Positions 1 through 51,018 of a stretch of DNA of 51,018 nucleotides are shown here, piece by piece. A program made the translations under genes and the position numbers. Under the pieces are notes generated by a model that saw nothing but the letters and a program-made list of their open reading frames with translations, had not been told where the DNA came from and searched no databases. Every line of letters starts with the position of its first letter. Position 1 is the stretch's first letter. The DNA is from a virus: positions 1 to 51,018 of IMG/VR virus record IMGVR_UViG_3300046028_005066; one strand, 5' to 3'.

Positions 1-240
1 GGGCTTGCCCGTTATTTACCTATACGACTTTCACAGAATGAATACGATGCTATTCTTAGCTTCTGCTTTAATCTTGGTCTTGGTACATTTCAGCGGTCAA
101 CCCTCCGTCAAGCGCTTCTACGCGGCGATAAAGCGAGTGCTATTCAAAGCTTGCTCAAGTATAATAAAGCCGGTGGGAAAGTCTTAAAAGGATTAGACAA
201 CCGCCGCAAAGACGAAGCAGCACTGTTTAGGAAAGAATAA
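1..240 (+). CDS. Endolysin (GH24 lysozyme), C-terminal part
   Basis: The frame is open from base 1 to TAA at 238-240 (79 residues) with no start in the window. It matches the C-terminal half of phage T4/P22-type lysozymes (GH24, muramidase acting on peptidoglycan): an LSQNEYDAILSFCFNLG segment, then KAGGKVLKGL and a NRRKDEAALF ending typical of the family. The N-terminal catalytic Glu lies outside the window. The next gene after a late promoter is a virion adaptor, so this closes the lysis cassette that begins at the other edge of the window. An ATG-initiated frame at 5-187 inside it is a shadow. Confidence 0.9.
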   Translation, partial: GLARYLPIRLSQNEYDAILSFCFNLGLGTFQRSTLRQALLRGDKASAIQSLLKYNKAGGKVLKGLDNRRKDEAALFRKE

Positions 241-247
241 ATAGATG

Positions 248-307
248 TTTCCATTTGCCTGCTTTTAAGGCATAATTATTAAAAATTGGACTGCTGTATC
301 AGTAGTC
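248..307 (+). promoter_or_regulatory. Late promoter L1 with leader hairpin
   Basis: TTTCCA (248-253), exactly 17 bp, then CATAAT (271-276). The predicted start is near 283. A leader hairpin follows: GACTGCTG (289-296), loop TAT, CAGTAGTC (300-307), 8 pairs with one G-U. AAGAGGA lies before the adaptor ATG at 329. The same layout occurs at 40393 and 44178, which supports a real promoter class. Confidence 0.7.
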
Positions 308-328
308 ATGTAACCAAGAGGATTTTAC

Positions 329-973
329 ATGGCTTATGCAATGACTTTTGCGAGTCTCCAAGTTGACTTGCGTAGATACTTAGAGCGTGGATTCACGCTA
401 GCAGACGATCCGTACGTTTACGAGCAGCTGCCTCGTCTTATCAATATGGCTGAACGCCGTATTGCCCGTGATTTAAAAATCCAAGGTTTTATCGTTGCAG
501 TAACAACACCGCTATCAGTGGGCGTCAGTACGTACGCAAAGCCTAACCGCTGGCGTGAGACCATCAGCATGACAACCAAAGATGGCAACACAGTGACGCC
601 TGTTTATACTCGATCTTATGAATACTGCCGTAGTTACTGGCCAGACGACACGCAGACAGGCCAACCTCAATTCTACGCAGACTACGACTACACCCACTGG
701 CTGTTGGTACCAACACCCAACGCCGCGTACGACCTAGAGGTCTTGTACTACGAGTTGCCAGTGTTGCTAGACGACAGCACTCAAACCAACTGGCTAACCG
801 ACTACGCACCCAACTTGCTTCTATACGGTGCACTGTTAGAGGCCACACCGTTCCTTAAGAACGACGAGCGTATTGCCACATGGCAGCAGTACTATCAGTC
901 CGCAGCTAACGCGTTGAACACCGAAGACCTTAAGAAAATATTGGACCGTGACTCTGTTAGGACGGAGGCGTAA
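329..973 (+). CDS. Head-to-tail adaptor protein
   Basis: 214 residues. The N-terminal half (DLRRYLERGF, then QLPRLINMAERRIARDLKIQGF) has the helical pattern of podovirus adaptor proteins that dock under the portal, as in P22 gp4-like and SU10-type adaptors. This is an assignment from remembered family patterns. The start has a good Shine-Dalgarno (AAGAGGA, 6 nt spacing) and is the first gene after late promoter L1. The stop overlaps the next start (TAATG), so translation is probably coupled. A second adaptor-like protein sits at 44258. Confidence 0.7.
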   Translation: MAYAMTFASLQVDLRRYLERGFTLADDPYVYEQLPRLINMAERRIARDLKIQGFIVAVTTPLSVGVSTYAKPNRWRETISMTTKDGNTVTPVYTRSYEYCRSYWPDDTQTGQPQFYADYDYTHWLLVPTPNAAYDLEVLYYELPVLLDDSTQTNWLTDYAPNLLLYGALLEATPFLKNDERIATWQQYYQSAANALNTEDLKKILDRDSVRTEA

Positions 974-2031
974 TGTCATACACCAACGTCTTCACTGGCT
1001 CAACCATCTACCCTACCGAGGTAGCACTTACCAAGTTGGCCATGACAGCCAACGTCGTGCTGTACTGGCCAGTTGAGGCACCACTTGGTGTACCGTTAGC
1101 ATCAGAGATTGTTGAGATAACAAGCACCACCTCTGCTAACTGGACCATTAAGGTGCCAGACGCCATGTTGGTGTCCGTTGGCCAAACCATTCTGTTCAAC
1201 AACCGTACGGCTGTGGCCATCAGCGTTGTTGACTTCGACGGTATAAGTATCGTCTCTGTGCCAGCCGGTACGCAGTGGCAGATATACCTAGCAACTAACA
1301 CAACCCAAGCTGGTGTTTGGCGTCAATACCAGTTCGGTGCAGCGACATCTACAGCAAACGCGGCAGCTTTGGCAGGACATGGTTTGGTTGCTGAAGGTTC
1401 TCAATTAGAGACTGCAGTGGTTGTGTTTGACTTTGCTATCAACAAAACATTGGTGCAAGACGACCATGCGGGTATGTTTAATTGCACTAGCAGTGGCGTT
1501 ACAACTTTAACATTGCCCGATCCCGTAGCTATTGGCACTGCTTGGTATGTACAAGTTAGAAATAGTGGCGCTGGTACATTAACTGTGGACACCACAGGAA
1601 CTGCACTTGTTGATGACTCTGCCACAAAAGTCTTTTCTCCAGGAGACTCTTGTTTACTTGCCCACAACGGAACAGACTACTATTCTGTAGGGTTTGGACA
1701 AGCTGCTGTGTTTGCGTTTGACTATGTTCAGATTAATGTTTCGGGAGGTACAGACTACACGCTTACAGGCAATGAACTCAATCGTATTGCTTATCAATTC
1801 ACAGGCGTACTTTCTGCAGACATCACAGTTATTGTGCCTGCTACTGTTCAGCAATATTGGGTGTATGACAACACAACAGGTGGTTTTGATTTGAGTGTTG
1901 CTACAGCAGCGCAGGTGACACCTCTTGTTGTCACCAACACTACCCGCACGATTGTATACTGCGACGGATCAGACGTTGTACCAGCGGTTACAGCCTTTGT
2001 AATAGGTACGGTTAGTGGGGGCTCATTCTAA
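973..2031 (+). CDS. Virion protein, fibre-like beta-rich (function unknown)
   Basis: 352 residues, rich in Thr, Val, Gly and Ala, with few charged residues and no membrane segment. The composition and the repeated beta-strand-like blocks (for example TLTLPDPVAIGTAW and LTVDTTGTALVDDSATKVF) resemble tail or head appendage proteins. The gene lies between the adaptor and the stabilisation protein with TAATG overlaps on both sides, so it is very probably a structural protein of the neck or tail. No enzymatic motif is visible. Confidence 0.6.
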   Translation: MSYTNVFTGSTIYPTEVALTKLAMTANVVLYWPVEAPLGVPLASEIVEITSTTSANWTIKVPDAMLVSVGQTILFNNRTAVAISVVDFDGISIVSVPAGTQWQIYLATNTTQAGVWRQYQFGAATSTANAAALAGHGLVAEGSQLETAVVVFDFAINKTLVQDDHAGMFNCTSSGVTTLTLPDPVAIGTAWYVQVRNSGAGTLTVDTTGTALVDDSATKVFSPGDSCLLAHNGTDYYSVGFGQAAVFAFDYVQINVSGGTDYTLTGNELNRIAYQFTGVLSADITVIVPATVQQYWVYDNTTGGFDLSVATAAQVTPLVVTNTTRTIVYCDGSDVVPAVTAFVIGTVSGGSF

Positions 2032-3875
2032 TGGCTGCCTCAGTCGTTGTCCTAAAATCAGGCTCTGGCATTAAGCGAGATGGTACTGTATTTGAGGGTG
2101 ACTTCTATGTAGATGGGTCATGGGTACGCTTTCAGCGTGGTTTGCCGAGAAAGATTTGGGGCTATCGCGCAATCTCTGTGCACACACCTGAAATCTCTAG
2201 AGGACTTAGCACCTTCGTGCAGCAACAGCTTGTCTACACGCACACGGGCTCTGCTAGTTACGTCAACAGATTTACAATAAATGGCTCACTGTCTCCATCT
2301 ATTGTTAGTGATCGCACGCCAGTGGCTGTCAGTGCAACTGGAACTGTAACCCTAACTGGTGGTGGTGCAGGGTCTGTAAATAGCGTTACAGTCAATGGTG
2401 TAACAATCACCTCAGGCTCTGTTGCATTCTCTGTAGACTTAGCTACAACAGCAACCGCAGTGGCTGCAAACATAACAGCGCACACATCAAGTCCTAACTA
2501 TACCGCTGTGGCAGTGGGTAGTGTGATAACTATTACAGCAAGCACAGGTGGATCGGCAACCAACGGTTTTGTTGTGGCAACAACGCTAACAACTATTACT
2601 GCAACTACCACTAACATGGTTGGTGGCTCAAATGCTCTTATTGCAGATGCCCTAAACTCATGGATATTTGATGTAATGTTTGACTCCGTTTCATTGGACA
2701 ACTTGCTGATCGCTTCTGTTGCACCTAACCTTGATTGCCTGTGTAGCGATGCAGGTGGTCAGATATTTACAGGCAATATACTAACTACGACACCATTGGT
2801 CGAGGTTGCATTACCACCTAATGCGAATGTGTCTGGTGGCATTGTGGTGCTACATCCTTATTTATTCTATTACGGCACTGCAGGTATCGTTGGCTGGTCA
2901 GTTCCTGGTGATCCTAACGACTTAACTGGCTCTGGGTCAGGACAAGCTAGGGTTGCAGGACAAAAGATCGTTAAAGGGCTACCGCTGCGTGCGGGTGCCG
3001 GTTCCGCCCCTGCTGGACTATTCTGGGCTTATAACGCACTTATCCGTTCGACATTTACGGGCGGTGCTACCGTATTTCAGTTTGATACCATCTCAGCTGA
3101 GACTACTATATTAAGCCCAAACAGCGTAATTGAGTACGACGGTATTTACTATTGGTGCGGTGTTGATCGTTTCTTAATGTTCAACGGTGTGGTGCGAGAA
3201 GTTCCTAACACGATGAACTTGAACTACTTCTTTGATAATCTTAACCGTGAGCAAGCACAGAAGGTGTTTGCTACTAAGGTACCCCGTTTTGGAGAGATCT
3301 GGTGGTGCTTCCCATTTGGCAATAGCACTGAGTGCAATCACGCAATTATTTATAATATCCGTGAAAATACATGGTATGACACTCCACTGCCTAACCAAGG
3401 ACGATCAGCAGCATCGTTTGCACAAGCGTTCGCAGCACCACTAATGACAGGCGTAGTCAACGATGGGATCGCTGGTTATCAGGTGTGGTTGCATGAACAA
3501 GGATTAGATGAAATTAATGGCACTGCCATAACACCTATCAATTCATACTTTGAAACATCTGACTTGTCATTGGCTGTGTTGAACAATCAAAATCGCAAGG
3601 TTAAGATTAGCTACATCGAGCCCGACTTTGTTCAGGAAGGTGACATGACGGTAGAAGTAAAAGGTCGTGCCAACGCTAGAGCACCAACAGTGACTAGTAA
3701 CGTGGTAACATTTGTTGCTAATCCAGGTTCAGATCCTGCAGCGCAAATTGTACCGTTTAAAGAGCAACGACGTGAAATGCGTGTGAGATTTACAAGTAAT
3801 ACAGTCGGAGGCGACTATCAAATGGGTCAGGTGCTGATGCACATTGAACCAGGTGATGGTACGATAACAGGATGA
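2031..3875 (+). CDS. P22 gp10-like DNA stabilisation / tail hub protein
   Basis: 614 residues. The body has the pattern of podovirus packaged-DNA stabilisation (head closure) proteins: an N-terminal WVRFQRGLPRKIWGY segment and central SVIEYDGIYYWCGVDRFLMF and NIRENTWYDTPLP blocks like a beta-propeller, all recalled from related phage proteins. Residues about 95-205 form a Thr/Val/Ala-rich insert (SVAFSVDLATTATAVAANI and following), which looks like a separate beta-domain found in several virion proteins. Such proteins plug the portal after packaging. It starts in a TAATG overlap and ends in an ATGA overlap. Confidence 0.6.
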   Translation: MAASVVVLKSGSGIKRDGTVFEGDFYVDGSWVRFQRGLPRKIWGYRAISVHTPEISRGLSTFVQQQLVYTHTGSASYVNRFTINGSLSPSIVSDRTPVAVSATGTVTLTGGGAGSVNSVTVNGVTITSGSVAFSVDLATTATAVAANITAHTSSPNYTAVAVGSVITITASTGGSATNGFVVATTLTTITATTTNMVGGSNALIADALNSWIFDVMFDSVSLDNLLIASVAPNLDCLCSDAGGQIFTGNILTTTPLVEVALPPNANVSGGIVVLHPYLFYYGTAGIVGWSVPGDPNDLTGSGSGQARVAGQKIVKGLPLRAGAGSAPAGLFWAYNALIRSTFTGGATVFQFDTISAETTILSPNSVIEYDGIYYWCGVDRFLMFNGVVREVPNTMNLNYFFDNLNREQAQKVFATKVPRFGEIWWCFPFGNSTECNHAIIYNIRENTWYDTPLPNQGRSAASFAQAFAAPLMTGVVNDGIAGYQVWLHEQGLDEINGTAITPINSYFETSDLSLAVLNNQNRKVKISYIEPDFVQEGDMTVEVKGRANARAPTVTSNVVTFVANPGSDPAAQIVPFKEQRREMRVRFTSNTVGGDYQMGQVLMHIEPGDGTITG

Positions 3876-4111
3876 GTTTTAACATTACGTTACCTGTTGG
3901 GATGGAGCTCATGGATTGGGCAGACCAAATTACGTTTGACTTAGACAACCAGACATCGTTGTCTAAATTAATGAATGAAAACGAGTGGCAAGATTGGGCA
4001 GTACAGTTTGTAACAGCAACAGGGTTGTCGGGATATAACGTTCCAACACCGTACGCATTTGATGATTGGCAACCATGGGCAGATAGTTTGTGTAAGGCAC
4101 TAGAGGCATAA
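3872..4111 (+). CDS. Small conserved virion-region protein
   Basis: 79 residues, acidic and Trp-rich (MDWADQITFDLD, EWQDWAVQF, FDDWQPWADSLC). It belongs to a small-protein type I recall beside stabilisation and ejection genes in many podoviruses; its role is unknown. The start overlaps the previous stop by 4 nt (ATGA). No signal peptide or membrane segment is visible. Confidence 0.75.
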   Translation: MSFNITLPVGMELMDWADQITFDLDNQTSLSKLMNENEWQDWAVQFVTATGLSGYNVPTPYAFDDWQPWADSLCKALEA

Positions 4112-4124
4112 TAGGGGTAATAAA

Positions 4125-6002
4125 ATGGCAAACAAAGACAACTTAATTAAATTGGTCGCACAAAAGTTAGGACCACAACAACTTCAACAGATGGTTGATC
4201 AGGTTGAGCAGGAGCTTGGACAAGATCCTGATGTCACCCCTGAGGTGCTCGATCAGATGATCAACCTGTTTGGTCAGGTTGCTGAGAATCCAGAGACATA
4301 CGCTAGTGTTATTCAAGAGGCAATCAACGCTGACGTTTTGGACCAAGGTGACTTTCCTGAACAGTTTGACCCTGTCTTTGTTGCCATATTCTTACTTGCC
4401 TTGCAAGAACTACAAGCGCGCAAGCAACAAGGTTTTGCGCGTGGTGGTCTGTCTAGCATGGCTCAAAAGGTACAGGCAGAGGGTCGTAACTCTGACACCG
4501 TGCTGGCTCACATCAGCCCGCACGAAGCGATGTTTCTTAAACGCTTAGGGGGTTCAGGCACTATCAATCCTCAAACAGGTTTGATGGAATTTGGGTTTTT
4601 CAAGAAACTTAAAAAAGCAGTTAAAAAAGTAGCCAAGGTTGCTGTTAAAGTAGCCAAGGCTGCGGCACCTATGATTGCTAATGCAATTGTACCTGGGTCT
4701 GGAATTTTAGTAGGTGCTGCATTAGGAGCAACTGGAGGCGGTGGTTTAAAAGGCGCTTTGATGGGAGGACTTGGGGGTGCAATTGGTCCTAACGGAATGT
4801 TCCAAGGTTTACCAGGCACCATTGGCGAGTATGCTAATAGTGCTATTGGCAATTTTGGAGGACTAAGCAACCAAGTATTAGGCTCAGGTATACTAGGTGG
4901 CGCCACTAGCGCACTTATGGGTAAAGACCTACTTACTGGTGCCTTGTTAGGCGGTGCAGTAGCTAATTATGCCCCTGGATTAGTAGATAAATATGGAGAT
5001 GCCCTCCCAACAGGTATGGCTCAAAACATCGCGTCTGGTGCTCAAATGGGTGCTAACACAGGTGGTGGATTAAAAGGAACTCTGTCTGGCGGTGCTGCAG
5101 GTGCCTTAACTAATTTAGCTATGTCTGGTTTAGAAGGCATGGGTGTTGTACCACCAAGCACAACCGCTACACCAGCAGAAGTAAACCCAGAAAATACTAT
5201 GTGGGACTCTGCTACAGGCACATTTACTGCAGCCCCTGATGTTGCGTATGGCCCAAATGGTGAATATTTTGGTCAGCCTTTAGATATAGCATCTAATACA
5301 GGAGGCTACGCGCCAACTATAACAGATGCAAGTCTTCTTATTGGGCCACCTGCAGCAGCAGCAGCGACCACAGCACCTGGCGCTTTATCCCAAGTAGCTC
5401 AAGCAGCGGCACCATCAACCGGCTTCGGCTTTGGTGATATTGCTAAAATCGGATTGATTGGAAGTTTAATTTCAGGAAAAACACCGCAACAAGCTAACGA
5501 TGCAATTATGCAAGATCCAGCGCTTACTGCACAACAAAAAGAAAATATGTTGCGGTCACTAACTAATTATAAGTTTAGTCCTGGCATGACCACATTCCCA
5601 CAACAAGGCTCAACAGAATGGGATAGATTGATGGCGCAAATAAATCAAGGTATTGAGCAAACATACTCAAAACCAACATTAACAGAAGAGCCAGCGATGG
5701 CACGTGGTGGTCGCAACGCTCGTCGTCAACCACAGGGTGCACTAAGTCAAATGTCTCGCATGGTACAAGGTGCTGGCGATGGTCGATCAGATAGCATAGA
5801 CGCAAGATTGTCTGACGGTGAGTATGTTATTGATGCAGAGACTGTGGCATTATTAGGTAACGGCTCAACCAAAGCGGGCGCTATGATGTTAGATCAAATG
5901 AGACAAGGCATTAGACAACAAAAGGGTAAGGCATTAGCTAAGGGCAAGTTTAGCCCAGACGCTAAGTCCCCATTAGCTTACATGAAAGGTGGATTACGAT
6001 AA
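4125..6002 (+). CDS. Internal virion / DNA-ejection protein
   Basis: 625 residues. An acidic helical N-terminus (1-100) is followed by FARGGLSSMAQ, a HISPHEAMFLKRLGG block, then a strongly basic amphipathic stretch (FGFFKKLKKAVKKVAKVA) and a long Gly/Ala-rich hydrophobic zone (about 185-330). That architecture suits a membrane-active ejection protein. The C-terminal domain carries RLSDGEYVIDAETVALLG and ends MKGGLR. No transglycosylase motif is seen. Shine-Dalgarno AGGGG precedes the ATG and the stop overlaps the next start (TAATG). Ejection function is inferred from architecture and position. Confidence 0.6.
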   Translation: MANKDNLIKLVAQKLGPQQLQQMVDQVEQELGQDPDVTPEVLDQMINLFGQVAENPETYASVIQEAINADVLDQGDFPEQFDPVFVAIFLLALQELQARKQQGFARGGLSSMAQKVQAEGRNSDTVLAHISPHEAMFLKRLGGSGTINPQTGLMEFGFFKKLKKAVKKVAKVAVKVAKAAAPMIANAIVPGSGILVGAALGATGGGGLKGALMGGLGGAIGPNGMFQGLPGTIGEYANSAIGNFGGLSNQVLGSGILGGATSALMGKDLLTGALLGGAVANYAPGLVDKYGDALPTGMAQNIASGAQMGANTGGGLKGTLSGGAAGALTNLAMSGLEGMGVVPPSTTATPAEVNPENTMWDSATGTFTAAPDVAYGPNGEYFGQPLDIASNTGGYAPTITDASLLIGPPAAAAATTAPGALSQVAQAAAPSTGFGFGDIAKIGLIGSLISGKTPQQANDAIMQDPALTAQQKENMLRSLTNYKFSPGMTTFPQQGSTEWDRLMAQINQGIEQTYSKPTLTEEPAMARGGRNARRQPQGALSQMSRMVQGAGDGRSDSIDARLSDGEYVIDAETVALLGNGSTKAGAMMLDQMRQGIRQQKGKALAKGKFSPDAKSPLAYMKGGLR

Positions 6003-8965
6003 TGGCTTCTTTATTTGCAGGTCAACCATTACAGGCACCCAGTTATGCCGCAACAACCACGGATGTACCAAAGTGGCTACAAGACTATACAGTAGATCTT
6101 TTTTCACAACAGCGCGCAGTAGCTGGAACGCCTTATCAGCAATATCAATTACCGCGTATTGCTGACGTAACTGCGCCTACCACCGCTGCGCAAAACTTAA
6201 TCACAAGCAGCTCTGGGGCTTATCAACCAGCTATGCAAAACGCTATCGCTGGCACCCAAGGTTTGACTGGTCAAGTTGCCGGCACAACCTCAGGCTTGAC
6301 TATGTTACAACAAGCTGCCGGCATGAGTGGTGTAGGGGCAGCACAACCGTATCTTACTAATGCTGGGCAAACAGCGACTGCTAACATCGGGCAGTACATG
6401 AATCCGTACACACAAAATGTGACGGATCAAATTGCTAAGCTCGGTGCGCGTAACCTATCTGAAAATTTATTGCCAGCTGTTAGCGATCAGTTCATTCGTG
6501 CTGGCCAATTTGGCTCATCTGGTATGGGCACGTTTGGTGGCCGTGCATTGCGTGATACACAAGAGGCCATTCTTAATCAACAAAATCAAGCCTTACAATC
6601 AGGCTATACACAAGCGCTAGGCGCAAGTCAAGCGGACTTGGCTCGTCAAGCTACTCTAGGTCAAACAGCTGGTCAGTTAACACAGGCTGGTCAACAAAAC
6701 TTAGGAACAATCGGCGCTCAAACCGCAGCGACTGCTCAGGCAGAGGCGGCAAGACAAGCGCAAGCGCAAGCGCAAGTCGGTGACTTAGCTAAGATGCAAC
6801 AAGGTTTGACTACTGCTGATGCTGCTGCGTTAGAGTCTGTTGGTGCCTCACAACAAGCGCAAGCGCAAAGAGGTTTAGATGTAGCCTTCCAAGACTACCA
6901 AAATCAAATTAATTTCCCTCAACAGCAAATAAATAACATGAGCGCCACATTGCGTGGATTGCCAGCCACAGCCGTACCAACAACCGGCACAACAACTGGT
7001 TCTACTACTCAATTTACGCCAAGCCCGTTGTCTCAAATCGCCGGTGCGTTTGCTACTTACAAAGGCTTAACAGCAGCTAAAGGTGGCCTAATTGATGGCT
7101 ATGCTACCGGTGGTGCTGTAAGTGCTGATGATTTGCATAGCTCTGTAATGGCTGACTACGGCAAGTACTTTAAACGCGGCGGCATGGTGCCAGGTTACGC
7201 AGAAGAGGGTTACGTTGATGTAGAAAATCCAGCCGACTTGGTGGATGGCGGTCAAGCATTTGCTGATCAATACGCACAAGGACAACTAGAGTATCCAACT
7301 CAGCAAAATGCACCAATGCCTGTAGCGCGTGCTTCAGGTACGTATCCTGTAGTAGGCTCAGAAACTATTAATAATCTAGTTAATAAGTACGGCGGCCTAG
7401 GCGATGATGCAATTAAACAATTAGCTGCTATTAATGCAGAACGCACTAAAGCAAGGCAAGATTACAATACCCAAATTGCTAAGCTAGAAAATATGGCACC
7501 TCAAGGCCCTTCACAATCAGAATTATGGTTTAATCGTGCAGCCGCATTTTTAGATCCAGGTAAAACTGGTTCATTTGGTGAAGGCTTGCAGCATATGGCT
7601 GGCGTTGAAGCCGCGCATAGTAAAGCATTACGTGAATATAACCAAGAATTTATGAAAAATAAAATCATGGCCGGTCTAAAACGTGGTGAATTTACAATGG
7701 AAGACTTAGCACGTCAAGAAAAATCTACTGTTGATATGGCGCAGTTAGGTATTACTTCACAAGAAAAACTTGCCGCTTTACTGGAAAAAATAAATGCCGG
7801 TGAAAAAGAACGCTTGGCAGGTATAACAGCACACTGGAATGACTCTAATGGGGAAATTACAGTTGTAGATAAAGGTAATAACACATTTACTACAATTCGT
7901 CCAGCAGATATTCCTGAAAATGTACGCTTAGAAATTCTAAAAAATGCTACTAGTCGTGCTGAAGGTTATGCTCCGGAAGAAAAACCTGCAAAAATTGAGC
8001 AATTTATGAAAGAAAACTTAGCTGCGTATGCTAAAACACGCGTAGCTATACGACAAGGTGCAACAACTCCTTTGCCTTCCTTAGCACCTACAAGTGAAAC
8101 ACCGCCTGCAGCACCTAGCTTATCAGGTAACGCTATTCCACTTAGGCCTGGAGCAGGCCAAGGCGCAGCACCAGTATCACCAACCGCAGCACCAGTATCA
8201 CCGGCCGCAGCACCTAGCACTGAGCCTGCTAATGTAGGTTATACCTCACCGTTTGGGCAATATGTAGTAGCACCACCTAGGGCGCGAACTACCACTGGCG
8301 AGCAAACACCGCAACAAAAAACAGAGTTTGAAGGACAAGCTGCGGCTAACTTAGACGAAGTTAAATTATTTAATACACGCGTCAATGAGGCATCTGCAGC
8401 AGGTTCTGCAGGCGTTGCGGCAGCTAACCAATTACTAAATGTGCTACCTCAAATACCAAACACTGGTACCTTAGCGCCATATAGACAACAATTAGGCTCT
8501 GTATTTGGCTCCTTAGGTATTCAAGGTGATATTACTGATTCAGCAGGTATGCTAAGCATTGCGCAAGCAGCGGTTAGTAGCTCCGTGCTAGGCCAACAAT
8601 TGTTACAAAAAGGTGTGCAAACAGAGGGTGACGCCAAACGTATGGAAATGGCGGGCCCTACTTTAACACAGCCTAAAACTGCGGTTGAGTTCTTAACACG
8701 TACAGCTAAAGCAACAGGCTTGCGTCAACTTGAAATGAGCGCCTTCCGTGATGATTGGCGCCGTTATAATAATACTGATCTTGGTATGGGTGACGCTTGG
8801 AATAAATATATTAATGCAACACCTTTAACAGCTACCTTACCAAACAATAAATTGATTTTTGTAAATGAGTATATTGATCAGTATATGAAAGCGCATCCTA
8901 CAGGTACTACAGAGCAAAGACGTGGTGCTGCGTTAAGTAATTGGCGTAAACTAGGGAGAATGTAA
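6002..8965 (+). CDS. Internal virion / ejection protein, Ala/Gln-rich
   Basis: 987 residues. Residues about 1-330 are Ala/Gln-rich helices (ARQAQAQAQVGDLAKMQQ and similar), followed by GG-type motifs (AKGGLIDGYATGGAVSADD; FKRGGMVPGYAEEGY). The middle is helical and charged, a Pro/Ala linker lies near residues 690-760, and the C-terminal domain from about 780 is helical (DEVKLFNTRVNEASAAGSAG). This composition is usual for the large ejection proteins of podoviruses, which leave the capsid with the DNA. No enzymatic site is recognised. The start shares TAATG with the previous stop. Confidence 0.6.
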   Translation: MASLFAGQPLQAPSYAATTTDVPKWLQDYTVDLFSQQRAVAGTPYQQYQLPRIADVTAPTTAAQNLITSSSGAYQPAMQNAIAGTQGLTGQVAGTTSGLTMLQQAAGMSGVGAAQPYLTNAGQTATANIGQYMNPYTQNVTDQIAKLGARNLSENLLPAVSDQFIRAGQFGSSGMGTFGGRALRDTQEAILNQQNQALQSGYTQALGASQADLARQATLGQTAGQLTQAGQQNLGTIGAQTAATAQAEAARQAQAQAQVGDLAKMQQGLTTADAAALESVGASQQAQAQRGLDVAFQDYQNQINFPQQQINNMSATLRGLPATAVPTTGTTTGSTTQFTPSPLSQIAGAFATYKGLTAAKGGLIDGYATGGAVSADDLHSSVMADYGKYFKRGGMVPGYAEEGYVDVENPADLVDGGQAFADQYAQGQLEYPTQQNAPMPVARASGTYPVVGSETINNLVNKYGGLGDDAIKQLAAINAERTKARQDYNTQIAKLENMAPQGPSQSELWFNRAAAFLDPGKTGSFGEGLQHMAGVEAAHSKALREYNQEFMKNKIMAGLKRGEFTMEDLARQEKSTVDMAQLGITSQEKLAALLEKINAGEKERLAGITAHWNDSNGEITVVDKGNNTFTTIRPADIPENVRLEILKNATSRAEGYAPEEKPAKIEQFMKENLAAYAKTRVAIRQGATTPLPSLAPTSETPPAAPSLSGNAIPLRPGAGQGAAPVSPTAAPVSPAAAPSTEPANVGYTSPFGQYVVAPPRARTTTGEQTPQQKTEFEGQAAANLDEVKLFNTRVNEASAAGSAGVAAANQLLNVLPQIPNTGTLAPYRQQLGSVFGSLGIQGDITDSAGMLSIAQAAVSSSVLGQQLLQKGVQTEGDAKRMEMAGPTLTQPKTAVEFLTRTAKATGLRQLEMSAFRDDWRRYNNTDLGMGDAWNKYINATPLTATLPNNKLIFVNEYIDQYMKAHPTGTTEQRRGAALSNWRKLGRM

Positions 8966-8967
8966 TT

Positions 8968-11073
8968 ATGGCAGATAATGAAAAACCCTGGATTCCAGGA
9001 GAAGAAAACGAGCGCACTATACCTCCTGTTAGTGTTACGGCCAAAGCGCCTACAGAGGCCGAAAAGGCAGAATATGAGGCAAATTTACCTTGGATACCTG
9101 AAGGTTGGGAAGCTAAAGATGTTGAAGGTGGCACGCCATCTTTTGAAAGTCCTGCCTTAACAACTTTTCTTGAAGGCGGCGTAGGTATGGGCGGCGGCGA
9201 TGAGCTAGCTGCCGGTATTGCCTATACAAAAGCCCGCGCGGCAGGTGCTAGCCATGAAGAAGCTTCATTAGCTGCAGCTAGAAGATTAAAAGCTGATCGT
9301 GAACAACGCCGCCAATATGCTGCTGAAAGCCCTTGGAAAGCCGGCTCATTAGAGTTAGCTGGTGGCATAATTTCAGGTCTTGGCGCCACGGGCGTAGCTA
9401 CTAAAGTAGCACCTCGCCTAATAGAAGCTGCAAAAGAGTCGCCTAGAGCAGCCGCAGCTGTATTAGGCGGTGGTGGTATGGGCCTTACAGGTGTACTTGA
9501 AGGCGAAGGCTGGGAAGATCGTGCAAAGCGCGGTTTAATTGGTGCAACAATTGGCGCACCTTTAGGCCTTGGCATGGATATTGCAGGTGATGTTGCTAAA
9601 ACAGTTTGGAATTACGGCACTCGTGCCATGGGTATTGGCAGTGGTGTTAAATATGCTAATACTGTTATTGCTGATGCATTAAAACGTGCAGGACTTACTG
9701 CAGACCAAGTTAGTGCTAAGCTAGCTCAATATAAAGATAGGCTTTTAACTGCGGCTGATGTAGATGAGCTATTTCAGCAAATTGCTAAAGAAGTATCTAG
9801 TGATACTGGTGTTACGCGTAGACAAGCCTCTAAATTTTTATTAGATCGTGAAGCAAATCGTACTGGCCGCATTGGCCAAGATGTAGATGAGCTAATCCAT
9901 GCTGGCGACTATTATACCGGTCGTGAAGCTGCTATGGCCGCTAAAAAAGCTAATGCTGAGCCTTTATATGAGTCTGCCTTAGGTGTACAACCTGTTATTA
10001 CAGAAGACTTATATAACTTGCTAACAAAAAGCCCATCTATGCGTAAAGCTTTTGAATTAGCCCGCTCTCGCCATCAAGATGAATTTCAAAAAGACTTGCC
10101 TGAATTATTTGTGGAAGTTAAGCCTGGTATTTATGAGCTTAAGACTGCGCCTGATGCGCGTACCTTACATCGTATGAAGCTAGCCTTAGATGATCTTATT
10201 GCTGATAATACTACTCGCAATGCTATTACTGGTGTTAAAACAGGTCAGCTTAATACTGATGGCCGTACATACCAAGGTCTTAAAACCAAGTTATTAAATT
10301 GGATGGACAATAATATTGTTGATGATAAAGGCGCTAAGCTTTATGCCAATGCACGTAGCACCTACGCCGGCGATGCGGCTATTATAGATGCTATGGATCG
10401 CGGCGCTTCATTATATAAGCTGCACCCTAATTCTATTGCGGCAGAATTTAAAAAGCTAGATCCTTCAGAAAGAGATGCCTTCCGTGTTGGTGTAGTTAAA
10501 GCCATTGAAGACAAAATGATGAATAATGCTGAAGGCGCGGCAGCTGTTTATAAAATCTTTGGTAAAACATCAAATAGCAAAGAATATGCACAAATAAAAG
10601 CTATTTTTGATAATCCAGCAGACTTTGAAACATTTAAACAAAGATTGCTTACAGAAATAGACATGGCAGGTACAGAAAAAATAGCTAAAACAAAATTAGC
10701 CTCATCAAACGCTACGCACGTAGAGCGCCCTGAATTTTATCCTGTTACTAAACGCCATTTTATACCACAATACTTTTTAGATGCAATAGCACCTAGCGAA
10801 AAAGAAAAAAACTTAATTTTAGATCGCGTACTAACGCCTTACCCCCAAGGTGCCGCGTTATTAAAAGAAGCTGAGCGCAGTGCAATACAGGGCCCATTAA
10901 GTAAAGCATGGGAATTTACAAGACCTGCACGTTTATTAAATCAGCCTTTAATACCAGGTTCTTATACGGGTGCTCGTGAGCCAAGCGTACCAGAAGAGCA
11001 ACAGCCGTTTGCGTTGCCTACACCGCAGCAAAATGTTTTAGAGGTATTAAAACCTCAGCAATATAGACCTTAA
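8968..11073 (+). CDS. Internal virion / ejection protein
   Basis: 701 residues. The N-terminus is acidic and Pro-rich with two similar PWIP segments (residues 7-10 and about 41-44). A Gly/Ala-rich hydrophobic zone (about 70-215) could insert in membranes, and the rest is long charged helices. It follows the previous gene by two bases and is the last rightward gene of this block. Its TAA shares the palindrome TTAA (11070-11073) with the stop of the convergent leftward gene. Function is inferred from position and composition. Confidence 0.6.
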   Translation: MADNEKPWIPGEENERTIPPVSVTAKAPTEAEKAEYEANLPWIPEGWEAKDVEGGTPSFESPALTTFLEGGVGMGGGDELAAGIAYTKARAAGASHEEASLAAARRLKADREQRRQYAAESPWKAGSLELAGGIISGLGATGVATKVAPRLIEAAKESPRAAAAVLGGGGMGLTGVLEGEGWEDRAKRGLIGATIGAPLGLGMDIAGDVAKTVWNYGTRAMGIGSGVKYANTVIADALKRAGLTADQVSAKLAQYKDRLLTAADVDELFQQIAKEVSSDTGVTRRQASKFLLDREANRTGRIGQDVDELIHAGDYYTGREAAMAAKKANAEPLYESALGVQPVITEDLYNLLTKSPSMRKAFELARSRHQDEFQKDLPELFVEVKPGIYELKTAPDARTLHRMKLALDDLIADNTTRNAITGVKTGQLNTDGRTYQGLKTKLLNWMDNNIVDDKGAKLYANARSTYAGDAAIIDAMDRGASLYKLHPNSIAAEFKKLDPSERDAFRVGVVKAIEDKMMNNAEGAAAVYKIFGKTSNSKEYAQIKAIFDNPADFETFKQRLLTEIDMAGTEKIAKTKLASSNATHVERPEFYPVTKRHFIPQYFLDAIAPSEKEKNLILDRVLTPYPQGAALLKEAERSAIQGPLSKAWEFTRPARLLNQPLIPGSYTGAREPSVPEEQQPFALPTPQQNVLEVLKPQQYRP

Positions 11074-11441
11074 AGTATTTTACTATAATCAGGGCCTACC
11101 CAACCGGCAGGTTTAATAACGTCATGCTTAGAACCTCGCTTGCTACCTTCGCCGTTTGGGCCTGCCTTTACTTTGCGCATATTACATGCATGTACTTCAT
11201 CCCACGCCGCTTGAAAGGGCAACCCTTGGAGATACGCCGTACCTAGCGCTACGTATACTAAATCAACTAAAGCATCTAACTGCCCGGCTAAATCATTTTT
11301 AGTGGCAGCTAAAAGATACTCATCTAGCTCTTCCTGCATAAACTTAATACGAAAATTTGATAGTATTACTGGCAAATTAGTAGGCCCACCGTTATAGTCT
11401 AAACCAAATTTTTCATGAAATTCTTTTATATCATTAAGCAT
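11070..11441 (-). CDS. MazG-like NTP pyrophosphohydrolase
   Basis: 123 residues of the all-alpha NTP pyrophosphohydrolase superfamily (MazG/PRA-PH type). The metal-binding pattern is visible: EELDEY (E37, E38, E41) in the first helix and DALVDLVYV (D56, D60) in the next. Such enzymes split dNTPs or NTPs to the monophosphate and pyrophosphate. With a dCMP deaminase and a dCMP-type ThyA relative upstream in the same operon, a dCTPase activity supplying dCMP is possible, but this is inference. AGGAG lies 5 nt before the ATG. It is the last leftward gene, meeting a rightward gene tail to tail. Confidence 0.8.
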   Translation of the reverse strand: MLNDIKEFHEKFGLDYNGGPTNLPVILSNFRIKFMQEELDEYLLAATKNDLAGQLDALVDLVYVALGTAYLQGLPFQAAWDEVHACNMRKVKAGPNGEGSKRGSKHDVIKPAGWVGPDYSKIL

Positions 11442-11449
11442 TTTAACTC

Positions 11450-13492
11450 CTAGAATTTTTGTAAATGCATTTCAGGTGGGAACACGCCGTCTACATATTC
11501 TGCAATATCTTTAGGTGGCATGTGCAACCATTTTTTATGGTTACGTAAAATATAAAATCGTTGCTTACCAAAAGACACTGAAGGAATAGGCCCTACTGTC
11601 TTTAAACCAAAGCGACTTAGCTCGCGGCCTAAGCCATTAGGTGTTACGCGAGTTGTGTTTTGGGGATCATACAACCATTTTAAATGTTTATTAAGCACTA
11701 AGTCTAAGTCTGTCGGTTTGCATTGTAAATACTCCGCCAGGCGATGCAATTCCAATTCTAAATTAGCTAAAAAGAAAGATACCCAGCCGCTTAAATCAGA
11801 TCTTGCGTGATCAACTAATTCATTTTTACTTGCTGTCATAGGGGCAGCTGCTGCGGGATCAAAGGTAGTAGTATCGTAAGCTAGCAAGTATGCAAATAAG
11901 GCTTCACGTCCACCATTTTGAAGCCATGTCATATAGCTTCTATAAAACTCAGGTTCTCTACGTTTTTCTGCTACTGTGCGCCATATAAAAAAGCGGCGGT
12001 CTTGATCATCTAAGAAAAACGCATCAGGGTGGTTACTGGTAAAGTAATAATTAATACAGTCAGGCACTACGTATGTGGGTAAATTTTTCATATTAATCCG
12101 CAGTTGACGTTGCGTAATTAATGCCTTTAATTTATCTGCCTCATGCCGTTTATCAGAGCCTGTAATTTCATCACCTAGTATAAATTGCTTATTAATAGCC
12201 CATTCATTAAATGACGCATGCAATTCTTGATTACCAATTTCACCAAAATTATTGCCGTAAATTTCACCTAGCGTATAGCCTACAAGTGACTTACCTGTAC
12301 CTGTTTCAGGTCCCCACATTACTGCGCTAGTAAATAACTTAGTACCGGGCTTTTGAATAGGGTAAGCAGCCCATTGTTGAAACCAATGCTTACTGTCTAT
12401 ATCATCACCAAATAAAATATCTAGTAAATCTTGCCAAGGGGCTACATCACCTTCTATTGGCGCACAACCCCAGCCACGCCAAGTATTATATTCATTGGCT
12501 TCAGTAATTGTTAACTTGCCAGGTTCATAAGTTACGCATTCAACATCTAAGCGACTAGCCCATTTTACCCACTCGGCAGCCACACGCACTTCTGTGCGCT
12601 TCATATTACCGTTGCCTGAAGATTGATATTCAATTACATTATGATTGGCCATAAGGCCATTAATGAAAGAGTCCCGCTTTAATCGGCGCGCTGTTGCTAA
12701 TTCAATTACTAAGTCTTGGTCCATTACATAAGCATAGCGTGTATTAATTTCAGCCATGCGATCACCTAAATCAATGCTTCGAACTTCAGCTAACACTGAT
12801 TGTAAATCACCGCCATTAATTAAAAAGTCATCAAGGCCTTGCTTTTCACCAGTAATAGTAGGTGGCAATGTTGCCAGCTTAGGTATTGCACCTTGCGCTA
12901 ATAAGGCTTTAGCTAATGCAATTTCGGCGCGTGCAACATTAGGATTAGTGGCCGCATCGGAGTCAAATACAATAGTAACTACTCGACCGCGCCAATCTAT
13001 TTGTGGTAAGGGCTCAAGTAAAGGTATTTGGCGCTTAGCACTAGACCAAACAGACACACCACCTAGCGCTAGGCAGCTGTAGCCCATTTTTGCAGCGCAT
13101 GCAGCCTTTAGCTCGCCTTCAGTTATTAAAATATCTTCCGTTGGCCGTTGTGCAATATCTGCCCATGGAATTATAGGCGGTAGGTATACTTCATTTAATG
13201 ATTTAGGTTCTTGTGCATAGCGCTGTGGCTTTGCTATTTGGGCGGCAAATCCGCTAGGCTGTGCTAAATATCGTATGCGATAAAAACTTGTTTGATTGCC
13301 GTCAATATCAAAGTAAGGTATTTTAAAGCCTTTTACTTTGGTAAATGAGTTATGTAACGTGGCGCAATCGGCTACAAATGTCAGCCCTAGCACTGCTGCA
13401 TCAGCTAAATCTAACCCCGAAGAGCTTAATTTAGTAGTGAATGCGGCATCGCTCTGCGCTTGCGGCGCAGCTACTTGTGCTTTAATTGCCAT
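11450..13492 (-). CDS. Primase-helicase (Toprim/DUF3854 plus SF3-like helicase)
   Basis: 680 residues. The N-terminal Toprim-like half shows ILITEGELKAACAA (Glu125) and VVTIVFDSDA (Asp177, Asp179), the metal-binding acids of DUF3854/Toprim primase domains. The C-terminal half is a superfamily 3/D5-type helicase: Walker A GPETGTGKS near residue 395, Walker B FILGDEI, a YYFTSNHPDAF sensor block and a DRRFFIW arginine-finger region. It should unwind and prime phage DNA beside the family A polymerase. GAGG precedes the ATG by 4 nt. The domain order resembles other bifunctional replication proteins of phages and plasmids. Confidence 0.85.
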   Translation of the reverse strand: MAIKAQVAAPQAQSDAAFTTKLSSSGLDLADAAVLGLTFVADCATLHNSFTKVKGFKIPYFDIDGNQTSFYRIRYLAQPSGFAAQIAKPQRYAQEPKSLNEVYLPPIIPWADIAQRPTEDILITEGELKAACAAKMGYSCLALGGVSVWSSAKRQIPLLEPLPQIDWRGRVVTIVFDSDAATNPNVARAEIALAKALLAQGAIPKLATLPPTITGEKQGLDDFLINGGDLQSVLAEVRSIDLGDRMAEINTRYAYVMDQDLVIELATARRLKRDSFINGLMANHNVIEYQSSGNGNMKRTEVRVAAEWVKWASRLDVECVTYEPGKLTITEANEYNTWRGWGCAPIEGDVAPWQDLLDILFGDDIDSKHWFQQWAAYPIQKPGTKLFTSAVMWGPETGTGKSLVGYTLGEIYGNNFGEIGNQELHASFNEWAINKQFILGDEITGSDKRHEADKLKALITQRQLRINMKNLPTYVVPDCINYYFTSNHPDAFFLDDQDRRFFIWRTVAEKRREPEFYRSYMTWLQNGGREALFAYLLAYDTTTFDPAAAAPMTASKNELVDHARSDLSGWVSFFLANLELELHRLAEYLQCKPTDLDLVLNKHLKWLYDPQNTTRVTPNGLGRELSRFGLKTVGPIPSVSFGKQRFYILRNHKKWLHMPPKDIAEYVDGVFPPEMHLQKF

Positions 13493-13508
13493 ACAACCTC
13501 GTTATTAT

Positions 13509-13907
13509 TTATTTATTATTAATTACTAATTGCGGCTTAGGTCTAAAGTTTAAGCCTTCAATTAGAACGTCTACTAACATTTTATTTTGAACATACGTAT
13601 ATGACATTTCAGGCGCATATCTACGTGTAGGTCCAGTTTTTTCTTTAATATCGTATGTCTTGTAATATAGTGTTTTAGCTAAATTTTGTAACTGCTTATG
13701 CTTAAGTCTTACGTACTTAAATTTCATACAATCTTGCGCAAATTGGCGGCCTTCGGGCGTTTTAGCAAGCCATTCTGCTTGACTAACTGGCGGTTGAGGC
13801 GGTTGCAATGGTGCGCGAGGTATTACTTTAGCTTTTGCCAAAGCTCTAATGTGCTCTGCAAATTCTTCAGATACTGTAATGCTTATTTTAACTTCTTTTA
13901 ATGACAT
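13509..13907 (-). CDS. Unknown protein of the replication operon
   Basis: 132 residues from the preferred ATG at 13907 (MSLKEVKISITVS), which has an AGAGA site upstream; a longer reading from 13943 would run further into the deaminase gene. The N-terminus looks like a short beta-helix segment (ISITVSEEFAEHIRALAKAK). A Pro-rich linker and a basic region (KYVRLKHKQLQNLAKTLYYK) follow. No known domain recognised. It overlaps the end of the dCMP deaminase gene by about 20 nt and precedes the primase-helicase, suggesting a replication accessory role. Confidence 0.65.
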   Translation of the reverse strand: MSLKEVKISITVSEEFAEHIRALAKAKVIPRAPLQPPQPPVSQAEWLAKTPEGRQFAQDCMKFKYVRLKHKQLQNLAKTLYYKTYDIKEKTGPTRRYAPEMSYTYVQNKMLVDVLIEGLNFRPKPQLVINNK

Positions 13908-14337
13908 TGTAATCTCTATATTGCTGCCAATTACGCCCGGCACGTTCCCATAACTCTTGCCCGGTTTGCCCTGTATGATTTTCTAAGAAAACTATACGCT
14001 TACAGGAGGTATTTAAAAGCATTTTTGTGCATCTAATACATGGGCTAAGCGTTACATAAACTGTATCAATAGCCCAAGCATCAGGGCATTGTAATAAAGC
14101 ATTAACCTCTGCGTGCACTGCTTCGCAAGAGTCTTGCCCTGGCGGCAGATCATGCCCTTTACAAGTATGCCCTTCGTTACAATGCCCTAAGCCTGCCGCT
14201 ACACCGTTATAGCCTGTGCCTATAATATGCCCGCGCTCATTTGTAAGCACGCAGCCTACAGCTTTACGTAAGCATGTAGATCGCCCACTTATTACTGCAG
14301 CTAGCTGGCTAAAATACGCATCTTTAGTGGGTCGCAT
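13888..14337 (-). CDS. dCMP deaminase (zinc-dependent)
   Basis: 149 residues from the ATG at 14337, which shares an A with the stop of the upstream ThyA-like gene (TAATG); an earlier ATG at 14370 lies inside that gene and is unlikely. The catalytic zinc site is HAEVNAL (His75, Glu77) with SPCIRC (Cys100, Cys103). Additional Cys/His residues (Cys22, Cys53, Cys59, His62, Cys71) resemble the second zinc site of T4-type enzymes. The usual reaction is dCMP to dUMP. T4-type dCMP deaminases are also known to accept 5-methyl-dCMP, which matters given the neighbouring enzyme. Confidence 0.9.
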   Translation of the reverse strand: MRPTKDAYFSQLAAVISGRSTCLRKAVGCVLTNERGHIIGTGYNGVAAGLGHCNEGHTCKGHDLPPGQDSCEAVHAEVNALLQCPDAWAIDTVYVTLSPCIRCTKMLLNTSCKRIVFLENHTGQTGQELWERAGRNWQQYRDYNVIKRS

Positions 14338-15143
14338 TATACGGACATTTCCGCTGAAATTGCAGGCCAAGGCTCATAGTTTTCTAAAGTAATATCCTCC
14401 ATAGTTAGTTCAAACATACTCTTTTTAGCCAACTTTAATGTAGGTAATTTTTTAGGCTTACGTGATAGCAATTCCGTTACCTGGTTTATATGGTTTAGAT
14501 AAATATGTGCATCACCTAATTGGAAAATTAAATATCGTGGATCTAAACCTACTTCTTGCGCTAGCATTGATAAAAGCACTGCGTAGCTTGCTACGTCAAA
14601 AGGCATACCTAAAAATAAGTCTACTGATCGCATGTCTACTCTTAAATCAAGGTGTTCATTTGACACATAGCATTGAAACAAAATATGACACGGTGGTAAG
14701 CACATTTGATCTAACTCTGCAGGTTGCCAAGCCGTAACTATATGACGCCGGCTATATGGATCGGCTTTTAAGTTAGCTATTAAGTCTGCCAATTGATCAA
14801 CTACATACCTAGTACCTTGCCATGCCCGCCATTGCACACCATAAATGCGGCCTAAGTCACCAGGAACTTGCGGGGACCAATAAGGGGCACTAGCGTTAGC
14901 ATCCCAAATTTTGACGCCCAGTTTATGAAAGTCTTCAATGTTGCTTTTGCCATGTATAAAGCATAGCAGCTCGCCAACTACCTGCTTAAAAGCTAAGCGC
15001 TTAGAGGTAGTAGCAGGAAAGCCATCGCGTAAATCAAAAGTTACTTGCGCGCCAAATACTGAAATAGTGCCAGTACCTGTACGATCCTTGCGCACTAAGC
15101 CTGTATCACGTACACGCTTAATTAATTCTAAGTAAGGTATCAT
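14337..15143 (-). CDS. ThyA-family dCMP/dUMP methyltransferase, Asp at specificity site
   Basis: 268 residues, full length for thymidylate synthase. Motifs: RTGTGT (21-26), GRIYGVQWRAW (98-108), DPYSRRH (128-134), catalytic Cys152 in LPPCHILFQCYV, phosphate-binding Arg172, Asp175, and GDAHIYLNH with His213 and Tyr215. At the position that is Asn177 in E. coli ThyA (PFNIASYA) this protein has Asp183 (PFDVASYA). In Lactobacillus casei ThyA (N229D) and T4 dCMP hydroxymethylase, Asp here gives preference for dCMP. The retained Trp and C-terminal tail (YEPWPAISAEMSV) favour methyl transfer over hydroxymethylation. Substrate is therefore inferred as dCMP. It starts in an ATGA overlap. Confidence 0.88.
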   Translation of the reverse strand: MIPYLELIKRVRDTGLVRKDRTGTGTISVFGAQVTFDLRDGFPATTSKRLAFKQVVGELLCFIHGKSNIEDFHKLGVKIWDANASAPYWSPQVPGDLGRIYGVQWRAWQGTRYVVDQLADLIANLKADPYSRRHIVTAWQPAELDQMCLPPCHILFQCYVSNEHLDLRVDMRSVDLFLGMPFDVASYAVLLSMLAQEVGLDPRYLIFQLGDAHIYLNHINQVTELLSRKPKKLPTLKLAKKSMFELTMEDITLENYEPWPAISAEMSV

Positions 15144-15409
15144 GCTTGCTCAACCTTAAGACGATTTAATACAAGCGTGCAGTAACCTATAATGTCTACA
15201 TAGTGATCTAGCTCATTTGGGTTGCCACATAATATGCGTGCCATTTTATGTGCTACCATGTCAAGGCACTCTTTTTGATCCATGTCTAACTCAACCCAAT
15301 TGGGTGAGTCACGCATATTATCTTTTAGCACTTGTGATGTATAGCTACTTACCTCAAAAGAGCCATGTGTTTTCTTACGCTCATCTAAGATGTTTTGAAT
15401 GTCAGTCAT
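15140..15409 (-). CDS. DUF6378-like protein
   Basis: 89 residues beginning IQNILDERKKTHGSF and containing MDQKECLDMVAHKMARIL and a GNPNELDHYVDIIGYC segment, the pattern I recall as DUF6378, a small helical phage family of unknown role. The acidic helices recall MazG-like folds, but the full metal-binding set is not clear. GAGG lies upstream of the ATG, which overlaps the previous stop (ATGA), and its own stop overlaps the ThyA-like start. Its position hints at nucleotide metabolism. Confidence 0.75.
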   Translation of the reverse strand: MTDIQNILDERKKTHGSFEVSSYTSQVLKDNMRDSPNWVELDMDQKECLDMVAHKMARILCGNPNELDHYVDIIGYCTLVLNRLKVEQA

Positions 15410-15966
15410 TTAGCACCTCGTTTAATATCTGCACGGTACCAGTTTAAGCTTGCAGTAGTTGTTTTAGCGTCCGGCCATTTAGCACGTACAGCTGTAAGAA
15501 TTTCATCGTTTGATTTGCTTTCTTTAATTAGCGCAACGCAAAATGCGCCAATGCCAAGGCCTCTAGGCTTAGCTTCTGTAGGTGGCTTAGCTGCCTTAGC
15601 TTTAGCAGCTTTTTCTGCTTTTTTATCAGCTACTTCTTGCTGTGATGGGGTAGGCGCTTCTGATGCTTTTGCGGCTAAGGTTTTTGCCTCAGCTGTTGTT
15701 GCTGTTGCCATAATAATCTCCTTAAGTTTTTGAATTACAGGTAGGTTGTGCATATAAGCACGTTGGGCTAACTTTAAAAATGATACTGCGGCATCCGATA
15801 CAGAGCTAGGCACTTCTGTATCAAATTCTTTATTAAAAGCAGGTGTTGATAGTTTACTTAGCACTATGCCTACAGCTTGCGCTTCTATAAATTGCGTAAC
15901 TTTAGCCGTTTGCTGAATGCGGAGGACAATGTGCCTATTATAATTTCTTAATACTGCGTATTGCAT
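15406..15966 (-). CDS. Two-part early protein with internal start; C-terminal WY-type domain
   Basis: 186 residues from the ATG at 15966 (GGAAG upstream), the first gene after promoter A. Residues 1-85 form one helical unit. In frame at Met86 (15711) lies a perfect internal Shine-Dalgarno, AAGGAG, 6 nt before an ATG, so a 101-residue shorter product is likely made as well, or two genes have fused. Residues 90-130 are an Ala/Lys-rich linker. The C-terminal domain (LGIGAFCVALIK to KTTTASLNWYRADIKRG) is paralogous to the C-terminus of the protein at 30038-30406. It may bind nucleic acid; function is not known. Confidence 0.75.
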   Translation of the reverse strand: MQYAVLRNYNRHIVLRIQQTAKVTQFIEAQAVGIVLSKLSTPAFNKEFDTEVPSSVSDAAVSFLKLAQRAYMHNLPVIQKLKEIIMATATTAEAKTLAAKASEAPTPSQQEVADKKAEKAAKAKAAKPPTEAKPRGLGIGAFCVALIKESKSNDEILTAVRAKWPDAKTTTASLNWYRADIKRGAK

Positions 15967-15979
15967 GACGCTTCCTTTA

Positions 15980-16033
15980 GTCAGTCGTTATTCGACGATA
16001 ATTAATTATACTGTATGCGCATAAACATGTACA
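15980..16033 (-). promoter_or_regulatory. Early promoter A with 5'-terminal hairpin leader
   Basis: Leftward: TGTACA (16028-16033), 17 bp, perfect TATAAT (16005-16010). The predicted transcript starts at A15999 with AUC, then stem GUCG/CGAC with loop AAUAA, then UGAC (ending at 15980), then GGAAG and the ATG at 15966. One of six modules with the same plan (others at 22130, 25803, 27251, 28278 and 30425). Confidence 0.8.
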
Positions 16034-16036
16034 TAA

Positions 16037-17392
16037 CTATGCATTCCAATAATCAGCTAATGCCGTTAGCAATGATTGTTGCTGCTTATCTTTTTTAGCC
16101 ACTATTGCCAGCACTGCAGTATCAATAGTTTTATTAGCCACTAAATGGTAAACAAATACGCGCTGTGATTGCCCTTGGCGGTATACACGTGCAATAAATT
16201 GTTCATAAGTTTCTAAATTATATGTTAACGTAAACCAACAAATAGCGCTGCCACCCTGCTGTAAATTTACACCATGCGAAATAGCACCACTTTGGGCAAG
16301 CAATAACGGTATTTCACCACGGTTCCATGCATCTATAATATCAGCGCCTTGTTTTGTAGTCATACCACCGCCAATAATTGGTAGCTTACCACCAAAGGCT
16401 GCATTAATTGCGCTAGCCTCATGTGTATATTCATATGCTACTAATAATGGCTGGCCTTCTAATTCCTCTACTAAATCTTGCAGTGCTTCAACCTTAGCAC
16501 TATGAATAATATGTATATCACCATGCTCATCATATACAGAGCCCGAGGCAATTTGCCTGCATTTACCTGCTGCCACTGCTGCATTGACCGCGGTTACTTT
16601 ACCCTCCTGCACTTCAATTTGCAGTTTTTTCTCCATTTGCAAGTATTGCAATTGAGCTTCTTCGGGCAAGTCTACTACTATATTAACCTTAATTAATTCA
16701 GGCATATCAAGGTAGTCTTCTGCGGCCATACGCATAACACGCGGCGCAAGCAATTGCTGTATTTGTGTTGCGGCATTTGGTTTTAGCTTCCATTCATATC
16801 CGCCAAAACCTGTTTGAAAGAAATATAAATCCCGATAGTGCGATATAAATGGGCCAAACGTAGCACCTTGATCCATGCAAAATACTTGGCCAAATAAATC
16901 AAGCAAGCTATTGGCCGCCGGTGAGCCTGTTAAAATATAGCGGCGTTTAAACTTGCTGAGCATCTTTTTAAGCGTTTTAAAGCGTTGTGTATTAGTATGC
17001 TTTAGCTTTGAGCTTTCATCAATAACAAGCACATCAAACATAGGCGCATGCCTTGTAGCAGCCTCCAGCCATTTTAAGCCTTCATAATTCATAACATAAA
17101 TATCATGGTCCTCAGCTAGCACCTTAGCTTTATTTGCGCCATGTAAAATACCTACTGATAAATGCTGAAACTCATCCCACTTTTGTCCTTCAGCTGGCCA
17201 TGTAGAATAGCATACTCGCAAGGGTGCTAGCACTAGCATTTTTTTTACCAGCTTCTTAGCACGTAGCACTTCAAAGGCAGCAAAAGTAATACTTGTTTTA
17301 CCTAACCCTGGCGATAAAAATAGCCCTGCGCATGCTCTTTCAAGTATAAATTTAATAGCGCGCTCTTGATACTTATGCGGGGTGAATTTCAT
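16037..17392 (-). CDS. SNF2-type superfamily 2 helicase
   Basis: 451 residues. Motif I is SPGLGKT (27-33), motif II is VIDESS (Asp125, Glu126), YILTGSP is motif III, and the C-terminal RecA lobe ends with the SNF2-like QFIARVYRQGQ block near residue 400. This is the compact SNF2/DEAD-like helicase common in phage replication modules, an ATP-driven translocase on DNA. It overlaps the upstream VRR-NUC gene by 20 nt; the pair recurs in phages and may act as a helicase-nuclease. Its stop lies only 4 bp from the -35 of promoter A, so transcription probably reads through into that operon. Confidence 0.88.
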   Translation of the reverse strand: MKFTPHKYQERAIKFILERACAGLFLSPGLGKTSITFAAFEVLRAKKLVKKMLVLAPLRVCYSTWPAEGQKWDEFQHLSVGILHGANKAKVLAEDHDIYVMNYEGLKWLEAATRHAPMFDVLVIDESSKLKHTNTQRFKTLKKMLSKFKRRYILTGSPAANSLLDLFGQVFCMDQGATFGPFISHYRDLYFFQTGFGGYEWKLKPNAATQIQQLLAPRVMRMAAEDYLDMPELIKVNIVVDLPEEAQLQYLQMEKKLQIEVQEGKVTAVNAAVAAGKCRQIASGSVYDEHGDIHIIHSAKVEALQDLVEELEGQPLLVAYEYTHEASAINAAFGGKLPIIGGGMTTKQGADIIDAWNRGEIPLLLAQSGAISHGVNLQQGGSAICWFTLTYNLETYEQFIARVYRQGQSQRVFVYHLVANKTIDTAVLAIVAKKDKQQQSLLTALADYWNA

Positions 17393-17663
17393 TATGATCC
17401 TTTAATACTTTAAATGCGGCATCAAAGCCATAACAAACGTGCACTTCAGCCTCATGCTTACGCAGCTCTTCAATAGCATTTTTCTGCGCTTCAGATAGCA
17501 CACCCTTATCCGTCTTTAACTCTACCCAAATATATCGGCCTTTATTAGTTACAACCAATCTATCCGGGTAGCCCCGTCTGCCAATAACATTTTGCTTAAG
17601 GCAAAGCCAGCCAAGCTTTTTACACTCTTTAAGAAACTTAGCCTCAATTTGCTTTTCTAGCAT
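17373..17663 (-). CDS. VRR-NUC domain nuclease
   Basis: 96 residues, the whole length of a standalone VRR-NUC (PD-(D/E)XK fold). The catalytic pattern is GYPDRLV (Asp34) followed by IWVELKT (Glu48, Lys50). Such enzymes cut branched or structured DNA. It ends inside the start of the SNF2-type helicase gene and follows a 28-residue membrane-peptide gene by four bases. Confidence 0.88.
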   Translation of the reverse strand: MLEKQIEAKFLKECKKLGWLCLKQNVIGRRGYPDRLVVTNKGRYIWVELKTDKGVLSEAQKNAIEELRKHEAEVHVCYGFDAAFKVLKDHNEIHPA

Positions 17664-17667
17664 ATGG

Positions 17668-17754
17668 TTACCAGTGGTGAATTACATTAATAATTAATAC
17701 AATATCGGCTATAGCAGCTAGCCCTATTAATAGCCATTCTTTTAATACTCGCAT
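17668..17754 (-). CDS. 28-residue membrane micropeptide
   Basis: An ATG at 17754 gives 28 residues: a short basic start (MRVLKEW), then one hydrophobic segment (LLIGLAAIADIVLIINVI) and HHW. It overlaps the end of the Cas4-like nuclease gene by 13 nt and stops 4 bases before the VRR-NUC start, filling a gap that would otherwise break a tightly packed operon. The Shine-Dalgarno is weak (CAGGG). The predicted product is a single-pass inner-membrane peptide; function unknown. Confidence 0.55.
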   Translation of the reverse strand: MRVLKEWLLIGLAAIADIVLIINVIHHW

Positions 17755-18434
17755 GGCCCTGAATTACCTTTTCTAAAATGGCAAAAGCCACAAAATTGAT
17801 TAGGACGCGCTGCCCATATATCATCTACAAACATTGGCAATACACGACCTTCCCATTTTTTCTGTAAATCGGGTAGCATGGCTTGCGTATATGCGCCATG
17901 TGAGGTGCCCACTATTTCACCTGTATCTAAAAACCAAAGCTCTGCAGCAATATGCTTAACATCAGGGTATAGTAAAAGTGCGGCTAAGGCATAAAGCTCT
18001 AATTGATCTTCATAGCCGCCTCTATTTTTACCTGTTTTAAAATCAATAATGCGGATAGTATCATCATCTAAAGCTAGCGCATCAATCTTAATACGACACC
18101 AGGCATCTGCATCAAACCAGCCTGTCTTTTGCCAGTCTTTAGTAAAGGTTATTTCAAGCTCAGCTATAGCTTTTAAATCACGCAGCTCTTCTAATTCTAA
18201 AGCCAGCAATTTATATGTATCAGGCACTTCTGCAGCTTCATTTTTAAGGTATAACTCACCTTGCTTATGTATTGCACCCCCACGATCCATTGCAGCTGAG
18301 CCTGGCTCTTTAATGCCATCTAGTACCGTTAGCTTAAATTTAAAGGGACACTGCTCGTAAGTATTAAGGCGAGAATAAGACCATGCGGTTACGGTCTTTG
18401 CTTTACCCGCTTTTTTAATTTCAATTTTAGACAT
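17742..18434 (-). CDS. Cas4/RecB-like PD-(D/E)XK nuclease with Fe-S cysteines
   Basis: 230 residues. The N-terminal AWSYSRLNTYEQCPFKF carries Cys29, the C-terminal QFCGFCHFRKG with PCEY carries Cys215, Cys218 and Cys228: four cysteines placed as in Cas4/AddB-type iron-sulphur nucleases. The active-site block is KIDALALDDDTIRIIDFKTGK (Asp and Asp-x-Lys). Likely a 5'-3' exonuclease used in recombination or degradation of host DNA. It lies between DNA polymerase and VRR-NUC, and AAGGA precedes its ATG by 5 nt. No CRISPR array or cas1/cas2 is present. Confidence 0.85.
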   Translation of the reverse strand: MSKIEIKKAGKAKTVTAWSYSRLNTYEQCPFKFKLTVLDGIKEPGSAAMDRGGAIHKQGELYLKNEAAEVPDTYKLLALELEELRDLKAIAELEITFTKDWQKTGWFDADAWCRIKIDALALDDDTIRIIDFKTGKNRGGYEDQLELYALAALLLYPDVKHIAAELWFLDTGEIVGTSHGAYTQAMLPDLQKKWEGRVLPMFVDDIWAARPNQFCGFCHFRKGNSGPCEY

Positions 18435-18442
18435 ATTTTTCC

Positions 18443-20230
18443 TTAGACTGCTGCAAAATTAGGGCCACGTGCTTCTGTGGATATGATTTCATAATCAAGT
18501 ATACCCTGAAAGCTGCCATTCATAGCTTGCGCAAGTAATGCGGCTTCCTCATCTTGATGCTCAATTGGACATTCTATTACAATTTCATCATGAACACTTA
18601 ATACTATTTGCCCATGCTTTGTATTGACTGCATAATCAATTAAAGCTTGTTTAGATTGATCCGCAGCGGAGCCTTGAATAAGATAGTTGGTTAACTTAAA
18701 TGAGTATGTTTGCAGCTTACCATTAATTACTTTAGGCGTCTCAGCATAATATCTACGACCGCCTAATGTGGTTAAATAGCTACCGCTATCTCCACGGCGG
18801 GTTAGCTCGCGCTGCATTTCTTTAATCTCAGGCAATGCTTTTAAATACTGCGCTTTAATGGCCGTAGCTTCCGCAACACTTACACCTAAGCTTTCCGCAA
18901 TCTTAGCTACGCCTGCACCATACAATACCGCAAAGCCTAGTGTCTTAGCCACCTTACGGGTAATTTGCGCAATATTAGCAGCAATCATATGGACGTCAGC
19001 TTCAGGTTCTTTTTGCAGCACCGCTAATAAGCCGCCACCTGCAAAGTGGGCTAGTAACCGCAGTTCTTGTGCCGAGTAATCTCGCGCCACAAATATGTTA
19101 CCATCATCTGGAATAATGTAACTACGCACCGAAGGCAGGACAAAGTCAGTCACATATTCAAGCTTAGCTAGCTGTGCTTTTAAGCCTTCCCATTCTACAG
19201 GAATAGCTTGCAAGTTAGGTGAGGACGAAATACGACCGGTCCTAGCACCTGTGTCTGAATAATTACGCACTTGGTTCCATCGCACAAACATGCGCCCTGT
19301 TACTTTAGCTTGCTCATACCACGGCATTAAAAAGGTGCGGAGTGTTGTTGCAATGGCACGGCGGCATAAGATATGCCCTAGCAATGTAGGATCTGAAATA
19401 GCCTCAATAATAGAGTCCTTAGCCACTGATCGGTTACCCTTTTCAGTTAGCGCAAAGCCTTTACCTGCAAGGCCTTTAGCCTCAATTGCGTCTGCTAAAG
19501 CTTCGCCAGAGTCAATATCAACCTCGCCTACAATGCTTTTAATACTTGTGTCTAAATTATTCAAAATTTGAACATATAAGGCTATATCTGTACGCAGCTT
19601 AAACGTATCAACCCTAACACCGCGTTTTTCCATTTTATAAATGTGGGGCATTAGCGCCATTTCACGCCGGTAAGGTTCTTGTACACTTTCTGTATGCAAT
19701 GCAGCAAAGATTTTTTCTGTACGTATTACGTCCCCTATTGCGTAAGGCCCGACTATAGTGGCCGGTGCTTTACTAATATAGGCGCCCCAATCTTTTTGTG
19801 TTTTACGCACAAAGTTATTAGCCAGCAGCCAATCATGCACTGCATCTTGCTCTTCAGGAGGGAGGTTTAATAGTTTATGCGCTAATGGCTTAAGACTTAA
19901 TTCACCATGTGCATTATTAAGAAAAGCTAGCACCATTGAGTCATGCCACTTAGGCCAATCAATAGTTAGCCCCATTTTTTCTTCAGTAATAGCAGCCTCA
20001 AACATAAGGTTATGCGCCAGGAATTCATAGCCCGGTGATGCTAACGCCTCTGCTAAGGCTGCCTTACCTTCTTCAAAAGTACAATTATTGCCTTCCGCAT
20101 GCCCCCAAGCCCAGTACTTAGCTTCACCGTCTTTAAGTATAGCTACGCCTACAGGTGTTGGGGGATAGTCTGGCCTATTTTGTATTGCGGTTGTTTCATA
20201 GTCAATTGTTATAATCTTCGATACTGACAT
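18443..20230 (-). CDS. DNA polymerase, family A, with 3'-5' exonuclease
   Basis: 595 residues. Exonuclease: ITIDYET (Asp10, Glu12), AHNLMFEAAI, and YAIGD (Tyr163, Asp167). Polymerase: TGRISSSPNLQAIP near 331, motif A DYSAQELR (384-391), motif B R425-x3-K429-x3-F433-x3-Y437-G, motif C VHDE (546-549). All catalytic residues are present; no 5' nuclease domain. It is the replicative polymerase, working with the primase-helicase encoded 5 kb downstream in the same direction. AAAGG lies 5 nt before the ATG. Confidence 0.95.
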   Translation of the reverse strand: MSVSKIITIDYETTAIQNRPDYPPTPVGVAILKDGEAKYWAWGHAEGNNCTFEEGKAALAEALASPGYEFLAHNLMFEAAITEEKMGLTIDWPKWHDSMVLAFLNNAHGELSLKPLAHKLLNLPPEEQDAVHDWLLANNFVRKTQKDWGAYISKAPATIVGPYAIGDVIRTEKIFAALHTESVQEPYRREMALMPHIYKMEKRGVRVDTFKLRTDIALYVQILNNLDTSIKSIVGEVDIDSGEALADAIEAKGLAGKGFALTEKGNRSVAKDSIIEAISDPTLLGHILCRRAIATTLRTFLMPWYEQAKVTGRMFVRWNQVRNYSDTGARTGRISSSPNLQAIPVEWEGLKAQLAKLEYVTDFVLPSVRSYIIPDDGNIFVARDYSAQELRLLAHFAGGGLLAVLQKEPEADVHMIAANIAQITRKVAKTLGFAVLYGAGVAKIAESLGVSVAEATAIKAQYLKALPEIKEMQRELTRRGDSGSYLTTLGGRRYYAETPKVINGKLQTYSFKLTNYLIQGSAADQSKQALIDYAVNTKHGQIVLSVHDEIVIECPIEHQDEEAALLAQAMNGSFQGILDYEIISTEARGPNFAAV

Positions 20231-20251
20231 AAAAACCTTTCATTAATTAAA

Positions 20252-20461
20252 CTACCCTTTAGCTTTTGCTGCCATATCTTTTTTCTCTCTAATTGAGCGC
20301 ATTTTAGAGAAGCGATTATAGATGCGTAGCATTACGCGAAGCCTTGCTCGTTCGGACTGCTCTTGTGCTAATAACTCTTCTAACTCAACCTCAGTTAAAG
20401 TCATTACTACTTTATTAAGAACAGCCCAATTTTTTAAGTATGTTGCGAATTGGGCCTGCAC
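20252..20461 (-). CDS. Small basic helical protein, GTG start
   Basis: 69 residues from a GTG at 20461 with AAGGAG 8 nt upstream. An acidic helix (TEVELEELLAQEQSERARLR) is followed by a basic one (RIYNRFSKMRSIREKK). It lies between the probable ssDNA-binding protein and the DNA polymerase, so a replication accessory role is plausible. No family recognised. Confidence 0.7.
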   Translation of the reverse strand: MQAQFATYLKNWAVLNKVVMTLTEVELEELLAQEQSERARLRVMLRIYNRFSKMRSIREKKDMAAKAKG

Positions 20462-20478
20462 TTTACATTCTCCTTATA

Positions 20479-21240
20479 TTAGTATTTTTTACCACGGCCT
20501 TTGTCTGCTGCTTTTTCTACCGGTGCTGTTGCTTGGTATGGTGCAGTAGGTGTTGCTACTTGGCCTTCATGACGTTTGATCAACGCACCTAGCACTTCGC
20601 CATCATTTACAGGTTCTTTCTTAGTAAATGTGATTTTGTATTGTGTTTTAGGATCGGGTTGAGCACCAATAGTTGTTACCACAGAAAACGGTGGGCGGCG
20701 ATCTATTGTTGCCAATGTATTAACATAATTAGCCCAGTTTTTAGTAGACGTTACAGGTAATTTTAAGAAAGCAATTTCAGCTGTTTCAATAGTAACCGGA
20801 TCTAAAGGTGTGGCAGGTACCATAGCAAGGCGACGACTATTTTTACAAGCTTTACCTTTGCCGCGATCAGCGGAACCAAATTCATTTTGTGGACAACCTT
20901 TGCATGTTTCATGTTGCGGTTGGCTTGAGTCAGGATGCGGCGCTAACTCTTTATCGTCATGCGCAAAAGCAAAGCATACAGGACTTGCAGGATTATCAGG
21001 ATCAAAGTCATCAACATAGTAGGTGTTTTCATAAATGCTATCCACTACAACTACGTCTAGCTTATTGCCAGCTACTGCTTGACCTTGCCATTGTAAAACG
21101 CCACTACGTGTGGTAACAAAACTGCCTGTTGGCGCAGCTTCTGCTTGTTGTGCTTGTGTTGCAAATTGTGCAAGTCTGTCAGCCCACTCTGTTGGCATGG
21201 CTACAGCTGTTGCATTAGGTACCACTACTTCGTTAGTCAT
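20479..21240 (-). CDS. Probable ssDNA-binding protein with Cys cluster
   Basis: 253 residues. The centre has Cys89 and an ETCKGCPQNEFGSA block (Cys113, Cys116) followed by GKGKACKNSRR (Cys132), a likely zinc site, then a beta-rich region and a disordered tail ending KAADKGRGKKY. I recall this family next to DNA polymerase in many podoviruses, where it is annotated as single-stranded DNA-binding. AAGGAG lies 6 nt before the ATG. The role is inferred from position and remembered family, not from a catalytic motif. Confidence 0.6.
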   Translation of the reverse strand: MTNEVVVPNATAVAMPTEWADRLAQFATQAQQAEAAPTGSFVTTRSGVLQWQGQAVAGNKLDVVVVDSIYENTYYVDDFDPDNPASPVCFAFAHDDKELAPHPDSSQPQHETCKGCPQNEFGSADRGKGKACKNSRRLAMVPATPLDPVTIETAEIAFLKLPVTSTKNWANYVNTLATIDRRPPFSVVTTIGAQPDPKTQYKITFTKKEPVNDGEVLGALIKRHEGQVATPTAPYQATAPVEKAADKGRGKKY

Positions 21241-21254
21241 TTTCAGCTCCTTAG

Positions 21255-21722
21255 TTACAAGTTAAAGTTAAGAGCGCCTTGTTCGGGCCCTTTAAACCAA
21301 CTAGGTGCACCGCGTTTAGTCCAAGTGGCGCCTTGTTGGGTATTACAATAAAATTCTTGATACGCTTTTGTAGGTTGCCCGTGTATTGCTTTAGGCAATA
21401 ATTGTAGCCAGCGTTTAGGCTTGCGCATGTCAGCTTGCGGTGTAGGTAATACATGCAAACTCTGTTGATACTCTTCTAACCATACGTCAAACCTAAAAGC
21501 TGCTTCATTAATTAACTGCTTGGTTAGCATATTTAACCAACTGTATTCAGCCGGCCCTCCGCACCATTTAGTCAATATATGATTTTTAAATGAATGTCTT
21601 TCGGCGTGCACCGCACGTAGCACTTCAATAAGCACAGGAATACTTTCTGCTATGTGCTCATCAGAATACATTGCGGCGCACTGACTTGGATCTTCATCTA
21701 ATAAAAATACTTGCGGGCGCAT
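21255..21722 (-). CDS. Phage protein, divergent paralogue of the 25310 gene
   Basis: 155 residues. The N-terminus (VFLLDEDPSQCAAMYSDEH) and the EYSWLNMLTKQL segment align by eye with the protein at 25310-25789 (FVLDTDPVIAAQLHLDKH; NYQWLVNLGLNL). The family is widespread in aquatic phages. It has been loosely linked with pyrimidine-dimer glycosylase-like proteins, which I cannot confirm. The conserved DKH signature is changed to DEH here. It directly follows the 21723 gene (stop and start adjoin). Confidence 0.7.
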   Translation of the reverse strand: MRPQVFLLDEDPSQCAAMYSDEHIAESIPVLIEVLRAVHAERHSFKNHILTKWCGGPAEYSWLNMLTKQLINEAAFRFDVWLEEYQQSLHVLPTPQADMRKPKRWLQLLPKAIHGQPTKAYQEFYCNTQQGATWTKRGAPSWFKGPEQGALNFNL

Positions 21723-22112
21723 TTAATTACCTGCTTTGGTAAGCGATAGCCCTATTTTTACAAATGGAGTAATGCCAGGAATTTCCTCACCATTAGAAAA
21801 ATGCTCTTCACAAGCACGCGCGCCGGGTTGCTTACGCATTAGCTCCCATGAGTCGGTTGCTGCTACGTATTTAGTAAAGGCTTCCCAATCGCTAATTTGA
21901 TACACAGTAGAGCGCTTAATACCTGCTGTGGCTATTTCGCCCTTAGCACCGTTTAGCTCTTGCTTAGAAAAAGCTTCAAGTATATGCGTTTCATAGGCGC
22001 GTTCTACTTCACCCATGGCATCTACTTCCCGTTGAAAGTCTAAGCGCTTAGCACGTGCCTCGTATAAAGCATCTATACAACCGCCTACTGTTGATGGAAA
22101 TTTTATTGACAT
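21723..22112 (-). CDS. Early conserved phage protein
   Basis: 129 residues, first gene after promoter B, AAGGAG 7 nt before the ATG. Helical N-terminus (CIDALYEARAKRLDFQREVD), then KGEIATAGIKRSTVYQISDW and a compact C-terminal domain. I recall relatives near polymerase genes in other phages, with unknown function. The coiled helix followed by a small beta-domain does not suggest an enzyme. Confidence 0.75.
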   Translation of the reverse strand: MSIKFPSTVGGCIDALYEARAKRLDFQREVDAMGEVERAYETHILEAFSKQELNGAKGEIATAGIKRSTVYQISDWEAFTKYVAATDSWELMRKQPGARACEEHFSNGEEIPGITPFVKIGLSLTKAGN

Positions 22113-22129
22113 TTGAAACTCCTTAATTA

Positions 22130-22184
22130 GTCAGCTGCAATACAGCGATACATTTATTATGCGCTTTTGGCATAATAATGTACA
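22130..22184 (-). promoter_or_regulatory. Early promoter B with 5'-terminal hairpin leader
   Basis: Leftward: TGTACA (22179-22184), 17 bp, CATAAT (22156-22161). Predicted +1 at A22149: AUC, stem GCUG/CAGC with loop UAUUG, UGAC ending at 22130, then AAGGAG and the ATG at 22112. It serves the polymerase/nuclease operon. Confidence 0.8.
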
Positions 22185-22199
22185 GACTTATTTGCCCAG

Positions 22200-22328
22200 T
22201 TATATACTTGAAAGGTATTTATCTGCCAATAAGCCTGCTTGGGTTAATACATATTCGGGGTCGTTATGCGCAGTAGTTGTTACTAACGCAAGCATAAACA
22301 TAAGCACTAATTCCTGTCTAGTTTGCAT
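22200..22328 (-). CDS. 42-residue early protein
   Basis: The ATG at 22328 opens 42 residues: a hydrophobic helix (ELVLMFMLALVTTTA) then an acidic helix (AGLLADKYLSSI). It overlaps the previous gene by 11 nt and ends just upstream of promoter B. I recall similar small proteins in other phage early regions. A weak GAGG lies about 9 nt upstream. Membrane association is possible. Confidence 0.6.
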   Translation of the reverse strand: MQTRQELVLMFMLALVTTTAHNDPEYVLTQAGLLADKYLSSI

Positions 22329-22560
22329 CTTTGTCCGCCTCTTTAGCTAAGTCTTCTTCCAGTTCAGCTTTAGCCGCTTGGTCCTGCGCTTGTTTAGCTA
22401 GCACTGCTTGTTGGTGCAATGCAGCTTGCGCTAGATGCACAGACGTTACTTCTTTCTGCACCGATAAAACTGCAAACATTTCATCAAGGTTAACGCCTTC
22501 TTGATAGGCTTGGTGCATTGCGTCTGCAATTAAGGTTGCTGCGGTTGTGTATCCACTCAT
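22318..22560 (-). CDS. Small acidic Ala/Gln-rich protein
   Basis: 80 residues; the C-terminal half is a charged helix (KQAQDQAAKAELEEDLAKEA). AAGGAG stands 7 nt before the ATG, which overlaps the previous stop (ATGA). No domain recognised. Part of a run of tightly overlapping small genes downstream of promoter C. Confidence 0.7.
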   Translation of the reverse strand: MSGYTTAATLIADAMHQAYQEGVNLDEMFAVLSVQKEVTSVHLAQAALHQQAVLAKQAQDQAAKAELEEDLAKEADKDAN

Positions 22561-22748
22561 TTTGTTTCTCCTTGTTTACGTTGTTGGGCTTTCAAAAGTA
22601 ATTCTCTTAGTTCCTGCATTTGTTCTTTTGTCATAATTTCCCTTGCTAGTTTCAATTCGTTTTTCAAATCCATAATTATATAATGGTCTGACGCCATACC
22701 TTCTGTTAGAAAGCGGATGTGTTCTGTAAGTTGCCAGACTTCATTCAT
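22557..22748 (-). CDS. Small helical protein
   Basis: 63 residues with two amphipathic helices (WQLTEHIRFLTEGMA; KEQMQELRELLLKAQQRKQ), probably a coiled coil. It overlaps both neighbours by 4 nt (ATGA). Function unknown. Confidence 0.65.
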   Translation of the reverse strand: MNEVWQLTEHIRFLTEGMASDHYIIMDLKNELKLAREIMTKEQMQELRELLLKAQQRKQGETK

Positions 22749-22966
22749 ACGCTGCGGCCTATGTAGGTGGCAGATGAGTCTTTAAACTTTACGGTAATTG
22801 CACACTCTTCACCTTTGGTTATGTGCAGTAGCTTATATACTCCGTATCCCATCGATAAGACTGCTATCAGCAATAGACTACATATCACTACTACCGCCCT
22901 GTCGGCTGTTGTATTAAGGGAGCAGTCACACCGTCTCCCTTGCTGGCAGTCTTGGTTACATGGCAT
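22745..22966 (-). CDS. Small membrane protein with N-terminal Cys cluster
   Basis: 73 residues from the ATG at 22966, chosen because AGGAG lies 7 nt upstream of it rather than of the in-frame ATG at 22990. The N-terminus has four cysteines (CNQDCQQGRRCDC), then one membrane segment (AVVVICSLLLIAVLSMGYGVY) and a short soluble tail. The Cys cluster may bind a metal; topology suggests an inner-membrane protein. It overlaps the upstream gene by 11 nt. Confidence 0.65.
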   Translation of the reverse strand: MPCNQDCQQGRRCDCSLNTTADRAVVVICSLLLIAVLSMGYGVYKLLHITKGEECAITVKFKDSSATYIGRSV

Positions 22967-23141
22967 TTTGTTTCTCCTCTTCAACGGCACGATTTAAGTC
23001 AACCAACAACCTGTCCCAAATGGTTTGCTTGAAATGGTCGGGATAAGCATTCCATGCTTTGAAGTATTCGCTGTCTGGGCGAAAGCCATAAGCATCTTTA
23101 TACAGGTCGGACAATAAGTCCGTGTCAAATGTGTAATTCAT
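22956..23141 (-). CDS. Small phage protein (DAYGFRP type)
   Basis: 61 residues with LLSDLYKDAYGFRPDSEYF and a C-terminal acidic helix. I recall the KDAYGFRP signature in many phage early regions; no function is known. The ATG overlaps the upstream stop (ATGA). Confidence 0.7.
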   Translation of the reverse strand: MNYTFDTDLLSDLYKDAYGFRPDSEYFKAWNAYPDHFKQTIWDRLLVDLNRAVEEEKQNAM

Positions 23142-23266
23142 TTTGTCTTCCTAAAGTGCCATCTATACACGCGGGCATATCGGCCGTGTTTCATGCGAGT
23201 TATAAAGGCAGTGTAAGCTAAAAATTTAATATTGTGCGGTAGATGATCCCTGCGCATACTAGCCAT
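23138..23266 (-). CDS. 42-residue basic protein
   Basis: ATG at 23266 (a second, GC-linked ATG at 23257) opens a strongly basic, aromatic protein: RRDHLPHNIKFLAYTAF, then RYARVYRWHFRKTK. It fills the gap between two genes and ends in an ATGA overlap. No clear Shine-Dalgarno is visible, so the start is uncertain. A nucleic-acid or membrane-surface role is possible. Confidence 0.55.
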   Translation of the reverse strand: MASMRRDHLPHNIKFLAYTAFITRMKHGRYARVYRWHFRKTK

Positions 23267-23282
23267 GCGCGTTTTAGCATAC

Positions 23283-23741
23283 CTACGCCGGATCTGCATC
23301 ATCAACCTCCAGTTTAATTTTGCCTAAGTATGGCCCATATTGTTTAAATGTTATGTTTCCGTTTTCTAGCCACCCATATACATTTATATACTGTGGCTCT
23401 TTATCGCAGCTTGCGTTGTACTCATCAACAACTTGTTTTATCAATTCTTTTGCAGATATACGCTTTTTAGGCTGTTGTTTAATGCGGTATTCCCACCAAC
23501 TATCGGTCAAAAATCTACCATCTTCATTTAATTTCCATTCACCCCAACCCATAATTGCATCTTTAGCACGATACTCAATCTCCGCACCATCAGCCCATGC
23601 TTTAATTTCTTTGTGCCATTTATGTTTTTTGTTCATTTCAGCGTATCCCTCTTCCCAACCTTGTTGCAATTTATCTTTTGGATAACATTCATCGCATATT
23701 GCCATTATAATTCCATGCTTACATCTGCTTATGTGTGCCAT
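23283..23741 (-). CDS. Early protein with zinc-ribbon-like N-terminus
   Basis: 152 residues. The N-terminus CKHGIIMAICDEC holds a Cys/His pair and a Cys pair that could bind zinc. It is followed by an EIKAWADGAEIEYR helix and Trp-rich repeats (GWGEWKLN; SWWEYRIK) known from several phage proteins of unknown role. AAGGTGG is 6 nt before the ATG. It overlaps the upstream gene by 23 nt. Confidence 0.65.
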   Translation of the reverse strand: MAHISRCKHGIIMAICDECYPKDKLQQGWEEGYAEMNKKHKWHKEIKAWADGAEIEYRAKDAIMGWGEWKLNEDGRFLTDSWWEYRIKQQPKKRISAKELIKQVVDEYNASCDKEPQYINVYGWLENGNITFKQYGPYLGKIKLEVDDADPA

Positions 23742-23904
23742 CTTTTTCCACCTTGTCTATTTCGTCGTCAGTCATTTCAAGCACGTCAATCCACGTAGGC
23801 TCTTCAGACTTGCGAAAGATATTGTCAAAGTTTTCATCAAAAGTTTTAGATTTCTTTTTGGTGATGATCTTGTCACCAGTAATTGGGTTACGATTAGTAG
23901 ACAC
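23719..23904 (-). CDS. Small charged protein, GTG start
   Basis: 61 residues from GTG at 23904 with AAGGAG 6 nt upstream. The basic N-terminus (NPITGDKIITKKKSK) is followed by an acidic C-terminal half (TDDEIDKVEKD). It overlaps the upstream gene by 11 nt. Function unknown. Confidence 0.65.
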   Translation of the reverse strand: MSTNRNPITGDKIITKKKSKTFDENFDNIFRKSEEPTWIDVLEMTDDEIDKVEKDGTHKQM

Positions 23905-24277
23905 TTAACGCTCCTTTATATACCCGCCCTTTAGCTGGCTCAATATTAGTAAAGCCCATGCGAAATGCCAATTCTTTATTATCAACATATTGCTCGGGAA
24001 TAACAATTGGATTTAATTTTTTGGCATACGAATTATCTTTGCCTTCACGTTTGGTGGTGGTGTAATAAGTATTGCGTCCAACACCATACTTAAATACAAG
24101 CCCTTCCTTGACAAGCATTTGCATGCTGTATTGAATATCCGACCGGCTAAAGCCTTGCTTCATTAAGCTATGGCCGGTACGGTTTGCCTGCAATATTTCG
24201 GTATATAACTCCATGCGTACTTTAGCAAGCTGCTCGGACGGTGTTATAGACTTAATAAAGGTGGCTACATTATCCAT
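23894..24277 (-). CDS. Winged-helix-like early protein
   Basis: 127 residues from the ATG at 24277; an in-frame upstream start at 24385 would overlie the membrane-protein gene at 24265-24441 and is unlikely. The middle has a helix-turn-helix/wing pattern (HSLMKQGFSRSDIQYSMQML, then EGLVFKYGVGRNTYYTTT). This suggests a small DNA-binding regulator, like the 24598 product a few hundred bases upstream. Confidence 0.65.
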   Translation of the reverse strand: MDNVATFIKSITPSEQLAKVRMELYTEILQANRTGHSLMKQGFSRSDIQYSMQMLVKEGLVFKYGVGRNTYYTTTKREGKDNSYAKKLNPIVIPEQYVDNKELAFRMGFTNIEPAKGRVYKGALSVY

Positions 24278-24441
24278 AGCAATGCGCCTAAGGCAACTAA
24301 GCAGGCCATAATCCAGCGGCCGGTGTAAAGGCGCAAGTGCTCGGCATCCCAGTGGTCTTCTTCTACAAACGTAGCACCGGTCCATTCATCTTGACGGTTG
24401 AATTGAAAGTTTCTTTTATCCCATGGTTCGCGATTATGCAT
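24265..24441 (-). CDS. 58-residue single-pass membrane protein
   Basis: The ATG at 24441 has GAGGAG 7 nt upstream. A polar acidic N-terminus of about 40 residues (WDKRNFQFNRQDEW and following) is followed by a C-terminal membrane segment (WIMACLVALGALLWIM). It overlaps the previous gene by 8 nt and the next by 13 nt. Orientation with a cytoplasmic N-terminus is likely. Function unknown. Confidence 0.7.
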   Translation of the reverse strand: MHNREPWDKRNFQFNRQDEWTGATFVEEDHWDAEHLRLYTGRWIMACLVALGALLWIM

Positions 24442-24601
24442 TTATTTTCTCCTCAAGGGCTTTAATACGTTGTTCCAAATGCTGCACTATGCCGACTAAT
24501 GCACCAATATTATTGTGTATGCCATTCATTATGGCATCTTGCTTTTCTTGCGCTGTCATGCCAGCACCTAAGTGCTTCATGTGCTCGGTATAATCTATCA
24601 T
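24434..24601 (-). CDS. 55-residue coiled-coil protein
   Basis: The ATG at 24601 has GGAGG 7 nt upstream and overlaps the preceding stop (ATGA). The C-terminal half is a heptad-like helix (IVQHLEQRIKALEEKIN), so the protein probably oligomerises. Its own stop lies inside the next gene. Function unknown. Confidence 0.7.
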   Translation of the reverse strand: MIDYTEHMKHLGAGMTAQEKQDAIMNGIHNNIGALVGIVQHLEQRIKALEEKINA

Positions 24602-25011
24602 GTTGGTACCTCCACGGTTATGCGTATTGTTTTAGTAATAATTGTAACTGAGTGATCTGCATTGACTTTGATGCGTAAATTGTCTACAGGCTCCGCAGCT
24701 TTAGGCGTGCTTTGCATTTGAATAGCTTTAACTAATTCAGGGCTTACATGCGTTTTGTTATTCCATTCATAGCCAACGCGCTCGCGCTTATCAACAATAG
24801 AGCTGATTGGCACTTTGCGAATTTTGCCTGTTTTGTGAAGCTGTTTTAGGGCATCACGGACGCGAATAGACTTTTCATCAGCTAACTCCACCATTTCGCA
24901 CAGCTCGCGCGCGCTAACTGGTAATTGTGAATGCTGTATCTTAGCGCTGATGATATTATACAGCTTAGCAATATCAATAAACGGATTCATTTGTCTCATG
25001 TAATCTTCCAT
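24598..25011 (-). CDS. Winged-helix DNA-binding protein
   Basis: 137 residues; GGGAGG lies 6 nt before the ATG. The region LPVSARELCEMVELADEKSIRV followed by RDALKQLHKTGKIRKV is a classic winged-helix layout (recognition helix plus wing). The C-terminal 50 residues are beta-rich (VNADHSVTIITKTIRITVEV). Probably an early transcription regulator or DNA-binding accessory protein. It overlaps the 24974 gene by 38 nt. Confidence 0.7.
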   Translation of the reverse strand: MEDYMRQMNPFIDIAKLYNIISAKIQHSQLPVSARELCEMVELADEKSIRVRDALKQLHKTGKIRKVPISSIVDKRERVGYEWNNKTHVSPELVKAIQMQSTPKAAEPVDNLRIKVNADHSVTIITKTIRITVEVPT

Positions 25012-25114
25012 TATCTTCCTCCCTTTGCGCCATGCGCGTTTCCAACTCTTTGAACTCTTCGTGTATTTCTTTCAAAATGCGGGCAATCTCAGCCAGCTGT
25101 TCATCGTAAGTCAT
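24974..25114 (-). CDS. 46-residue coiled-coil protein
   Basis: ATG at 25114 with GGAGG 9 nt upstream. It encodes a charged helix (LAEIARILKEIHEEFKELE) and a hydrophilic tail. It overlaps the upstream gene by 14 nt and the downstream winged-helix gene by 38 nt. The good ribosome site and packing argue for a real gene; function unknown. Confidence 0.6.
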   Translation of the reverse strand: MTYDEQLAEIARILKEIHEEFKELETRMAQREEDNGRLHETNESVY

Positions 25115-25322
25115 TTAATATGGCCTCCTCAATTAGCTCTTCGTCATTTGACATTATTGTGTAGGCAACCCCGTCGAGGCGCACCCAATTAATTTGTATA
25201 TCCCACTCGGCAGGACTATTGCCTGTACTATATGGGTCGGTAACATGGCTGGCGGTGTAGCTTACCTCTACGTCAAAGGGTTGCTTATCGTCATCAATTA
25301 GCTCAACATTTATGCGAGGCAT
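25101..25322 (-). CDS. Small acidic protein
   Basis: 73 residues from the ATG at 25322 (GGAG 8 nt upstream); the longer frame from 25364 would lie further inside the upstream gene. The product (MPRINVELIDDDKQPFDVEV and following) is beta-rich and acidic, ending in a helix EELIEEAILNDL. It may be a DNA mimic or anti-host factor, but nothing specific is recognised. Confidence 0.65.
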   Translation of the reverse strand: MPRINVELIDDDKQPFDVEVSYTASHVTDPYSTGNSPAEWDIQINWVRLDGVAYTIMSNDEELIEEAILNDLR

Positions 25323-25789
25323 GGCAATGTCTCCATGAAACTTGGCACGTTGCGCCCGGTCCACTTAGCTATATGGCTTTTGTATTGCTTATAGTAGAGT
25401 TGATAGGCTTGCACAGCGTTATCTTTGTGGCACTCATCGGGCATTGCTTGCGCAAAGGCCGTTTGTTTGGTGGCGGTTATTTGCGGTGGGCACGCAGCCA
25501 ATGACTCGATTATTTTTTGGCAGGCATGCACTTTTTTATAGCGGTAGGTATACTCTTTGCATAAGTTAAGGCCTAAGTTTACTAGCCATTGATAGTTAGC
25601 TTGCGAGGCACGCGCCCACACAGTACATGGGTGATTTGCATGCGTTGATTTGTAGGGCACAGGAATATCGTAGCTGGCATTGATTGTGCATAGCATTTGT
25701 GCTGTTTCAAGAGGCATCTTAACAACGTGTTTGTCAAGGTGCAGTTGTGCGGCAATTACAGGATCGGTATCCAATACAAAGATGTTCAT
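25310..25789 (-). CDS. Phage-conserved DKH-type protein
   Basis: 159 residues: FVLDTDPVIAAQLHLDKHVV at the start, HPCTVWARASQANYQWL in the middle, then KEYTYRY, and FAQAMPDEC and KWTGRNVPSF near the end. I recall many aquatic-phage relatives. The layout has been likened to pyrimidine-dimer glycosylases, but I cannot confirm catalytic residues. First gene after promoter C (AAGGA before the ATG). A divergent paralogue is at 21255-21722. Confidence 0.75.
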   Translation of the reverse strand: MNIFVLDTDPVIAAQLHLDKHVVKMPLETAQMLCTINASYDIPVPYKSTHANHPCTVWARASQANYQWLVNLGLNLCKEYTYRYKKVHACQKIIESLAACPPQITATKQTAFAQAMPDECHKDNAVQAYQLYYKQYKSHIAKWTGRNVPSFMETLPCLA

Positions 25790-25802
25790 TTTTAGTCCTT
25801 AA

Positions 25803-25856
25803 GTCAGCTGCATTACAGCGATAAATAATATTACACCGCATAAAGTAATTTGTACA
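25803..25856 (-). promoter_or_regulatory. Early promoter C with 5'-terminal hairpin leader
   Basis: Leftward: TGTACA (25851-25856), 17 bp, TAATAT (25828-25833). Predicted +1 at A25822: AUC, stem GCUG/CAGC with loop UAAUG, UGAC ending at 25803, then AAGGA and the ATG at 25789. It serves the small-gene cluster. Confidence 0.8.
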
Positions 25857-25899
25857 GTTTAATTACCCCGCCAGGCACACACCCAGCGGAGTAGTTAGT

Positions 25900-26871
25900 T
25901 TAGGCAGCAATCAATATGCCAGGGTCGTTGGCCACAGCTAGTAGGCCGTTGAAAGCTTGTTGCTTAAGGTTGACGCCACCGTATAGCCAGCTTGCTTCTA
26001 GGCGACGGTCTTGTGACTTGCCCATATGCCAGTCTAGCATTTCGGTTGTGGCATTTAGCAGGCCCCACGCCGTACCTTGTGCTGAGTCGTACGCACTGCC
26101 TTTACCTTGACCGCTATACAACTGCAAGACTTTGGACACTTGCGTGTTGCCTTTCTCAGAGCTGTCCTTAAACAAGTTACGCACGAAGGCAATGGCTTGT
26201 TTGTCGGTCAGTCTTGTATCGGCTAATTGCCTTGCTTGCTCGCCAAATACGTCCCATGCTTCAGGCGTTAGGCCTAGCTCAGACTTAACGGTGTTAGCGT
26301 CAAATGTCGTACTATGCGCAACTTTAATGTCATTTAGCGCATTTTGGGAGCTTAGGTTCAACGTATTATTGCAGACAACACGAATGCTAGTGCGCCGCGC
26401 GGTGGTCTTTAAAGTCCCATCGCAGGCTGTAGCCAGCATAAGATAATCTTTTAGCACGTCTTTCTCGCCAATTTTAACCTCGTTGCCAGTGCGCGCAAGT
26501 GCCCAGTATTTAGCACCTCCGAATAGCACGCCAGCAGTTTCAAGTTCAAAGCCTTGGCCTTCAACTAAATCGCGAAAGAATTCTAGCACTTCCATGGGCT
26601 GCACAACTTTGTATTTGTTACCCACGACACCTAGCGCTATGCCAGTGTCTTCACGGTACAGCACTTGCTTAGAGCCTTGTTGCTCTATAGCATCGGCCGT
26701 GCGATACAGCACAGGGCTGCCCGCAATTTTAAAATTCATGCCGGACTCTTTTGCCCACGTTTCAAGTGGCGCGCCCTTTGTTAACGCCTGGCCTAGGCCG
26801 TGCCATGGGGTTTCCCCCACGTAGGCCATAGCACTGCGTCCGTCTACCATTGTTGCAATTTCATGAGCCAT
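25900..26871 (-). CDS. DUF932 phage/plasmid-like protein
   Basis: 323 residues. The N-terminus GRSAMAYVGETPWHGLGQAL and the later KTTARRTSIRVVCNNTLN block are the hallmarks of the DUF932 family (phage/plasmid-like TIGR03299). The family is common in phage early regions. It is thought to act in DNA metabolism, but its activity is not established. AAGGAG is 7 nt before the ATG. It follows the 26883 gene in the promoter D operon. No truncation is seen. Confidence 0.88.
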   Translation of the reverse strand: MAHEIATMVDGRSAMAYVGETPWHGLGQALTKGAPLETWAKESGMNFKIAGSPVLYRTADAIEQQGSKQVLYREDTGIALGVVGNKYKVVQPMEVLEFFRDLVEGQGFELETAGVLFGGAKYWALARTGNEVKIGEKDVLKDYLMLATACDGTLKTTARRTSIRVVCNNTLNLSSQNALNDIKVAHSTTFDANTVKSELGLTPEAWDVFGEQARQLADTRLTDKQAIAFVRNLFKDSSEKGNTQVSKVLQLYSGQGKGSAYDSAQGTAWGLLNATTEMLDWHMGKSQDRRLEASWLYGGVNLKQQAFNGLLAVANDPGILIAA

Positions 26872-26882
26872 GATCGTTCTCC

Positions 26883-27233
26883 TTAGCGCACAGTAACTTC
26901 AAAAGAAAGGTCTTCAACAGCGTTGCGCACATAATCATCTATGTGGCGATCCAGGTAGTTTTCAATTTCAGTATTGATGTCAAGGTCGCCCATTGCATCT
27001 TCAACAGCAACACGCACGAAGCTTTTAATTACGTTTTGCAATTTGTCTTCGAGCGTGGTGTTTTGCTCAGCGCGCAATTGCGTTGTTACAGTTGAATGGC
27101 GCACTTTGAGCTCAGCTAACTCAGTGTTTAGCACTTCGAGCTGAGCACTTAGCTCAGCGAGGGTAGGGGCTGCTGCAATTGTTTCAGCAATTACGCCGTC
27201 AACAATATTGTTGTCAATAGATAAATCAGACAT
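26883..27233 (-). CDS. Acidic coiled-coil early protein
   Basis: 116 residues, strongly acidic. A coiled coil runs through AELSAQLEVLNTELAELKVR, and a second helical half ends FEVTVR. First gene after promoter D with TAAGGAG upstream of the ATG. It is paired with the DUF932 gene 11 bases downstream. Function unknown; acidic early proteins often target host enzymes, which is only a guess here. Confidence 0.7.
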   Translation of the reverse strand: MSDLSIDNNIVDGVIAETIAAAPTLAELSAQLEVLNTELAELKVRHSTVTTQLRAEQNTTLEDKLQNVIKSFVRVAVEDAMGDLDINTEIENYLDRHIDDYVRNAVEDLSFEVTVR

Positions 27234-27250
27234 TTAAATCTCCTTAGGTT

Positions 27251-27307
27251 GTCAGCATCAAAATTGATGCGATGAGTAATATTACGTCGTACGAAGTAAC
27301 TTGTACA
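27251..27307 (-). promoter_or_regulatory. Early promoter D with 5'-terminal hairpin leader
   Basis: Leftward: TGTACA (27302-27307), 17 bp, TAATAT (27279-27284). Predicted +1 at A27273: AUC, stem GCAUCA/UGAUGC with loop AUUU, UGAC ending at 27251, then TAAGGAG and the ATG at 27233. Confidence 0.8.
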
Positions 27308-27321
27308 CTTTATTTTAGCCC

Positions 27322-27549
27322 CTAGCTAAACGCTCTAGCTAATAGGGGCCGCTTCATTGATGGGGCGATCAGACGCTTTTTGTAGCCGCAACCGATGTTG
27401 ATACAGTTGTAATGCATGATTGCGCGTTGTAAGTCCCCGGTAAAGCTGTACTTAGTACGGTAGGCACCTTTGGGACCAAAGCCTATTTGTACTAAAAATT
27501 GCGTGCCTGAATGGAAGGCACAACCTAATTCTGTTTTAAGTGTTGTCAT
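27322..27549 (-). CDS. Small conserved early protein
   Basis: 75 residues from the ATG at 27549, which shares an A with the stop of the micropeptide upstream (TAATG) and has GGAG 7 nt before it; the in-frame start at 27597 is unlikely. The product carries FLVQIGFGPKGAYRTKYSF and YNCINIGCGYKKRLI, a pattern I recall from other phages without known function. Its last bases lie 15 bp from promoter D. Confidence 0.7.
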   Translation of the reverse strand: MTTLKTELGCAFHSGTQFLVQIGFGPKGAYRTKYSFTGDLQRAIMHYNCINIGCGYKKRLIAPSMKRPLLARAFS

Positions 27550-27614
27550 TAGAATACTCCATAAATTATTAGAATGTCCAAGATAAGTATTACCCAAAGC
27601 AATAGCCAGCCCAT
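27549..27614 (-). CDS. 21-residue hydrophobic micropeptide
   Basis: ATG at 27614 to TAA at 27549. Both ends are joined to neighbours by TAATG (stop and start share one A): the stop of the 27614-28018 gene gives its start, and its stop gives the start of the 27322 gene. The peptide is one uninterrupted membrane helix (begins MGWLLLWVILIL, ends IIYGVF). Double coupling makes chance unlikely. Function unknown. Confidence 0.6.
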   Translation of the reverse strand: MGWLLLWVILILDILIIYGVF

Positions 27615-28018
27615 TAGTAAGTAGGTATGCTGGAGGGTAAATCGATTGCGGTACCTAGCGCTTCGCATGCCAATGCCTGACCTGCTTGCCAGTCTTTTGA
27701 ATGCCCATCTGAGCTGACGTCAACATAGTCACCCATGATAGTGTCCATGGCCATTAGTATTGCTACCACCACTTGGTCATAGGGGCGTAAGTTAGTCTTG
27801 CAAAACCCAAAGCCTAGCTCCGTGAAGTCCACATAAAAAGTTTCATAGTCTTCAGGGGGCGTACCGTTGATATTAATTATTGTGCCACTTAAATCATCGA
27901 TTGCAAGACCTAGCTCAGTCTTAGCATAACCCACGATTGCTTTCGCCGCCCTTAGCACTTTGTCTTGCATTTCTTTGGGCGGTTCTTCTTTGATTGTAAA
28001 GTAATGTGTGTAGCCCAT
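27614..28018 (-). CDS. MGYTHYF-type conserved phage protein
   Basis: 134 residues from the ATG at 28018, chosen for GAGGAG 7 nt upstream; an in-frame ATG at 28072 has none. It begins MGYTHYFTIKEEP, a signature shared by a large phage/bacterial family of unknown function, and contains a TFYVDFTELGFGFCKTN block and SSDGHSKDW near the end. It is coupled to the 27549 micropeptide by TAATG. Confidence 0.75.
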   Translation of the reverse strand: MGYTHYFTIKEEPPKEMQDKVLRAAKAIVGYAKTELGLAIDDLSGTIININGTPPEDYETFYVDFTELGFGFCKTNLRPYDQVVVAILMAMDTIMGDYVDVSSDGHSKDWQAGQALACEALGTAIDLPSSIPTY

Positions 28019-28019
28019 A

Positions 28020-28262
28020 TTATTTCTCCTCAGGCGTGTAGATAGGGTCATCCCAGCCGTAGCGATACGCATTACCTAACGTAAACACGTCACAAACAAC
28101 GTCACTGTCTAAGTCATACCAGTCTTCCGGTAGGTTAAACTTAAAGGCATGGTTTGCGAGCCCTTGCTGGAGCGCAAACACAGCACCTTCTTTGGTGTTG
28201 TCATACGCTGAAAACGTAAAGTTTGCAGTGTCCATTTTGGCCATCCAAATTGTGTTTTTCAT
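28020..28262 (-). CDS. Small early protein
   Basis: 80 residues, acidic, with an N-terminal NTIWMAKMDTANFTFSAYD and C-terminal YRYGWDDPIYTPEEK. First gene after promoter E with AGGAGAAG before the ATG; it ends one base before the next start. Function unknown. Confidence 0.7.
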   Translation of the reverse strand: MKNTIWMAKMDTANFTFSAYDNTKEGAVFALQQGLANHAFKFNLPEDWYDLDSDVVCDVFTLGNAYRYGWDDPIYTPEEK

Positions 28263-28277
28263 GATACTTCTCCTATA

Positions 28278-28332
28278 GTCAGCGCAACACAGCGCGATGA
28301 GTAATATTACGTCATACGCAATAATTTGTACA
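28278..28332 (-). promoter_or_regulatory. Early promoter E with 5'-terminal hairpin leader
   Basis: Leftward: TGTACA (28327-28332), 17 bp, TAATAT (28304-28309). Predicted +1 at A28298: AUC, stem GCGC/GCGC with loop UGUGUU, UGAC ending at 28278, then AGGAGAAG and the ATG at 28262. Confidence 0.8.
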
Positions 28333-28392
28333 CATTATTAGTGTCCAACAAAACGCAATCCGTTAAGTACAACCATTTTTGTCCGTCACAGA

Positions 28393-28986
28393 TTAGAAGC
28401 TAAGCTTATTAATACCCGCTATGTGGAAGGCCAATAGTTTACGTAAGTGCTCCCGCTCCTCAGGGGTAAGCGTTGGATCAGCTATGTCTCTACGGTACTT
28501 AGCTCTTAGGTCTGCTATTTTGCCCTTAGCACTTAAGCCTAAGTACTCAGGGTCGGTGGGCAAGCGCTTCAGTTCATGCTCTGAGTCCGCCTCAAATGCT
28601 ATGCGCCTTGCTTCCCATGATGACAGGTCCTTAGGGGCATGCGCTACCTTGGGATAGTGCTTCAAACGGATTGCTTCGTATTCTTCTTCAAAGGCATACC
28701 GCGCCTCAGGGGAGAGCGATACAGATGTAGCTAGGAGCTTTCGATACTTCGCTCTTAGCACTTGGTGCTCTGCATGCATGGAAGCGTATATGCGCTGGTG
28801 CTTAGCACTGCGCTTGGTTTTCTTCTTAGGGGGTGCATTCTCAGCAATAAACTTATGATGCGCAATAGCTTCTTCCAGTGTATCTTTATAACCATAATAC
28901 TTATTCCTAAAAATTACCCGCCACTTATTATTGCGAGGATAATAGGACACCCCTGTGTAACCACTAGTGTTATTTTTAGCAACCAT
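28393..28986 (-). CDS. AP2-domain DNA-binding protein
   Basis: 197 residues. Residues 5-50 (NNTSGYTGVSYYPRNNKW, then RNKYYGYKDTLEEAIAHH) form an AP2/ERF-type DNA-binding domain of the kind found in phage proteins and HNH homing endonucleases. The rest is charged helices with no HNH or other nuclease motif. It may be a regulator or origin binder, or the remnant of a homing endonuclease. GGAGG lies 4 nt before the ATG. It has its own promoter (29017-29045), unlike the TGTACA class, and borders the repeat-rich non-coding zone. Confidence 0.75.
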   Translation of the reverse strand: MVAKNNTSGYTGVSYYPRNNKWRVIFRNKYYGYKDTLEEAIAHHKFIAENAPPKKKTKRSAKHQRIYASMHAEHQVLRAKYRKLLATSVSLSPEARYAFEEEYEAIRLKHYPKVAHAPKDLSSWEARRIAFEADSEHELKRLPTDPEYLGLSAKGKIADLRAKYRRDIADPTLTPEEREHLRKLLAFHIAGINKLSF

Positions 28987-29016
28987 AAAGCCTCCAAAAT
29001 TATGTAATAAGTGAAC

Positions 29017-29045
29017 ATTATATTGCTATAAGTCTTTTTAGTAAA
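29017..29045 (-). promoter_or_regulatory. Leftward promoter of the AP2 gene
   Basis: TTTACT (29040-29045), 17 bp, perfect TATAAT (29017-29022), start near 29011, GGAGG and ATG at 28986. No AUC-hairpin-UGAC leader is present, so this is a different class from promoters A-F. Confidence 0.65.
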
Positions 29046-29751
29046 CAGTATTTTATTTAGGGTCTTTTGAGGCTTATTTTGAGCGGGGACGCAACTTAGC
29101 ACTGAGTCTTAAAAAAAGGCCCAAAAAGGTCAAAATAACAGACTTTTAGGAGGCCTAATCAGTTCTTTTGTTCCAAAAAAAAGAATTACGAACTAAGCAC
29201 TTAGCCTGCCTCCGGAACACAATAACAACAGAACAACACTTTCTAAATTATAAGAAGTTTTGGAGCCTTGCGAAAAATTAGCCTGTTTCGGGCACTTCCT
29301 GTTTTTTTATATTTATTTATATATATTTAATTTTATTGTTTTTAATATAATCTAAGTGCTTAGTTCTTAATGCTTTTTTACTGTTACAGCACGCTTCCTG
29401 CACATGTTTTATGTGTTGTTATTCCGTTCCTTCGGGCCTAAGTGCTTGGTTCGTATACATTTACCGATCCGTCCTAAACTTTTCAATCAAAACCCCACCT
29501 TATGTTTTTGAGTGTCCCCAAAAATGGAATTGGTACGCCTCAAAACCAACTCAGGACGGAGTGCTAAGTGCCAAGTTCGGAATCAATCGGGCAAGGAACC
29601 AAGCGCTGAGTACTTAGCACTGAGACACGTCCTTGGTCAACGTAATGACACCGAGAGCTTGCAAAACAAAAAGCCTATAGGCTAGTATCAACTAACTAAA
29701 AATAATTGACCGTAGGACTCCGCATGCAATCCCATCCCTAAAGTCGGAGCG
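29046..29751. other. Repeat-rich non-coding zone
   Basis: No convincing gene lies between the AP2 gene promoter and the terminator at 29752. The stretch is AT-rich, with A/T runs near 29111, 29178 and 29300-29350. It carries most copies of the CTAAGTGCTTAGTTC repeat and a 12-bp palindrome AGCCTATAGGCT at 29672-29683. A frame at 29411-29617 has no ribosome site and is probably fortuitous. This is a candidate origin region. Confidence 0.6.
29093..29624. repeat. Interspersed CTAAGTGCTTAGTTCG repeats
   Basis: Imperfect copies in both orientations at 29093-29106, 29186-29206 (reverse), 29350-29370, 29436-29456, 29561-29582 and 29592-29624 (reverse, perhaps two half copies). Two further related copies lie at 30499-30520 and 30650-30671. 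The best copies share CTAAGTGCTTRGTTC followed by GTA or TTA. The core CTAAGTGCTTAG is nearly palindromic. Confidence 0.65.
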
Positions 29752-29775
29752 AAAAAAAACCACCCGAAGGTGGTT
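29752..29775 (-). terminator. Rho-independent terminator, leftward
   Basis: On the minus strand a 7-bp stem AACCACC/GGTGGTT with a TTCG tetraloop is followed by a run of T (A-run 29752-29759 on the plus strand). It lies just after the stop of the 29791 gene. Confidence 0.85.
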
Positions 29776-29790
29776 GGTTGTACTGCGAGC

Positions 29791-29982
29791 TTAAAGATTT
29801 TCTAAAAGTTCGGGATATTGATCTTTTACTTGCTCAAGTAAAGTCTCAATAGAGTATTCTTGCATATTAAAAATTAAAGTATCCATTGCAAGTTCTTCCA
29901 ATGTATAACGATCCATTTCTTGAACTATTTCAAGTGCAAAAGCTTCCTTAAGATTTTCAAATTGAGTTTCTGATAATTCCAT
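29791..29982 (-). CDS. Small acidic protein
   Basis: 63 residues, strongly acidic and helical (MELSETQFENLKEAFALEIV to YPELLENL). AGGGGA lies 5 nt before the ATG at 29982. I recall acidic relatives in cyanophages. Such proteins may mimic DNA, but no function is established. It is second in the promoter F operon and is followed at once by a strong terminator. Confidence 0.75.
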   Translation of the reverse strand: MELSETQFENLKEAFALEIVQEMDRYTLEELAMDTLIFNMQEYSIETLLEQVKDQYPELLENL

Positions 29983-29993
29983 GATTTTCCCCT

Positions 29994-30021
29994 AATAAAA
30001 CTGCGAACCTAAGTTCGCAGT
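29994..30021 (-). terminator. Hairpin between early genes (terminator or attenuator)
   Basis: Perfect 9-bp stem ACTGCGAAC (30000-30008) and GTTCGCAGT (30013-30021), with TTTTATT following on the minus strand. It sits between the stop of the 30038 gene and the AGGGGA site of the 29791 gene, so it may terminate partly or stabilise the upstream message. Confidence 0.7.
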
Positions 30022-30037
30022 ATGATGAATTAAAATC

Positions 30038-30406
30038 TTACATTAAGCCATTGTTGATTTTTGATTTGTACCAGTAGACGCAAGCCATGGTTGTTTTACA
30101 ACCTTCAAAGTTATCATGGATAATTTGCAAAGTGTCCTTAGGTGATGTACCAGCTTTTAATTCTTTCAAAATGCGTGCACCGATACCAAGAACTGGTTTG
30201 CTAGTCTTAGGTTTAATCACAACGTTTGCATCATCAGTGCGAGGTTGGTCGTTGAATTTGCTTAGTGCTAAGATAATGGATGCTTGTGACATCTTAGGTG
30301 ATACAGGTGCACCACTAACCTTTGCGAGCTCAGCACGAAGCTCTTTGATTGTTGGTACTGATTTAACTGGTTGAGTTGTTGTTGTTACTAAAGTTGCTAA
30401 GTTCAT
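30038..30406 (-). CDS. Early protein with C-terminal WY-type domain
   Basis: 122 residues. Two ATGs are possible: GGAG stands 6 nt before the one at 30406 and forms part of the codon following the other (30418), so 30406 is preferred. The N-terminal 60 residues are helical. The C-terminal domain (VLGIGARILKELKAG to KTTMACVYWYKSKINNG) matches the C-terminus of the 15406 gene; pattern LGIGA, KTT, A, WY, I, G. First gene after promoter F. Possibly DNA-binding; no function known. Confidence 0.75.
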   Translation of the reverse strand: MNLATLVTTTTQPVKSVPTIKELRAELAKVSGAPVSPKMSQASIILALSKFNDQPRTDDANVVIKPKTSKPVLGIGARILKELKAGTSPKDTLQIIHDNFEGCKTTMACVYWYKSKINNGLM

Positions 30407-30424
30407 AATATTCTCCATAAGTAA

Positions 30425-30482
30425 GTCACAATCAAATATTGATTGGATGAGTAATATTAAATCAAATATTGAAAGTTGTACA
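30425..30482 (-). promoter_or_regulatory. Early promoter F with 5'-terminal hairpin leader
   Basis: Leftward: TGTACA (30477-30482), 17 bp, TAATAT (30454-30459). Predicted +1 at A30448: AUC, stem CAAUCAA/UUGAUUG with loop UAU, UGAC ending at 30425, then GGAG and the ATG at 30406. Longest stem of the six modules. Confidence 0.8.
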
Positions 30483-30498
30483 CATTTATTTTATCCAA

Positions 30499-30711
30499 CA
30501 CTAAGTGCTAAGCATTTAAAAGGAACGTGCATGCGCGCATAGCACATTGCAATGCAAAAGTAAATACCCCCATGCAAATAAACTTAAAGCGATAGCAAAG
30601 TGATAGGCATGCAAAACAATAAGCAAACGATAAGCAAACGATAGCGGGGCTTGGAACTTGGCACTTGGTGGTTTGGTCGGATTTTCGGGTTTTTAGGTTT
30701 TCAAGCCCCGC
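30499..30711. other. Structured non-coding region, candidate origin or packaging site
   Basis: Features in order: repeat copy 30499-30520; 10-bp palindromes ATGCGCGCAT (30531-30540) and CATTGCAATG (30545-30554); perfect 11-bp tandem repeat ATAAGCAAACG (30619-30629 and 30630-30640); a 10-bp inverted repeat GCGGGGCTTG (30644-30653) and CAAGCCCCGC (30702-30711) enclosing another repeat copy (30650-30671). It lies directly upstream of the terminase genes. No gene is supported here; the minus-strand frame at 30508-30801 has no ATG or ribosome site. Confidence 0.55.
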
Positions 30712-30792
30712 GGTGGGGAGGTAAACGGGATCCTGTTTCTGAAATAAGCCCCCTACAAATACCGGGGAAATTTTAAAACACAGTTGCAAAAT

Positions 30793-30821
30793 TGTACACA
30801 AATTAAATAGGAAAATTTAAT
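30793..30821 (+). promoter_or_regulatory. Rightward TGTACA-type promoter candidate
   Basis: TGTACA (30793-30798), 17 bp, TTTAAT (30816-30821). It has the -35 and spacing of the early class but points right toward the terminase genes and lacks the AUC-hairpin-UGAC leader. A second TGTACA at 30838-30843 has no good -10. Confidence 0.45.
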
Positions 30822-30875
30822 AAACAAGTTATAAACCTGTACAACTAAATATAAGTAACTATTTTTAAAATAATG

Positions 30876-30904
30876 TTTACAAACCCAATGTCCTATGATA
30901 TAAA
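30876..30904 (+). promoter_or_regulatory. Terminase promoter, near-leaderless start
   Basis: TTTACA (30876-30881), 17 bp, TATAAA (30899-30904): the best sigma70 match in the rightward direction. The predicted +1 is about 30911, only about 3 nt before the terS ATG at 30914. Confidence 0.7.
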
Positions 30905-30913
30905 GCATATTAT

Positions 30914-31309
30914 ATGAGCGAAGCCCAAACTACACCCTCCCCCGAAGAGCCTGAATTACAGGACGATCTTACCTTCCTATCCTATATTGAAGGACTAGGT
31001 AGGAAGAGCATTGATCCGCTGTCAGCTGAAGGGCTAGAAATCCAAGCTAAGTACGTGCTAAGTTTGCCGCAACATCCCATGGACGTGCTAAGACGCATCA
31101 TGGTAAATCCTTTCTGCTCTCCCAATGAGCGTATCTCTGCAGCTAAGACCGTCATGGAATACTCAATGCGCAAAGTGCCAAGTAATGTAGAGCTAACCGG
31201 TAAGAACGGTGCACCAATTAAACTTGATACCTCAGCCCTATCCAAGCTTTCCCTTGAGGAGTTAGCGCAAATGGAAGAGTTACTAGCTAAACTAAATCCT
31301 ACCGAGTAA
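30914..31309 (+). CDS. Terminase small subunit
   Basis: 131 residues. An acidic N-terminus (1-20) is followed by helices (LEIQAKYVLSLPQHPMDVLRR; FCSPNERISAAKTVMEY) and a C-terminal helix (LSLEELAQMEELLAKL), the layout of phage small terminases, which recognise the packaging site. It lies immediately before terL with a TAATG overlap, which supports the call. No Shine-Dalgarno is visible, and the promoter -10 ends 9 nt upstream, so translation may start on a leaderless transcript. Confidence 0.75.
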   Translation: MSEAQTTPSPEEPELQDDLTFLSYIEGLGRKSIDPLSAEGLEIQAKYVLSLPQHPMDVLRRIMVNPFCSPNERISAAKTVMEYSMRKVPSNVELTGKNGAPIKLDTSALSKLSLEELAQMEELLAKLNPTE

Positions 31310-32844
31310 TGGCCTCACCCATTATATTGCTAGATGCTGTACGCAAAGAAAAACTAAAGCGGCAAGCCGAAGTATCCCTGATAGAGTTTACAAAGCAGGC
31401 TTGGAATATTATCGAGCCTGGCACGCCGTACATTGGCAACTGGCATTTAGATACTATTTCAGAACATCTAATGGCTATTACGCGGGGCGAAATCCGTAAC
31501 CTGCTAATTAACATTCCTCCGCGGCACATGAAGTCTATCCAGGTTGCAGTAATGTGGCCAGTATGGGTATGGATAACTAATCCAGCCTGCCGCTGGCTGT
31601 TTGCATCATACTCTGCCAGCCTTTCAGTACGTGACTCGCTAAAATGTCGGCGCCTAATGGAGTCTCCGTGGTTCAAGGAAAACTGGGGAGATAGGTTCTC
31701 ATTAACTGGGGATCAGAACGTAAAGACATTCTTTGAAAACAATAAGTCTGGGTACCGTATGGCTACCTCAACTAATGCGGCAACTACCGGCCACGGCGGT
31801 GATGTAATAGTAGTGGATGACCCGCACAATGCGCTAGAAGCCCAGTCTGATACCATGCGAGAGTCTACACTTGAGTGGTGGGACCAAGCGATGAGTACAC
31901 GGCTCAACAATCCTAAAACCGGTGCTAAGGTTGTGGTAATGCAGCGCCTGCATCAAAAAGACTTATCAGGTCATATCTTAGCACAAGGCGGCTGGGATCA
32001 TTTATGCATACCAGCAGAGTTTGAAAAAGGCCGCGCATCGCACACGGCACTAAACTTTGTAGATCCTAGGACTAAAGAAGGCGAGCTACTATGGCCGGCA
32101 CGCTTTGGGCAAGATGAAATTGACCAGCTTAAAAAGGCGCTAGGTGAGTATGGTACGGCAGGGCAGCTACAACAAAGGCCATCACCGTCAGCAGGCGGCC
32201 TTGTAAAACGCGCTTGGTTCAAAATATTACCTGCAGATCAGCCATTACCGGCCTTGCAATTTGTATTGCAATCTTATGATACAGCCTTTACAGGCAAAAC
32301 CAGCGGTGACCCCACAGCGCACACCTGCTGGGGCATATTTAATCACCCTGATGGTAAGCGCGTAGTATTATTAGATGCATGGGAAGACCATTTAGGCTAC
32401 CCAGAACTACGTAAAAAAGCCTATGAAGAGTATGCTGCAACATACGGGGACAAAAATAAGGCTGTAGATGCGGTATTAATTGAAGAAAAAGGCAGTGGAA
32501 TTAGCTTAGCACAAGATTTAAGACGCGCAATGGTACCGGTTAGAACTTATAATCCTGGACGAGCTGATAAAACTACGCGAGTGCACGCAATTACGCCGTT
32601 ATTAGAGGCTGGATTGGTATATATACCTGAAAGTAAGAAAAGACCGGGCCAATTTCCACCTTGGGCGGACTTATTAATTAATCAATTGCTATTATTCCCT
32701 AACGGTGAGCACGATGACTTGGTTGATACTATGAGCCAAGCACTAATTTACTTGCGCGATGCACGTATGTTAACCATTGATGATGGCAAATACAAAGATG
32801 AGTACGTAAGACCGGTAGAAAGAAGCAATCCGTACGCAGCGTAA
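31309..32844 (+). CDS. Terminase large subunit
   Basis: 511 residues. ATPase: Walker A-like IPPRHMKS (69-76), Walker B DVIVVDDPH (165-173). Nuclease: SYDTAFTGKTSGDPTA near 320, an IEEKGSG block near 390, and HDDLVD near 467, giving the acidic metal site of the RNase H fold. It drives ATP-dependent packaging and cuts the concatemer. It partners the small terminase through a TAATG overlap. The protein is complete, and its stop is directly followed by a promoter candidate. Confidence 0.95.
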   Translation: MASPIILLDAVRKEKLKRQAEVSLIEFTKQAWNIIEPGTPYIGNWHLDTISEHLMAITRGEIRNLLINIPPRHMKSIQVAVMWPVWVWITNPACRWLFASYSASLSVRDSLKCRRLMESPWFKENWGDRFSLTGDQNVKTFFENNKSGYRMATSTNAATTGHGGDVIVVDDPHNALEAQSDTMRESTLEWWDQAMSTRLNNPKTGAKVVVMQRLHQKDLSGHILAQGGWDHLCIPAEFEKGRASHTALNFVDPRTKEGELLWPARFGQDEIDQLKKALGEYGTAGQLQQRPSPSAGGLVKRAWFKILPADQPLPALQFVLQSYDTAFTGKTSGDPTAHTCWGIFNHPDGKRVVLLDAWEDHLGYPELRKKAYEEYAATYGDKNKAVDAVLIEEKGSGISLAQDLRRAMVPVRTYNPGRADKTTRVHAITPLLEAGLVYIPESKKRPGQFPPWADLLINQLLLFPNGEHDDLVDTMSQALIYLRDARMLTIDDGKYKDEYVRPVERSNPYAA

Positions 32845-32873
32845 TGTACTTTCCCAAAATAATGCCTTACAAT
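32845..32873 (+). promoter_or_regulatory. Promoter candidate downstream of terL
   Basis: TGTACT (32845-32850, one base from TGTACA), 17 bp, TACAAT (32868-32873). Its -35 begins one base after the terL stop. A TAGGA site precedes the ATG at 32905. No leader hairpin is seen. Confidence 0.45.
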
Positions 32874-32904
32874 AAGCAATAAAGCCGCCTTTTTAGGAAT
32901 TACT

Positions 32905-35900
32905 ATGGCCAAAACTGAAGAAAATAAGCGCGTAGGACGTAAAATTATAGAAAGTGCTAAGCGCGGACTTACTTCGGGCGCAACACGCGCAAATACAGCA
33001 GGCAAAGCCTACCTTAAAACTGGCGCAACAATGGGTGAATTGCTTAGGGCCTATGGCGAAGCAATGGCACCAATTCATCAAGCGGAGTACACAGCACTTA
33101 CCGGTGAGCAGTTATATCCTCCTAAGCTACAACCAGTAAAATGGAACAATGCAACGCAAAATTACGAAGCCATTGATCCAAATCAACCAACAATATCCAA
33201 AGCACCAGATAGTTATCGCGCAGGCACGTATGAGCCTAAAGTAGGGCCACAGCCTATTATTTCAGCTGAAAACGTAGGTGAACTTGCATATGATCCATTA
33301 AACTGGATTTCTGGCGGTACAACCAAGGCCGCAGCAACAGGCGCTAAGCTCATTGGACGTGGCGCTAAAGCTGGCGCTAAGGCCGCAGCACGTAATGCAG
33401 CACCAATGATTGACCGTATATTAACTGAAAAGTATGGCTTTCCATCTTTGCAGCCAGGTATTGTAAAAAATCCGGGCGGAGAATGGATACAGCTAGAACC
33501 TACTATTGCGCGCTATGATGAAATGGGTAGGGTAGGGGCATACGTGCCTGATGTTAACAAAAAATTTCAAAAGTTATTACGAAATTATATTGTTAATGAT
33601 ATGGGCACAGCGCAAGATCCCATAAGAATGTCTATAGATCGTGGTATATCGCATATGGATGTACCGCCAACAACTTATTCTATAGCTGACAATGATCCTA
33701 CACGGCTCGGCATGAAATTACCAAGCGGTAAACTTGGTGCAACAGAAGCAGGGCGCAATTGGGAAACACTTACAGATAATCAAATAACTGTAATGCCCGC
33801 GCATGCATATTCAGGTGCTAATAAAGTATCGCAAGAATATTATGCTACTAATTATCCATGGCTAAAAAATAAGCCAGCCAATACGCCAATATTTAGTATT
33901 CAAAGAACGCCAGGTGATACAGGGCAGCGCTTAGGCTTTGATCATATACTTGACGTGCTACAACAAAAGTATTTAAATGATGAGCTAACGGCAGAGCAAT
34001 TGCGTAATTTAAGCATGGAAAAAGCTGTGCGCATAACCCATGATGCTAATCGCGCAGCAGCTGCAGAGGCAGGTGAAGCTGAGCTTAAAGGCTATGCACC
34101 TAACTTAAAATTACCTAAAATTAAAGAATATCCATCAGGGCATTACATAGCCGAGTTGCCGGATCCTACTACTTCAGATGAAGCCATGGCAATAGTAAAT
34201 AATATTGGCTGTCAAGGTGGTTGGTGCACGCAACATGAGCATGCCGCAAGAAATTATGGCAGTGGTAGAAGCAAACTGCATACGCTATTTGATAGTGAAG
34301 GGCGCCCGCATATTCAATTTCAAGTAGATGAAAATATACCCGGCATGCTTACTGAAGAAGAAAAAGCAGCAGTGCAGCAAAGATTACAAGATTTTGGTAT
34401 AACTGGTACTTCGCAAGAAGAGCGCGAAATGTATAAACATTTATTTCCAGAAAAAATACAGCGCTCAATTGAACAAATAAAACCCGCTGAAAACTCATGG
34501 ACTGGTTCTAGGTCACGTGAATACTTAAAACGCAATCCTAATTATCGCAATGAACTAGAACCAATAATACAAGACTTTGTGCAAAGTAATAAATGGGCTA
34601 GTGTTAGAGATCTTGATAACGCAGGTCTAATAAGCAGATCAGAATCTGGTATGCGTCCTGCATTAGAATATAGAAGCGTAGCACAAGAATTAGGTGTAAC
34701 ACCTGAGGATATTAAAGACTTTATTTTAAGCCGCCCAGAAAGCACCTCACCATATTTTAGTAAAAAAGAATTTCAAGATTTTATGAAATCACAAGACATA
34801 CCTACAGAAAATATGGCAGAAGGAGGCGTAGTACACATGGGCAAAGGTGGCATAGCTAAAAATGCTATTGAATTAGCTAAAAAATACTTAACACCATTGA
34901 GTGAAAAAGAGTTTTATAAAACTTATATTGCGCAGCATAAGGATATTAAAAACGTTACGTCTGAAGACCGCGCAGCCGCAGCGCAAGCTATTTTAGAGTC
35001 AGGGTTTAATAAAGGTTTTAATGTTAACGCTTTGCCAGTTGACCGAGGCGGCCCTGCAACGGACATAATAATGAAACGCTATGGCAATAAAGCCGGTGAT
35101 CGCATATATTTATTACCTAAAGAAGGTGTCCTTGAGGACGGTAATGGTTTAATTACAGCTGAAGGCTATAAGCCGGATCCTATGCAAATGCTAGATATTA
35201 GCGTTGACCGCGAGCCATCGTATGAGGCTTACTTGCGTAACTTTACTAAAAAATACGCACAAGGCGGGGCGGTGCACATGGACGAGGGTGGATTGTGGGA
35301 AGGCTACGGCGCACCAATTGAAAGGCCCACTCAAAAAAGGCAGTTAGTGTACTACCCTCAACAAGAGCAGGCTGTTCGCGTAACTCCAACAGGCGGGTAC
35401 AGCGAGGTAGACGCTGGTGACGTGAACGATAAAAAGTACACGATGAACACCGATATTGATATTTTAAATAAATATGGTTTTGGTGTTACTAAGCAAGGCC
35501 AAATAGTTAAAATACCTGAACGCACATACACTTGGTCTAATGATGGCTATGAATATAGTGATACAGAGCCAGCTAGAAAAATCAAGCGGTCTGACATTAC
35601 TGAGCTACGTGCTAGGTACGCAACAGACGATGGCATTGAATATGGTGTTGCACGCCAACCAATGTCTAAAGGCTGGTCTGGCTATCGCCGTAATATGAAA
35701 GATAATTCTTCCGTAGGGGTAAATGTATCGCCCTATTACACCGGCGTAAACTATACTAAAAACTTTGCTGAAGGTGGTGAAGTGCATCCTGAGTTTAATT
35801 TTGAGCAAATAAATCAGTATGCGGAGGGCGGCGTAGTAGCGCATAATGACTTTAATTACGCTGAAATTGATGCATTAGCCCAAGGGTTTGCTAAAGGTGG

Positions 35901-36156
35901 TCCGGTATTATCTGTAGGACGTGGTGAAAAGTTACCCGTATCTCAAGGTGCAGGACTTACTGCTAAAGGCCGTGCTAAATATAACCGCGAAACTGGCGGC
36001 AATTTAAAAGCACCGGCACCGCACCCAAAAAGTGAAAAAGACGCAAATAGACGTAAATCATTTTGTGCGCGTATGTCAGGTATGCCAGGACCTATGAAAG
36101 ATGAGAATGGTAACCCAACACGTAAAGCGGCGTCACTAAAACGTTGGAATTGTTAA
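32905..36156 (+). CDS. Large protein with PcfJ-like segment and C-terminal DUF6321
   Basis: 1083 residues. The N-terminal 70 residues are basic and helical. Residues about 427-472 (NNIGCQGGWCTQHE, then YSSG-like linker and LHTLFDSEGRPHIQFQV) resemble the PcfJ-type fold seen in mobile-element and phage proteins. After residue 640 come GG motifs (MAEGGVVHMGKGG, YAQGGAVHMDEGG, FAEGGEV, YAEGGVV, FAKGGPV). The last 80 residues (GLTAKGRAKYNRETGG, KSFCARMSGMPGPM, LKRWNC) match what I recall as DUF6321. It lies between terL and portal. Its role is unknown; it may be a minor virion or packaging-associated protein. Confidence 0.7.
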   Translation: MAKTEENKRVGRKIIESAKRGLTSGATRANTAGKAYLKTGATMGELLRAYGEAMAPIHQAEYTALTGEQLYPPKLQPVKWNNATQNYEAIDPNQPTISKAPDSYRAGTYEPKVGPQPIISAENVGELAYDPLNWISGGTTKAAATGAKLIGRGAKAGAKAAARNAAPMIDRILTEKYGFPSLQPGIVKNPGGEWIQLEPTIARYDEMGRVGAYVPDVNKKFQKLLRNYIVNDMGTAQDPIRMSIDRGISHMDVPPTTYSIADNDPTRLGMKLPSGKLGATEAGRNWETLTDNQITVMPAHAYSGANKVSQEYYATNYPWLKNKPANTPIFSIQRTPGDTGQRLGFDHILDVLQQKYLNDELTAEQLRNLSMEKAVRITHDANRAAAAEAGEAELKGYAPNLKLPKIKEYPSGHYIAELPDPTTSDEAMAIVNNIGCQGGWCTQHEHAARNYGSGRSKLHTLFDSEGRPHIQFQVDENIPGMLTEEEKAAVQQRLQDFGITGTSQEEREMYKHLFPEKIQRSIEQIKPAENSWTGSRSREYLKRNPNYRNELEPIIQDFVQSNKWASVRDLDNAGLISRSESGMRPALEYRSVAQELGVTPEDIKDFILSRPESTSPYFSKKEFQDFMKSQDIPTENMAEGGVVHMGKGGIAKNAIELAKKYLTPLSEKEFYKTYIAQHKDIKNVTSEDRAAAAQAILESGFNKGFNVNALPVDRGGPATDIIMKRYGNKAGDRIYLLPKEGVLEDGNGLITAEGYKPDPMQMLDISVDREPSYEAYLRNFTKKYAQGGAVHMDEGGLWEGYGAPIERPTQKRQLVYYPQQEQAVRVTPTGGYSEVDAGDVNDKKYTMNTDIDILNKYGFGVTKQGQIVKIPERTYTWSNDGYEYSDTEPARKIKRSDITELRARYATDDGIEYGVARQPMSKGWSGYRRNMKDNSSVGVNVSPYYTGVNYTKNFAEGGEVHPEFNFEQINQYAEGGVVAHNDFNYAEIDALAQGFAKGGPVLSVGRGEKLPVSQGAGLTAKGRAKYNRETGGNLKAPAPHPKSEKDANRRKSFCARMSGMPGPMKDENGNPTRKAASLKRWNC

Positions 36157-36165
36157 GGACTATAA

Positions 36166-38691
36166 ATGGCTGAAGATAACGACTTAGAGCAAGGTGAAGT
36201 AGTAGAATTAGATGATGAGGCTACTGATATTCGGGATATGGATGACGGCGGCGCTATGGTTACGCTTGAAAATGAAGAAGACCATAAAAGCCAAACCGAA
36301 CACTTTGCTAATATTGTAGATGACATTGATCAAAAAACATTGCGCACTACAGTAGAGGACTTACTTACTAAAATTGAGCGCGATAAAGATGCGCGTAAAA
36401 AACGTGATGAGCAATATGAAGAAGGCATTCGTCGTACAGGTTTAGGTGACGATGCGCCAGGTGGGGCACAATTTACAGGTGCTAATAAGGTTGTGCATCC
36501 ATTAATGACAGAAGCCTGCGTTGACTTTTCAGCGCGTGCTATGAAAGAATTATTTCCATCAAATGGCCCGGTGCGCAGTAAGATTATAGGCACGCAAGAT
36601 AAGAAAAAGCTTGAAAAATCTGAGCGTAAAGCCACGTACATGAACTGGCAGTTAACTGAGCAAATGCCTGAATTCCGCTCAGAACTAGAACAGTTAACCA
36701 CGCAACTACCTTTAGGTGGCGTGCAATACATGAAAATGTATTGGAACAAAGATCTTAATCGCATTACATCTGAATTTATTCCCGTTGATGATATTTACTT
36801 ACCCTTTGCGGCATCTAACTTTCATACAGCTGAGCGTAAAACACATGTACAATATATTACTAAATATGAGTATGAAAAGCGTGTACGTGCAGGCATGTAT
36901 CGCCAAGTTGATGTTAGTACCGTAGAGGATATAGATTTTTCAAAAGCCACTAAAGCTAATGATAAAATTGAAGGCCGTGAAGATAACTCTTATAATGAAG
37001 ACGGCTTACGTACAATATTTGAAATATATACGGCAGCAGATCTTGAAGGTGATGAATTTTTACCTTATGTTATATCTGTAGACAAATCAACTGGTGAAGC
37101 ATTATCTGTATATCGTAACTGGGATCCACGTGATACGCGTTTCCAAGAAGCTTTAGTATCTATTGTTGAATTCCCATTTGTTCCTTGGCGCGGTGCATAT
37201 CCAATTGGCTTAACGCACATGATTGGCGGTTTATCGGGTGCTGCCACTGGTGCACTGCGTGCATTGCTTGACTCTGCGCATATATCTAATATTCCAACAT
37301 TGCTTAAACTTAAAGGCGGGCCTGGCGGCCAAAACGTCAATCCGCAGCCAACTGAGGTTATTGAATTAGAAGGCGGCATTAACGTTGATGACGTGCGTAA
37401 AATTGCAATGCCTATGCCGTTTAATCCGCCAAGCCCTGTTTTAATGCAATTACTAGGCTTTCTTGTTGAGTCAGGCAAAGGTGTAGTTCAAACTACATTT
37501 GAAAAGCTAACTGATCAAAATCCTAATCAACCGGTAGGTACAACGCTGGCCTTAATTGAACAAGGTATGGTTGTATTCTCATCTATCCATTCACGCTTGC
37601 ATAACTCAATGGCACAAGTGCTAAAAGTAATGCATCGTTTAAATTCAGCATATTTGACTGAAGAAATGGTAATAAATGAGTTGGGTGAAAAAGTAGTAGA
37701 TCCTGCTGACTTTGACGGGCCGCTAGATGTTATTCCTGTATCTGATCCTAATATATTTAGTGAAACGCAACGCTTTGCGCAAATTCAAGCCGTACAAATG
37801 CGCGCAACACAAATGCCACAATTGTATGATGTGCGCAAAGTGGAGGAAATGTTTCTTAAGCAAATGAAAATACCGGGTGGTAATGAGCTACTAATACCAA
37901 AACCCGAGCCTAAAGATATTGATCCAATACAAGAAAACTTTGCCGCTTCTGTGGGTAAACCAATTGGTGCTATGCTGCATCAAGAGCATATTGCCCACAT
38001 GCGCGTGCATTTAGCTTTTTTACAATCGCCTATGTTTGGTCAAAATCCCGCTATTGCATCAATGTTTGTGCCAGCAATTGTGGCGCATATTAAAGATCAC
38101 TTATTAATGCATTACATGAAAATGACAAAACAAGGTTTAGCTGCTGCTAATGAAAACGGCATGCTAGGTGAAGAAGATGCTATGGCTGAAGCGCAAGCAG
38201 CCGTTGAAATTCAACAAGCAATTGAGCAAGCTATTCCGCCAGAATTCTTACAAATTATGGCTAAAGCCTTTGAGCAAGCACAAGCATTGCAACCAATACA
38301 GCCACAAGATCCAACTATGGCTGCTGTGGAAGTGCAAAAACAAATGATCCAGCAACGTGCATCATCAGATCAAATGAAAATAGAGGCGGCACAAATACAT
38401 GATCAAAATGTAGCTGCGCAAGCGCAACAAAAATTACAAGTTGAAATGCAAGAGCAACAAGAGAAAAATGCTATAGCAGAGCGTAAGCAACAGCAAGAAG
38501 ACCAAGTTGCTATATTACTTGAAACATTACGTCAGGATCGTGAAGACATGCGTAAGCAAGCTGAATTAGCTGCCCGCGTACAAATGAATGAAGCTGATAA
38601 TACTACTGCAAAAGAGCTAGCCGCTGCAGAAATATTAAGTGGTGAGCAAATTGCAATGACAACAGGCAATAATATTAGCCCTAATCCATAA
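36166..38691 (+). CDS. Portal protein (P22-like)
   Basis: 841 residues. An acidic N-terminus (1-70) is followed by a portal-type core, with PGGAQFTGANKVVHPLMTEA and TQLPLGGVQYMKMYWNK, then the GLSGAATGALRALLDSAH and LTDQNPNQPVGTTLALIEQG blocks that I recall from large podovirus portals. The last 170 residues are a long Gln-rich helix, like the C-terminal barrel of P22 gp1. Twelve copies form the DNA gate at one capsid vertex. It follows terL at a distance of one gene and precedes a GroES-like protein and scaffold, the expected order for a head cassette. Confidence 0.88.
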   Translation: MAEDNDLEQGEVVELDDEATDIRDMDDGGAMVTLENEEDHKSQTEHFANIVDDIDQKTLRTTVEDLLTKIERDKDARKKRDEQYEEGIRRTGLGDDAPGGAQFTGANKVVHPLMTEACVDFSARAMKELFPSNGPVRSKIIGTQDKKKLEKSERKATYMNWQLTEQMPEFRSELEQLTTQLPLGGVQYMKMYWNKDLNRITSEFIPVDDIYLPFAASNFHTAERKTHVQYITKYEYEKRVRAGMYRQVDVSTVEDIDFSKATKANDKIEGREDNSYNEDGLRTIFEIYTAADLEGDEFLPYVISVDKSTGEALSVYRNWDPRDTRFQEALVSIVEFPFVPWRGAYPIGLTHMIGGLSGAATGALRALLDSAHISNIPTLLKLKGGPGGQNVNPQPTEVIELEGGINVDDVRKIAMPMPFNPPSPVLMQLLGFLVESGKGVVQTTFEKLTDQNPNQPVGTTLALIEQGMVVFSSIHSRLHNSMAQVLKVMHRLNSAYLTEEMVINELGEKVVDPADFDGPLDVIPVSDPNIFSETQRFAQIQAVQMRATQMPQLYDVRKVEEMFLKQMKIPGGNELLIPKPEPKDIDPIQENFAASVGKPIGAMLHQEHIAHMRVHLAFLQSPMFGQNPAIASMFVPAIVAHIKDHLLMHYMKMTKQGLAAANENGMLGEEDAMAEAQAAVEIQQAIEQAIPPEFLQIMAKAFEQAQALQPIQPQDPTMAAVEVQKQMIQQRASSDQMKIEAAQIHDQNVAAQAQQKLQVEMQEQQEKNAIAERKQQQEDQVAILLETLRQDREDMRKQAELAARVQMNEADNTTAKELAAAEILSGEQIAMTTGNNISPNP

Positions 38692-38702
38692 GGAGAAATA
38701 AA

Positions 38703-38837
38703 ATGGCAACAACAGATAAATGCAATTGCAAAGACTCACAAGGCGTATCCCAACATCAACGCTTGGCAATGGGCGCTAAGTTGGACGGTAAATCATTACC
38801 AGGCACACCGGTTAAAACACAATCAGTTCCGAAGTAA
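38703..38837 (+). CDS. 44-residue head-cassette protein
   Basis: ATG at 38703 with AAGGAG 7 nt upstream. The short product has a Cys pair (KCNCKDSQG), then HQRLAMGAKLDGK and a Pro-rich tail (PGTPVKTQSVP). Its stop shares an A with the next start (TAATG). I recall similar tiny genes after portal genes in other phages; role unknown. Confidence 0.65.
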   Translation: MATTDKCNCKDSQGVSQHQRLAMGAKLDGKSLPGTPVKTQSVPK

Positions 38838-39022
38838 TGACAATAGATAAAGTTTTAAACTTATTAACGAATGCGCAGCAAGAGTTGGCAATAGCTGCGC
38901 TTCGTACACCAAATTCACATGATGCGTTTGAATACGGGCGCATGGTGGGAATGTACGCTGGAATTGAGCGTGCTATAGAAGTAATCTTGTCAACAATTAA
39001 AGAGGATAATAACGATGTCTGA
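38837..39022 (+). CDS. 61-residue head-cassette protein
   Basis: A single alpha-helical protein (DKVLNLLTNAQQELAIAAL; YGRMVGMYAGIERAIEVIL). It is joined to neighbours by TAATG at its start and by an 8-nt overlap with the co-chaperonin gene at its end. Role unknown. Confidence 0.7.
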   Translation: MTIDKVLNLLTNAQQELAIAALRTPNSHDAFEYGRMVGMYAGIERAIEVILSTIKEDNNDV

Positions 39023-39413
39023 TCAAACGCTGGATGATGCGTTTCCAAATGCAGACCCAGGAATAACACCTTTTGGGAGTTACGTGCTTGTACAAATTAG
39101 AGCGCCGAAACTGAAAACAGCAAGTGGTATTATATTAAACGCTGAAACTACAGAAACTGAAAAATGGAATACACAAGTAGGTAAGGTAGTAACAGTGGGG
39201 CCTTTAGCTTTTAAAAATCGTAATTCTATGGAATTATGGCCAGAAGGCGCATGGTGTGAAAAGGGCGACTTTGTTCGAGTTGCTAAGTATGGTGGTGATC
39301 GTTGGGAAGTGCGCATTGATAAAGACACAACCGCAATGTTCGTAATTTTTAAAGATACGGATTTAATAGGTAAAGTAACAGTTGACCCATTAGCAATTCG
39401 TGCTTTCTTATAG
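39015..39413 (+). CDS. GroES-like co-chaperonin
   Basis: 132 residues. The pattern follows the GroES fold: GSYVLVQIRAPKLKTASGII, where KTASGIIL (34-41) occupies the mobile-loop position that contacts GroEL, then VGKVVTVGPL and KGDFVRVAKYGGDRWEVRID. It is longer than GroES (about 97) because of an N-terminal tail and an insertion after VGPL. It lies just upstream of the scaffold and capsid genes. Like T4 gp31 it probably helps GroEL fold the capsid protein. That function is inferred from fold pattern and position. Confidence 0.78.
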   Translation: MSDQTLDDAFPNADPGITPFGSYVLVQIRAPKLKTASGIILNAETTETEKWNTQVGKVVTVGPLAFKNRNSMELWPEGAWCEKGDFVRVAKYGGDRWEVRIDKDTTAMFVIFKDTDLIGKVTVDPLAIRAFL

Positions 39414-39431
39414 CTGATAAAGGAGCTAGGT

Positions 39432-40385
39432 ATGGCAAAAGAAAAAGAAGTTGAAGCCCTCATTGAGGACGATGAGGATGATGAGTTAAAGGATGCCGAA
39501 TACGTAATTGTTGAAGAGCAACCTACAAAAGAAGCTACTTCTAATGATGATGACGATGATGAAGAAAGTTCATTAAAATCCTCTGAAGAAGAAGACAATG
39601 CTACTAGTGAAGACGACCGTGAAGCAATTCGTGAGCGCCGTAGACTAGAGAAAAAAGAACGCAAAGAACGCCGCGATAAGGCCATCGGCCGCGATAAAGT
39701 TGAGCTTAACTTTTTGCGTAGTCGTAACGATGAGCTAGAGCGTCGTATTGGTGCTGTTGAAACACACACCCAACAAACAAACTTGAGTCAAATTGACCAG
39801 CAAATCCAGCAAGTTACTCAAGAAATTGAAACCTCACAAAAGATTATTGCTAAAGCAGTTGAGGCAGGTAACGGTGAAGATGTTGTTCAAGCTATGCAAT
39901 ACCGTGACCAAGCAATGGCTAAAATGCAGCAGCTTACGCAATACAAGCAGCAGCAGTCACAACAAGCGCAGGCACCACGTCAACCTCAAGTTGATAGTGA
40001 AGTTGCGCATTATGCTAAAGAATTTATGGAAGAGCATAATTGGTATGATCCATCTGGTAAAGATGAGGACTCAGCCATTGTATTAGCAATTGATAATAAA
40101 TTAGCACAAGAAGGTTTTGATCCTCGCTCAGAAGAGTATTGGGATGAATTGCATGATCGTGTTAAACGACGTTTGCCTGAAAAGTTTAAACCTGCACGTA
40201 AACCAACAGGTGGCCCTGCTGTAGGTTCTGGCCGTGAGCATGCGCCTACATCAACACGTAAAGAAATTTATATTAGCCCTGAACGCAAGGCAGCCTTACA
40301 AGAGGCAGGTGTTTGGGATGATCCAGTCTTACGTCAGCGTTATGTTAAAAAATACGCTGAATATGACCGCGCTAATAAAAGTTAA
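39432..40385 (+). CDS. Capsid scaffolding protein
   Basis: 317 residues. The N-terminal 75 residues are highly acidic (EALIEDDEDDELKDAEY; DDDDDEESSLKSSEEED), followed by a Lys/Arg-rich helix and a coiled coil (QQVTQEIETSQKIIAKAVEA), then a Gln-rich linker and a basic C-terminus. Charge layout and position before the capsid gene match phage scaffolding proteins that direct procapsid assembly. No protease motif is visible. AAGGAG precedes the ATG by 7 nt. The long minus-strand frame opposite (39080-39769) is a Ser-rich shadow. Confidence 0.75.
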   Translation: MAKEKEVEALIEDDEDDELKDAEYVIVEEQPTKEATSNDDDDDEESSLKSSEEEDNATSEDDREAIRERRRLEKKERKERRDKAIGRDKVELNFLRSRNDELERRIGAVETHTQQTNLSQIDQQIQQVTQEIETSQKIIAKAVEAGNGEDVVQAMQYRDQAMAKMQQLTQYKQQQSQQAQAPRQPQVDSEVAHYAKEFMEEHNWYDPSGKDEDSAIVLAIDNKLAQEGFDPRSEEYWDELHDRVKRRLPEKFKPARKPTGGPAVGSGREHAPTSTRKEIYISPERKAALQEAGVWDDPVLRQRYVKKYAEYDRANKS

Positions 40386-40392
40386 AAAGTAG

Positions 40393-40446
40393 TTTTCTTT
40401 TTTTAAAAATTAGAACATAATTCTAATCAATTGCTGAATGGAGCAA
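40393..40446 (+). promoter_or_regulatory. Late promoter L2 with SD-masking hairpin
   Basis: TTTTCT (40393-40398), 17 bp, CATAAT (40416-40421). A 5-bp stem TTGCT (40431-40435) and AGCAA (40442-40446) encloses GAATGG, so part of the GGAG site of the 40450 gene lies inside the hairpin. Confidence 0.65.
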
Positions 40447-40449
40447 GTA

Positions 40450-40992
40450 ATGACAAATACAAATGATGAACGTTTAAAGAAAAGTGTAGGCGATGGTCGT
40501 GGAGATCGCGCGATGGAAAATCGTGCTGTTACGGAAAACCGTGAAATCTCGGATGCAGACCGTCTAGATATATTTCGGCAACAGTTCTTTCAATCTTCAC
40601 TTCCTGATCTACCAAAAATACCTGGATACCACGTATGCTGGTTGACCACTACAAACCCACGAGATACGATTAATATGCGTATGCGGTTGGGTTACGAAGC
40701 CATTAAGCCAGAAGACATTCCTGGCTGGGAATCAACATCTGTTAAAACAGGTGATTGGATTGGCTTTATTGGGGTTAACGAAATGCTCGCATTCAAGCTA
40801 CCACTTTCTCTTTATGAGAAGTACATGCAAGAGGCGCACCACGATGCCCCTTTGCGTGAGCTAGAAAAGTTGACGGACACTTCCGAGTTCCTTAAACGCG
40901 ATGCAGAAACTACTGGCAGTCGTTTGTTTGAAGGTGATGGTACGCAGGACTTGAGGAAAAATGCTGGTCGAGCTCAATTTGACTTGACCTAA
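40450..40992 (+). CDS. Virion-associated protein (unknown)
   Basis: 180 residues from the ATG at 40450, preferred because GGAG stands 7 nt upstream, overlapping the in-frame ATG at 40438. A polar N-terminus is followed by a folded domain (PGYHVCWLTTTNPRDTINMR; RLGYEAIKPEDIPGW; WIGFIGVNEMLAFKLP) known from phage head regions without a named function. It lies between the scaffold and decoration genes and has its own late promoter, so it is probably abundant in assembly. Confidence 0.65.
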   Translation: MTNTNDERLKKSVGDGRGDRAMENRAVTENREISDADRLDIFRQQFFQSSLPDLPKIPGYHVCWLTTTNPRDTINMRMRLGYEAIKPEDIPGWESTSVKTGDWIGFIGVNEMLAFKLPLSLYEKYMQEAHHDAPLRELEKLTDTSEFLKRDAETTGSRLFEGDGTQDLRKNAGRAQFDLT

Positions 40993-41018
40993 CTTTATTT
41001 TTTCTAAGGAGTATTAAG

Positions 41019-41624
41019 ATGCCTTCAACAAGCGCACCTTTTGGCTTCCGCCCTTCTTTCCACAACAGTGGTCAGATTCGCCCGAAAGCTTATACAATTA
41101 CATCGACTTATGCAACGAACATTTTTTCAAATGATCCTGTTAAGTTAACAAACGACGGTGTTATCCAATTGGGTACATCAGATGGTTCTCGTACAGGTAC
41201 AGTGGCAGGCGTAACATTGCTTGGTACTTTGGCTGGCGTTGAGTACCGTGATTCAACCGGCAAGCCTTCTATCTCTCCATACTGGATTGGTGGTAGTACT
41301 GCTACTGAAATCATTGCTTACGTGTTCGATGATCCAGAAACATTGTTTGAAACTCAATACACAAATCCAGGTACTGCTGGTACTGATTCAGTTCAAACTT
41401 CCGTGGGTGAGCAAGCTGACTGGACTGGTTTCACAGCTCCAGGTGGTTCAACTCGTACAGGTCTTTCAGACGCTTATTTAGGCGCCATCGAAGGTTCAGG
41501 TACTGGTCAGTTCCAAATCACTGGCTTCGCTACTAACATTAACCAATCGCTAACAGATGCTTATGTTGTTGCGTATGTTCGTTTCAACGAGCACGCTTAC
41601 AAGTATCCAACAGCATCAATCTAA
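41019..41624 (+). CDS. Capsid decoration / stabilisation protein
   Basis: 201 residues, beta-rich, Thr/Gly/Ser-rich, starting SAPFGFRPSFHNSGQIRPK. Position directly before the capsid gene and composition fit a head decoration protein. AAGGAG lies 8 nt before the ATG. I recall the APFGFRP start in similar phage proteins next to capsid genes. No other role suggests itself. Confidence 0.65.
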   Translation: MPSTSAPFGFRPSFHNSGQIRPKAYTITSTYATNIFSNDPVKLTNDGVIQLGTSDGSRTGTVAGVTLLGTLAGVEYRDSTGKPSISPYWIGGSTATEIIAYVFDDPETLFETQYTNPGTAGTDSVQTSVGEQADWTGFTAPGGSTRTGLSDAYLGAIEGSGTGQFQITGFATNINQSLTDAYVVAYVRFNEHAYKYPTASI

Positions 41625-41637
41625 GGAGGTCTGACAA

Positions 41638-42552
41638 ATGGCAACCCCAATGAGAAGTACGGACTTTAGGTCCATTGTTGAGCCGATCCTTAACGAAAGT
41701 TTTGACGGTATTTACAGCCAACGTGCTGACGAGTGGAAAGGCGTGTTTGATGAGGTTCAAGGTATCAAACGTAACTACCACGAAGAGCCAGTATTGTATG
41801 GCTTCGGTGCAGCTCCTGAGTTGCCTGATGGTATGGCTGTTACTTACCAATCTGGTGGTGTGTTATTCGCACAACGCTACTGGTACAAAGTATATGGCCT
41901 AGCTTTTGCCTTGACTAAAGTCTTGGTAGAAGATGGTGACCATATCCGTATCGGTCAAACATACGCTCGTCACTTAGCTCAATCTTTGGTTGAGACAAAA
42001 GAAACCTTGGCAGCTAACGTATTGAATAATTCATTCAATAACGCTTACCAAGGTGGCGACGGTGTTTCATTGATCAACGCTTCACATCCAATCGTGAATG
42101 GTACATTCAGCAATCAGTTAACTACTGCAGCTGCTTTGTCACAAACATCATTAGAGCAAATGTTGATTCAAATCCGTCAGGCTGTGGACAACAACGGTAA
42201 ACGTATCCGTTTAGTGCCACAAAAACTAGTATTGAGCCCATCTAACGTGTTCCAAGGTGAAGTATTGCTAAACAGCGTATTAAAAGCTGGTACTGCAGAC
42301 AACGACTTGAACCCGATTAAATCAATGGGTCTATTAGCTGGTGGTCAAGCTAACATGTCTCGTTTGACTTCAAACACCGCTTGGTGGGTGAAAACAGACG
42401 CGCCAGAAGGCTTGAAAATCGTTATGCGTCGTGGTTTAGAGAAATCTATGGAAGGCGATTTTGAGACTGACTCTATGCGTTACAAAGCAACAGAGCGTTA
42501 CTCATTAGGCTGGACAGATCCACGTGCCGCTTACGGTACAGCTGGTATCTAA
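41638..42552 (+). CDS. Major capsid protein
   Basis: 304 residues. N-terminal RSTDFRSIVEPILNESFDGI and a segment FAQRYWYKVYGLAFALTKVL recall the HK97-fold capsid proteins related to Mu gpT. AAGGAGG stands 8 nt before the ATG, the strongest ribosome site in the window, as expected for an abundant protein. A UUCG-type terminator follows at 42566. It is the only gene of the right size and position for the capsid. Confidence 0.88.
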   Translation: MATPMRSTDFRSIVEPILNESFDGIYSQRADEWKGVFDEVQGIKRNYHEEPVLYGFGAAPELPDGMAVTYQSGGVLFAQRYWYKVYGLAFALTKVLVEDGDHIRIGQTYARHLAQSLVETKETLAANVLNNSFNNAYQGGDGVSLINASHPIVNGTFSNQLTTAAALSQTSLEQMLIQIRQAVDNNGKRIRLVPQKLVLSPSNVFQGEVLLNSVLKAGTADNDLNPIKSMGLLAGGQANMSRLTSNTAWWVKTDAPEGLKIVMRRGLEKSMEGDFETDSMRYKATERYSLGWTDPRAAYGTAGI

Positions 42553-42565
42553 GTTGTAAAAAGTT

Positions 42566-42583
42566 GGGAGACTTCGGTCTCCC
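42566..42583 (+). terminator. Terminator after the capsid gene
   Basis: GGGAGAC (42566-42572), TTCG, GTCTCCC (42577-42583), then TTCTTCATTCT. A strong 7-bp stem with a UUCG loop 14 bp after the capsid stop; the T-tract is mixed, so readthrough is likely. Confidence 0.75.
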
Positions 42584-42608
42584 TTCTTCATTCTGGAATT
42601 ATTATTTA

Positions 42609-42662
42609 GCTTATTAGACCGTTCCAGCGGACGTTGCACAGACTAATAAGCGACTTGTGCAA
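42609..42662 (+). promoter_or_regulatory. Interlocking inverted repeats in the leader of the GN(V/L)T gene
   Basis: GCTTATTAG (42609-42617) pairs with CTAATAAGC (42643-42651), and TTGCACA (42634-42640), lying in its loop, pairs with TGTGCAA (42656-42662). The arms interlock, allowing a pseudoknot or two alternative hairpins. AAGGA at 42665-42669 follows directly. Confidence 0.5.
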
Positions 42663-42676
42663 AAAGGAAATATATC

Positions 42677-43030
42677 ATGTCATCAACCACCTTCACAGGT
42701 CCAGTCACCAGTTTAAATGGTTTCGTGGGCGCAATCACTGGCAATATCACTGGTAACGTAACTGGTAATCTTACAGGTAACGTAATTGGTAACGTAACTG
42801 GTAACGTAACTGGTAACGTAACAGGCAATCTTACAGGTACAGTATCATCTACAACTGCAACATCAGTAACATTGGGCGCAATTGCCAATGCTGTTAATAC
42901 AACAGGCAAAGTTTTAGGCACAACACTTTACAACACAACAACTAAGACATTCTATGTGGCGCAAGGTCCATCAACAGCCGCTGTATGGATTGATGCTTCT
43001 GACGGTACAACTACTATCTCACCAGCATAA
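42677..43030 (+). CDS. GN(V/L)T-repeat virion protein
   Basis: 117 residues. Residues 22-53 are eight tandem tetrapeptides (GNIT, GNVT, GNLT, GNVI, GNVT x3, GNLT), likely a slender beta-helix. A C-terminal domain (KVLGTTLYNTTTKTFYVAQG) follows. This looks like a small capsid fibre or appendage. AAGGA lies 7 nt before the ATG. Both sides of the gene carry UUCG hairpins, giving it its own transcript segment. Confidence 0.65.
   Translation: MSSTTFTGPVTSLNGFVGAITGNITGNVTGNLTGNVIGNVTGNVTGNVTGNLTGTVSSTTATSVTLGAIANAVNTTGKVLGTTLYNTTTKTFYVAQGPSTAAVWIDASDGTTTISPA
42740..42835 (+). repeat. Tandem 12-bp coding repeats
   Basis: Eight units close to GGTAACGTAACT encoding Gly-Asn-Val/Leu-Thr. Units differ at third positions, so the array is not newly made, but it may still gain or lose units by slippage. 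Confidence 0.75.
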
Positions 43031-43043
43031 TTTAATAATGATC

Positions 43044-43059
43044 GGGAGCTTCGGCTCCC
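43044..43059 (+). terminator. Terminator after the GN(V/L)T gene
   Basis: GGGAGC (43044-43049), TTCG, GCTCCC (43054-43059), then TTCATCTCT. Same design as the hairpin at 42566. Confidence 0.7.
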
Positions 43060-43087
43060 TTCATCTCTACTGATTTAGGAGAACGAC

Positions 43088-43507
43088 ATGGCAGATGCAG
43101 TAACAACACAAACAATCCTTGACGGCGACAGGCTCGTCATTCAAAAATTCACAAACATCTCTGACGGCACAGGCGAAGCTGCGGTTGTTAAAGTTAACGT
43201 CTCAGACTTAGCAGTCAACACAAACGGCAGTGCTTGTACAGGCGTAAAGATTAATAAAATATGGGCACAAACATACGGCATGGCTGTTGACATCCTTTGG
43301 GATGCAGACACCAACGTTATTGCTGACACAGTCCCATCAGACGTTATGTATAAAATGTGTTTCTCAGATTTTGGCGGCATTCCAAATAACTCTGGCACAG
43401 GCAAAACAGGCGACGTATTATTCACGACTGTTGGTGCCACTGCGGGTGATCGTTATACGATCATTTTAGAATGCATTAAAACTTACGCCAATCCAACTAC
43501 TTTCTAG
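43088..43507 (+). CDS. Virion protein of the capsid block (unknown)
   Basis: 139 residues: TILDGDRLVIQKFTNISDGT at the start, ACTGVKINKIWAQTYGM in the middle, and GKTGDVLFTTVGATAGDRYT near the end. I recall many aquatic-phage relatives with the same blocks beside capsid genes, annotated only as hypothetical structural proteins. AGGAG is 6 nt before the ATG. Beta-rich; no enzyme motif. Confidence 0.7.
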   Translation: MADAVTTQTILDGDRLVIQKFTNISDGTGEAAVVKVNVSDLAVNTNGSACTGVKINKIWAQTYGMAVDILWDADTNVIADTVPSDVMYKMCFSDFGGIPNNSGTGKTGDVLFTTVGATAGDRYTIILECIKTYANPTTF

Positions 43508-43517
43508 GGGCACAATC

Positions 43518-44174
43518 ATGGCAGTTAAATATGTAAAAGATTTTAGTTTTGATAAATCATTTGGCTATACAGGATCTTCTGGTCCTACAGAGTTTGAGCG
43601 CAAACAGTTGATAAAGGTAGTTACTCCTGCTCCTGCTGCAAAAAACGCTGCTTCAAAAATCTCACCAGCTGTTGTTAAAAAAGCAGTTACGGGTGTTTCA
43701 CAAACTCCTTCTGAGAGACGAGCGCGTCAATATGACGATTCAACTCCGACTCCAGAAGAAATGCAAAAAATGCGCGAAGCACGTGAATATATGCGCGAAG
43801 ACAAAGCTACTTCTGAAGCCGCCAAGCGTGAAATGGGCTTCAAAAAAGGTGGTTGCATGACGAGTGGCTACGCTAAAGGTGGCGATGTCAAGCAAGACAA
43901 AAAAATGATTGCAGAATCAGTGCATAAACACGAAAAAGCACAGCACCCAGGCAAACCCCTTACCAAACTTAAAAAAGGCGGTAGCGTGATGGAAAAGGCT
44001 ACTGGTGAGCGTTATCCTAGCAAATCAGCAATGATGAAGCACGAAAAGACTGAAACTCCACGCATGCAGCGTGAAGAAATGGTTCAAAAACGTGTTGTTC
44101 GTGGTCCTGCCATGGCAGCTGGTCGCGATCCTCGCATTCCTATGCTTATGTGCGGTGGCAAAGTTAAAAAATAA
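43518..44174 (+). CDS. Basic virion-region protein with GG motifs
   Basis: 218 residues, Lys-rich. Residues 105-160 carry FKKGGCMTSGYAKGGDV and LKKGGSVMEKA, and the C-terminus ends PMLMCGGKVKK. These GG motifs resemble those in the internal virion proteins and in the 32905 product. The basic charge may help contact packaged DNA. Position between the capsid block and the second adaptor suggests a minor virion component. AGGGG lies about 8 nt before the ATG. Confidence 0.6.
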   Translation: MAVKYVKDFSFDKSFGYTGSSGPTEFERKQLIKVVTPAPAAKNAASKISPAVVKKAVTGVSQTPSERRARQYDDSTPTPEEMQKMREAREYMREDKATSEAAKREMGFKKGGCMTSGYAKGGDVKQDKKMIAESVHKHEKAQHPGKPLTKLKKGGSVMEKATGERYPSKSAMMKHEKTETPRMQREEMVQKRVVRGPAMAAGRDPRIPMLMCGGKVKK

Positions 44175-44177
44175 TTG

Positions 44178-44237
44178 TTTTCATCGCTCTGAATTTAGGG
44201 CATAATTAACAAAAATGGGCACGCTGCAACAGCTGCC
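44178..44237 (+). promoter_or_regulatory. Late promoter L3 with leader hairpin
   Basis: TTTTCA (44178-44183), 17 bp, CATAAT (44201-44206). The leader forms GGCA-C-GCTG (44218-44226), loop CAA, CAGC-TGCC (44230-44237), with one bulged C. TAGGAG precedes the ATG at 44258. Confidence 0.7.
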
Positions 44238-44257
44238 ATCAATGATTAGGAGTTTTG

Positions 44258-45241
44258 ATGGCATTTTCTGGAACAGTAAGTACAACGGTATTTAATACGA
44301 ATAAGGTGGTTGACCACGCCTATCGTCGTTGCCGTGTGACTGCCCAGCGCGTAACGGCAGAGATGCAGAGCATTGCTACAGATGCTTTGTATCTTCTCCT
44401 GTCTGAACTTGCAAGCACGAAAGCGCCGTCTTGGTGCATTGAAAAATTGATCTTGCCGTTTTACGAGGGTCAGCCTAATGTGACATTGCCACTGGGCACG
44501 GTTGAGGTGATGAACGCAAACTACCGTTATCTTCAAGCTGTAACGGGTTCGATCGTAACAACATCTACCACTTATCAAGTTAATTTCTCTTCAAGTACAA
44601 TCGTCAGCACTGTAGGTCTCGAGTGGAGTGCAGCTGCAGTGCCTTTGACTTTCTCAGTTTCAAACAACGGAAGCACATGGACTGTGGTTGATACTGTAAC
44701 CCCTGTCGGCTCTGCTGGCACGATAACTTGGTTTGACATCTATCCAGCACTTGCGTATCCGTATTTCAAAATCACGGCAACGTCTGGCACGTTAAATTAT
44801 ACAACCATAACATTGGGCAATACCCCCAACGAAATACCATTTGGTGTGCTTAATCGTGACTCTTACGTTGCGCAAAGCAATCAGATATTTGCAGGTCGTC
44901 CTACAACATACTGGTTCCAACGCGACATAAATCAGCCTATTTTACACCTCTGGCCGTCTCCAAACTTGGCTTCTGAAGCTGCCCAATTGATTGTTTGGCG
45001 TCATCGTCAGATCATGGACGTTGGCACGTTGCAGCAAGAATTGGAAATACCACAGCGTTGGTATGAGGCAATTGTGGCCAAGCTAGCGTCTAAGCTAGCG
45101 ATGGAGACAGACGCGGTTGACATGAACTTGATACCGATGCTAGACGCAAAGGCAGAGCAAGCGTTACGCGCAGCTTGGGATGGCGACAACGATGGCAGCC
45201 CGATTACGATTACACCTAACATCGGAGTGTATACTCGATAA
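44258..45241 (+). CDS. Second head-tail adaptor / connector protein
   Basis: 327 residues from the ATG at 44258 (AGGAG 5 nt upstream). The N-terminal helices (VDHAYRRCRVTAQRVTAEM) and the C-terminal ones (LEIPQRWYEAIVAKLASKLA) flank a beta-rich middle (about 90-190) that looks like an inserted domain. This is the pattern of connector proteins in phages with two adaptor-like genes; I am fairly, not fully, sure. First gene after late promoter L3. It ends in a TAATG overlap. Confidence 0.65.
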   Translation: MAFSGTVSTTVFNTNKVVDHAYRRCRVTAQRVTAEMQSIATDALYLLLSELASTKAPSWCIEKLILPFYEGQPNVTLPLGTVEVMNANYRYLQAVTGSIVTTSTTYQVNFSSSTIVSTVGLEWSAAAVPLTFSVSNNGSTWTVVDTVTPVGSAGTITWFDIYPALAYPYFKITATSGTLNYTTITLGNTPNEIPFGVLNRDSYVAQSNQIFAGRPTTYWFQRDINQPILHLWPSPNLASEAAQLIVWRHRQIMDVGTLQQELEIPQRWYEAIVAKLASKLAMETDAVDMNLIPMLDAKAEQALRAAWDGDNDGSPITITPNIGVYTR

Positions 45242-45543
45242 TGGCTAAATTTTTAGACACAAGGGGTAACTCAACACTAGGCATAGGAATATGTGCTAGG
45301 TGCAGTCGTAAGTTCCCTATAGGTGAACTACGTTCAGATCCAAATTACCCAAATTTGATGGTTTGTAAAGAGGACAGCGATCAGTACGATCCATATCGTT
45401 TGGCTCCAAGAGCACCCGATCAGATTGTGTTACCATTTGTTCGTCCTGATTTGCCTTTGAATACCAGCCCAGCTGGCGTTGTTAACGAGTTGGACAACAT
45501 CTTTATTATCACAGAAAATAATGACGGATACCTAATACCATGA
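45241..45543 (+). CDS. Zinc-ribbon-like connector-region protein
   Basis: 100 residues. ICARCSRKFPIGELRSDPNY (Cys18, Cys21), LMVCKED (Cys42) and DQYDPYRL form a degenerate zinc ribbon. Related phage proteins, as I recall, have a second full CxxC where CKED stands here, so the fourth ligand may be lost or replaced by an acid. Start in a TAATG overlap, stop overlapping the fibre start by 4 nt. Probably a minor structural protein. Confidence 0.65.
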   Translation: MAKFLDTRGNSTLGIGICARCSRKFPIGELRSDPNYPNLMVCKEDSDQYDPYRLAPRAPDQIVLPFVRPDLPLNTSPAGVVNELDNIFIITENNDGYLIP

Positions 45544-47747
45544 GCGTCCCAAGTAATTTAGTCCCGACCTCCATACTTCAACTCCCTGAGGATCCGTCTC
45601 CGTCCGATTTAGGTTGGATGATGTACGTCAATTCGGGAGTTACGTATAAAGTACAAGTCAATGCTGTTTTAAACGTGTCAGGCGTGCCATCAACGCGTCA
45701 AGTTAATGCAGGCACAGGATTGACAGGTGGTGGCGATTTAAGCGTTAACAGGACTATCTCTGTTGCTGTTGGTGGCATAGGCTCAACACAGTTAGATAAC
45801 ACGGGTGTGACTCCAGGTGTTTACGGCAGTGCCTCTGCCTTGCCAATTCTAACAATTGACGCTAACGGTCGCGTGACTGCAGCAACCACAACGTCATTCT
45901 CAGTAGCAGGCTTTGTACCTGTCACTCGTCAAGTCATCGCTGGAACAGGCTTATCAGGTGGCGGTGCACTAAACAACAACGTAACATTAAACGCAGTATT
46001 CTCAAGCGCCACACCATTGGCGTTGGGCGCTGCAACGGCAGGGGTAGCCAACGTATCGGCACGTGAAGATCACGTTCACCCTGCAGTCGACTTAGCTAGT
46101 ATTGTGGAAACAACGGGTGTACTAGGCATGGTCAGTGGGGGAACAGGGGTTGCGCATACGGCTCCTGCCGCTGGCGCTATTGCTTACTCTGACGGTTCTG
46201 GCATTCAGTTATCTACAGTCGGCACGTTAGGGCAAGTTTTTGTATCAGGTGGTGCGGGTGCTCCTGGCTGGGGTTCTGCACTTATTGTTTCTGATCAGCC
46301 TGCTAACTACTTCTACGCGGGTCCAACCTCTGGTCCGTCCGCACCAACATCGTTCAGGGCAATGGTTAACGCTGACTTGCCTGCCTCTGGTGTGTCGGCT
46401 AATACCTACGGCTCTGCGTCTAGCGTGCCTGTTTTTACTGTCAACACCAAGGGTGTAGTAACTGGGGTCACTAATACCACCATCGCCATTGGCAACGCTA
46501 ATCTTGCTAACAGCTCAATCACAATCAACGGCAACACTGTTAGCCTTGGCGGATCAACAACAGTTACAGCCACGGCGACCAACGCATTAACCATCGGCAC
46601 GGGTCTGTCAGGATCAAGCTATGACGGCTCTGCTGCGGTAACTGTAGCAATATCAAATACTGGCGTTACGGCAGCCTCTGTTGGTTCAGCAAGCAAGACG
46701 CTAACGGCAACGGTTAACGCACAGGGTCAATTGACAGCGTTGGCTGACACTAACATCGCCATCTCAAACACACAAGTATCAGGCTTAGGTTCAGCGGCAC
46801 TATTAACTGCTGGCGCAGCAGGCGGTGTAGCAACACTAGACGGTGGTGGCACTGTCCCTACAAGCCAATTGCCTGCTGCCGTGCTTGGCGCATTGAAATA
46901 CCAAGGCACATGGAACGCATCGACCAACACTCCAACACTAGCGAGTGGCGTAGGCGTACAGGGTTACTACTACGTTGTTTCAGTTGCAGGTTCAACCAAC
47001 CTTGATGGTATCAACTCTTGGGCTGTAGGTGACTGGGCAATATTTGGTACGGCAACTTGGCAAAAGATTGACAACACCGACGCAGTAACTTCAGTCAATG
47101 GTTACACAGGCACAGTTGTGCTAACAGCTGCAGATTTAAGTGCAGTTCCTTACACAGGCGCAACAACCGCTGTTGATTTAAACGCTAAGACATTAGTCAA
47201 TGTTGCCAATCTTGGTGTAAATACAACAAGTGTACCGACCATTAAAATTAGAGCCATTGGTGATAATAACTCAACCTCTCGCATTGCAATGCGTGGTTAT
47301 TCAAGTGACGCCAACAGCTCATCAATGCGGGTTACTAAATTCAGAGGCACTGCTGGCGCACCTCAAGCGCCACAAAGTGGTGACAGCTTAGGTAAGTTTG
47401 AGCTTGCAGGTTACGGAACAACCTCTTCAGATGGCTACGCGCAAGCATCATTTGAGGGTGTTGCCACAGAGGCGTGGGGTGCTACAGCTAGGGGCGCAAA
47501 AACTTTAATTAAGGTTACACCCAACACTACAACCACTCAAGTTACAGCGGTTACTGTTGACCAAGATAGCAAGGCAACCTTTGCTGGCGCTATGGCTGTT
47601 ACAGGCCACACGACTTTTGAGGGTGTGACTTCTACAGGCGCAACAGGCACAGGAAACTTAGTTTATTCAGCGTCACCCACATTTACAGGAACATTAACCT
47701 GCGCTACACTGGTAGCAACATCAGGTATATCAGGAGGAACATTCTAA
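45540..47747 (+). CDS. Tail fibre protein
   Basis: 735 residues, almost entirely Gly/Thr/Ser/Ala/Val. It has repeated AGTGLTGGGDLSVNRTISV-like units (near 55 and 135), which occur in phage tail fibres. Central ALKYQGTWNASTNTPTLASG and AVTSVNGYTGTVVLTAADL blocks are also seen in fibre and pectin-lyase-like proteins. It likely attaches to the tail and precedes the fibre with the S74 domain, sharing TAATG with it. The C-terminus is beta-rich without a chaperone motif. Confidence 0.75.
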   Translation: MSVPSNLVPTSILQLPEDPSPSDLGWMMYVNSGVTYKVQVNAVLNVSGVPSTRQVNAGTGLTGGGDLSVNRTISVAVGGIGSTQLDNTGVTPGVYGSASALPILTIDANGRVTAATTTSFSVAGFVPVTRQVIAGTGLSGGGALNNNVTLNAVFSSATPLALGAATAGVANVSAREDHVHPAVDLASIVETTGVLGMVSGGTGVAHTAPAAGAIAYSDGSGIQLSTVGTLGQVFVSGGAGAPGWGSALIVSDQPANYFYAGPTSGPSAPTSFRAMVNADLPASGVSANTYGSASSVPVFTVNTKGVVTGVTNTTIAIGNANLANSSITINGNTVSLGGSTTVTATATNALTIGTGLSGSSYDGSAAVTVAISNTGVTAASVGSASKTLTATVNAQGQLTALADTNIAISNTQVSGLGSAALLTAGAAGGVATLDGGGTVPTSQLPAAVLGALKYQGTWNASTNTPTLASGVGVQGYYYVVSVAGSTNLDGINSWAVGDWAIFGTATWQKIDNTDAVTSVNGYTGTVVLTAADLSAVPYTGATTAVDLNAKTLVNVANLGVNTTSVPTIKIRAIGDNNSTSRIAMRGYSSDANSSSMRVTKFRGTAGAPQAPQSGDSLGKFELAGYGTTSSDGYAQASFEGVATEAWGATARGAKTLIKVTPNTTTTQVTAVTVDQDSKATFAGAMAVTGHTTFEGVTSTGATGTGNLVYSASPTFTGTLTCATLVATSGISGGTF

Positions 47748-49870
47748 TGCCAGCACCAGGAAGTACGCCAATAATTATCTACAACAGCTCAACGGCATCA
47801 CAGGTGCCGTTAGCTGCTAACCTGTCACAGGGCGAGCTTGCCATCAACGTGACGGACAAGAAACTGTACACCAAGGACAGCGGTGGTAACGTTATTCTGA
47901 TCGCTTCTAACGGCGGTGACGTAACAGGTCCAGCGACAGCCACTGATAATGCTATCGCTAGGTTCGACGCTACCACAGGCAGACTAATTCAAAACTCTGT
48001 GGTGACCATAGCCGACACAACTGGCAACATGGCTGGTGTTGGTACATTAACTGCCACTACAGTAAATGCAGCACTCAACGGTACTCTAGGCGCTACAACT
48101 CCATCTACTGTGGCTGCTACTACTATTAGTGCTAGTGGTGTATCTACATTCTCTGCTGGCTCTGCTGGCGCACCTGCCATTACTACTGCTGGTGATACTA
48201 ACACAGGTATATTCTTCCCTGCTGCCGATACCACAGCCTTTAGTGAAGGTGGTGTAGAAGCTGTGCGAATTGATGCTAGTGGTAACGTGGGTATTGGGAC
48301 GAGTTCGCCTTCAACAAAGTTAGATGTTTACAACGCCACAAACGCGGATCAATACTGGCGCACTAGCGCAATCAGCTTGTACGCCCAAGTGAACAACACT
48401 AACGGTACGGCACTTTTCGGGACACTGTCAAATCACCCGCTTGTATTTTGGACAAATAGCGCAGAACGTATGCGCCTAGACTCATCAGGCAATGTGCTTA
48501 TTGGAACTACATCAGCATTGGGTCAGCTTTCGCTTGGCGGATATGGTTCAATAGCTGGGACTACAGGTAATGGAACAGGCTATTTAACTCATCAATATCT
48601 GTCTAGTGGTTATGATGGTTTGAGCCTTGCTTCTAACTTTATACAGGGTACATCTGGCGGAACTGTTACAGCTTCCAATATGTCAACTGCTCAGATTTTC
48701 TTAGCAAATCGAGTAGGTGCAGATTCTTATATTACTTTTGGTACTGGCGGTGTAAATACTGCTCCAGCAGAACGTATGCGCCTAGACTCATCAGGCAACC
48801 TAGGTCTAGGTGTAACTCCTAGTGCTTGGGCTGCTGATACTCTTGGAATTCAAGGTCCAAACCAGTTTAGCTTTGCTGCTAAAGGTGTAGTTAATTTAAC
48901 TGGAAATGCTTATCAAAATGCAGGCTGGAAATATGCCACAACTGCGGCAGCAACACTATATCAACAATATTTAGGTAGTCACACTTGGTACACAACCCCA
49001 TCAGGCACAGCAGGTAACGCTATTACTTGGACTCAAGCAATGTCACTAGATACTAGTGGGAATTTAGGGATTGGTGTAACGCCTAGTGCTTGGGGGACGG
49101 CAAATTACAAGGTACTTCAAGTTCCTGCTGGAACTTTGTCCAGCTATTCAACTTTTGCACTTGGTTTGCATCAAAATTCCTACGATACTGCTGGTGGCTC
49201 ATTTAAATATGTAACTACTGGTTTTGCAAGTCGATACAACCAAGAGGGGGGTGTTCACGCTTGGTACACAGCCCCATCAGGCACAGCAGGTAACGCTATT
49301 ACCTTCACTCAAGCAATGACATTAGACGCTAGTGGGAATTTGTTGGTTGGGACTACGACTGCTATTGATACTGGAAGCACTTTTGTATCAACTGATACAG
49401 GAACTGCATTTAGCGCATATCGTCAAACCACTACTGCAGCATTTGGTGTTATTGCAACATATAGTAATATAGGTGGAGCTAGTACGATTCGTTCTTTTTT
49501 ACGAGCAGATGGAGGATTAGCAAATTACAGCGCAAACAATGTAAATTTGTCTGATGAAAGATTAAAAAAAGACATTTCTTTAGCTGATAATTACCTAGCA
49601 AAAATTTGTGCTATTCCAGTTAAAAATTTCCGTTATAACGACCAGAGCGAAACAGAAGACATTACATTAGGTGTTATTGCTCAAGAGGTAGAGGCAATAG
49701 CTCCTGAGTTGGTAAGTAATAATGGTTTTGGTGAAACTCCTGAAGACGGTATTCCATTAAAATCAATTTACCAAACAGACTTGCAATACGCATTGATGAA
49801 ATGTATCCAAGAACAACAAGCAATGATAGACGAATTAAAGGCTAAAGTGGCTGCCTTAGAAGCTGCTTAA
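47747..49870 (+). CDS. Tail fibre with C-terminal S74 chaperone domain
   Basis: 707 residues. The N-terminus has a fibre anchor (SQGELAINVTDKKLYTKDS). The shaft carries ERMRLDSSGN repeats and TPSAWGT-type units. The C-terminal 110 residues form an intramolecular chaperone (peptidase S74): LSDERLKKDISL near 600 provides the Ser-Lys pair, then VIAQEVEAIAPELV and a final coiled coil (QEQQAMIDELKAKVAALEAA). The domain guides trimer folding and then cuts itself off. This is a probable receptor-binding fibre. Confidence 0.88.
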   Translation: MPAPGSTPIIIYNSSTASQVPLAANLSQGELAINVTDKKLYTKDSGGNVILIASNGGDVTGPATATDNAIARFDATTGRLIQNSVVTIADTTGNMAGVGTLTATTVNAALNGTLGATTPSTVAATTISASGVSTFSAGSAGAPAITTAGDTNTGIFFPAADTTAFSEGGVEAVRIDASGNVGIGTSSPSTKLDVYNATNADQYWRTSAISLYAQVNNTNGTALFGTLSNHPLVFWTNSAERMRLDSSGNVLIGTTSALGQLSLGGYGSIAGTTGNGTGYLTHQYLSSGYDGLSLASNFIQGTSGGTVTASNMSTAQIFLANRVGADSYITFGTGGVNTAPAERMRLDSSGNLGLGVTPSAWAADTLGIQGPNQFSFAAKGVVNLTGNAYQNAGWKYATTAAATLYQQYLGSHTWYTTPSGTAGNAITWTQAMSLDTSGNLGIGVTPSAWGTANYKVLQVPAGTLSSYSTFALGLHQNSYDTAGGSFKYVTTGFASRYNQEGGVHAWYTAPSGTAGNAITFTQAMTLDASGNLLVGTTTAIDTGSTFVSTDTGTAFSAYRQTTTAAFGVIATYSNIGGASTIRSFLRADGGLANYSANNVNLSDERLKKDISLADNYLAKICAIPVKNFRYNDQSETEDITLGVIAQEVEAIAPELVSNNGFGETPEDGIPLKSIYQTDLQYALMKCIQEQQAMIDELKAKVAALEAA
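48461..48798 (+). repeat. 32-bp direct repeat in the fibre gene
   Basis: Identical by eye at 48461-48492 and 48767-48798 (305 bp apart), encoding AERMRLDSSGN. The nearby shaft also differs little between units. Confidence 0.75.
48985..49341 (+). repeat. 81-bp near-identical direct repeat in the fibre gene
   Basis: Copies at 48985-49065 and 49261-49341 (276 bp apart), encoding WYT-PSGTAGNAIT and the following segment. Only a handful of mismatches are visible; recombination between copies would delete 276 bp in frame. Confidence 0.75.
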
Positions 49871-49889
49871 TTTCAAAGGAAAACACGAA

Positions 49890-50102
49890 ATGGCAAAAGA
49901 TAAAGAGCCCCAAATCGTTAAGATAGATGATGTTGAATACGATGCTAACAATTTTAATGAGCAGCAAGTAGCACTATTCAACCATTGCGTTGATTTAGAC
50001 CGTAAGATTGGTAGCACTACATTCCAATTGCAACAACTGAACGTAGGTAAAGATGCGTTTATTAAGATGTTAAAAGCAGCACTAGAACCTAAAGAGGAAT
50101 AA
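49890..50102 (+). CDS. DUF6447-like small protein
   Basis: 70 residues. VKIDDVEYDANNFNEQQVAL then a helix DRKIGSTTFQLQQLNVGKDA and an acidic tail: the pattern I recall as DUF6447, a short phage family of unknown function. AAGGA lies 10 nt before the ATG. First of several small genes after the fibre. Confidence 0.7.
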   Translation: MAKDKEPQIVKIDDVEYDANNFNEQQVALFNHCVDLDRKIGSTTFQLQQLNVGKDAFIKMLKAALEPKEE

Positions 50103-50103
50103 T

Positions 50104-50394
50104 ATGGAAGCCCTGATAGCTAAAGTAAATGCAGTCCTAGCTAAACTATACCCATCAATTCTTGCAGGGAAAGTGCCTGTGGATAAATTTATGCACTTTA
50201 TATGTGGTCTAGTCATAGCAGCATTGCTTACACCGTTTATTGGGGCTTACTCCATTGTAGTAGTGGCTATTGTTGCGCTACTTAAAGAGATTTATGACTA
50301 CCTGCATAAAGACATCCACACTCCAGATTTCATGGACTGGGTTGCTACTGTGCTAGGTGGCGCGGTTGGTTTTGTTGTAGTAGCTTTATTTTAA
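50104..50394 (+). CDS. Multi-pass membrane protein, possible holin
   Basis: 96 residues with hydrophobic segments at about 30-45, 50-63 and 80-96 (FICGLVIAALLTPFIG; YSIVVVAIVALL; VLGGAVGFVVVALF). The KFMHF and KEIYDYLH motifs recall small phage and bacterial membrane proteins. Its place before a further membrane gene, a secreted protein and the endolysin suggests a lysis-cassette role such as a holin. Not proven; some relatives are not holins. Confidence 0.55.
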   Translation: MEALIAKVNAVLAKLYPSILAGKVPVDKFMHFICGLVIAALLTPFIGAYSIVVVAIVALLKEIYDYLHKDIHTPDFMDWVATVLGGAVGFVVVALF

Positions 50395-50403
50395 GAGACA
50401 ATC

Positions 50404-50565
50404 ATGAGTGAGATCGATGAAACCGCAGCTAGACTTAATTCTCATGAAGCAGTCTGTGCTTTCCGTTATGAGACTATCAGCGCCAGGCTAAAACGGCTTG
50501 AGCAGATTTTAATAGGCACCGCTGGGTTTGTTATTGTCTTTTTATTAACGCAGATGATCAAATGA
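50404..50565 (+). CDS. 53-residue coiled-coil and membrane protein
   Basis: The ATG at 50404 opens a polar helical N-terminus (SEIDETAARLNSHEA; YETISARLKRLEQIL) and one C-terminal membrane segment (IGTAGFVIVFLLTQM). The layout resembles XhlA-type haemolysin/holin partners. The stop overlaps the next start by 4 nt (ATGA). Probably a holin accessory or spanin-like component; assignment is inference. Confidence 0.6.
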   Translation: MSEIDETAARLNSHEAVCAFRYETISARLKRLEQILIGTAGFVIVFLLTQMIK

Positions 50566-51018
50566 AAACACTTTCACTATTTTTAGTAGGTTTATTACTT
50601 GGCGGTTTACTAGCAGCGGGAGTATCGTATGCGGACGAAACAACAATTAATTATAAGGGTCAACCTGTCCCCTCTGCTATGGCGCCTTCGATGTCGGCTT
50701 TCAGTCAAGACGTTTGCGGCATTGGTGTCAGCGGTGCTGTTAACGGGGGCGTATTTTCTGTAGCTGGCGGCACGATGATTACCGACAACAACTGCGTTCG
50801 CTTGCGTTGGGCTAAGTTCTTAAGTGACAGTGGCCTAAAGGTTGCAGCAGTATCGTTGGCCTGTGCCGCAACACATGAGAATTGGGTGGCAATGGAGATG
50901 TCTGGCTCACCCTGTCCTATTGGTGGTGCAATTGGTGATGCAGCTAGGAAGGCGTGGTATGACTTACACCCCGATTGGTTTGAGGAAATCTATGGTAAGA
51001 ACTTTGTTCTTATTACTC
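50562..51018 (+). CDS. Secreted protein of the lysis region, truncated by the window
   Basis: 152 residues before the window ends. A signal peptide is clear (MKTLSLFLVGLLLGGLLAAG, then VSYA and cleavage before DETT). The mature part has SAMAPSMSAFSQDVCGIGVSG and four cysteines that could form disulphides in the periplasm. I recall relatives just upstream of endolysins in other phages; role unknown. The frame does not continue sensibly into base 1, so the 3' end is missing. ATGA overlap with the previous gene. Confidence 0.7.
   Translation, partial: MKTLSLFLVGLLLGGLLAAGVSYADETTINYKGQPVPSAMAPSMSAFSQDVCGIGVSGAVNGGVFSVAGGTMITDNNCVRLRWAKFLSDSGLKVAAVSLACAATHENWVAMEMSGSPCPIGGAIGDAARKAWYDLHPDWFEEIYGKNFVLIT

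Follow-up and report, generated by a model that had tools for sequence, protein, structure and literature searches.

The question raised by the minus-strand gene at positions 14337..15143 of the window, by which the whole analysed stretch of 51,018 nucleotides of the viral record IMGVR_UViG_3300046028_005066 is meant, is which pyrimidine nucleotide serves as the substrate of a ThyA-family enzyme with Asp at the specificity position. The product of 268 aa, predicted here to be a dCMP C5-methylase from the PF00303 match and its residues, gave a full-length hit to Pfam Thymidylat_synt PF00303 (E 5e-97, profile search), matched PHROG 160 as well, and is labelled thymidylate synthase (TS) by NCBIfam TIGR03284, with 298 bits at a cut-off of 108. 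It is 46% identical to E. coli ThyA in alignment and 53% identical to Bacteroides phage ThyA. Residues Cys152 (the catalytic one, codon 14688..14690, minus strand), His153, Glu58, His213 and Tyr215 are the equivalents of Cys146, His147, Glu58, His207 and Tyr209 of the E. coli enzyme, and Trp80, Tyr101, Leu149, Arg172 and Asp175 (window numbering) are retained as well, while the protein ends in AEMSV, a tail of the TS type. The full-length profile, together with the catalytic Cys, Glu58, Arg126/127, His207 and Tyr209, places the protein in the ThyA/PF00303 superfamily. An earlier note, made from the letters alone, had given the gene the very same boundaries and had listed Cys152, His213, Tyr215 and the C-terminal closing tail as retained, and the E. 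coli alignment bears it out.

The specificity position is occupied by Asp183 (codon GAC, 14595..14597, minus strand), which the alignment sets at Asn177 of E. coli ThyA, just as the same note had claimed in naming it the replacement of the dUMP-selecting Asn. Among all solved structures, the best phmmer match was 1njc, which we take to be the engineered L. casei TS N229D, whose Asp shows in the phmmer alignment of PFDIASYA with PFDVASYA. According to mutant studies cited in PMC8670742, Asn at this site selects dUMP, and its exchange for Asp in the L. casei and E. coli TS shifts the preference to dCMP; the Asn at E. coli position 177 that goes with a dUMP-specific TS (EC 2.1.1.45) is thus absent from the window protein. 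The Asp is retained in four related contigs of 90-100% identity, and its codon is GAC both in the window and in the related contig L005, so that a sequencing slip is not the cause, and the dN/dS of 0.07 between the gene and its 90%-identical homologue in L005 indicates that the window ThyA is under purifying selection. In the virome contigs of the eLife MetaGPA study, position 177 was among the two residues most tied to cytosine modification, with Asp in the modified and Asn in the unmodified contigs, the other top position being 147 (PMC8670742). The window protein keeps His147 (E. coli numbering, as for positions 143, 165 and 177 below) and, therefore, belongs to the canonical-ThyA branch and not to the divergent branches. 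A further residue, beyond those listed in the earlier note, is Met171 (codon 14631..14633, minus strand; E. coli Gln165). It varies together with the Asp across the rows of the tree: position 165 is other than Gln in 29/43 Asp-type rows vs 2/58 Asn-type rows. As the hydroxymethylase-like proteins carry Met or Leu there in the family alignment, the change at position 165 is suggested to go with cytosine recognition. The window enzyme thus resembles L. casei N229D in being a canonical ThyA with a single Asn-to-Asp switch; the latter, however, is a laboratory mutant, whereas the former is natural, subject to purifying selection, and combines the switch with a second change, Gln165 to Met, and with a partner gene in its operon.

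Apart from the base that is bound, the residues around the catalytic Cys bear on what is added to it. The dCMP hydroxymethylases are marked by Asp/Glu at the third position ahead of the catalytic Cys and by Ser/Thr at the second position ahead of the active-site Tyr, and the TS enzymes have Leu at the former position, as described in the structure study of the T4 dCMP hydroxymethylase (PMC6400193). The window protein has Leu149 (codon 14697..14699, minus strand) and the stretch Arg99-Ile100-Tyr101, and its identity as a hydroxymethylase was rejected on this published signature. Leu is found at the same position in 45/46 aligned Asp-type ThyA proteins, and the hydroxymethylase-like proteins have Asp there (7/7) and Thr after the Cys. 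The residues expected of a dCMP methylase are present, namely Asp at 177 and, for the transfer of hydride as in TS, Leu143, Trp80 and the TS-type C-terminal tail; this set is a TS-derived definition, and the Xp12-type enzyme is without Leu143. Because Leu149 is present and the hydroxymethylase signature is lacking, methylation would be expected, and methylation of dCMP is the best-supported prediction for the window ThyA. The view that it is also the simplest reading of the gene, put forward earlier, gains support from Asp at 177, Leu149, the TS tail, Trp80 and His153, as far as residues can tell.

The adjacent gene (13888..14337, minus strand) encodes a dCMP deaminase family protein of 149 aa, assigned by PF00383 (E 8e-19), PDB matches and motifs. 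Its ATG (14337-14335) shares one base with the TAA that ends the ThyA gene (TAATG), an arrangement by which the deaminase is, on the evidence of the letters, translationally coupled to the ThyA gene. The solved-structure matches 2hvv, 1vq2, 4p9c and 2w4l are all deoxycytidylate deaminases, with that of S. mutans ranked first and that of T4 second, and the protein carries the features of DCTD, i.e., HAE and PCxxC for zinc as well as the allosteric GYNG as defined in PMC12088426. The dCMP deaminases generally accept 5-methyl-dCMP, and Tyr153 of the T4 enzyme is described as facing the C5 substituent (PMC12088426); the window deaminase has His121 at this site, where Tyr or His prevails among its relatives. 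Upstream of the ThyA gene, and overlapping its start by four bases, there is a gene for a DUF6378-like small all-helical protein (15140..15409, minus strand; PF19905, E 3.5e-5, just under the gathering score), homologues of which adjoin other Asp-type ThyA genes. The structure search with its predicted four-helix model found no PDB match, and the assumption of a MazG-like enzyme for this neighbour was dropped after the profile comparison and the structure search gave nothing. A MazG-like (PRA-PH) nucleotide pyrophosphohydrolase proper, with conserved EExxE and DALxDL (PF01503, E 2e-15), is encoded at 11070..11441 (minus strand), 2.9 kb downstream of the ThyA gene and not adjacent to it. Its homologues occur within the Asp-ThyA operons of other records, and the protein is a candidate for the dCTP-to-dCMP step, the substrate being assigned from the sequence.

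The larger open reading frames of the window, on a possibly incomplete contig, include none recognisable as ThyX, dihydrofolate reductase or dNMP kinase, and the scanned frames contained no second thymidylate synthase. The contig has no terminal repeats, so the genome may be incomplete. Avoidance of palindromes as a sign of modification was uninformative, the 4-mers and 6-mers occurring at 0.95 and 0.89 of the expected number, respectively. Elsewhere in the window, a weak match to a pyrimidine dimer DNA glycosylase (25310-25789, minus strand; PF03013, E 4e-6) and a DUF932 protein (25900-26871, minus strand; PF06067, E 4e-58) were observed.

A degenerate pattern of the Asp motif was run on 2.9 million viral contigs and 84,980 species genomes, which yielded 61 matching stretches in the former, about 42 of them ThyA, and 51 in the latter, of which only about 6 were ThyA. 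For comparison, 41 Asp-type IMG/VR records, 50 Asn-type controls obtained with the matching Asn pattern, and 50 hydroxymethylase-type records were used; most of them are contig fragments and related to one another, so the counts are not phylogenetically independent. A deaminase was present in 34/41 Asp-ThyA vs 8/50 Asn-ThyA records (Fisher p 8e-11, kinship ignored), which, along with the TAATG overlap, confirms the adjoining dCMP deaminase reported in the earlier note as more than a feature of one contig. In the Asp-type records, it mostly lies directly downstream, at times with a MazG-like gene between, and in the Asn-type controls there were 0 deaminases at <4 kb from the Asn-type gene; adjacency within 1.5 kb was found in 29/41 Asp-type vs 0/54 Asn-type cases (Fisher p 4e-15, kinship ignored). 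About 3/10 of the Asp-type enzymes have no deaminase inside 1.5 kb, and these fall mostly into the Asn-type part of the tree, several of them in large phages. ThyX was found in 0/41 Asp-type vs 17/50 hydroxymethylase-type records (Fisher p 1e-5; p 8e-4 with the Asp-type records of at least 30 kb only), its absence being weak evidence in any single case as most of the records are contig fragments, and a clear second TS-family gene occurred in only 1/41 Asp-type records. Such a contrast would be expected if 5-methyl-dCMP, unlike 5-hydroxymethyl-dCMP, can still become dTMP. The tree comprised 102 sequences, with the two diagnostic columns left out of the alignment; on it, 9 changes between Asp and Asn are required, strong branches forcing 3 of them, and the Asp-type records form clusters; a tree-corrected (paired) test of the association between Asp and the deaminase had <6 usable pairs and was underpowered.

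Several individual records were noted besides. On the viral contig L295 (G010:C1:12877-25692), the Asp-type ThyA is accompanied by a hydroxymethylase-like gene at a separate site, and it is the latter that the deaminase and a MazG-like gene adjoin. In two of the deaminase-bearing Asn-type records, L375 and L376 (G069, G071), the deaminase adjoins a second, hydroxymethylase-like TS, which suggests that a deaminase generally goes with a dCMP-modifying TS. Asp-type ThyA genes with no adjacent deaminase were noted in L293, L296, L298, L300, L304, L310 (where a dihydrofolate reductase adjoins) and L312, which include large phages of up to 374 kb and may represent separate origins serving DNA modification. 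In L091:4070-4978, a contig of a bacterial metagenome-assembled genome, the gene next to a dihydrofolate reductase is an Asp-type ThyA that has Pro at both 143 and 147. The Mediterranean uncultured phage AP013540 (L026:31557-33578) has the order pyrophosphohydrolase, dTMP kinase, Asp-type TS (Tyr at 147) and dCMP deaminase, and its kinase may phosphorylate a modified nucleotide, while L319:4504-7334 (G033), with pyrophosphohydrolase, kinase, Asp-ThyA and deaminase, combines the AXL3-type order with a canonical Asp-ThyA.

Among the closest known systems is that of the phage Xp12 (MT664984), represented here by the sequenced stand-ins DLP4, AXL1 and PaMx28. In the Xp12 DNA, 100% of cytosine is 5-methylcytosine (5mC) by LC-MS (PMC7653180), and the methyl group is introduced into the free nucleotide by a dCMP methyltransferase (PMC8543423). 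The phage deaminase yields dTTP from 5-methyl-dCTP with no need of the host (Wang and Ehrlich 1982; Kuo et al. 1982, cited in PMC12088426). Both fates considered in the earlier note, 5mC in the DNA and passage of a methylated cytosine nucleotide to a thymidine nucleotide through a phage deaminase, thus have a precedent in Xp12. The genus-mate DLP4 shows the gene order pyrophosphohydrolase, TS, deaminase and dihydrofolate reductase, and the TS of both DLP4 and PaMx28 has Asp at 177. The window shares with Xp12 and the Bosavirus group the Asp-type TS, the deaminase and an NTP pyrophosphohydrolase, the last being MazG-like and non-adjacent in the window; by prediction, it would also share the step from dCMP to 5-methyl-dCMP and the conversion of a methylated cytosine nucleotide to a thymidine nucleotide by the phage deaminase. 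However, the Xp12-type TS is only 31% identical to the window ThyA, with Pro at 147 (His in the window) and Asn at 143 (Leu in the window), the deaminases are only 30% identical, and DLP4 additionally encodes dihydrofolate reductase and ribonucleotide reductase. Furthermore, the DNA content and the deaminase substrate (5-methyl-dCTP) are established for Xp12, whereas the window is known from its genes alone.

In DNA polymerase and deaminase, the window is most similar, among cultured phages, to AXL3, PW916, MW202621 and Xp15; their replication genes match, and their TS was considered as a homologue and set aside, being 22% identical and hydroxymethylase-like. The T4 dCMP hydroxymethylase and the AXL3/Xp15 types share with the window the TS fold and the Asp for cytosine, and the AXL3/Xp15 types also Met at 165 and a neighbouring deaminase; all of them differ in having Asp at the third position ahead of the catalytic Cys, in the missing TS tail and in the frequent ThyX of their phages, and the AXL3/Xp15 types also in the Thr after the Cys. 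The TS homologue of AXL3 (L023) is annotated as thymidylate synthase, and that of PW916 (L024) as deoxyuridylate hydroxymethyltransferase; since each of these proteins carries the hydroxymethylase Asp ahead of the Cys and ThyX is present in either phage, the annotated substrates are probably wrong. In Xp15 (L027:11857-13500), a gene annotated as a Nol-like carbamoyltransferase lies three genes from the hydroxymethylase-like TS, and this gene set matches the described carbamoylation of 5-hydroxymethylcytosine (PMC8670742). The canonical phage ThyA proteins (T5-like, T4-like, of Bacteroides phages), with about 46-53% identity, have the same catalytic residues and tail as the window protein but differ from it in Asn at 177, Gln at 165 and the lack of a deaminase alongside, the gene being often near dihydrofolate reductase. 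The CMP hydroxymethylase MilA, another member of the TS superfamily, likewise has an Asp for cytosine, and prefers CMP through Lys133 and Ala176 (PMC5175136), where the window protein keeps Arg and Ser, as expected for deoxyribose. A search for cultured phages with this Asp-ThyA led, as the top two for the Asp-peptide query, to Cantare and RHph_N38, both of the Asn type, and in CRP-901, the nearest terminase relative (50%), neither TS nor deaminase is annotated.

From the gene, its residues, its coupling and the recurrent association, we infer substrate, product and fate as follows: the window ThyA is quite probably a dCMP methylase with the deaminase acting in the same, Xp12-like pathway. The exchange of Asn177 for Asp would let the enzyme hold and protonate cytosine instead of uracil, and the methyl group of methylene-tetrahydrofolate would pass to dCMP, probably supplied by the phage MazG-like pyrophosphatase, to yield 5-methyl-dCMP and dihydrofolate. 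Some of this 5-methyl-dCMP may then be phosphorylated and built into the phage DNA in place of cytosine, and/or some may be deaminated to dTMP by the deaminase of the operon. Given dCMP methylation with the deaminase in the pathway, the presence of 5mC in the virion DNA is somewhat favoured, and under the same premise a real flux from the methylated cytosine nucleotide to thymidylate, which is compatible with 5mC in the DNA, has slightly better than even chances. Against this explanation are the identity of only 31% with the Xp12-type enzyme, the lack of a recognised dNMP kinase and the clustering of the Asp-type records; besides, the hydroxymethylase-type phages also have a neighbouring deaminase, so that a deaminase alone is no proof of 5-methyl-dCMP as the substrate.

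The alternative that fares best accepts dCMP methylation and differs in the fate of its product: all 5-methyl-dCMP would be converted to dTMP, the virion DNA would contain ordinary cytosine, and the Asp-ThyA would be the sole TS, by which a group of uncultured phages would bypass dUMP entirely. This proposal is a tentative one, agreeing with the coupling to the deaminase, the GYNG motif and His121 at the T4 site that faces the C5 substituent, with the absence of ThyX from the Asp-type records and the single record with a clear second TS-family gene, and with the deamination of a methylated nucleotide in Xp12 (PMC12088426). The missing kinase also points this way, although it is a weak argument. 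Against the proposal, the MazG-like pyrophosphatase fits depletion of dCTP, and Xp12, the only phage with such genes that has been studied well, has 100% 5mC in its DNA; it is only together with full 5mC substitution that a methyl-first thymidylate route is known there. Next, an ordinary dUMP thymidylate synthase that tolerates the Asp, with the deaminase feeding dCMP to dUMP to dTMP, which is a sensible dUMP route, appears unlikely: the sequence is otherwise canonical in its identity to the E. coli and Bacteroides phage proteins and its His147, and scores far over the TIGR03284 cut-off, but the same substitution turns the preference of the L. casei and E. coli TS to dCMP (cited in PMC8670742), a neutral Asp would leave the adjacency of the deaminase unexplained, and Met171 co-varies with the Asp and occurs in the hydroxymethylases as well. 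Finally, it is very improbable that the enzyme is a dCMP hydroxymethylase in the manner of T4 gp42, providing the phage DNA with 5-hydroxymethyl-dCMP, for while Asp and Met at 165 are common to that group, no dihydrofolate reductase adjoins the gene and hydroxymethylation needs none, and there is a likeness to AXL3, PW916 and MW202621 in the deaminase and the replication genes, there is Leu149 and not Asp/Glu, no Ser/Thr-x-Tyr, His153 and not Thr, a TS-type tail, a low identity to the hydroxymethylase-like group, no second thymidylate synthase in the scanned frames of the window, and no ThyX in the Asp-type kin.

The pathway idea as such is not new, having been known in Xp12 since 1982. What appears to be new is a branch of enzymes in uncultured phages that are canonical ThyA except for the switch residue and the co-varying Met; judged from the genes, the Asp-ThyA appears to be recurrently coupled to the deaminase and to be the only recognised thymidylate synthase there. 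The one-residue switch in thymidylate synthase was reportedly engineered in 1992, and its natural counterpart appears to have arisen in phages, probably more than once, usually paired with a deaminase. If this is true, dozens of viral genes automatically labelled as thymidylate synthase would need to be re-read, and the Asp could be used, directly from the sequence, as a marker of phages with 5mC or with a second route to thymidylate, while such enzymes would be useful for the production of 5-methyl-dCTP.
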